DNA from: Bifidobacterium breve
GTDB taxonomy: Bacteria > Actinomycetota > Acidimicrobiia > Acidimicrobiales > Acidimicrobilacustridaceae
Assembly: GCA_945878645.1 (NCBI GenBank)
Contig: CAMCTW010000005.1
Coordinates: forward strand, 1 to 37,283
Direction: 5' to 3'
Length of the DNA stretch: 37,283 nt
Shown here: positions 1-37,283 of the stretch, piece after piece
How positions within the stretch are numbered: position 1 is the stretch's first letter
Layout: each line of letters begins with the position of its first letter
Position numbers and translations under genes: made by a program
Notes under the pieces: model-generated
What the model was told of the DNA's origin: nothing
What the model saw: only the letters and a program-made list of their open reading frames with translations
The model's database searches: none

Positions 1-338
1 AGTGCTTGTGTGCGTTTGAGTCCAGGAAGAGTATTTGTCAATACCCCCGTGTAGGCGAGCATTCCAAGAAACCACAATGCGATAAGCGCAGTGATCTCCC
101 ATGCAGACAACTTCGCCATCTGATCCCAGATCTCGGCGTAGTCAGAACCAGTAATTTTTGGAATGACAAACGCGAAAATGATAACGACAACAGAAAGCGA
201 ACCACCGATTTCCACGAAGCGGCGGACATTCGATTTTTTGTGAAGTTCGTGACTGACAACAGCGAACGCGTCAGTGGATTCTTCTGCGCTCAGTCCTTGA
301 AGGACTTCGGGAAGGTCTTTTTCGGGAGACTCGGTCAT
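1..338 (-). CDS. Partial membrane protein, YbhN / lysylphosphatidylglycerol-synthase-TM-like (N-terminal part only; runs off the window)
   Basis: Minus-strand reading from ATG at 338 gives MTESPEKDLPEVLQGLSAEESTDAFAVVSHELHKKSNVRRFVEIGGSLSVVVIIFAFVIPKITGSDYAEIWDQMAKLSAWEITALIALWFLGMLAYTGVLTNTLPGLKRTQA, open to the window edge. Start overlaps the PIG-L stop (ATGA). Confidence 0.6.
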   Translation of the reverse strand, partial: MTESPEKDLPEVLQGLSAEESTDAFAVVSHELHKKSNVRRFVEIGGSLSVVVIIFAFVIPKITGSDYAEIWDQMAKLSAWEITALIALWFLGMLAYTGVLTNTLPGLKRTQA

Positions 339-1168
339 TGACCGACAGAATCGAAGAGGTGGGCGAATGAATCGGGGAGTGCGACGTTGGAATCGCCAGC
401 GAGGACAAACCACTCGGTACTGAATGCGATGGCAAAAATCTCATCGGGCAGACCAAGGAAGATCGAAAGCGTTCGAACGGTGTCGGGCGCGCCGGTTGCT
501 TGCGTGGCATGTGCGGCCATCGAGGCTTTGCGATTCCCGAGAACAGAACTCACATCGACGGTGTGCGTGATCTCTGCAGTTGGTGTGTACCAAGTGGAGA
601 GATCGGCGGGAACGAAATCATCTGGGACTTCAAAGCCCATTCCCTTTGCAAGTTCGATACCGCCAGAAAGAAATTCGCGATCGATTGTTGTTTGCAGTAG
701 GGGAACGCCGAATTTCTCAGAAGCTGCCCAGGCAACGCGATGAACCTGTTGATGATCGGGATGGCCATATCCGCCGTTGCGGTCGTCGGCGAGAAGTAAC
801 GACGCGCTTTCTTCAAGAAGAATTGCGACTAGAGCATCGGCGGCCTCATTCACGTTCGCCGCGCAGAACGTGCCTTCGGGCCAAACGCCATTGGTGTCGG
901 GTGCATGGCCTGAGTCGAGATAGTTGAGGAATACGACCCGAGCGACACCGATTGCGGCAGCTGAAGCCTCGGCTTCGGACGAGCGTCGTTGGGCGAGACC
1001 TTCGTTTACTCCTAAGACTCCATCGCCAACATCGCCGGCGTCACCACGGGTAGCGAGCACCAAGATGACTCGGTGCCCTGCTTGGGAGGCCCGGGCCAGG
1101 GTGCCGGCATCGAGGAGCGCTTCGTCATCAGGGTGGGCGTGAAATGCGACCAAGGTCCCGTGTGGCAT
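335..1168 (-). CDS. PIG-L / LmbE-like (MshB/Mca-type) deacetylase
   Basis: N-terminal VAFHAHPDDEALLDAGTLARASQAGHRVILVLATRGDAG and GGYGHPDHQQVH motifs of the PIG-L family. Confidence 0.9.
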   Translation of the reverse strand: MPHGTLVAFHAHPDDEALLDAGTLARASQAGHRVILVLATRGDAGDVGDGVLGVNEGLAQRRSSEAEASAAAIGVARVVFLNYLDSGHAPDTNGVWPEGTFCAANVNEAADALVAILLEESASLLLADDRNGGYGHPDHQQVHRVAWAASEKFGVPLLQTTIDREFLSGGIELAKGMGFEVPDDFVPADLSTWYTPTAEITHTVDVSSVLGNRKASMAAHATQATGAPDTVRTLSIFLGLPDEIFAIAFSTEWFVLAGDSNVALPDSFAHLFDSVGQ

Positions 1169-1239
1169 TTGCGCATTCTTACAGGGCGGCGGCGAGGACT
1201 ACCGTGAACCGATGTTCGTCCACTGTCCCGAGGAGTCGT

Positions 1240-2388
1240 GTGACCGACGCCGATGACACCTTTGGTTCCAGTTGTGGACGTCTCAAGATCGCCCTGATCT
1301 CTGATTGTTATGTCCCGCGCCTCGGTGGAATCGAAATGCAGGTCCACGATCTTGCTCGTCACCTGCAATTGGCAGGGCACGAGGTGGTCGTACTGACAAC
1401 AACGCCTGGTCCGGCAGTGATTGATGGAGTGCGGGTTCACCGCATTGATGTTCCGCTCCTGCCATTCGACATCCCGTTTACTCGGAAGGCATTCCGAGAA
1501 GTCACCCGTCTCCTCCAAGCGGAGAAGGTTGATGTTGCCCAGTTTCATGGTGGCGTTGTCAGTCCACTCGCGTATATCGGGGCGCGGGCAGCGCAGCAGG
1601 CAGCGATTCCAACAGTCGTCACCGTTCATTGCATCTGGAGTTATGCAACCCCGATGTTCATGGCGCTGAATGCGATAGGTAGGTGGAGTAAGTGGCCAGT
1701 GGTTCTTTCTGGGGTGAGTGAGGTTGCTGCGGCCCCTATCCGCAAGATGGCAAGGAAGGGCAGCCACGTTGTTGTACTACCTAATGGGATTGAGAACGAG
1801 ACGTGGCGCGTTGAACCGGCTGAACGAGATCCGTCGGTGGTGACGCTGGTATCGGTGATGCGATTGGCGCCGCGCAAACGTCCGATGCACTTACTTCGTA
1901 TGGTGGACGAAGTGGTTCGCCGCTTGCCCAGTGATTTGCAACTGAAGATGGTCATTATTGGGGATGGACCTGAGCTGTCACGGCTCGAGAAGTTTGTGCG
2001 TGCCCACGGACTAAACGATGTGGTGAAGTTGGTCGGTCGTCGCACACGAGAAGAGATTCGCAATATCTTTTCTCGATCCGACGTGTTTGTTGCACCGGCG
2101 AATCTTGAATCGTTTGGCATTGCTGCGCTTGAGGGTCGTTGTGCCGGCCTCCCGGTTGTTGCGAAATCACAAACAGGGATCCGCGAATTTGTTCGTCACG
2201 AACAAGAAGGACTTCTTGCTGATTCTGATCAGGACATGGTCGAGCAATTGTTGCGAATTGTCACTGATCGGCAATTGCGGGACCGTATAACGGAACATAA
2301 CCGTGCAACACCATCAACAGTGGATTGGTCCGGTGTGGTCGAGCGCAACGTCGAGGCCTATCGATTGGCGATGAGCCTTCGTTCTTGA
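1240..2388 (+). CDS. Glycosyltransferase family 4 (GT-B)
   Basis: LKIALISDCYVPRLGGIEMQVHDLARHLQLAGHEVVVLTT N-terminus and the ESFGIAALE EX7E motif. GTG at 1240 is preferred over the longer ORF start at 1144. Confidence 0.9.
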   Translation: MTDADDTFGSSCGRLKIALISDCYVPRLGGIEMQVHDLARHLQLAGHEVVVLTTTPGPAVIDGVRVHRIDVPLLPFDIPFTRKAFREVTRLLQAEKVDVAQFHGGVVSPLAYIGARAAQQAAIPTVVTVHCIWSYATPMFMALNAIGRWSKWPVVLSGVSEVAAAPIRKMARKGSHVVVLPNGIENETWRVEPAERDPSVVTLVSVMRLAPRKRPMHLLRMVDEVVRRLPSDLQLKMVIIGDGPELSRLEKFVRAHGLNDVVKLVGRRTREEIRNIFSRSDVFVAPANLESFGIAALEGRCAGLPVVAKSQTGIREFVRHEQEGLLADSDQDMVEQLLRIVTDRQLRDRITEHNRATPSTVDWSGVVERNVEAYRLAMSLRS

Positions 2389-2398
2389 ACCGAGTGAC

Positions 2399-3280
2399 TT
2401 AGGACGGCAAGCCGTTGTTGGAAACCGCAGGTTCGACTGAGTTTGAAGAGGTCACTATGGGTCTGCCCCGCCCGGCTCGAGTGACCTTGCGGGCAATGAG
2501 ATAGGCAACGGTGAAGAGCAAGAATCCTGCGACAGCGTCAAGTACGTAGTGATTGCCGGTGATGACGACGACGTAGACGGTCATGATTGGGTAGAGCACA
2601 ACGAGGGTCTTTGCCCATCGGGATTTCACCCTTGGGAGTAGCGCAATCAGTGTGAAGAACGCCCAACCGCAGTGCAACGAAGGCATCGCCGCGAACTGAT
2701 TCGATATTGACTTTATCGTCTCATCGTTGAATGACCAGAACGTGGGGTACTCCACGAGGGTGTCGACAAATCCAAACCAGTTACCAGCGTTCACTCCGTT
2801 GAGGAGAATCGTGTCATCAAGTAGGCGCGGTGGCATGAGTGGGAACAAGGCAAAGCCGATGAGTCCGCACAATGTTCCGATGGCAAGTGTGTTTCTGAAT
2901 AACGAATAGTCATCGGGGAACTTGGAATAGAGGAAGACAAGCGTGAATAAGGTGGCGGCGATGTACACCGAACCGTAGAAGTAATTAGCGAAAACGATGA
3001 GCGGTGTGTAGTTGAGGGCGAAATTCTGCACTGCTTGTTCGTGCCAAATGCCAAAGTTGCGCTGCCAATCGATGATGAGGAGCGCATTTTCGTATGCTTT
3101 GTCCGGTTTTCCGGCGGAAAGATTTCGGATTGTTTCGTACACGACATCAACGACGATGACGATCAGAATTTCGCGCCACCAGAAGAGCTTTTTCCCGTCG
3201 GAAAGAGTGCGCCCGGCAAAGATCTTGCGTTGTGTTGGGGTGTCATCGGAAACTTCCGTCGTGAAATTGGAATCGGTCAT
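2399..3280 (-). CDS. PAP2-superfamily membrane phosphatase / inositol phosphotransferase-like
   Basis: PSLHCGWAFF and GNHYVLDAVAGFLL motifs with multiple TM segments. ATGA overlap with the upstream ORF. Confidence 0.85.
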   Translation of the reverse strand: MTDSNFTTEVSDDTPTQRKIFAGRTLSDGKKLFWWREILIVIVVDVVYETIRNLSAGKPDKAYENALLIIDWQRNFGIWHEQAVQNFALNYTPLIVFANYFYGSVYIAATLFTLVFLYSKFPDDYSLFRNTLAIGTLCGLIGFALFPLMPPRLLDDTILLNGVNAGNWFGFVDTLVEYPTFWSFNDETIKSISNQFAAMPSLHCGWAFFTLIALLPRVKSRWAKTLVVLYPIMTVYVVVITGNHYVLDAVAGFLLFTVAYLIARKVTRAGRGRPIVTSSNSVEPAVSNNGLPS

Positions 3281-4716
3281 GCCGCCACCAGACGCTGCAC
3301 CGATCCGCCGGCGGTAACGAAATACAACTCGCCTTGGTTATCTTCAGCAAAGGCCACGAGTGACTTTGCACCGGCTTGCGGTCCGATGGCTTTGTCATCC
3401 AACACGGTGCCTTTGCGCTGGAGAAGACCTTTGATGGTCCCGCTGCAAAAGTCGCCATAGATATAGACACCTTGCAGTTCGGTCACCGACCCCCGGTAGA
3501 CGAACCCGCCGATAATTGGGCAGTCGCTTCCCGTAGTTGGGCTCACTGCGATGGGTGCCTCGAGCGAGGATGGAGCACCGGAAGGACTCGGGCCAGGCTC
3601 TTTTCCTTCTTTGAATGGCCATCCGAGGTTGGCGCCCGCTCCGCCACCTTTCGAGGCGGGAAGGTAGTCAATCTCTCCAAATTGCGAGCGGCCGGCATCG
3701 GCGACCCACATATTCCCGTTGGCGCGATCAAAACTAAATCGCAACGGGTTCTGGGCGCCGATGGTCCAGATCTGCGGTGAACCTCCGCTCTTGGCGTACG
3801 GATTGTCTGGCGGAATGGCATAGGGGTCGGTTGCGGACGCTTTTTCTCCGCTGGGGTCGATGCGCAGAATCTTTCCGAGCAGGGACTCTGTGTTTTGGGC
3901 CGTCTTGTCTGCACTCCCATTCGGGGAATCGCCGACACCGATATAGAGGTAGCCATCGCGGCCAAGCGTGAGTTGTCCGGAGTAATTCGTGGTGCCTTCG
4001 CGGGGGATGGTGAGTAAGACGCGCTTCGAAGCGGGATCAACAATGGGGGCGGGGAGAACGGGAATCGTTAGCGTGGTAGTCGGTGCAGCAGTCGTTGTCG
4101 TTGTGGTCGTAGTCGAGGACGTGGACGGAGCGCCGGGAACCGTGGGAACAGGCGCAGTCGTAGGAGGAACAGTGACCGGTGGTGGAGCGGGGTCGGCGAC
4201 CGTCCATGACGCGATCACGAGTTCGCCTCTCTTATTCACATAGGAAAGGAAAAGAGTTCTGGCATCAGTAGCGAAGGCAATTCCAAGTAGGCCGCGTTCA
4301 CCTTCGGTCGAGATATCGCCGGAGAGCTCAAAGATCGGAGTGGGGTAAGCCTTAAGGGCACTTCGTTGGGTTTGTCCAAGTTCGAGACTCCACGCTGTTT
4401 CAATTTCGATGACCCGCACAGCGCCAGATCGTTGCGTGATCCAAAGCTGGTTGCGCATGGGTCGTGAAACAATGTTCGAGGCTTTGTCGAAACCTTTAGA
4501 GACTTCGATAGCGCGAAATGTTTTGGTAATCGAAGTCGGACCCGTACCTGTGTCGACAGCGGTTGTTGCCGTGGCACCGCCACCGGGGCCGTTGGAAGAA
4601 TTTTGTGTCGGAGATGAGCACGAGACGACGGCGATTCCAACGATGACAGTGAGAACTCCGGCGAGGGCACGGAACAGTGTCCCTGAACTTCTGCGGCGTT
4701 CGTCGGTGTGGGCCAT
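3277..4716 (-). CDS. PQQ-dependent glucose/sorbosone dehydrogenase-like lipoprotein
   Basis: Signal peptide plus lipobox VVSCSS; GERGLLGIAFA, GYLYIGVGD, IWTIGAQNPLRFSFD and DYLPASKGGGAGANLGWP motifs. Confidence 0.88.
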   Translation of the reverse strand: MAHTDERRRSSGTLFRALAGVLTVIVGIAVVSCSSPTQNSSNGPGGGATATTAVDTGTGPTSITKTFRAIEVSKGFDKASNIVSRPMRNQLWITQRSGAVRVIEIETAWSLELGQTQRSALKAYPTPIFELSGDISTEGERGLLGIAFATDARTLFLSYVNKRGELVIASWTVADPAPPPVTVPPTTAPVPTVPGAPSTSSTTTTTTTTAAPTTTLTIPVLPAPIVDPASKRVLLTIPREGTTNYSGQLTLGRDGYLYIGVGDSPNGSADKTAQNTESLLGKILRIDPSGEKASATDPYAIPPDNPYAKSGGSPQIWTIGAQNPLRFSFDRANGNMWVADAGRSQFGEIDYLPASKGGGAGANLGWPFKEGKEPGPSPSGAPSSLEAPIAVSPTTGSDCPIIGGFVYRGSVTELQGVYIYGDFCSGTIKGLLQRKGTVLDDKAIGPQAGAKSLVAFAEDNQGELYFVTAGGSVQRLVAA

Positions 4717-4907
4717 AGCGTCCTGAGGCTACCGATGTTTGGCCCTCCGATGGGCGCACGCTGAGTCTGATTCGACACCTTTTCGACACGTGGCATTCGT
4801 CTTGTTGGGATTGATTCACCGTGAGCTGGTAGGGGGTTGGTTGTGCTTCGCCCATTGGTCCTAGTCACTGAGAGGACCTAAAGAAATGGTCGGTCGTTCG
4901 CCGTTTC

Positions 4908-5366
4908 TTGCCTCCATCAACGGTGTTGCTGACCGATGTGCTCGGCACACTTGTAGAGGATCGTCCCGTCGCTGGCGAGTCCGTTCCCCAAAAGGAGCGG
5001 ACTCGAAGAGTCATTACTGAAGTGCCGAGTCGAGCTAACCGTCGCGTCAATCAGGTGACGATGGGCGCGAGAATCTCCGTACTGGTTCTCCTCACGCTTG
5101 TCGATGCCTTCCGGCTGATCCAGAGCAGCGATGCTTTGGGCGAAACCGGGGTCTGAACATTCCTCACTCGCACCGAATGGCGCACCGATGTTTCGCCGGC
5201 ACGAATCGGTGTTCTTGGTCTTCTTACCGGAACCGTGCTGATTGCACTTGTGTCGATTGCGATCTCACTCAGCGTTTTCAGCGCGCTTGCTATCACTGAG
5301 TATTCGACAGCGAAGCGACGAAAGTGGTTGATCGGTGTCGTTGAGCCGCTATCTGCGTGGGCCTAG
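4908..5366 (+). pseudogene. pstC: Truncated remnant of phosphate ABC permease PstC, interrupted by an in-frame TGA (5154-5156)
   Basis: One frame reads ..MGARISVLVLLTLVDAFRLIQSSDALGETGV*TFLTRTEWRTDVSPARIGVLGLLTGTVLIALVSIAISLSVFSALAITEYSTAKRRKWLIGVVEPLSAWA*, matching the PstC N-terminal TM1, FLT.TEW and GTLL.SLIA regions. The rest of PstC is absent. The 5' limit is uncertain. Confidence 0.7.
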
Positions 5367-5372
5367 ACGCGC

Positions 5373-6224
5373 TCAACGCGGAGGCCGAACAAGGCCTTCT
5401 TGCACGACAGTGACCGCGAGTTTGCCTTCGCTGGTGAACACCGAACCTGTTGCGAAACCGCGACCGCTCGCGGCGCTTGGCGTTTCCTGGGCGTAGAGCA
5501 GCCATTCATCGGCCCTGAATGGTCGATGGAACCACATGGCGTGGTCGAGGCTGGCCATAAAGACATTGTCGATAGGCCCGAGCGCGTGCGGAAGAAGCGC
5601 AGTATCGAGCAAGGTCATGTCGGAGGCGTAGGTGAGCGCGCAGGTGTGCAGCACCGGATCATCTGGAAGCGTTCCTGTGGCTTTCATCCAGATACGCTGG
5701 TATGGCGGCAATTCGCGATGACGGTCTTCGGGTGACCAGTCGCAATTGCGCAGATCAAAAGGCAGATCCATTTCAAATCGGCGATCGTCGTGCTCGGCGG
5801 CGATTTGGGCCCATCGTTCTTGCATAGTCGGAAGTGTTTCGGGCGTAGGGACTTCGGGCATTGGTGCGGAATGGTCGAAGCCGTCTTCCGGTACTTGGAA
5901 TGAGGCGGAGAGGCTGAAGATGGCGCGGCCATGTTGGATGGCTGTGACGCGGCGCGTCGTGAACGAAAGACCATCGCGTATGCGCTGGACTTCATAAAGG
6001 ATGGGTAACCGAGAGTCGCCCGGACGGAGGAAATAGGCGTGCAGCGAATGCACACGGGTTTCGGGTTCCACGGTGCGTGCCGCCGCGATGAGCGCCTGAC
6101 CAGCCACCTGTCCGCCGAACACGCGTTGCTGTTCGGAAGGGGGACTGATTCCCCTGAACATATTGACCTCGATGGGCTCGAGATCGAGGAGTGTAAGGAG
6201 TGCATCTACTGCGGCCTGAGTCAC
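5373..6224 (-). CDS. tesB: Acyl-CoA thioesterase II
   Basis: TQAAVDALLTLLDLEPIEVNMFRGISPPSEQQRVFGGQVAGQAL and LPHALGPIDNVFMASLDHAMWFHRPFRADEWLLY. GTG at 6224 follows GGGAG and gives the usual TesB N-terminus; the ORF can extend to 6242. Confidence 0.92.
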   Translation of the reverse strand: MTQAAVDALLTLLDLEPIEVNMFRGISPPSEQQRVFGGQVAGQALIAAARTVEPETRVHSLHAYFLRPGDSRLPILYEVQRIRDGLSFTTRRVTAIQHGRAIFSLSASFQVPEDGFDHSAPMPEVPTPETLPTMQERWAQIAAEHDDRRFEMDLPFDLRNCDWSPEDRHRELPPYQRIWMKATGTLPDDPVLHTCALTYASDMTLLDTALLPHALGPIDNVFMASLDHAMWFHRPFRADEWLLYAQETPSAASGRGFATGSVFTSEGKLAVTVVQEGLVRPPR

Positions 6225-6304
6225 CCTTTCAATCTCCCACATCGGGGACGATCGCGTTGGCAGTTGTGCTTCATTAACTGCTGTCGTCCGGGTAGGGTCC
6301 GCGT

Positions 6305-7489
6305 ATGGCTACGAGCTTCCCGCAGGGATTTCGATGGGGTACCGCGACCGCCGCACATCAGGTCGAGGGCGGAAACTGGAACAACGATTGGTGGGTGTGG
6401 GAACACGCACCGAACACCCCGTGCGAAGAGCCAAGTGGCGACGCGTGCGACCAACTCAATCGCTATGACTCCGATATCGCTCTGTGCGCCGCTCTTGGGT
6501 TCGACAACTATCGATTCTCAATTGAGTGGTCGCGAATTGAGCCCGAACCTGGTGAATTCTCGATTGCCGCGCTCGATCACTACCGCCGTGTTCTGGCATC
6601 ATGTCACGCGCATGGCATTGAACCAGTTGTGACCTTCCATCACTTCACCACTCCTCGATGGGTGGTCGCAGAAGGTGGATGGCACACGGCATCGACGGTC
6701 GATCGGTTTCTTCGCTTCGCCGAGAGGTCAGTGAATCATCTTGGTGATCTGATTGGAACGGCGTGCACAATCAATGAGCCAAATATCGTTTCGTTTGTTG
6801 GCTACCAAATGGGATTCTTTCCGCCAGGTTCTACCGACGATGCAGAGTTCGCTGCCGCAAACGCGAATTTTATTGACGCACATCAGCGCGTAGTTCCGGT
6901 GCTCAAGGGAGGGCCCGGGGATTTCCCTGTGGGTCTTACGTTGTCGATGGCCGACTACCAGGCAGTTCCACCCGACGAGGCTGATGCAATAGCTCGGCGT
7001 AATCACGTTCGTGCGGTCTCCGAAGATCAGTTCCTTGACATTGTTCGTGACGATGATTTTCTTGGTGTGCAGGTGTACAGCCGCACGCGTGTTGGAGCGA
7101 ACAGCGTGTTGGGCGGAGAAGAAGGTGTTCCAACTCTTCCGATGGGTTACGAGTTCTGGCCCGAATCACTCGGTGCATGTTTACGACGCGCGTGGGACTA
7201 CACAGGTGGTTCGGTTCCGTTACTCGTTACGGAGAACGGAATTGGCACCAACGATGATTCCCAGCGAGTCGAGTACGTGCAGCGCGCGCTTGAAGGCGTT
7301 TTGGCGTGCATCGACGATGGAATCGATGTGCGGGGCTACACCTACTGGAGTCTCATGGATAATTTCGAGTGGGCGTTTGGCTATCGGCCTCGATTCGGAA
7401 TTATCGCAGTTGATCGGGCGACGCAACGACGCACAGTGAAGCCGAGCGGGGAATGGTTGAGCGGCGTTGTCCGCGCAAATGCTCTTTGA
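6305..7489 (+). CDS. Glycoside hydrolase family 1 beta-glucosidase
   Basis: FPQGFRWGTATAAHQVEGGN, acid/base TINEPN and nucleophile VTENG motifs. Confidence 0.95.
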   Translation: MATSFPQGFRWGTATAAHQVEGGNWNNDWWVWEHAPNTPCEEPSGDACDQLNRYDSDIALCAALGFDNYRFSIEWSRIEPEPGEFSIAALDHYRRVLASCHAHGIEPVVTFHHFTTPRWVVAEGGWHTASTVDRFLRFAERSVNHLGDLIGTACTINEPNIVSFVGYQMGFFPPGSTDDAEFAAANANFIDAHQRVVPVLKGGPGDFPVGLTLSMADYQAVPPDEADAIARRNHVRAVSEDQFLDIVRDDDFLGVQVYSRTRVGANSVLGGEEGVPTLPMGYEFWPESLGACLRRAWDYTGGSVPLLVTENGIGTNDDSQRVEYVQRALEGVLACIDDGIDVRGYTYWSLMDNFEWAFGYRPRFGIIAVDRATQRRTVKPSGEWLSGVVRANAL

Positions 7490-7569
7490 GACACTGTCGT
7501 CGACTTAGAGCCATGGCCATTGGCAACTAGGGTGATGCGGTCAGGTTCGAACGCGAGGAGCGCCCCGTA

Positions 7570-8073
7570 ATGGGCCACGAAATCAATCAGGAGTTCCCCG
7601 CGTCGTCGCATACGGTGACGCCACTTCCTGAAACCTTCGGGGTCCTCGGAAGGATTGTTTTCTCAATCCGGACTCGTGGGCTTCGTTACGCCCTCGTGGC
7701 CGTCGTCAATGTCGTAGTTGGTCAGAGTCTGCTCCTTGCCCTGCAGGGTGTCATGCGGCCAAGTTGGGCCAATGTGGTTGCTGTCGCTATTTCTGCGGTT
7801 CCTGCCTATTACATGAACCGGGCGTGGGTGTGGGGCAAGCGGGGCAAGAGCCATTGGAAGAAAGAGGTCCTTCCGTTCTGGCTCTTCACGATCGCCGGGC
7901 TGCTTCTTTCGACAATCGCTATCTGGGTGGTCCATCGCTTCACTGATGCCAAGTTGGTCATCAACTTCGTTCAGTTGCTCTCGTTCGGCATTCTTTGGGT
8001 GATCCGTTTCTTTGTTCTCGACAAGCTCTTCCACGTTGAAGTCTTCGAGGACGACACCCCCGACGAGGTCTGA
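7570..8073 (+). CDS. GtrA-family membrane protein
   Basis: GLRYALVAVVNVVVGQSLLLAL ... YYMNRAWVWG ... four TM segments typical of GtrA. Confidence 0.85.
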   Translation: MGHEINQEFPASSHTVTPLPETFGVLGRIVFSIRTRGLRYALVAVVNVVVGQSLLLALQGVMRPSWANVVAVAISAVPAYYMNRAWVWGKRGKSHWKKEVLPFWLFTIAGLLLSTIAIWVVHRFTDAKLVINFVQLLSFGILWVIRFFVLDKLFHVEVFEDDTPDEV

Positions 8074-8077
8074 TCCC

Positions 8078-8698
8078 ATGGATGCAGCAATGAAGGCCGC
8101 TGCAGAAGCGGCAAGAGGGTTTATGCCCCCCGATGAGGGTGTCGCGCTTCATGAAGCGGCGCTGCTGGTTGCCGAGGGTGCGTCACCGATGCTTGAGATC
8201 GGTAGCTACTGCGGAAAGTCGGGGATCTATCTCGGGTCGGCAGCGAAAGAACGCAACACGATCCTCTTTGCGCTTGACCATCATCGCGGTTCGGAAGAAA
8301 ACCAGCCGGGCTGGGAATGGCATGAGCCCGACCTTGTCGATTCTGCAGTCGGCGTCATCGATACGTTGCCCCGCTTTCGCCGAACAATTTATGACGCCGG
8401 CCTCGAAGGAACAGTCGTCGCGCTTGTGGGGGATTCGCCAACGGTTGGTTCGCGCTGGCGAATTCCGCTTTCGTTTTTGTTTATCGATGGCGGTCATGGT
8501 TCGGAACCGGCGCATCGTGATTTCGAACTTTGGACGCCATGGATTGAGTCCGGCGGAATTCTTGCCATCCACGACGTTTTCCCTGATCCCGCCGATGGTG
8601 GCAGACCGCCATATGAGATCTATTGCCGGGCGCTTGAGTCCGGCGAGTTCGTCGACGTTTCAGCGACGGGCTCGCTGCGAGTGTTGCGCCGAGTTTGA
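8078..8698 (+). CDS. Class I SAM-dependent methyltransferase (Methyltransf_24-like)
   Basis: MLEIGSYCGKSGIYLGSAA and LFIDGGHGSEPAHRDFELW motifs. ATG at 8078 lies just after the GtrA stop. Confidence 0.8.
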   Translation: MDAAMKAAAEAARGFMPPDEGVALHEAALLVAEGASPMLEIGSYCGKSGIYLGSAAKERNTILFALDHHRGSEENQPGWEWHEPDLVDSAVGVIDTLPRFRRTIYDAGLEGTVVALVGDSPTVGSRWRIPLSFLFIDGGHGSEPAHRDFELWTPWIESGGILAIHDVFPDPADGGRPPYEIYCRALESGEFVDVSATGSLRVLRRV

Positions 8699-8708
8699 GC
8701 GGCGTTAA

Positions 8709-9797
8709 TCAGTCGGCGCGGTTGTTGATCGAGTCGTGAGAATCGATCTCGACAAGCGGCGGAAGCGCTTCGTGGTCAATGAACAATCCCGATGCCGGTG
8801 ATGTACGACTCAACGCGTCGGCAGCAAGGATGATGGCTGCATCGGTGTAGGTGGTGCGTTCGTCGGCGGGGAAGTGCACTTCTTCTGGAGAAACGATGCC
8901 AGTCCAATAATGCCCGTCATCGCACCGAAGGGCTTGTGCCCACTCGAACAATTTCAGCGCTTGTTCGCGATTGCCAACAGAAAGTTCGGCCATAAGACAT
9001 TCGCAAGTTTCGGCTGCGGTGACCCATGGTCGGTCACTCACGCATCGAACGCCGCGATTTTCCATGACAAAGGTGTCGCGTCGAGCGTCGAGGCGTGCAC
9101 GAGCTTCGGTGCGGGTCAGGACGCCGCCAAGAACGGGGTAGTACCAATCCATGGCCCAGCGAGCTTTTGGAGCGAAAGCGTCAGGGGCGTTGCCCAAGCA
9201 GTGTTGGCGAATCACGTGCGCCAGACGAGCGGCGCTGAGTTCCCAATCGGGACGTTCATGGCCGAGCAACTCGGCGATTGCGATTGCACAACGAAGGCTG
9301 TGGCAAATGCTTGAAGAGCCAGTGAGGAGTGCGAAGGGCCATGGGGTGCCGTCGGCGTGACGCGCCCAAAGGATTTCGCCGCGAGGGGTTTGCAGATCAA
9401 GGACGAACTCGATGGCTCGTTCTACGACTGGCCACATGGTTTCGACGAAGCCAGGGTCTCGGGCGACAAGCCAGTGATGCCAAACGCCGGCAGCGATGTA
9501 CGCAATCGTGTTCGCGTCGAGCTTGTCTTGTTCGATTCCATCAGCGAGGTAGTACTGGTGCCAAGAGCCGTCATGGCGTTGAATATCGGCAAGCCACTGG
9601 TAGGCGCGTTCTGCTTCAGGGCGCATCCCGGCGAGATCGAGCGCCATTGCTGCTTCGATGTGATTCCAAGGGTCAGCGTGGCCACCTGGATACCAGAGCA
9701 CCATTCCGTTCGGCTGTTGCCAATCGGCGATCGCCTCTGCGGTCTGAAAAATCTGTTCGCCGGTGATGATGTCATCGACTGATGGAATTTCGGTCAT
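8709..9797 (-). CDS. Alpha/alpha-toroid protein (often annotated prenyltransferase or six-hairpin glycosidase-like); function unknown
   Basis: Repeated helical-hairpin pattern with HADPWNHIEAAMALD, DANTIAYIAAGVWHH, KARWAMDWYYPVLGG and RPWVTAAETCECLMA. ATG at 9797 overlaps the upstream methyltransferase stop. Confidence 0.6.
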   Translation of the reverse strand: MTEIPSVDDIITGEQIFQTAEAIADWQQPNGMVLWYPGGHADPWNHIEAAMALDLAGMRPEAERAYQWLADIQRHDGSWHQYYLADGIEQDKLDANTIAYIAAGVWHHWLVARDPGFVETMWPVVERAIEFVLDLQTPRGEILWARHADGTPWPFALLTGSSSICHSLRCAIAIAELLGHERPDWELSAARLAHVIRQHCLGNAPDAFAPKARWAMDWYYPVLGGVLTRTEARARLDARRDTFVMENRGVRCVSDRPWVTAAETCECLMAELSVGNREQALKLFEWAQALRCDDGHYWTGIVSPEEVHFPADERTTYTDAAIILAADALSRTSPASGLFIDHEALPPLVEIDSHDSINNRAD

Positions 9798-10540
9798 TTC
9801 GAACCTGCCATTGCGGATTGGTAAATCGGTTTCGTGGCGTAGACCACAAGCGATTTGCCCAAGATCGGGTTGAGGGCTTTTTCGGTGAGGCGGGTGAGCG
9901 GCGGGGCCGAGATGATGTCCCATTCAAGGAATTTCGTATAGGCCTTCACCGCCACATTGGTGTCGTTGCGTGGTCCGACTGCGCAACGCAGCCACCAGTA
10001 CGGAGCATGAAGTGCGTGGGCGCGATGTGAACTTCCGGGGAGAAGTCCAGCATCTTTCATTTTTTGCCGAAGTTCGGACTCGGCATAAATGCGAACGTGC
10101 CCACCGACTGACTTCGGCGCGTAGTACTCGTCGGAAAGCCGCCAGCAGATCTTCTCGGGGAATTCGGCGGGAACGGTGATGGCGATTGTCCCGCCGGGAC
10201 GAAGCACACGAATGAATTCCGTTAGCGCTGCAGCATCGTCGGGAACATGTTCCATAACCTCAGAGGCGATGATGCGGTCGAACGATGCATCAGCGAAGGG
10301 CAACTTCGTTCCGTCGCCGGCGACTGAGGTACACGAAAGCGTTGGGGCGATTTCGCCGGCTTCTTTCATAGCGAATGCCGTTGCCGCGACCTGTTCGAGT
10401 TCGGGAACGGCCATATCGCAAGCAACAACGCGAGCGCCACGGCGAAGTGCTTCAAACGCGTGGCGACCAAAACCACAGCCCAAGTCGAGCAGTCGGTCTC
10501 CGGGCCGTAGACCCAATCGGTCGTAATCAGCAGTCAGCAT
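9794..10540 (-). CDS. Class I SAM-dependent methyltransferase
   Basis: DRLLDLGCGFGRHAFEALRRGARVVACD and FDRIIASEVMEHVPDDAAALTEFIRVLRPGGTIAITVP. Confidence 0.9.
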   Translation of the reverse strand: MLTADYDRLGLRPGDRLLDLGCGFGRHAFEALRRGARVVACDMAVPELEQVAATAFAMKEAGEIAPTLSCTSVAGDGTKLPFADASFDRIIASEVMEHVPDDAAALTEFIRVLRPGGTIAITVPAEFPEKICWRLSDEYYAPKSVGGHVRIYAESELRQKMKDAGLLPGSSHRAHALHAPYWWLRCAVGPRNDTNVAVKAYTKFLEWDIISAPPLTRLTEKALNPILGKSLVVYATKPIYQSAMAGSK

Positions 10541-10543
10541 CGG

Positions 10544-11917
10544 TCAGGCTCCTGCCCGTGTGATGCGTGAACGTTGGAAACGCGGGGCGGCACCGGCTCC
10601 ACCGGGACGGCGAGCTTGAATGTGGGGCGTCTCTGCGAGAAGCGCGCGGTAATGCTCAACCGTGCCGGTAGCGGTGTGACGCCAGGTCCACCGGTCAATA
10701 ACGCGTTGACGTCCGGCAGCGCCGATGCGATCGCGAAGTTCCGGATCATCAAGCGCGATACGCAGCATGGCGGCGAGTGCTTCGCTATCGCCGGGAGGAA
10801 CAACAAGCGCAGTTTCGTTGTGATTGCCGACAACCTCGGGCAACGCTCCACCGCTGGTGGCAACGAGGGGAACACCGCAGCTCATTGCTTCGATGGCCGG
10901 TAACGAGAAGCCCTCGTAGAGCGAAGGAACAACGGCAACCTGGGCTTCGGAATACAACTCGATGATTCGTTCTTCGGGAACGCCAGTAATGAACGTGACG
11001 GCATCGCGAAGACCAAGTTCGTCGATGATCCGAGCCGATGGGCCGCCTTCTTTCAAGCGACCGATGACAACAAGCTCAATGTGGCGTTCAGTTCGGAGCT
11101 TGGCGATGGCCTCGAGGAGATAACGAAGGCCCTTCATGGTTACGTCGGCGCTTGCGGTCGTGATGAGGCGCCCAGGGATGCGCGTAACGCTGGGAATGGG
11201 CTTGAACAGTTCCTGATCGACGCCGACGGGTACGACGTGCAGGCGATCAAGCGGCACTTTTTGGTCGGCATGAATGTCAGCGAGTGAATTTTGCGAAACA
11301 GTAATGACGCGAGGCATACGAGACGCGACTCGTGTCTGCATCTTTGTAAAGCCGTACCAGCGACCCTTTGAGAAACGCTTCCACGAAGTTTCGGCGTGTT
11401 CCATCTCGAGACGACGATCAACGGTGATCGGATGATGGATGGTGGCGAGCACGGGAAGTCCAGCGCGTTCAATGCCGAGAAGGCCGTAGCCAAGGCACTG
11501 GTTGTCCTGCACAAGATCGAACTCGTTGACACGAGTGCGCAGGTGCTGCCAGGCGCGGTAGCTGAATGCGAGGGGCTCGGGGAACGAACCGGCCATGAAG
11601 GTTCCAACCTCGATGGCATCGCCGAGGGTCTTGATCTCCGATGGGAACGGAAGGCGCATCGGGAAGGCATCGTTATAGATGTCGAGGCTGGGGAGTTCGA
11701 CGAGCGGGACGCGGGGATCGAGGATTGGGTAGGGCTGTCCGCCGAGCACCTCGACCTCGTGGCCCATATCAACAAGGGCCTTCGTGAGGTGCCGGGTATA
11801 AACGCCCTGACCACCTACATGGGGTTTACCCCGATAGGTGAGGAAAGCGATGCGCAGGGGGAGCTCGCCGTCAGCGGCGAGATCGGTGCGCCCGGAGGGT
11901 TCGGGGCGGGGGGACAT
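10544..11917 (-). CDS. Glycosyltransferase family 4
   Basis: LRIAFLTYRGKPHVGGQGVYTRHLTKALVDMGHEVEVLGG N-terminus; EGFSLPAIEAMSCGVPLVATSGGALPEVV. Confidence 0.93.
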   Translation of the reverse strand: MSPRPEPSGRTDLAADGELPLRIAFLTYRGKPHVGGQGVYTRHLTKALVDMGHEVEVLGGQPYPILDPRVPLVELPSLDIYNDAFPMRLPFPSEIKTLGDAIEVGTFMAGSFPEPLAFSYRAWQHLRTRVNEFDLVQDNQCLGYGLLGIERAGLPVLATIHHPITVDRRLEMEHAETSWKRFSKGRWYGFTKMQTRVASRMPRVITVSQNSLADIHADQKVPLDRLHVVPVGVDQELFKPIPSVTRIPGRLITTASADVTMKGLRYLLEAIAKLRTERHIELVVIGRLKEGGPSARIIDELGLRDAVTFITGVPEERIIELYSEAQVAVVPSLYEGFSLPAIEAMSCGVPLVATSGGALPEVVGNHNETALVVPPGDSEALAAMLRIALDDPELRDRIGAAGRQRVIDRWTWRHTATGTVEHYRALLAETPHIQARRPGGAGAAPRFQRSRITRAGA

Positions 11918-12060
11918 GGGTCGTCAAGTTTCGTCGGGAGCGTTGACAAAGGTCAAGACAGGCCCGGATCGTTATCCACAGGCCCTATCGGGGCGAGACC
12001 GGGCGGGCGAGAATCGCTCTTGGTTGGGTCAGAAGGCGTTCTTCGGCGGGCCTTGGCTCG

Positions 12061-13557
12061 TCACAACGAGCGCTGAGGCCTCAATTTTGAGCGCAGTGTT
12101 GTGAATCGATTGGTGGCGAACCACCAGGCGAGCGCAACGAGGACCACCGAGAGCCAGACGATTGGTTGTGGTCCGATGACTGTGGCGATCGTGTCGCCTG
12201 ACCGAAGCGCGACATCTTGTTGAAGCACAGCTTGTTCCGAGATTGATGTTCGTTGCACAACGTCGCCGGTTGGCGTCACGATCGCTGACATCCCAGTCGG
12301 CGCTGCTTGCAGTACCCACCGACCAGTTTCAATGGCACGCAATTGGCTCGATGCAACTTGTTGCGTTTGTACTTGGGTTAACCAGTAACTCGAACCGTTT
12401 GTGGGATTGAGCAGAATCTGGCCACCGTGCAACACGCCATCGCGGGCGCGATTCGTAAAAAAGATTTCCCAAGAGATAGCAACCGCAAGGGTTCCGGCGG
12501 GTGTGTGCAGGACTGCGGGTTGTGTTCCCGCAACTGCATCTCGCGACGAGAGCCCACTATTGGTTCCTGCGAGACGTTCGAGGAGGCTTCGCAGTGGAAC
12601 ATATTCGCCAAACGGAACACGATGCACTTTGTCGTAACGCTCACCGGAACTTCCGTCGGGCAAATACGCGATCGACGCATTTGCGAACTTCGAGGAATCG
12701 ATTCCTTCGGTTATACCCACAACGAGAGTGGTATCGAGTTTCTTCGCCAGTGCCGAAAGAACAGCATCCTCACGGTTGACAGCAATCGGACCTTCGACCT
12801 CGACGACGTTCTCGGGCCAAACGACCAAATCGACGGGGGTGGTTACGAGCGTGGTGGCTTCCACATGACGAAGGAGAACATCGCGAGGATTCGTTTCGCT
12901 AGCACGAGTGCCTTGGGGGCCGCCGCCTTGGACGACTGCGGCATTGATGGTGCCGACCTCATGGCCGCTTGGAGCGAGGATGGCGACGAGCCAAAGTGCA
13001 ATAATCCCGGCGAGTGCAGCGGCGGCAACGATGTGACGTCGTTCCCATGCTGCTGAGAGTGCAATTCCGATCACGGCGACTGCGAGCGTCACGCCGACGG
13101 CGCAGAACACTCGAGCGATTTGGCCTAGAGGAGCACTGGCTTGTCCCATTGCAGTCGTTGCGAGGGGAACACCACCGAATGGAAAGGTGGAGCGAGCGGC
13201 TTCGGCAAGTGTGAATGCGGCCGGAAGAGCAAGCCACCGAACCCATGAACTCGAGCTGCGTCCGGGGACCGCGAGACCAGCCACTCCGACATACAGCGAA
13301 AACAAAATGACAGCGATGGCGTAACCCGGAGCAGTGAGGTCGACCATCCACAACATCGACGGCGTGAACCACGCGATGCCGAGCACCGTGGAGCGAAAGA
13401 ATCGGGCGCGTGGTTTTGCAGTTGACAACAATCGATCCCACATGGCGATGCCGATAAACGCGAGCGGCCACCAACCCCAAGGCGGAACTGATGCGGCAAG
13501 GCAGAGCCCAGCAATGACAGCGCGCAGGAGGGCTCGAAGTGTGCGGGGATCGACCAT
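12061..13557 (-). CDS. lnt: Apolipoprotein N-acyltransferase-like protein (nitrilase domain, Cys to Ser at the expected nucleophile)
   Basis: N-terminal TM domain, VVWPEN, YDKVHRVPFGEYVPLRSLLE and ISWEIFFTNRARDG...LLNPTN of the Lnt/CN_hydrolase family. Confidence 0.85.
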   Translation of the reverse strand: MVDPRTLRALLRAVIAGLCLAASVPPWGWWPLAFIGIAMWDRLLSTAKPRARFFRSTVLGIAWFTPSMLWMVDLTAPGYAIAVILFSLYVGVAGLAVPGRSSSSWVRWLALPAAFTLAEAARSTFPFGGVPLATTAMGQASAPLGQIARVFCAVGVTLAVAVIGIALSAAWERRHIVAAAALAGIIALWLVAILAPSGHEVGTINAAVVQGGGPQGTRASETNPRDVLLRHVEATTLVTTPVDLVVWPENVVEVEGPIAVNREDAVLSALAKKLDTTLVVGITEGIDSSKFANASIAYLPDGSSGERYDKVHRVPFGEYVPLRSLLERLAGTNSGLSSRDAVAGTQPAVLHTPAGTLAVAISWEIFFTNRARDGVLHGGQILLNPTNGSSYWLTQVQTQQVASSQLRAIETGRWVLQAAPTGMSAIVTPTGDVVQRTSISEQAVLQQDVALRSGDTIATVIGPQPIVWLSVVLVALAWWFATNRFTTLRSKLRPQRSL

Positions 13558-13561
13558 GCTT

Positions 13562-14407
13562 CTACGCGTGCGCGGATTGAGCGATTTGACCAATACGGCT
13601 GAATAACTCGCGCCCGGCAAGCACGATGAAGAAAATGGCAACGGCTGTGCCCGCCATCGTTGCGCCCGCTGCTGTGTCGAAGTGGTAGGTGATGATCAGC
13701 CCAATGAATATTGACGACACTCCGACGGCGCACGCGGTTGCCATCATCGCTGGAACTCGGCGCACGAGAAGTGCAGCGGTGGCGGGAGGCGCAATGAGCA
13801 ATCCAAAGACAAGAAGTGTTCCGACCGTGCGGAATGAGGCCACGATGGCGACGGCGATCAGCGTGAGCATCGCAATGTGAGCGAGCCGCGGCCGCATTCC
13901 CAACGTTGCTGCTTTGTCTGAGTTGAACGAGAGCGCGAGAAACATTCGATGGAAAACGATGACGGCGATAAGTGTGAGTACCGCAGCGGCGGACTGCAGC
14001 AAAATGTCGGAGTCCTTCACGCCCAGAACAGAACCAAAAAGGAAAGAGGTGAGGTCTCCGGAAAATGAACGTGTTCGAGAAATGATCACAACGCCGAGTG
14101 CGAGCATGCCGACAAACAGCAGACCAATACCAGTGTCGGTGGAAAGTTTCGATGCTCGATTCACGAGATTGATGCCGATCACCATGATGATCGCGGAAAC
14201 AAATGCACCTATGGCGATGTCGATGCCGACGATGAAGGCCACGGCGATACCCGGCAGCACTCCGTGGGCGAGTGCATCGCCCATGAATGACATTCCCCGA
14301 ATGACGACCCACGTCCCGATGAGTGAGCATGTGACCGCGGCGAGACATCCGGCGAACAACGCTCGCAGGATGAAGTCGTAATGAAAGGGGTCAGTCAGCC
14401 AGGCCAC
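13562..14407 (-). CDS. znuB: Zinc/manganese ABC transporter permease (ABC-3 family)
   Basis: RALFAGCLAAVTCSLIGTWVVIRGMSFMGDALAHGVLPGIAVAF and a TM-rich ABC-3 pattern; GTG start. Confidence 0.88.
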   Translation of the reverse strand: MAWLTDPFHYDFILRALFAGCLAAVTCSLIGTWVVIRGMSFMGDALAHGVLPGIAVAFIVGIDIAIGAFVSAIIMVIGINLVNRASKLSTDTGIGLLFVGMLALGVVIISRTRSFSGDLTSFLFGSVLGVKDSDILLQSAAAVLTLIAVIVFHRMFLALSFNSDKAATLGMRPRLAHIAMLTLIAVAIVASFRTVGTLLVFGLLIAPPATAALLVRRVPAMMATACAVGVSSIFIGLIITYHFDTAAGATMAGTAVAIFFIVLAGRELFSRIGQIAQSAHA

Positions 14408-14450
14408 AGTGATCTGAGGTTAGAGGGTTCGTTCCGACAAGGCCGGTTTT

Positions 14451-15413
14451 CTAACGACCATTGAGGCCGTTGGCGATGAGACGAGCCGTGGTTGTGATGA
14501 GGCCTTGGTACGTGCTGGTGGGGCTACCTGATTCGCCCAGCGTGTCGGTTGACAGTTCGACGATCGAGATCTTCTTGCCGACTTCTCGGCCCACAGCGTC
14601 AGCGAGTTTTGAGGAACTGGTCGATTCGCTAAAGATGGCGTTGACGTCAGATGTCTGGATCGTTGCAACGAGTTCACGGAGATCCGAAGCACTTGGTTCC
14701 GCAAGCGTTGAACCGCCCGGAATGATGGTGCCGATCACTTTGTAGCCAAAGCGATTGGCGAAGTATTCGAGAGCGTCATGGTTAGTGACGAGAAGACGCT
14801 GTGCCTCGGGAACGGTGTCGAGAGTGAGTGTTGCGTATGCGGTCGCAACTTGAACGGTGTCGGTGTAGGTCTTCACATTTGCATTGAGCCTTGATCGATC
14901 GATGCCTGTGACGCGAGCGAGCTCGTCGGCAACCAGCGAGGCAGCGCGAATCATGCGATCAGGGTCGAGCCAGAAATGTGGGTCGGGCTGGTCTGTTCCG
15001 GGTCGGTTCAGTGGGTCTATCAGTGGACCGACTTCGAAAACCGTTGCTCCGTCCTTGGCCGCACTTTGCAATGTGCCTTCGAGTCGCTCTTCAAGGCCGA
15101 GTCCGTTGGCGACAATGAGCGTTGCGTCGCGGAGACGCGCAGCTTGTGATGCGGAAGGTTCGAAGTCGTGGGGGTCGGCGCCACGAGGGATGAGCACGTC
15201 AACGTTGACGTCATTGCCGCCGACCTGTTGCACCAGATCGCCCAAGATCGAGGTGGTGGCGATGACGGTGGGCTTGCCGTTGCTGGCTTTTGCCGACGGC
15301 GTACTGCCGCACGCGGTCATGAGCAGGGCACCCAGAAGCGTCAGTCCAAGAACGGTGAGCGCGCCAGACCAGCGGCGATGGCGACGACCCAGTATCTGTT
15401 CAGATTGCACCAC
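14451..15413 (-). CDS. znuA: Zinc/manganese ABC transporter substrate-binding lipoprotein
   Basis: Lipobox LLMTACGS; PRGADPHDFEPSASQ, DPHFWLDP and TNHDALEYFANRFGYKVIG metal-ligand motifs. GGAGG at 15419-15423 supports a GTG at 15413 or 15410 over the TTG at 15425. Confidence 0.88.
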   Translation of the reverse strand: MVQSEQILGRRHRRWSGALTVLGLTLLGALLMTACGSTPSAKASNGKPTVIATTSILGDLVQQVGGNDVNVDVLIPRGADPHDFEPSASQAARLRDATLIVANGLGLEERLEGTLQSAAKDGATVFEVGPLIDPLNRPGTDQPDPHFWLDPDRMIRAASLVADELARVTGIDRSRLNANVKTYTDTVQVATAYATLTLDTVPEAQRLLVTNHDALEYFANRFGYKVIGTIIPGGSTLAEPSASDLRELVATIQTSDVNAIFSESTSSSKLADAVGREVGKKISIVELSTDTLGESGSPTSTYQGLITTTARLIANGLNGR

Positions 15414-15430
15414 GAAAACCTCCAAATGGG

Positions 15431-15449
15431 AATGAGAAGCATTCTCATT
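15431..15449. promoter_or_regulatory. 19-bp perfect inverted repeat, candidate Zur/Fur-family operator for the metal ABC operon
   Basis: AATGAGAA-GCA-TTCTCATT directly upstream of the SBP start. Confidence 0.65.
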
Positions 15450-15494
15450 ATGGTGTTCGGGTGGTGAAAAAGCAACCTGCCTGACCCAAAGGCC

Positions 15495-16079
15495 CTATTG
15501 GTCGGCAGGAAGTTTGAGCCGGGGTGGCAGCATCCGGTCGGCGATGACCGTATAGAGCTGGACCTCTGCCTCGATGGTGATGGCGCCGGCTCGCTCGAAC
15601 TGCAGAGTGATCGGAATCTTCTGGCCGATGACCAGCGGGGAAGTGAATCCGCGAAGAAGAAGTTGATTTCCGCCGGGGATGAACTTCATATCGGTGAATC
15701 CAGGAATGTCGATGCGTTCCACCGTCATATAGGTCCCGCCTGTCGCTGCGGAATCAGGAGAGCTTGTTGTTGTGGTGGGGTCGATGATCTGCAGCATTAC
15801 CGAAGCGGCCGCAGGCGAAGAAGCACCAAGCAAGGTGTCAGAACCGCCGGCGTTTTGGAGGAGGAAATACGCACCGGTGGGGTCGTTTGCTGCACCAACA
15901 AGTTCAGAGCGAAACAACAGCGTGGGCTCTGGGGACGTAAACGGTCGAATGAACGCGACAAGAACAAGAATGCCGATGCAGAAGACGATGACGTAGAGCG
16001 GCGCAAAGCGAATGATGCGCGCGTAGATGTCCGGCTTGTGCTGTGGCGCTGGGACATCTGCGGGGGAATCGGTGGTCAT
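15495..16079 (-). CDS. PCuAC/DUF461-like membrane-anchored protein (copper ligands not conserved)
   Basis: N-terminal TM anchor; GAYFLLQNAGGSDTLLGASSPAAASVMLQ ... MTVERIDIPGFTDMKFIPGGNQLLLRGFTSPLVIGQKIPITLQFERAGAITIEAEV follows the PCuAC pattern. Confidence 0.65.
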   Translation of the reverse strand: MTTDSPADVPAPQHKPDIYARIIRFAPLYVIVFCIGILVLVAFIRPFTSPEPTLLFRSELVGAANDPTGAYFLLQNAGGSDTLLGASSPAAASVMLQIIDPTTTTSSPDSAATGGTYMTVERIDIPGFTDMKFIPGGNQLLLRGFTSPLVIGQKIPITLQFERAGAITIEAEVQLYTVIADRMLPPRLKLPADQ

Positions 16080-16134
16080 TGACGGTCCGTTTTCGTAGCG
16101 ATGCCCTCATCCTTACCGCCGCATAGGGCGTTGG

Positions 16135-16797
16135 TCAGATCGGGGGAGCGTGGGGTTCGTCACCCAAAGAAAGCGCAGTGAGCCAGGCCGCTAATTCATC
16201 GATGAGGGGTGTATCGAAGCGATGTCCACCGGCTACCTCGACCCAACTGACGATTGCATCAGCGCGATGAAAGGCCTTCGATGCGGAACGGCCACGGATG
16301 GGTTCAATGAGTTCGTCGTTTTTGCCATGAGCAAAAAGTACGAGTCGTTGTGACGCGCGCGAAAGGTCAATGAGCTCTTCGTCGCGACTCGGCAGGTACG
16401 ACGCGAGAGCAGCAACGGCGCGCGGAGTCACCGTTGAAGTGGGATCGACGAGGTGGGCAAGTGCAAGTGCGCCACCTTGTGAAAAACCAGCGATGACGAG
16501 TGCGTCTTCGCTCAGACCGGTTTCGGTGAGTGTTGATGCGCACAACGCATCGATCGCACGAAGCGCCGATGCAAGAGCAACAGGATCAGGGCCGTTCTCG
16601 TCGACGTTGTACCAGTAGGGGCCGCGATCACCGGGTATCTGCGGTTCGACAACAACAACCAGCCACTGCTCGTTCGGGTCGAACGATGCGGCGCGGTCAA
16701 GAAATGGTTCGGGCCTATCGCCATAACCGGGAATGAGTACGAGCAGTCGTTCAGGCGTTGAGGGCCCTCGGCGAATGCTGCGCAATGTGTTGGTCAT
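16135..16797 (-). CDS. Phospholipase/carboxylesterase-like alpha/beta hydrolase
   Basis: LLVLIPGYGDRPEPF, GFSQGGALAL nucleophile elbow, LFAHGKNDELI and GGHRFD. ATG at 16797 overlaps the upstream stop. Confidence 0.85.
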   Translation of the reverse strand: MTNTLRSIRRGPSTPERLLVLIPGYGDRPEPFLDRAASFDPNEQWLVVVVEPQIPGDRGPYWYNVDENGPDPVALASALRAIDALCASTLTETGLSEDALVIAGFSQGGALALAHLVDPTSTVTPRAVAALASYLPSRDEELIDLSRASQRLVLFAHGKNDELIEPIRGRSASKAFHRADAIVSWVEVAGGHRFDTPLIDELAAWLTALSLGDEPHAPPI

Positions 16798-17399
16798 CGA
16801 ACCCTTCCAGCTGCAGTTGTTGCGCCTGTCCACCAATAGATGGAGTCATAGCGCACCACACCTGAGCTGTTCGGTGAGTGGATCATCATGCCGTCACCGA
16901 CATAGAGACTCACATGGTCGGGTTGCCCGCCGCCAAAGCTCCAATCGAAGGTGAGGTCGCCGGGTTCGAGCTGGTCGAGCGAAATGCGTTCGACGGCTGC
17001 CCATTGGGCGCCAGAGTTGTGGGGGAGTTCAACGCCGAGCTGGGCCCAGACCCATTGGGTGAAGCCTGAACAGTCGAATGCGTAGGGGCCAGCGGCCGAA
17101 TACACATAGGGAGTGCCAAGTTTGGTTGCGCCCGCATCGACCACGGCCTGACCTATAGCCATGCGCCAAGCGGCAGCGGTGAGTTGTGCGCCACTTTCGG
17201 GAATGGGATTGGTGGCGACAGGGCTCGATGCGGCAGCGGGGGCAAGCATCGGTGCACCCGTAGCCGCTGTTGGAGCGGGAAGGGCCGAGGAGGAATCCGG
17301 GGCAACCCATAGCCCGAGTGCCAGCAGGGCAACGGCCAACACGGGGATGACGGTGACGGCGAGAACGAGGCGGATCCGGCCTGAGGGGTCGATGATCAT
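16794..17399 (-). CDS. Secreted/anchored NlpC/P60-family peptidase
   Basis: TM/signal segment; GTPYVYSAAGPYAFDCSGFTQWVWAQLGVELPHNS and PDHVSLYVGDGMMIHSP. Confidence 0.9.
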   Translation of the reverse strand: MIIDPSGRIRLVLAVTVIPVLAVALLALGLWVAPDSSSALPAPTAATGAPMLAPAAASSPVATNPIPESGAQLTAAAWRMAIGQAVVDAGATKLGTPYVYSAAGPYAFDCSGFTQWVWAQLGVELPHNSGAQWAAVERISLDQLEPGDLTFDWSFGGGQPDHVSLYVGDGMMIHSPNSSGVVRYDSIYWWTGATTAAGRVR

Positions 17400-17580
17400 T
17401 GTTACGAAAGTGTTGCGGTTTCATCGCAGTCTCACAACGCAGACGTCACATTTTTCTCGTGAAAACGCTCTGAACAGGGAAAATAGGGGTAACATTTTCT
17501 GTCACAGTCCCGGCGATTTCGACCTCATTCGAGGTTCTGAGGTCCCGAAAATCTGAGATTGCGGCGTGCTCTCCAGGTAC

Positions 17581-18990
17581 TCAGGCGATGGCGGCAGCGG
17601 CCTGACGGCCCTGTCGGATGCATGCGGGCAGGCCGAGTCCGTCATAGGCCGCTCCGGCCAAATGGATGCCAGGCGCTTCGGCGCTCATGTCTTCTCGCCA
17701 GGCCGTGACGCGAGCGGGATGGCCAGGTCGGTACTGCGGGAGTGCGTCGATCCATCGGGTGACGCGCCACGCGATCGGCGGAGCTTCGATACCCATCGTG
17801 GTGGCGAGATCGAGGGAGAGCGCGTCAACGAGCGACGAGTCATCGAGGTCGAGAGCGTGTGTATCGCCAAACTTGCCTGCCGACACTCGCAATATCGCGA
17901 CCTCGGGATCGTCGAGGTGCGACCACTTGGCCGAGGCCCAAGAGCATGCGGTGAGGGTGGGCAGTGGGTCGGTCTGGGCGACGAGGAATCCGCTGGCATC
18001 GAGGGGAACCCCAAGTGAGTTTTTCGATACGGCGAGGGTGACCATTGCCGCTGATGCATAGTCAAGGTTCGCAAGGTCGGCGGCCGGTTCGGGCGCGATC
18101 GATGAAAGAAGTCGAGCGGTGGGTCGTGCGGGTGTCGCAAGAATGATTTCGTCGGCGGCAATCGTTCCAAGTGGCGTGGCCAGAGTCCAACCGCTTCCGT
18201 CGCGTGTGATTGCTGAAACCGGACACGAAAGATGCACGGGAATATCAACTTGTGTGATTCGAGCAAGAAGTAAGTCGGTGAGCGTTTGCGTACCAACCGG
18301 TATGCCGCGGAAGACCGGGAGTTCCGGATCGGTTTTTGCAGAAGCGAGTTGGTCTCGCAACGCAGTGATGAGACTTGGTGAACGGCGGGCGGCAACTGCA
18401 ATCTGTGCGGCTCCGGCAGCAAGGCTGAGGTGATCGGCATCGCCGGCGTTCACGCCAGAGAGAAGAGGCGACACCAACTTTTCATGCACTTCATCGCCGA
18501 GACGAGCGCGAATGAGTTGGCCGACCGATTGATCGTCGTCGCCGTTGGGATCGGCACCGTTCGCGCTATCGATCCATTCTGTGCGGGTGAGATCTTGAGC
18601 AGCGCGCGCAATTCCATGGGCACTCACAATTCCTGACGCCGCGAGTGCGTCGAGATCAGTCGGAACACCGAGGACGAGTCCGGCGGGCAGGCGATGAAGA
18701 CCGCGATTCACCCACACGTAGGCCGACTTCTGAGCGGGCGAGGTCAGGATCGTTTCAAGTCCAAGTTCGCGACAGAGATCAATTGCTTCGGGGACTCGTG
18801 CGAGGAACGCGTCAGCGCCGCAATCGACGGGACGACCGGCGAACGTGGTGGTGAGAATTTTGCCGCCAACTCGTTCACCGGCTTCAAGGACAACGATGTC
18901 GAGATCGGGTCGTTGTGTCGCGAGTGTGAACGCTGCGGTGAGTCCGGTGATGCCCGCACCTACAACAACGACACGCCGACGTTCACTCAT
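17581..18990 (-). CDS. hemY: Protoporphyrinogen/coproporphyrinogen oxidase (FAD)
   Basis: RRVVVVGAGITGLTAAFTL FAD motif, ERVGGKILTTTFAGRPVDCGADAFLAR, and IHLAGAAYDGLGLPACIRQGRQAA C-terminus. ATGA overlap with hemH. Confidence 0.93.
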   Translation of the reverse strand: MSERRRVVVVGAGITGLTAAFTLATQRPDLDIVVLEAGERVGGKILTTTFAGRPVDCGADAFLARVPEAIDLCRELGLETILTSPAQKSAYVWVNRGLHRLPAGLVLGVPTDLDALAASGIVSAHGIARAAQDLTRTEWIDSANGADPNGDDDQSVGQLIRARLGDEVHEKLVSPLLSGVNAGDADHLSLAAGAAQIAVAARRSPSLITALRDQLASAKTDPELPVFRGIPVGTQTLTDLLLARITQVDIPVHLSCPVSAITRDGSGWTLATPLGTIAADEIILATPARPTARLLSSIAPEPAADLANLDYASAAMVTLAVSKNSLGVPLDASGFLVAQTDPLPTLTACSWASAKWSHLDDPEVAILRVSAGKFGDTHALDLDDSSLVDALSLDLATTMGIEAPPIAWRVTRWIDALPQYRPGHPARVTAWREDMSAEAPGIHLAGAAYDGLGLPACIRQGRQAAAAIA

Positions 18991-19898
18991 TGAATCTGCG
19001 TAACCACGAGATCAGCCAGTGCGTTCATGACAACTTCGTCGGCATTAAGCGAGCGCGTACGACCAAAGGCAAGACCGAGTTCCTCCGCGACCTTCGCTGC
19101 TTCGATATCGAGGTCGTAGAGAACTTCGAGATGATCGGCCGTGAAACCTTGCGCACACACCAAGACGCCATCGGCGGCACCTTCGGCAGCGATGCGACGA
19201 AGCTCGTCGAGAATGTCGGGACCGCGCCAGGGCTCTGGTGTGCGGCCGGCACTTTGCCAACCGAGAGACCAACTCTTGAGTCCGAGATGTTCGGCGACGT
19301 AGGTCGCGCTCGCTGCAAGTTCGTCCGGGTACGGATCGTTTTCCAGCACTCGTTCGGGAAGGGAATGAGCTGTGAAAAGCACGGTTGTTCGTTCGGGGAG
19401 TTCGGTGAGTGCATCGCGAACGGCCGCGGTGAGGAAGTCGAGATAGGCCGATTCGAGATGCCAGTGGTCGATGCCATGCACGGTGAGTCCACGTTCTGTG
19501 CCAGCTTCGGCGGCCCGACGCTGGTACTCGCCGACGCTGAAACCGGAGAAGTGGGGGGCGAGCACGATGCCGACGGCATCGGTGATTCCTGCATCGGCCA
19601 GCGTTGCGACGCCATCTTCGATAAAGGGGTAGGCGTGTTTTTGGCCAAGCACAACCGTCCATGCCCCGGGCATGCGCGCTTCGAGCGCTGATTCAAGGGC
19701 AGCACGTTGTGCTTCGGTGAGGCTGGCGAGAGGTGAGATACCGCCGATGGCGTCGTAACGCGAAATGAGATCGGCGAGTTGCTGCGGTTCTGGCGCTCGA
19801 CCGCGACGGATGTGTGTGTAGTACGGCTCAATGTCTTCAGTTGTGCGTGGCGTTCCGTACGCCATTACGACGAGACCAATTTTGGATTCAGTAGTCAT
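18987..19898 (-). CDS. hemH: Ferrochelatase (coproporphyrin ferrochelatase type inferred)
   Basis: GLVVMAYGTPRTTEDIEPYYTHIRRG, LFTAHSLPERV and GFTADHLEVLYDLDIEA. ATGA overlap with hemE. Confidence 0.93.
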   Translation of the reverse strand: MTTESKIGLVVMAYGTPRTTEDIEPYYTHIRRGRAPEPQQLADLISRYDAIGGISPLASLTEAQRAALESALEARMPGAWTVVLGQKHAYPFIEDGVATLADAGITDAVGIVLAPHFSGFSVGEYQRRAAEAGTERGLTVHGIDHWHLESAYLDFLTAAVRDALTELPERTTVLFTAHSLPERVLENDPYPDELAASATYVAEHLGLKSWSLGWQSAGRTPEPWRGPDILDELRRIAAEGAADGVLVCAQGFTADHLEVLYDLDIEAAKVAEELGLAFGRTRSLNADEVVMNALADLVVTQIQ

Positions 19899-20962
19899 GA
19901 TGCGACTCCATCGCAGCGTCCTTCGTTGTGTACGAGTTCAACCACACGTTCAAGAATGGTTGGGTCGGTTTCGGGCATGACGCCGTGGCCGAGATTGAAA
20001 ATATGTCCGGGGTTACCGGCGTTGCGACGCAGAACGTCGCGCGTTGCTTCGGCAACGACATCCCACGGAGCAAAAGCAAGAGCGGGATCGAGATTTCCTT
20101 GCAGCGCGATGTTTACGGGCACTCGTGTTCGGGCGACGTCGATCGGCACCCGCCAATCGACGCCGACCACGTCGGCGCCGGCACTGGCCATGAGGCCAAG
20201 AAGTTCACCCGTTCCAACACCGAAATGGATTCGGGGAACATTGAGGTCAGCAACTTCGGCAAACACGCGCTGGCTATGAGGAAGGACAAACTTCTCGTAA
20301 TCGGGAGGGCTGAGTGCGCCGGCCCATGAATCAAAGATCTGAAGTGCAACGGCACCATTTTCAATCTGCGAACGCAACGACACGATGGCGAGATCGGCCA
20401 GTCGTTCCATCAACTTGTGCCACAGGGCAGTGTCGCCATGCATGAGCGCCTTGGTGCGCGTGTAGGTGCGCGAGGGCTGTCCTTCAATGAGATAGCTAGC
20501 AACTGTGAACGGCGCGCCGGCGAAACCAATCAGCGGGACGGGAAGTTCACGAGCAAGGATGCGTACGGTTTCGAGTACGTACGGTGTGTCGGCCTCGGGA
20601 TCGAGCGGGCGCAGTCTTTCAAGATCGGCTGCGCGAGAGAAGGGCTGTTCGACGACGGGACCAATGCCCGGGGCAACATCGACGCCGAAACCAATTGCGG
20701 CGACTGGTACGACGATGTCGGAATAGAGGATGGCGGCGTCGACGCCGTAGCGCCGAACGGGCTGCATCGTGATTTCGGCCGAGAGCTCGGGGTCGGCAAT
20801 CGCGTCGAGGATGGAACCCGATCCGCGAATGGAGCGATATTCGGGGAGCGAGCGGCCGGCCTGGCGCATGAACCAGATGGGGACACGATCGCCGGGTCCG
20901 CCAGGGATGCCGCGACAGGCTCGGAGAAATGGGGGGAGGGCGGCAGCGGGAGCGTCGTTCAC
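19895..20962 (-). CDS. hemE: Uroporphyrinogen decarboxylase
   Basis: RVPIWFMRQAGRSLPEYR, GFAGAPFTVASYLIEG, DSWAGALSP and GHGVMPETDP. Confidence 0.96.
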   Translation of the reverse strand: MNDAPAAALPPFLRACRGIPGGPGDRVPIWFMRQAGRSLPEYRSIRGSGSILDAIADPELSAEITMQPVRRYGVDAAILYSDIVVPVAAIGFGVDVAPGIGPVVEQPFSRAADLERLRPLDPEADTPYVLETVRILARELPVPLIGFAGAPFTVASYLIEGQPSRTYTRTKALMHGDTALWHKLMERLADLAIVSLRSQIENGAVALQIFDSWAGALSPPDYEKFVLPHSQRVFAEVADLNVPRIHFGVGTGELLGLMASAGADVVGVDWRVPIDVARTRVPVNIALQGNLDPALAFAPWDVVAEATRDVLRRNAGNPGHIFNLGHGVMPETDPTILERVVELVHNEGRCDGVAS

Positions 20963-20968
20963 GGGTCC

Positions 20969-20974
20969 ACGCTA
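20969..20974 (-). promoter_or_regulatory. Candidate -10 hexamer TAGCGT, 6 nt before the hemE GTG
   Basis: Minus strand TAGCGT-GGACCC-GTG. Confidence 0.45.
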
Positions 20975-21137
20975 CCGACAAGGTCTTGATGGAGAGAATC
21001 CGGCGAGGTGCTTTGCGGCTCGGGCACTCGCTTGAGGCCGTTCAATGGTGGCCCGCTAGAGTGGATCACCCCCTTCTGAGCCCCGCTGGCCCCGGCCGGC
21101 AACGCAAGGAAGGCAACCATTCCTTCTGAGAGAGTCC

Positions 21138-23261
21138 GTGGCCGCACATCCCGATCTCGATGCCGAACAGGCTTATATCGATCACGCCTATGCGTGTCTC
21201 GAGGAGTCGCGGAAAGCCGCGTCACGGCTCACGTCGATGGTTGAGGTTGGTCGTGGCGGTACTGAACAGGCGCGGTTTGAGCGGGAAGTCATTCACGAAA
21301 CGGTCTTTCAACGTCTCACACAACTGCAGCTCGGCGATGCGGCGCTGTGTTTTGGGCGCATCGATCGCGAACCTGAATCACCCGAAGAGTCGATGGAAAG
21401 CTTTTATATCGGCCGGATCGCCGTGAGTGATTCAGAACAAGAACCGATCATCGTCGATTGGCGGGCGCCGGTAGCCGAGCCGTTCTACCGAGCGACTGGT
21501 CGACAGCCGATGGGGCTGGCCCGTCGTCGCCATTTCGCTACTCGCGGCCGTCGTTTGTTGGGTGTTGAAGACGAACTCTTCGGCGCAACATTGGCGAGCC
21601 TCGGAATGCCGGTGGGCGAAGGCACAGGTCACACAGAGAACGTTGTGCGCGGTCAAGGAGCGCTCTTCACCGCATTAGAAACGGCGCGCACCGGACGGCT
21701 CGGTGACATCGTCGCGACGATTCAAGGGGAGCAAGACGAAATCATTCGTGCACCACTTCCCGGCGTGCTTGTTGTCCAAGGCGGACCAGGAACAGGCAAG
21801 ACCGTTGTTGCGTTGCACCGAGCGGCGTATCTGCTTTACACGCATCGCTTTCCGCTCGAAGGTCAGGGCGTTCTTGTCATCGGCCCAAATCGACTTTTCC
21901 TCGGCTACATCGAACAGGTGCTGCCATCGCTTGGTGAAGCAGGGGTCGAACTCGCAGTACTTGCTGACTTGGTGCACGGCGTCAGCATCCGCACCTACGA
22001 CCTTGGTCTCACATCGCGGGTGAAGGGCGACCCACGGATGGTGTCCTTTTTGTCGAAAGCAATTCGCGATCGCGAGCGTCAACTTCGATCGGATCTCGTC
22101 GTTGGCTACGGCTTGCAACGCTTGACCGTTTCCCGTTCTCGTAGCGCGCAAATCATTGCTGATGCTCGGCGCCGTTATCGACGTCATAATTCTGCGCGGA
22201 AATACGTTGAAAACGAGCTCTTTGCTGAACTCGCGTTCTCGGGGCGTGGCGACCTTGCTCCGTCAGAAGTGAAAGAACGCCTACGCCGCGACCCAGTCGT
22301 CCGCGAAGCACTTGAGTGGATGTGGCCGCTGCTGTCTCCAGCTCAATTCCTGCATGACCTCTATGGCGCTCGTGGGCTTCTGCGAAACGCTGCGGGGTCA
22401 CTACTTCGTGACGAAGAGTGGGAATCGCTCTACCGCGAGCGATCAGAAATCATTGAAGAAGTTGATTGGACGCACGATGACGCGCCGTTGCTCGACGAAG
22501 CACGTTCGTTGCTCGGTCCGAAACCGAGTCGACGTCGCCAAGGCGAATCCAATGACGATGACGAAATCCGCACCTACGGCCACGTCGTGGTTGATGAGGC
22601 GCAGGACTTGTCGCCTATGCAGTTGCGCATGCTGGAACGGCGCTCGCTCAACGGATCCATGACCGTTGTTGGTGACATTGCGCAGGCCACAGGTCAGTGG
22701 GCTCACGGCTCGTGGGATGAAATCCTGTCATTGCTTCCGGCAAAGCGTGAGCCGCGACGCAATGAACTCACGCTTGGCTATCGCCTTCCTGCCCCGATCA
22801 TGGCTTTGGCGGCCCGCGTGCTTCGGCGTGCCGCTCCCGAACTTCGTCCGCCGCGATCAGTGCGCGAGGACGGTGCCGAACCGTTGATTCGCCGAGCCGA
22901 ACCAGGGCGACTCGCAGAAACAGTTGCGGCGGTGGCTCGTGTAGAACGAGCTGCAGTTGATCCCGGTCAAGTTGCTGTCGTTTGTACCTCATCAATTATT
23001 GACCAGGTATGTGAAGCGCTTGAAGAAGCCGATATTGCGTATGGACGCGCAACTCGACATGGCCTTGAACATCGCGTCACGGTCGTCGAAGTGAGCCTGG
23101 TCAAGGGTCTTGAAGTCGACTCAGTGATTGTTGTCGAACCATCACTCATCGTTGCCGAGCAGGCGCAAGGGAATCGTGCGTTGTATGTAGCTCTTACACG
23201 CGCCACGAAGCGTCTTGCCATCGTGCACGAAGAAGAACTTCCTGAGTCGTTGCTCGACTGA
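21138..23261 (+). CDS. HelD-like UvrD-family helicase / RNA-polymerase-recycling ATPase
   Basis: IIVDWRAPVAEPFYRATGRQPMGLARRRHF, Walker A GGPGTGKTVVALHRAAYLLY, VVVDEAQDLSPMQLRML, and a SLVKGLEVDSVIVVEPS C-terminal motif. Confidence 0.9.
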   Translation: MAAHPDLDAEQAYIDHAYACLEESRKAASRLTSMVEVGRGGTEQARFEREVIHETVFQRLTQLQLGDAALCFGRIDREPESPEESMESFYIGRIAVSDSEQEPIIVDWRAPVAEPFYRATGRQPMGLARRRHFATRGRRLLGVEDELFGATLASLGMPVGEGTGHTENVVRGQGALFTALETARTGRLGDIVATIQGEQDEIIRAPLPGVLVVQGGPGTGKTVVALHRAAYLLYTHRFPLEGQGVLVIGPNRLFLGYIEQVLPSLGEAGVELAVLADLVHGVSIRTYDLGLTSRVKGDPRMVSFLSKAIRDRERQLRSDLVVGYGLQRLTVSRSRSAQIIADARRRYRRHNSARKYVENELFAELAFSGRGDLAPSEVKERLRRDPVVREALEWMWPLLSPAQFLHDLYGARGLLRNAAGSLLRDEEWESLYRERSEIIEEVDWTHDDAPLLDEARSLLGPKPSRRRQGESNDDDEIRTYGHVVVDEAQDLSPMQLRMLERRSLNGSMTVVGDIAQATGQWAHGSWDEILSLLPAKREPRRNELTLGYRLPAPIMALAARVLRRAAPELRPPRSVREDGAEPLIRRAEPGRLAETVAAVARVERAAVDPGQVAVVCTSSIIDQVCEALEEADIAYGRATRHGLEHRVTVVEVSLVKGLEVDSVIVVEPSLIVAEQAQGNRALYVALTRATKRLAIVHEEELPESLLD

Positions 23262-23268
23262 GCAACGC

Positions 23269-23940
23269 TTACGCGGCTGTTACCAAGATTCGCTGCGTGG
23301 CGAATTGAGTGATTTCGACGGTCTGTCCGTTGATCTCGACAATGGTGATTCCACCAGCGACGAGTTCGGTGATGATGCCGGAGTGTCCAGGAAGAAGTGA
23401 TGACGTCTCAAGGAATTCCAGTAAACCGGGAGTGAACTCGAGTTCCTCGGGGATTCGCGAGACCGTGAATGACTGTCCAACCAAAAGCGTGTCGAGTGTG
23501 ACTGACGACGGTGGCTGGTAGTCAGTGCCAGGGATTGGATTTCCGTGCGGACAGGTTGTGGGGTCACCGAGGGCGCGCATCATTGCCACCTCGACGGTGG
23601 GAGAGATGATGTGTTCCCAGCGGCCGGCTTCGTCATGCGCTTCGGCCCACGAAAGGCCGAGCATGTCGGTGAGAAAGCGCTCGGCTAAGCGGTGGCGTCG
23701 CACAACTGTTTCAGCGAGGGCGAGTCCGTCGGGCCGCAATCGAATCGCGCCACTGTTGATTTCTACGAGGTCGGCGCCCTCCATGCGGCGGATCATTTCT
23801 GAAACCGCCGGGCGGGAAACTTCGAGGCGATCAGCAATCCGCGCTTGGATGACATCGACGTCGTCCTCGCGAAGTTCGAAGATCGTTTCGCAGTACTCCT
23901 CGAAGGCGGGATGCCATTCGCGTTGCTTATTCGGCGCCAT
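23269..23940 (-). CDS. DtxR/MntR-family metal-dependent transcriptional regulator
   Basis: YCETIFELREDDVDVIQARIADRLEVSRPAVSEMIRRMEGADLVE HTH, RHRLAERFLTDMLGLSWAEAHDEAGRWEHIISP, CPHGNPIPG, FeoA-like C-terminus. ATG at 23940 preferred over the TTG at 23946. Confidence 0.92.
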   Translation of the reverse strand: MAPNKQREWHPAFEEYCETIFELREDDVDVIQARIADRLEVSRPAVSEMIRRMEGADLVEINSGAIRLRPDGLALAETVVRRHRLAERFLTDMLGLSWAEAHDEAGRWEHIISPTVEVAMMRALGDPTTCPHGNPIPGTDYQPPSSVTLDTLLVGQSFTVSRIPEELEFTPGLLEFLETSSLLPGHSGIITELVAGGITIVEINGQTVEITQFATQRILVTAA

Positions 23941-23990
23941 GGGCAAAGTCTACGGGCGAGATTGCGTTTGCGTCATGACGAGTTGGGGAC

Positions 23991-24389
23991 CTAGCCCCGG
24001 CCCATAATGCGAGTGACCGCGATTTCGATGACGACGCGATCGTCACGCTGTTTCGGTTCCCGATAGCGATCGCCATAACGCTTAACCGCCATAGCGACTC
24101 GCCCGGGATCGCTGGTCACGGTCGCCGTTCCTTCAAGCGAGAGCCAGCGTCCTCCATCGACCTGACAAACGGCTGCGGGCGAACCGGGACGCTCTGCCAC
24201 ATTTCGCGCTTTTCGACTGCCTGCCCATGTGATGACACGGACAAGCGATTCTTCAGGATCCCAGGTGAATCCAACGGCGACTACGTGCGGCGTGTTGTCG
24301 GCGCGCATCGTGGTGAGCGAGGCCAAGTGGCGCTCGGTAAGAAACGTTGTGATCTCAGTGTCGAGTGCAGCAGGGTTATGCGCCATCAA
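23991..24389 (-). CDS. PPOX-class F420/FMN-dependent enzyme
   Basis: FLTERHLASLTTMRADNTPHVVAVGFTWD...RARNVAERPGSPAAVCQVDGGRWLSLEGTATV pattern (displayed ORF reads SRKARNVAERPG). Confidence 0.85.
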   Translation of the reverse strand: MMAHNPAALDTEITTFLTERHLASLTTMRADNTPHVVAVGFTWDPEESLVRVITWAGSRKARNVAERPGSPAAVCQVDGGRWLSLEGTATVTSDPGRVAMAVKRYGDRYREPKQRDDRVVIEIAVTRIMGRG

Positions 24390-26944
24390 TCGCTCGAAAT
24401 CGCCTGGAGTACGTCGAGACGTGCCGCCCGACGTGCGGGATAAAGCGCGGCGCCAACGCCCGCAAGGATCGCGATGATCACAATGATCACGAGTTGTGAC
24501 CAGGGAATAGCGAAGGAGGTGATTCCTTCATCAGCCAACGCGGAGACGAGTGCCCATCCAAAGATGATGCCGATGACGAGGCCGATGAACGTTCCCATCA
24601 GACTGATGATGACCGATTCAAGTCGAATTGTTGAACGAACCTGTCGGCGACTCATGCCGACTGCACGCAATAGGCCAAGTTCGCGGGTTCGTTCGTAGAC
24701 CGACAGCAACAACGTATTGACGACGCCAACGATGGCGATGATCAGCGCGAGAGCGAGGAGTACGTACACGATCTGAAGGAACTGATTGACCTGATCGGTC
24801 TGAGCTTTTTTGTACTCGTTCAGGTTCTGGACTTTGGCGCCCGGAACGGTGTCAGTTACCGCTTTGAGTCCCGGGAGTGCTGCGTCGACTCCAGCTGAAG
24901 ATGTGTCATCGAGTTTGATGTAGATGGACAAAAACGTTTGCTGCGAGGGTGGCACCAACGTATTGAACTGATCGGTGGAGATGATCCAACCCGGTCCTTG
25001 GATCGGGAATTCGGTCTTGTAGATCGAACCAAGGGAGAGAGTGGTTGCCCCACCTTGGATGAAAACCAATTGAATGGGATCGCCGATCTTGAGTCGCTTC
25101 TCCTCGGCGAGTTTTTCGGGGACGGCAATCTCGCCAACTCCAAGCGAAGCGAAGGATCCCTCAACATCAGTGAATTCGATGACCTGCGAGATTGCGTCGG
25201 GATCAACAGCGAGAATGATTTTGCCCGAGTTGTTGATATTGGCGAATGTCGCGCTAATTCCGGCAGCAACGCGAACTCCCGCCACTTCGTCAAGGTCCGA
25301 TGCCATTGATTGTGGGAGCGCGGTTGAACCGAAACTTTCAGTTGTCACCACGTATTGGCCAGTGACCGATTGGTTGATCGCGTCAACGGTGGAGGCCTTC
25401 ACTGACTGCGCAGTTACTGCGATGAATCCGACAAGGCCGATGCCGATCATGAGTGCCGAGGCCGTGGTTGAGGTCCGGCGCGGATTCCGCATGGCGTTTT
25501 CGCGTGCGAGCCGACCGGTGATTCGACTCGCCTTCTGAAGGGGCCAACCAAGAACGCTGGCAAACGGTGTCGCGATAACCGGGCCGATAACGGTGAGAGC
25601 GATGAAGACGAAGAACGCGCCGCCACCGATGACCTGAAGGCCTGAATCGGAATTGCCGTTGAGTCCGAACCAAAGCATGAATGCACCGAGTGCAAGAAGG
25701 ATGAGTCCGAATGCGACACGGAGTTTCGATGCCCCGGTGCGATCTACAGCGACATCGCGCATTGCTGCGATCGGCGGGACTGTTGCCGCGCGGCGCGCCG
25801 GGAAGAGTGCAGAAACAAGGGTGATGATTGTTCCAACAAGCAGAGACACGACGACTGCAACTGGCGGGATGACGATGGGTGTATCGGGGCCCGAGAAGCC
25901 AATCGACTGCATCAACTTGTTGAGACCAATCGCCAACAGAACGCCGCAGCCCACACCAACGATGGAAGCGGTAAGCCCTACGAAGAAGGCTTCGAGGACA
26001 ATCGATCGCAACACTTGGCCGCGGCTCGCCCCGAGTGCACGCAGTAGCGCGAGTTCGCGAGTTCTCTGCGCAACGATGATTGAGAAGGTGTTGTAGATGA
26101 TGAATGAACCAACAAACAATGCAATGAGAGCAAACACTAAGAGGAATGTGCTGAAGATCCCGATGATCTTCTGGAAAGCGCTCTGACTTTCTTCAGTGAA
26201 TTCTGCTCCGGTAATAGCTTCAGTTCCTGCTGGAATGACTTTGGAGATCTCGTCACTCAGTTGTGTCTGCGACTCGTTGTTCTGGCCGGCAACGGAAATC
26301 CAGTCATACATCCCAGGTTCGCCGACCAGTGTCTGGATCGTGGTGGTTGCAAACAGGGCGGCTTGTGCGCCGCCCCAAGTTTCAAGTTTTCCGAATTTCG
26401 CAATGCCTACGACATTGAATGGCTGCACGCCGTTCGTGACGGAAACGTTGACCGTGTCGCCGACCGCGTAGTTCCCGTCTTTTGCGCTCTTTGCGTCAAG
26501 AACGATGTCGCTAGCGGCAACAGGTGACGTTCCGTCGACAATGATCCATCCGTTGAGCGCCGGCGACGTAAGCCAGTTGAGTCCGAAGTTCGGAGGTCCC
26601 TGTGCGGTGACAAGCGGCTGGTTGTCCTTGTCGAGCACTCTGATCTGGCCGACAACTTGCCCCTCTGCTGCTTCGACTCCGGGGACGCCGACGAGGGTGG
26701 GAAGCACCGCTTCAGAGATTCGTGTCCGCTCCGGACCAAATGGGGTGTCGACTTCGTTAGTCGAACGAACGACGACATCGATCGAGGCGTAAACGTCAGC
26801 AAAGACTTTGTCGAAGCTCGCACTGACGCTCGACGTAAGCACCTGTGTTCCGGACATGAACGCGACGCCGAGCAATACCGACACAGCGGTGGCGATGAGG
26901 CGAACCTTGTGGGCCATTAGCCCACGCAACGTGACTTTCAGCAC
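24386..26944 (-). CDS. ABC transporter permease, MacB/FtsX type (two FtsX domains)
   Basis: FIIYNTFSIIVAQRTRELALLRALGASRGQVLRSIVLEA and VNTLLLSVYERTRELGLLRAVGMSRRQVRSTIRLESVIIS. Confidence 0.93.
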   Translation of the reverse strand: MLKVTLRGLMAHKVRLIATAVSVLLGVAFMSGTQVLTSSVSASFDKVFADVYASIDVVVRSTNEVDTPFGPERTRISEAVLPTLVGVPGVEAAEGQVVGQIRVLDKDNQPLVTAQGPPNFGLNWLTSPALNGWIIVDGTSPVAASDIVLDAKSAKDGNYAVGDTVNVSVTNGVQPFNVVGIAKFGKLETWGGAQAALFATTTIQTLVGEPGMYDWISVAGQNNESQTQLSDEISKVIPAGTEAITGAEFTEESQSAFQKIIGIFSTFLLVFALIALFVGSFIIYNTFSIIVAQRTRELALLRALGASRGQVLRSIVLEAFFVGLTASIVGVGCGVLLAIGLNKLMQSIGFSGPDTPIVIPPVAVVVSLLVGTIITLVSALFPARRAATVPPIAAMRDVAVDRTGASKLRVAFGLILLALGAFMLWFGLNGNSDSGLQVIGGGAFFVFIALTVIGPVIATPFASVLGWPLQKASRITGRLARENAMRNPRRTSTTASALMIGIGLVGFIAVTAQSVKASTVDAINQSVTGQYVVTTESFGSTALPQSMASDLDEVAGVRVAAGISATFANINNSGKIILAVDPDAISQVIEFTDVEGSFASLGVGEIAVPEKLAEEKRLKIGDPIQLVFIQGGATTLSLGSIYKTEFPIQGPGWIISTDQFNTLVPPSQQTFLSIYIKLDDTSSAGVDAALPGLKAVTDTVPGAKVQNLNEYKKAQTDQVNQFLQIVYVLLALALIIAIVGVVNTLLLSVYERTRELGLLRAVGMSRRQVRSTIRLESVIISLMGTFIGLVIGIIFGWALVSALADEGITSFAIPWSQLVIIVIIAILAGVGAALYPARRAARLDVLQAISSD

Positions 26945-26945
26945 G

Positions 26946-27704
26946 TCAGGCTCCGAAGCGCTTCATGCGATCGATCACCGAATCTGCGGTGGGCGATTGC
27001 AGTTCGTCGACGAGAACACCGTCGACGAGGAACACGACGCGATCGGCGTAGCTCGCAGCAAGGGGATCGTGCGTGACCATGACAATTGTTTGAGCGAACT
27101 TGTCAACGGCCGTGCGCATGAATTGCAGAATCTCTGAACCGCTGCGCGAATCAAGATTGCCCGTGGGTTCGTCGGCAAAAATAATGGCGGGCTGACTGGC
27201 AAGTGCACGAGCAACAGCGACGCGCTGTTGCTGACCACCGGAAAGTTCACTTGGTCGATGTGAGAGGCGGTCACCGAGACCGACAGTGGACACGATTGTG
27301 TCGAGCCATTCCTGGTCGGGAGCGCGACCGGCGAGGTCCATCGGAAGCGTGATGTTTTCGAGCGCAGTCAGTGTCGGTACAAGATTGAACGATTGGAAGA
27401 CAAAACCGATGGTGTCGCGACGCAAGCGGGTGAGTTGCTTGTCGTTCAGCCCGCTCAGGTCGACATCGCCGATAAAAATTTGACCAGAGTTGATGGTGTC
27501 GAGTCCCGCAACGCAGTGCATGAGGGTGGACTTGCCGCTCCCCGAAGGGCCCATGATGGCGGTGAACTTGCTGCGTTCGAAGGAAACGCTCACGTTGTCG
27601 AGAGCGGTCACGAGCGTGTCGCCAGCTCCGTACACCTTGGTCACGTTCTCGGTGTGGGCGGCGGTGGTTGTGTCGGCGGGGGAGGGATTCGTTGTCATTG
27701 TCAC
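26946..27704 (-). CDS. ABC transporter ATP-binding protein, MacB/LolD type
   Basis: Walker A GPSGSGKST, signature LSGGQQQRVAVARAL, Walker B IIFADEPTGNLDS. Confidence 0.95.
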   Translation of the reverse strand: MTMTTNPSPADTTTAAHTENVTKVYGAGDTLVTALDNVSVSFERSKFTAIMGPSGSGKSTLMHCVAGLDTINSGQIFIGDVDLSGLNDKQLTRLRRDTIGFVFQSFNLVPTLTALENITLPMDLAGRAPDQEWLDTIVSTVGLGDRLSHRPSELSGGQQQRVAVARALASQPAIIFADEPTGNLDSRSGSEILQFMRTAVDKFAQTIVMVTHDPLAASYADRVVFLVDGVLVDELQSPTADSVIDRMKRFGA

Positions 27705-27732
27705 GGCTGAAAGGCTAGGCCCTAGACGCGCA

Positions 27733-27762
27733 AAGGGGACAGGCGGGCGCCCGTCCCCTTTG
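27733..27762. terminator. Strong hairpin between the peroxiredoxin and ABC ATPase genes, candidate intrinsic terminator
   Basis: AAAGGGGAC-A-GGC-[GGGC]-GCC-C-GTCCCCTTT: 12 paired bp with one A.C mismatch. Confidence 0.6.
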
Positions 27763-27782
27763 ACGAATCAACTACAGATTGT

Positions 27783-28418
27783 TCAGCGGTTGGGCTGAGG
27801 CGTGATGCGAAGGTACGGCTTGAGTTTCTTGAATCCCTTGGGGAAACGCTCGGTTGCCTCTTCGTCGGAAAGGGCTGGGGAAACGATGACGTCGTCGCCG
27901 TCTTTCCAGTTCGCTGGCGTTGCGACCTTGTAGCCATCGGTGAGTTGCAGCGAGTCGATGACGCGAAGAAGTTCATCGAAGTTACGACCGGTGCTGGCTG
28001 GGTAGGTGAGGATCAGACGAACCTTGTTTGCCGGATCGATCACGAACACGGAGCGAACAGTCATCGTGTCATTGGCATTCGGGTGGATCATGTCGTACAG
28101 GTCAGCCACCGTGCGGTCCGGGTCGGCAATGACCGGGAAGTTCACAGCCTGGCCCTGGGTCTCTTCAATGTCGCCTTCCCATGAGAGATGGGAGTCAACG
28201 TGGTCGACCGAGAGGCCGATGGGCTTCACGTTGCGCTTGTCCCACTCGGGCTTGAGCTTGGCCACGGTGCCCAGTTCGGTGGTGCAGACCGGGGTGAAGT
28301 CCTTCGGGTGCGAAAAGAGGATCGACCATGAGTCGCCCTTCCAGTCGTGGAAGGACACGCTGCCCTGTGTGGTGTCAGCGGTGAAGTCGGGGGCGATGTC
28401 GCCGAGGCGTAGTGCCAT
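27783..28418 (-). CDS. 1-Cys peroxiredoxin (Prx6/AhpC-TSA family)
   Basis: MALRLGDIAPDFTADTTQG...LFSHPKDFTPVCTTELG and the Prx6-type C-terminal domain. GGAGG precedes ATG at 28418; the longer ORF 5' part is not credible. Confidence 0.93.
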   Translation of the reverse strand: MALRLGDIAPDFTADTTQGSVSFHDWKGDSWSILFSHPKDFTPVCTTELGTVAKLKPEWDKRNVKPIGLSVDHVDSHLSWEGDIEETQGQAVNFPVIADPDRTVADLYDMIHPNANDTMTVRSVFVIDPANKVRLILTYPASTGRNFDELLRVIDSLQLTDGYKVATPANWKDGDDVIVSPALSDEEATERFPKGFKKLKPYLRITPQPNR

Positions 28419-28533
28419 GTTTCTGAAGCCTCCGTGGCTCGAGAGTGGGTTGGGCCGACATCTTGCCCGATTCAGGAGTAAAAGTCGACCCCGTAGGTCG
28501 GGAATTACTTTTTCTGAGATTCGAGAAACGGAA

Positions 28534-29025
28534 TCAATGCTTTCCGGGTACGTAGCGGGCGAGTGATGCCTCGATCTCGGTCCATGCAGCATCTCGACCT
28601 TCGAAGTCGCCGACTTCGGAAAACTTGTCGGGCTCGAGGTCTTTATAAATCGAAAAGAAGTGTTTGATCTCCGCGAGTGTCTCGGCGGGGATGTCTTCAA
28701 TATTCACCGCATCGCGCCAGCGCGGTTCTCGGTGATGGACGCACAGAATTTTGGCGTCACGACCAGCGTCGTCGGTCATCCACAAGACGCCAACGGGGCG
28801 CACGTGAATCCAGCAGCCAGGAAACGTGGGGTCTTCGGTGAGAACGAGAACGTCGAGGGGATCGCCGTCCTCGGAGAGCGTGTCGGGGATGAACCCGTAT
28901 TCAGTGGGGTAGGTGGTGGCCGAGAAAAGGCGGCGGTCGAGGTGGATCCGCCCGGTTTCGTGGTCAATTTCGTACTTGTTGCGACTCCCGCGAGGGATCT
29001 CGACGACGACATCGATGGTTTCCAT
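28534..29025 (-). CDS. ppa: Inorganic pyrophosphatase
   Basis: VEIPRGSRNKYEID, YPTEYGFIPDTLSEDGDPLDVLVL motifs. Confidence 0.96.
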   Translation of the reverse strand: METIDVVVEIPRGSRNKYEIDHETGRIHLDRRLFSATTYPTEYGFIPDTLSEDGDPLDVLVLTEDPTFPGCWIHVRPVGVLWMTDDAGRDAKILCVHHREPRWRDAVNIEDIPAETLAEIKHFFSIYKDLEPDKFSEVGDFEGRDAAWTEIEASLARYVPGKH

Positions 29026-29070
29026 TTCTCCATTCTGCCCGGTTCTATGCCCCTTCGACGTAGGGGCCGA

Positions 29071-29991
29071 ATGGGGATTGTGCGAGACTCACCGACCGTG
29101 ACCACGCTCAAACTGACCTCAACTGATGGTTTCGTCGTTCTTGATCTCGACGATGCTCCGATGGCTATCGGCATTGTTCGCTCGGCACCAAAGGTCCTGG
29201 TCGATGGAGCGAAATGGATGGCTCGTTCGGAGACCTATCGCTACGCGTTTTTTGGCCGCCAGGTTTCTGGAGCTTCTGCAGCAGTAAATGCACCCGTTGA
29301 TGCCAAGGCAGAGGCGATCTCGTCCTTCGCAACTGAATTCGCAGGCGACACGTTCTCCACGGTGCACCTGAGTGCCGGCCGGGGTATTTCGGCCGATGAC
29401 CTTGCCGGTGTTCGTTCGCGTGATCCGCGGCCGGAATCTTGGTGGTCAGAACGCGACGTGCTCACCGCCGCTGGCATCGTTTCTGCAGCAGGACAAGCCG
29501 TGGGTGGACTTTCTGGTCGCACTGTTGCGATCGAAACTTTCGACGCGATGACCGCGTCGCTCGCCGATCTGTTCCGTTCGGCGGGTGCAACCGTGGTTGA
29601 ACCTGATGTTTCTGAAGATGCCAACGCAGTTCTTCATGCCGATGTCGATGTCTTGGTTGCTGGTTCCAAGGTTGGGCTTATCGGCGACGCAAATGCGGCG
29701 AACGTCGTGGCGCGTCTGATTGTTCCAAGTGGCCCAATGCCCGTGACTGCGAAAGCACTTGCTGCATTCGGACGACGAGAGGTGACAGTTCTTCCCGATT
29801 TCGTCACAACCTCTGGTCATCTCGCCGCGTGGCCGATCGATGGCTCATCGACCGATGCTGCTTTGCTCATCGGAGCGGCGATCACACAGGTCATGACTCA
29901 TGAAAAGGGTCCGCTTCTCGGCGCGTGTGAAATCGCCGAGTCATTTCTTGGCACTTGGGCGACGGTTCCATTCGGTCGACCAATCGCCTGA
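29071..29991 (+). CDS. Divergent Glu/Leu/Phe/Val-dehydrogenase-like protein, probable pseudoenzyme
   Basis: C-terminal VDVLVAGSKVGLIGDANAANVVARLIVPSGPMPVTAKALAAFGRREVTVLPDFVTTSGHLAAW matches the ELFV dehydrogenase layout. Catalytic Lys and GxGxxG motifs are missing. Start is ATG 29071 or GTG 29098; the 5' part of the 28660 ORF is antisense to ppa. Confidence 0.65.
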   Translation: MGIVRDSPTVTTLKLTSTDGFVVLDLDDAPMAIGIVRSAPKVLVDGAKWMARSETYRYAFFGRQVSGASAAVNAPVDAKAEAISSFATEFAGDTFSTVHLSAGRGISADDLAGVRSRDPRPESWWSERDVLTAAGIVSAAGQAVGGLSGRTVAIETFDAMTASLADLFRSAGATVVEPDVSEDANAVLHADVDVLVAGSKVGLIGDANAANVVARLIVPSGPMPVTAKALAAFGRREVTVLPDFVTTSGHLAAWPIDGSSTDAALLIGAAITQVMTHEKGPLLGACEIAESFLGTWATVPFGRPIA

Positions 29992-29996
29992 GCGTT

Positions 29997-31391
29997 ATGG
30001 CTACGTCGTCTGGTTTGGTGTGGTTCCGGCGGGATCTTCGTCTTGATGACAACCCAGCATGGTCGGCGGCAACTTCGGAGCATCAGGAAGTCACCGCGCT
30101 TTTTGTTTTAGATCCTGCTTTGTTTGATCGTGCGAGTTCGCGTCGCGTTGCGCGTCTGCTCGGCGACCTTTCCGCACTCGACGAGTCTCTTGGCGAACAC
30201 GGCGGACGTCTCCTCGTTCGTGTCGGCAATCCTGAATCGGTTGTTCCCGAAGAAGCGCGGCGATTGGGTGTGTCAGCGCTTCACCTGAACCACGACGTCA
30301 CGCCGTACTCGATAGCGCGCGACAACCTCGTGAATAAGCGAATCACGGAACTCGGTATCGAGTGGGTCCCCGAGTGGGGAACTTTGGTGCACGAACCCGG
30401 CCGCATCTTCACGAAAGCAGGTTCGCTTTCACAGGTATTTACTCCGTTCTTTCGCGTTTGGGAACGAACGGCATGGTCGCCCTGGCCTACGCAGGGACAG
30501 GCAGAGATCACTGCAGATCCTGGCGATGGAATTCCTCAGTCCGATCGGCCGTATCCGCTGCTCGATGGTGAAACGGGCGATGCCGCTCTTGCCGGTGAAC
30601 GCGGCGCGCAGGCCCGACTTGATCTCGCCATTTCTCGGGCAGATTCCTATGACGGAGACCGCAACACGCCTTCGGTTCTTGGTACGTCGCAACTTTCGAT
30701 TGACCTTCGATTTGGAACGCTGTCGCCGCGCTTTGTAGCGCAGGCCGTGGGCGAGTCAAGCGCTGGCCGTGCAGCGCTTGTTCGCCAACTTGCGTGGCGT
30801 GATTGGTATGCGCATCTTCTTCTTGCAACACCGACGCTTGTTGAGCAACCCATGAAGCCGCAGTACGCGGCAATTCAGTGGCGGCAGGACGACAAGAGTT
30901 TCGAAGCATGGAAGAACGGACTCACGGGTTATCCGTTTGTCGACGCAGGTATGCGTCAACTGAAAGAGACAGGATGGATGCATAACCGCGTGCGGATGGT
31001 TACGGCATCGTTTCTCGTGAAGAATCTGCTCATCGATTGGCGCCGTGGTGAGCGATATTTCCGCCATGTACTTCTTGATGCTGACGTTTCCCAGAATGTC
31101 GGAAACTGGCAATGGGTTGCCGGCACTGGCCCCGACGCATCGCCTTACAATCGCGTCTTTAACCCGGTACTCCAGGGACAACGATTCGATACTGAGGGTG
31201 ACTACATCCGTCGCTGGGTGCCCGAACTTGCAGTTCTTGATGCGAAGGCGATTCACGAGCCGTGGGCGGTTGGTCCACTTGAACTCGCATCTGCTGGCAT
31301 CGAACTCGGAACCGACTATCCGGAACCGATTGTCGATCTTGCGTTTAGTCGGGGTCGAGTGCTTGAGGCCTACGGAGCAGTCAAGCGTTAA
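29997..31391 (+). CDS. phrB: Class I deoxyribodipyrimidine photolyase
   Basis: LVWFRRDLRLDDNPAW, ALVRQLAWRDWYAHLL, GYPFVDAGMRQLKETGWMHNRVRMVTASFLVKNLLIDWRRGERYF, GTGPDASPYNRVFNPVLQGQRFD. Confidence 0.95.
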   Translation: MATSSGLVWFRRDLRLDDNPAWSAATSEHQEVTALFVLDPALFDRASSRRVARLLGDLSALDESLGEHGGRLLVRVGNPESVVPEEARRLGVSALHLNHDVTPYSIARDNLVNKRITELGIEWVPEWGTLVHEPGRIFTKAGSLSQVFTPFFRVWERTAWSPWPTQGQAEITADPGDGIPQSDRPYPLLDGETGDAALAGERGAQARLDLAISRADSYDGDRNTPSVLGTSQLSIDLRFGTLSPRFVAQAVGESSAGRAALVRQLAWRDWYAHLLLATPTLVEQPMKPQYAAIQWRQDDKSFEAWKNGLTGYPFVDAGMRQLKETGWMHNRVRMVTASFLVKNLLIDWRRGERYFRHVLLDADVSQNVGNWQWVAGTGPDASPYNRVFNPVLQGQRFDTEGDYIRRWVPELAVLDAKAIHEPWAVGPLELASAGIELGTDYPEPIVDLAFSRGRVLEAYGAVKR

Positions 31392-31394
31392 CGG

Positions 31395-31697
31395 TCACGA
31401 AGCGCGTGCAGCGTCTTGTACTGATCGACGACTAATTGAACGAGGGGAGTGTCCAGCCGCAGCTCGCTGCTCTTCGTTTTCTCCGCCCCAATATCCGTTT
31501 TCGCGATTGTCACGAGCGAGTTCACGACAAGCAATGTTCACGGGACATGCATCACACATTGCTTTGGCAGCAACTTCGCGGCGTACACGGCGTTCAGGTC
31601 GCTCTCCTGCAACCCCGAAAAACAAAGTGGTTCGACCCTTACACGAGGCGTGGTCCATCCATTCGGGTCGGGCAGTTGCGAGCAGTGTGGATTCCAT
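31395..31697 (-). CDS. WhiB-family [4Fe-4S] transcriptional regulator
   Basis: ASCKG ... MCDACPVNIACRELARDNRENGYWGG (CX2CX5C plus a GYWGG turn). GGAG upstream of ATG at 31697; the ORF extends to 31814. Confidence 0.92.
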   Translation of the reverse strand: MESTLLATARPEWMDHASCKGRTTLFFGVAGERPERRVRREVAAKAMCDACPVNIACRELARDNRENGYWGGENEEQRAAAGHSPRSISRRSVQDAARAS

Positions 31698-31819
31698 CTC
31701 GACTCCAGTGGGGTAGGTGCACCGAGGGAACAGCAGGTAAGCAATTTTGAATTTAGTGCTAAATCCTCTGGCTTCCACTCGGAATCTTGGGAGAATGCCT
31801 GTGTCATCGGCCACAGGCC

Positions 31820-31858
31820 TGATCGCCGGGGATCGGCCGTGGATCGGCCGTGGATCGG
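31820..31858. repeat. Phased GATCGSC repeats (starts at 31820, 31830, 31841, 31852)
   Basis: GATCGCCGGG GATCGGCCGTG GATCGGCCGTG GATCGGC. Confidence 0.8.
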
Positions 31859-31884
31859 CAGGGTTGAGAAGTAGGCGTGGCCCC

Positions 31885-31890
31885 TAGGCT
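31885..31890 (+). promoter_or_regulatory. Candidate -10 hexamer TAGGCT, 6 nt before the cobA-hemD GTG
   Basis: TAGGCT-CAGCTC-GTG. Confidence 0.5.
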
Positions 31891-31896
31891 CAGCTC

Positions 31897-33432
31897 GTGA
31901 CTGTGTTTCTCGTGGGAGCCGGACCAGGTGATCCGGGGTTGCTCACCTTGCGTGGGGCCGAGGCCTTAGCCATGGCCGATGTTGTGGTCTTTGATCGGCT
32001 TTCGGTTGGCGCGCTGCTTGAACTCGCCCCGCTCGCTGCCGAACAGATCAGTGTGGCGAAATCTGCTGGTCAGGCCGTTATGGCCCAGGACGACATCAAC
32101 GAGCTCTTGATAGAGAAGGCAAGGCAGGGCAAGACCGTCGTCAGGCTCAAAGGCGGAGATCCGTTCGTTTTTGCCCGCGGGGGCGAGGAAGCCGCGGCGC
32201 TCGCAGCGGCCGGTATCCATTACGAGGTAGTGCCCGGCGTGACCTCCGCGATCGCAGTTCCGGCCTATGCCGGAATCCCCGTGACGCTGCGCCACTCATC
32301 AACCTCGTTCACCGTGATCACCGGTCATGAGGATCCCGACAAGGGCGACGAGGTCAATTGGGAAGCCGCCGCTCAATTGGGCGGAACCATCATCATCCTC
32401 ATGGGGGTTGGGCGACTGCCAAAAATTGTTGATCGTCTCTTGGCCGGTGGCCTCGCGCCCGACACTCCAGCAGCGGCGATTCGATGGGGAACACGTCCGG
32501 AGCAACACACGGTCCGGTCGACGCTTTCGGCGATCGCTCGCGAACCACTCGAATCGCCGAGCGTCATTGTGGTTGGTCAAGTGGCAGCGATGGACCTTTC
32601 GTGGTTCGAATCTCGTCCGCTTTTTGGCAAGAAGGTGATCGTTACGCGACCGCGGCATCAATCGTCGGTGCTCGCTGATCGTTTGCGCGATGAAGGTGCC
32701 GAAGCGCTCATGGTGCCAACAATCGAAATCGTCGATCCCACCGATCAAGGTGCAGCGCTTCGCTCATCGATCGATCATCTTTCGTCCTATGACTGGTTGG
32801 TTCTGACGTCTGCGAACGGTGCGTTGCGGTTCTGTGAGTTGTTGCGAGATGGACGCGATCTCGCTGGTGTGAAAATTGCTGCCATCGGCCCGGGTACGGC
32901 GGAAGTTCTTGCTGAATTCAATCTCATTGCCGATCTGGTGCCTGAGCGATTTATTGCTGAGTCGTTGCTGGAAGCATTTCCATTGCCAAGCGAAACCGAT
33001 CAACATCGTGTGTTGCTTGCTAGAGCAGAAGTAGCACGAGATGTTCTTCCTGATGGTCTTCGCGATCTTGGTTGGCGAGTCGATGTTGTTGATGCGTACA
33101 GAACAATCCCTGTTGAACCCACCGACGAAGAACGCGAGCGCATCACTCAAGCCGACATCGTCACGTTCACGTCGTCGTCGACTGTAGAAAATTGGATCGC
33201 CGCTTTCGGAAGCGACACATTGCCAAAAGTGGTTGCGTGCATCGGTCCCATCACCGCCGATACTGCGCACCGTGCCGGCCTTCGAGTCGACGTCATTGCC
33301 GAGGTGCATACGATCGATGGACTCGTTGATGCCCTCGTTGAACGGGTCGCTCACCCCGATGCACCAAAGTCGACAGTGCGTCGACGCACCAGTCGTGGTC
33401 CCCGATTCGGCCGCAAACCGCGGCGTGCCTAG
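31897..33432 (+). CDS. cobA-hemD: Uroporphyrinogen-III C-methyltransferase / uroporphyrinogen-III synthase fusion
   Basis: N-terminal VFLVGAGPGDPGLLTLRGAEAL...KGGDPFVFARGGEEA SUMT domain. C-terminal HemD: GKKVIVTRPRHQSSVLADRLRDEGAEALMVPTIEI...WLVLTSANG...VTFTSSSTVENW. Confidence 0.95.
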   Translation: MTVFLVGAGPGDPGLLTLRGAEALAMADVVVFDRLSVGALLELAPLAAEQISVAKSAGQAVMAQDDINELLIEKARQGKTVVRLKGGDPFVFARGGEEAAALAAAGIHYEVVPGVTSAIAVPAYAGIPVTLRHSSTSFTVITGHEDPDKGDEVNWEAAAQLGGTIIILMGVGRLPKIVDRLLAGGLAPDTPAAAIRWGTRPEQHTVRSTLSAIAREPLESPSVIVVGQVAAMDLSWFESRPLFGKKVIVTRPRHQSSVLADRLRDEGAEALMVPTIEIVDPTDQGAALRSSIDHLSSYDWLVLTSANGALRFCELLRDGRDLAGVKIAAIGPGTAEVLAEFNLIADLVPERFIAESLLEAFPLPSETDQHRVLLARAEVARDVLPDGLRDLGWRVDVVDAYRTIPVEPTDEERERITQADIVTFTSSSTVENWIAAFGSDTLPKVVACIGPITADTAHRAGLRVDVIAEVHTIDGLVDALVERVAHPDAPKSTVRRRTSRGPRFGRKPRRA

Positions 33433-33443
33433 GCTCTGCGTCG

Positions 33444-34427
33444 ATGAGTTTCCCGCAACGTCGACTTCGACGGCTTCGTCGCACTCCGGCTCTTCGCCGG
33501 TTGGTGGCTGAAACACGTCTCTCTCCCGATGATTTCATCGCGCCGTTATTCGTGCGTGAAGGGATCACCGAGCCTCAACCGATTGCTTCGATTCCTGGCG
33601 TTGTGCAACACACGCTCGGGTCGCTCCGTGCCGAAGTCGCCGACCTTGTTGGGCTGGGTGTGCCAGGCGTAATTCTCTTTGGCGTCCCAGAACACAAGGA
33701 CGAGGTTGGTTCCGGAGCATGGGATCCAAATGGAATTGTTCAGGTCGCATTGCGAGAATTACGCGACACGTTCGGCGATCGCGTTGTGCTCATCACCGAC
33801 CTCTGTCTTGATGAATACACCTCGCACGGTCACTGTGGCGTTCTCGATGGACGCGGAAGTGTCGACAACGACGCCACTCTCGATCTTTACGCGAAGGTCG
33901 CTCTTGCTCAAGCCACTGCGGGCGCCGATATCGTTGCTCCTTCAGGGATGATGGATGGTGCTGTTGCCGCAATCCGCAGCGCACTTGACGGCGGAAATTT
34001 CCTCGAAACCGCGATCATGGGGTACTCAGCGAAGTACGCGTCGGCTCTTTACGGTCCATTCCGCGATGCAGTCGATGTCACCATCGAAGGCGGCGGTGAC
34101 CGCAAGGGGTATCAACAAGATCCCGCTAACGCCCGTGAATCACTTGAAGAGATTCGCCAAGATCTGCTTGAAGGCGCCGATATTGTGATGGTGAAGCCAG
34201 CGATGTCCTATCTCGACATCATTGCGAGGGCGCGTCAAGAAGTCGACGCTCCCATTGCGGCATACCACGTGTCTGGCGAATACGCGATGGTGAAAGCTGC
34301 CGCTGAACGCGGATGGATCGATGGCGACGCAGTCGCAATTGAACACCTGACTTCAATCCGGCGAGCTGGCGCTGACATGATCCTCACCTACTTCGCGCGC
34401 GAAGTCGCCGAACTTCTTAACGATTGA
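33444..34427 (+). CDS. hemB: Delta-aminolevulinic acid dehydratase
   Basis: PQRRLRRLRRTPALRRLVAETRLSPDDFIAPLFVREG, DLCLDEYTSHGHCG, MGYSAKYASALYGPFRDAV, MVKPAMSYLDI. Confidence 0.97.
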   Translation: MSFPQRRLRRLRRTPALRRLVAETRLSPDDFIAPLFVREGITEPQPIASIPGVVQHTLGSLRAEVADLVGLGVPGVILFGVPEHKDEVGSGAWDPNGIVQVALRELRDTFGDRVVLITDLCLDEYTSHGHCGVLDGRGSVDNDATLDLYAKVALAQATAGADIVAPSGMMDGAVAAIRSALDGGNFLETAIMGYSAKYASALYGPFRDAVDVTIEGGGDRKGYQQDPANARESLEEIRQDLLEGADIVMVKPAMSYLDIIARARQEVDAPIAAYHVSGEYAMVKAAAERGWIDGDAVAIEHLTSIRRAGADMILTYFAREVAELLND

Positions 34428-34431
34428 GATC

Positions 34432-35697
34432 ATGAAACAAACAAACGAATCGTTGTTCGAACGTGGTCAACGCGTCATCCCCGGTGGCGTGAATTCTCCA
34501 GTGCGGGCCTTTCGCTCTGTCGGCGGAACTCCGTACTTTGTTGCGAGTGGAAGCGGCGCACGAGTAACTGACGTTGAAGGAACGACGTTCCTTGATCTCG
34601 TTCAGAGCTACGGGGCGATCATCGCTGGTCATGCTCATCCGAAGATCATCGAAGCGATCCAGAAAGCAGCAACCGACGGAACATCGTTTGGTGCGCCTAC
34701 CCCTCGTGAAGTCGAACTAGCCGAAGCAATCAACGAACGCGTTCCGTCATGTGAAAAGTTGCGCATGGTGAACAGCGGCACCGAAGCAACAATGAGTGCG
34801 ATTCGCGTAGCGCGCGGTGCGACTGGTCGCCCAAAGATTCTCAAGTTCGCTGGCAACTATCACGGACACAGCGATGGGCTTCTTGTCTCTGGTGGAACCG
34901 CGATGGCTTCGCTTGGAATTCCTGCCTCGGCTGGGGTTACCGACAACGCGATTGCCGACACGATTGTTGCTCCCTACAACGTGGTCCCCACCCTTGACGA
35001 CACCTTCGCTGCCGTCATTGTCGAACCGTGCGCAGCGAACATGGGACTCGTTCCGCCGGCACCCGGTTTCCTTGAAGGGTTGCGCGTCGAATGTGATCGT
35101 GTTGGCGCATTACTCATCTTCGATGAGGTGATTACAGGATTCCGTGTTGCGCGCGGTGGAGCGCAACAACTTTTGGGCGTCAAACCTGATCTGACTGCAT
35201 TCGGAAAGATCATCGGTGGGGGATTGCCTGTCGGTGCATTCGGTGGTCGCGCCGACGTGATGGACAACCTTGCTCCTCTAGGTCCGGTGTACCAAGCGGG
35301 AACGTTGTCGGGAAACCCATTGGCAACCGCAGCAGGTCTCGCTGCGCTTTCACTGCTCGATGACGACGCCTATGCACTGATCGAATCGCGCGCTGAATGT
35401 CTCGCCGGTTCACTTGCGAACGCCTTCGGGTCTGCGGGTGTAACCGTTTGTGTCCCGCGCTTTGCATCGCTTGTTGGATTGTTCTTCGGCGCCACCGCGC
35501 CAACTGACTACGTGAGTGCGCGCACAACCGATGAAGCGTTGTATGCATTGTTCTTCCACGAACTTCTTGATCGCGGCGTCGCGATTGCGCCAGGCGCGTA
35601 CGAAATCATGTTCCCGGGCCTCGCTCACGACGACCAAGTTCTCACCGCGATTAGCGATGCTGCGCATGCGGCCGCTGTTGCGGTCGCGTCACGCTGA
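34432..35697 (+). CDS. hemL: Glutamate-1-semialdehyde 2,1-aminomutase
   Basis: PGGVNSPVRAFRSVGGTPYFV, LIFDEVITGFRVARGGAQQLLGVKPDLTAFGKIIGGGLPVGAFGG (PLP Lys), GTLSGNPLATAAG. Confidence 0.97.
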   Translation: MKQTNESLFERGQRVIPGGVNSPVRAFRSVGGTPYFVASGSGARVTDVEGTTFLDLVQSYGAIIAGHAHPKIIEAIQKAATDGTSFGAPTPREVELAEAINERVPSCEKLRMVNSGTEATMSAIRVARGATGRPKILKFAGNYHGHSDGLLVSGGTAMASLGIPASAGVTDNAIADTIVAPYNVVPTLDDTFAAVIVEPCAANMGLVPPAPGFLEGLRVECDRVGALLIFDEVITGFRVARGGAQQLLGVKPDLTAFGKIIGGGLPVGAFGGRADVMDNLAPLGPVYQAGTLSGNPLATAAGLAALSLLDDDAYALIESRAECLAGSLANAFGSAGVTVCVPRFASLVGLFFGATAPTDYVSARTTDEALYALFFHELLDRGVAIAPGAYEIMFPGLAHDDQVLTAISDAAHAAAVAVASR

Positions 35698-35716
35698 TTG
35701 AAGAACACGGAACGTG

Positions 35717-35745
35717 AAAGGACCCCGCCGAAGCGAGGCCCTTTT
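35717..35745. terminator. Candidate bidirectional intrinsic terminator between hemL and the cytochrome c gene
   Basis: AAAGGACCCCGC-CGAA-GCGAGGCCCTTTT: AAAGG/CCTTT stem with two internal mismatches and a CGAA loop, in a convergent intergenic gap. Confidence 0.6.
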
Positions 35746-35767
35746 CAAACCCGATCGATTGAAACGA

Positions 35768-36565
35768 TTACGACTTGCTACCGGTTGGTGTCGTCCAATT
35801 CGGCTGAATGGTGAGCTTGCCGGCTGGATCAAAGAGCAGCTTTCCTTCAGGCGTAATGAGTTCGCCGGCAGCATCGAGCATGGGCTTGCCATCGGCGTAG
35901 GTGATGTTGCCTGCTGCATCGACTGCGGTCTTGCCACCCGAAAGTGTTTCCCATTCATAGCGAATAACGGCGAGCAATTCGGACTGGCTGAGGGACTTGT
36001 CGAAGTTCGGCATCGGATTGCCGTTGTAACTCATCGTCTTGTGCTGTCCACCTGCACGAGCCGGATCGCCATAGGGCGTGCCCGCGGGCCCGGTGCCATT
36101 CGAACCAATCCAGACAAACTCGAGTTGTCCGATGATGTCGGGGAAGGTGGCGACTAGGGCGCCGTCGGTCATCACACGTCCGACGCCACCGCCACCTCCA
36201 GCACCGTGACAGCCGGCGCAATTGGTGGCGAAGATCGCTTGACCTGTTGCAAGTTGTGATGGCTCACCATTTGACGAAGGCGAAAGGCCTCCGATGTAAA
36301 TGACGGCCCACAGCGGCAGAAAAGCAAGCACGGGCATGGCCCAGTAGGGGATCTTCTTCCGCTTGAGCGCAGCTTCGACATACGGCGGAACTGGTTCCGG
36401 CGCGGCCGCAGGGACAACGGCGGCAGGCGCAGCGGCCGCAGTGGCCTTCTCGATCGGGGCACTTTGGGCAGCAGGCGCGGCCTCGGTCGCGTCGGGGGAT
36501 CCACCGTCGAGCGATGTCCGACGGTCTTTAGAGCGCTTGAGCAGGTGCTCGGGTACTTCGGTCAC
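35768..36565 (-). CDS. Membrane-anchored monohaem cytochrome c
   Basis: CAGCHGAGGGGG haem-binding motif, TM segment IPYWAMPVLAFLPLWAVIYI, Ala/Pro-rich N-terminus, distal Met in NPMPNFDKSLSQSEL. GGAGG before the GTG start. Confidence 0.88.
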   Translation of the reverse strand: MTEVPEHLLKRSKDRRTSLDGGSPDATEAAPAAQSAPIEKATAAAAPAAVVPAAAPEPVPPYVEAALKRKKIPYWAMPVLAFLPLWAVIYIGGLSPSSNGEPSQLATGQAIFATNCAGCHGAGGGGGVGRVMTDGALVATFPDIIGQLEFVWIGSNGTGPAGTPYGDPARAGGQHKTMSYNGNPMPNFDKSLSQSELLAVIRYEWETLSGGKTAVDAAGNITYADGKPMLDAAGELITPEGKLLFDPAGKLTIQPNWTTPTGSKS

Positions 36566-36863
36566 GGTTCCTCCGAAGCGGACGGGGAGTTATGGGAGCA
36601 GTGATCTTGGCGGGTTCGCCGGCGAAGCCGACGGACACCTGCCGTAAGGAGTCAAACCTAGACGACGCGGAGAGCGCGGAGCCAAGTATGGGCTCTCGAA
36701 TCTCGGTGTCTCGCAAAAATCTGTCCGGTGAAATGTCACCCCCTTGAATGTCTCAACTCCCCCGCGGCGGTGCTAGACAAGTGGGGCGCCATACGGCATG
36801 TTCGGCATGGCAGAGTTACGTCCAGACCATTTGTGCAAACGTTCACGAGGGAGGCCAACCCGG

Positions 36864-37283
36864 GTGGTTGCGTTCATCGCATCGGTAATTGTGACGGTCC
36901 TCTTGACCGCACTTGTTATTCCGATGGCCAAGCGACGTCCAGTAGGTACACCGCTCACATGGGGTGAGGCAATGGTCGCCTCTGTGTATGCGTTTTTCCT
37001 TATGTTTTGGGCCTATGGGCTCGTCCCTCATCTGTTTCTCACGTGGACGGACAATGAACTGGGGTGGCGTCCCGACAAACTTCTTTTTGGTCCCGGATCG
37101 ATCCTCAAGCCTCAGACTCTCGGGGGCTGGAGCCCAATCACGATCACCTATCAGACCCTTCGCGATATCGCGGCAGTCTTGATCTATGTCGTCTTGCTTG
37201 GTGCGCAGATCGCCCTCTGGGTCTGGTGGCAGAACCGGGGCAAGCGAGCCGCTGCAGCCGAATCGGCGCAGGCAACCGCAACC
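36864..37283 (+). CDS. Partial membrane protein of unknown function (runs off the window); possibly respiratory-complex-associated
   Basis: GGGAGG then GTG at 36864, open to the window end: VVAFIASVIVTVLLTALVIPMAKRRPVGTPLTWGEAMVASVYAFFLMFWAYGLVPHLFLTWTDNELGWRPDKLLFGPGSILKPQTLGGWSPITITYQTLRDIAAVLIYVVLLGAQIALWVWWQNRGKRAAAAES. Confidence 0.6.
   Translation, partial: MVAFIASVIVTVLLTALVIPMAKRRPVGTPLTWGEAMVASVYAFFLMFWAYGLVPHLFLTWTDNELGWRPDKLLFGPGSILKPQTLGGWSPITITYQTLRDIAAVLIYVVLLGAQIALWVWWQNRGKRAAAAESAQATAT

Follow-up and report, generated by a model that had tools for sequence, protein, structure and literature searches.

The window analysed here, a stretch of 37,283 nucleotides, contains an open reading frame whose product follows the layout of the Leu/Glu dehydrogenases, but with other residues where the catalytic lysine and the NAD glycine motif should lie. 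The question raised by this locus is what such a protein might do: whether its dehydrogenase machinery is really gone, whether the gene is decaying or maintained, and whether it serves a partner or has acquired a role of its own.

Gene assignment and overall fold

The frame at 29071–29991 holds as originally read from the sequence, but its upstream ATG (29071) is not favoured as the start. At the position equivalent to 29098 nearly all orthologues have a start codon, which is GTG in most of them, so that GTG 29098 is probably the true start and the protein is likely to comprise 297 residues. There are no internal stops, and no second copy was found in the same genome, making the gene single-copy.

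The AlphaFold2 model of the window protein, obtained with a 63-row alignment as input, has a pLDDT of 94.2 and a pTM of 0.91. All 50 matches listed by Foldseek against the PDB are ELFV dehydrogenases (Glu, Leu, Phe and Trp), the best having E = 2e-14, with TMq of 0.62–0.79 among the matches listed. No unrelated fold was obtained, and the predicted structure confirms the two-domain ELFV dehydrogenase fold. At the sequence level the relationship is more distant. A PDB search with the window sequence alone gives a weak match to a glutamate dehydrogenase (E = 2e-4), and with a profile of 23 family members the top match, 3aoe_E, has E = 6.6e-17. PF00208 is found in the window protein only below threshold (E = 0.0017; 18.6 bits against a cut-off of 23.4), PF02812 gave no match in the Pfam search, and the NCBIfam GdhB model matches at E = 2e-7, far under the NCBIfam cut-offs. 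At E<=0.01, 52 of 63 family members match PF00208 and 16 of 63 match PF02812. The similarity to ELFV dehydrogenases is far above chance, and model, Foldseek and profile search together bear out the Leu/Glu dehydrogenase layout. Shared with these enzymes (PF02812 plus PF00208) are the fold, the domain order, the GGxR arginine, the LAR..TY helix and the (L)PDF segment; the C-terminal segment noted earlier, ANAAN...VPSGPMPVTAKAL...VTVLPDF, is present from about 29689.

Loss of the catalytic and cofactor-binding residues

The roles of two lysines, an aspartate, an asparagine and a glycine motif are well established for GDH, LeuDH and PheDH. We followed these residues by aligning eight ELFV controls with 103 non-identical proteins of the family. 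Both lysines, the aspartate and the (A)AN asparagine are present in all eight controls, whereas no family member keeps the TYK lysine, the catalytic lysine or the catalytic aspartate, and the nicotinamide-side asparagine is likewise replaced (Table 1). The substitutions that the sequence-only reading had described, TYRYA for TYKNA and SGASAAV for GGGKAVI, are found from 29233 and 29266 respectively, and the survey of orthologues extends them to the whole family.

The dinucleotide-binding motif has had a different history. Where GVGNVA would be expected, the window has TFDAMT (29536–29553), as had been claimed, and throughout the window's genus the glycine motif is wholly lost. Across the family, however, it is degraded rather than lost, its first, second and third glycines being retained in 74, 43 and 45 of the 103 members. 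The aligned family contains neither a catalytic lysine nor a GxGxxG at shifted positions, and a hidden or shifted copy of either motif is rejected for it. Loss of the dehydrogenase machinery, as a property of the family and not a peculiarity of the window genome, is thus strongly supported by the alignment. We infer that the window protein no longer performs amino acid oxidation, and conventional use of NAD(P) is improbable as well.

Table 1. Positions of the pseudo-dehydrogenase gene, its altered or newly conserved motifs, and its flanking genes in the window.
Feature	Coordinates	Strand	Remarks
Soluble inorganic pyrophosphatase, divergent neighbour	28534..29025	-	Pfam PF00719, E = 6e-57
ELFV-fold pseudo-dehydrogenase gene	29098..29991	+	297 aa; conserved start, AF2, Foldseek, dN/dS
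RSAPK, R28..K32	29179..29193	+	R28 from ELFV GGxR motif; Lys32 new, 100/103
ARSETYRYA, formerly substrate-carboxylate TYK	29221..29247	+	Lys gone in 103/103; Arg43 invariant
SGASAAVN, formerly GGxK catalytic-lysine motif	29266..29289	+	Lys to Ser60 in 100/103, Ala in 3/103
SAGRGI, formerly P-D-x-G catalytic aspartate motif	29371..29388	+	Asp to Gly/Ala in 103/103
TVAIETFDAMTA, degraded GxGxxG dinucleotide motif	29521..29556	+	Family alignment
GSKVG loop	29662..29676	+	Lys191: 87 Lys + 10 Arg = 97/103
VPSGPMP, formerly (A/G)ANxP	29722..29742	+	Nicotinamide-side Asn replaced in at least 102/103
PFGRPIA C-terminal tail	29968..29988	+	FGRP invariant in all complete members
DNA photolyase, downstream neighbour	29997..31391	+	Pfam PF03441, E = 5e-86; 5 bp past stop codon

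Newly conserved residues and the C-terminal tail

In place of the lost residues, others have become fixed. Position 32, almost always lysine in the family, is Asp or Tyr in true ELFV enzymes, and position 191 is Arg in the active-looking sister branch described below. Arg43 occurs in all 103 members and is also present in the LeuDH-like controls. Trp287 and the tail residue Arg294 are found in all 102 members in which these positions are aligned. His197 occurs in 88 of 103 but is not retained in the window's genus; the sister branch already has Cys277 and Glu281. The C-terminus is short compared with that of the ELFV dehydrogenases and ends in PFGRP(L/I)A, where the confidence of the model is lowest (pLDDT about 66).

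The mean majority fraction is 0.68 in the N-terminal domain and 0.73 in the C-terminal tail region, but only 0.48 for the first half of the Rossmann domain, suggesting that it is the substrate side and the tail that selection maintains, and not the cofactor motif. Comparison of the window gene with its close relatives gives dN/dS values of 0.075–0.143, and two further family pairs give 0.065–0.076. The family is under strong purifying selection.

Distribution

In a sample of 296 genomes from the class, the family does not extend beyond the window's order: at least 34 genomes match at E<=2e-59 among the matches listed, all of them in this order. The next matches have E-values of 2e-22 and weaker and include ordinary ELFV enzymes; those whose sequences were retrieved and inspected (L180, L181 and L182 among them) keep the active site. 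Among 397 genomes of the phylum, L186 is the sole strong match outside the order. A database scan yielded 144 stretches encoding the family; most of the best 80 of the 144 carry titles of Acidimicrobiia or actinobacterial MAGs. Family genes in L037, L046 and L111 are at most 91% identical to the window gene. No member was found in the viral contigs searched, the only viral relatives seen were GDH-like folds of Pandoravirus, and a PHROGs search gave no match. A literature search, with little coverage of subscription journals, found nothing on such a family.

For the window's genus 21 genomes were examined, and the PF02812 N-domain was found in none of them; several are 98–100% complete, and the window's own assembly is 83% complete. 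The genus thus seems to have no ELFV protein other than the pseudo-dehydrogenase.

Evolutionary origin

In two trees a branch with full support has the family on one side of it, and in both L186, from a rare actinobacterial class, and L205, from Nonomuraea gerenzanensis, group with it with support of 100/100; the ancestry common to all of these excludes the sampled GDH and LeuDH. The two sister proteins share with the family a short N-terminus, a C-terminal AE.F..TW helix and a G-x-P-L-A tail. They differ in retaining the catalytic motifs (TYK, GGAK, Asp, GFGKVG and AAN) and in having PxGPPLA as the tail where the family has PFGRPLA. Further sister sequences bearing an active site were sought, and only these two were found. 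In L205 (2992–4146), DPEGLPDGPPLA stands three times in near-identical form at the end of the protein, whose C-terminal tail has apparently been duplicated in tandem and in frame.

Because the sister branch retains the catalytic residues, a single loss of activity in the ancestor of the family is probable. The first branch within it, L206, has TYT, GGAA and the tail FGRPLP, and lacks both Lys32 and Ser60. The most economical order would therefore be loss of catalysis together with acquisition of the FGRP tail, followed later by fixation of Lys32 and Ser60. The long open frames of L206–L209 were considered as possible gene fusions and rejected, since by eye the extra N-terminal stretch resembles read-through of a high-GC non-coding frame.

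Genomic neighbourhood

The position immediately upstream of the photolyase gene, on the same strand, was correctly noted, and the order in which the family gene is divergent from a pyrophosphatase gene and followed by photolyase recurs in near relatives. As a trait of the family, however, the linkage fails. Photolyase is linked in the same orientation in 21 of the best 80 of 144 loci, mostly near relatives of the window, and in L057 it lies nearby but in the opposite orientation. In other clades the upstream gene belongs to xseA-xseB, or encodes polyprenyl synthase, release factor 3 or an H+-pyrophosphatase. An ancestral operon tadA-ABC-xseA-idsA-prfC-X was considered and discarded, as it is not seen in the earliest branch (L206/L210). 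The neighbourhood is clade-dependent and points to no single partner.

Three unrelated genes linked to pyrophosphate, for soluble pyrophosphatase, H+-pyrophosphatase and polyprenyl synthase, adjoin the family gene in different clades (window 28534–29025; L061, L066, L074, L081 and L094; L063–L078), an association with pyrophosphate metabolism that may be coincidence. A WhiB-type regulator follows directly after photolyase on the minus strand of the window (31395–31814) and in many near relatives. In L210, at about 6502–8175 on the minus strand, a NifU/NfuA-like gene, identified by eye from its translation, is apparently divergent from the earliest-branching member.

Possible functions

We regard it as reasonably probable that the protein is a repurposed, non-dehydrogenase member of the ELFV fold that binds a ligand and acts as a sensor or adaptor. 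Under this proposal, the base of the Acidimicrobiales-type family would have seen one apparent loss of the substrate lysine, the catalytic lysine and aspartate and the nicotinamide-side asparagine, with decay of the dinucleotide motif subsequent to it. The inter-domain cleft would have been retained and re-lined by Lys32, Arg43, Ser60, Asn64 and Lys191, residues whose predicted placement is in the cleft. From residue chemistry and conservation we infer that the cleft may bind a small ligand, probably an anion, and the flexible, invariant PFGRP(L/I)A tail may serve as a lid over it or as a docking motif for a partner; ligand and tail together would provide the sensor or adaptor role. The description of the protein as a binding or regulatory pseudoenzyme thus stands as regards the lost machinery; a binding or regulatory role is reasonably probable, but regulation as a subunit of a canonical partner is improbable.

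The polar residues Ser60, Lys191, His197 and Cys277 could equally fit a new catalytic function. The fold might have been re-tooled for non-redox or otherwise different catalysis through Ser60, Lys32, Lys191, His197 and perhaps Cys277, and the many invariant or nearly invariant polar positions, the strong purifying selection and the seemingly late fixation of Lys32 and Ser60, after loss of the old site, are all consistent with this. There is, however, no apparent substrate or pathway link, the neighbourhood varies, His197 is missing from the window's genus, and Cys277 and Glu281, pre-existing in the active-looking sister, are perhaps structural; we consider a new enzyme a serious alternative, though rather less likely. 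Decay has the least to recommend it. The active site has been lost and the Rossmann loop shortened, as in a pseudogene in progress, but dN/dS values of 0.07–0.14, intact reading frames, order-wide conservation and new invariant residues speak against a remnant, and on the selection signal we reject it as scarcely credible.

Two further alternatives assign the protein to a partner. Thermus thermophilus GdhA is a catalytically inactive ELFV protein with a regulatory role in a hetero-hexameric GDH (PMC9570180), and the window protein might similarly form hetero-oligomers with a canonical GDH or LeuDH, as its regulatory subunit. Besides this precedent, the top match of the family profile, 3aoe_E, comes from the Thermus hetero-hexameric GDH, of which it is the four-chain protein, and a GDH is present in some relatives from outside the genus. 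Both proteins are natural pseudo-dehydrogenases with the ELFV fold and a replaced catalytic lysine (GGAAGG at this site in 3aoe_E), but other residues are replaced, the window protein is shorter, and GdhA has an active GDH partner. In the window's genus the gene is kept and constrained although none of the 21 genomes has the ELFV N-domain; an active partner of the Thermus type is rejected there, and the explanation as a whole is very unlikely. Slightly less likely again is a role as partner or accessory of a DNA-repair protein, either the neighbouring photolyase or another such as exonuclease VII. The 5-bp gap, the gene order conserved in near relatives, and xseA/xseB lying directly upstream in several other clades, in one case overlapping the family gene, would fit such a role, but beyond near relatives most loci have no photolyase gene nearby and the family gene is adjoined elsewhere by those for polyprenyl synthase, release factor 3, H+-pyrophosphatase or others.

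Selectively maintained throughout and with an active-site-bearing sister branch, the family is a clean case of functional replacement in a metabolic fold. Since its scores lie under the Pfam cut-off and far under those of NCBIfam, these models would leave the window protein unnamed. Mutational handles on the new function are offered by the replacement of Lys by Ser and by the invariant tail. There is perhaps an even chance that this order-wide family, having lost its redox chemistry and gained a docking tail as well as a new conserved site, represents an undescribed enzyme or metabolite sensor, the sole ELFV protein left in the window's genus. An old enzyme fold has apparently taken on a new job in one actinobacterial order.
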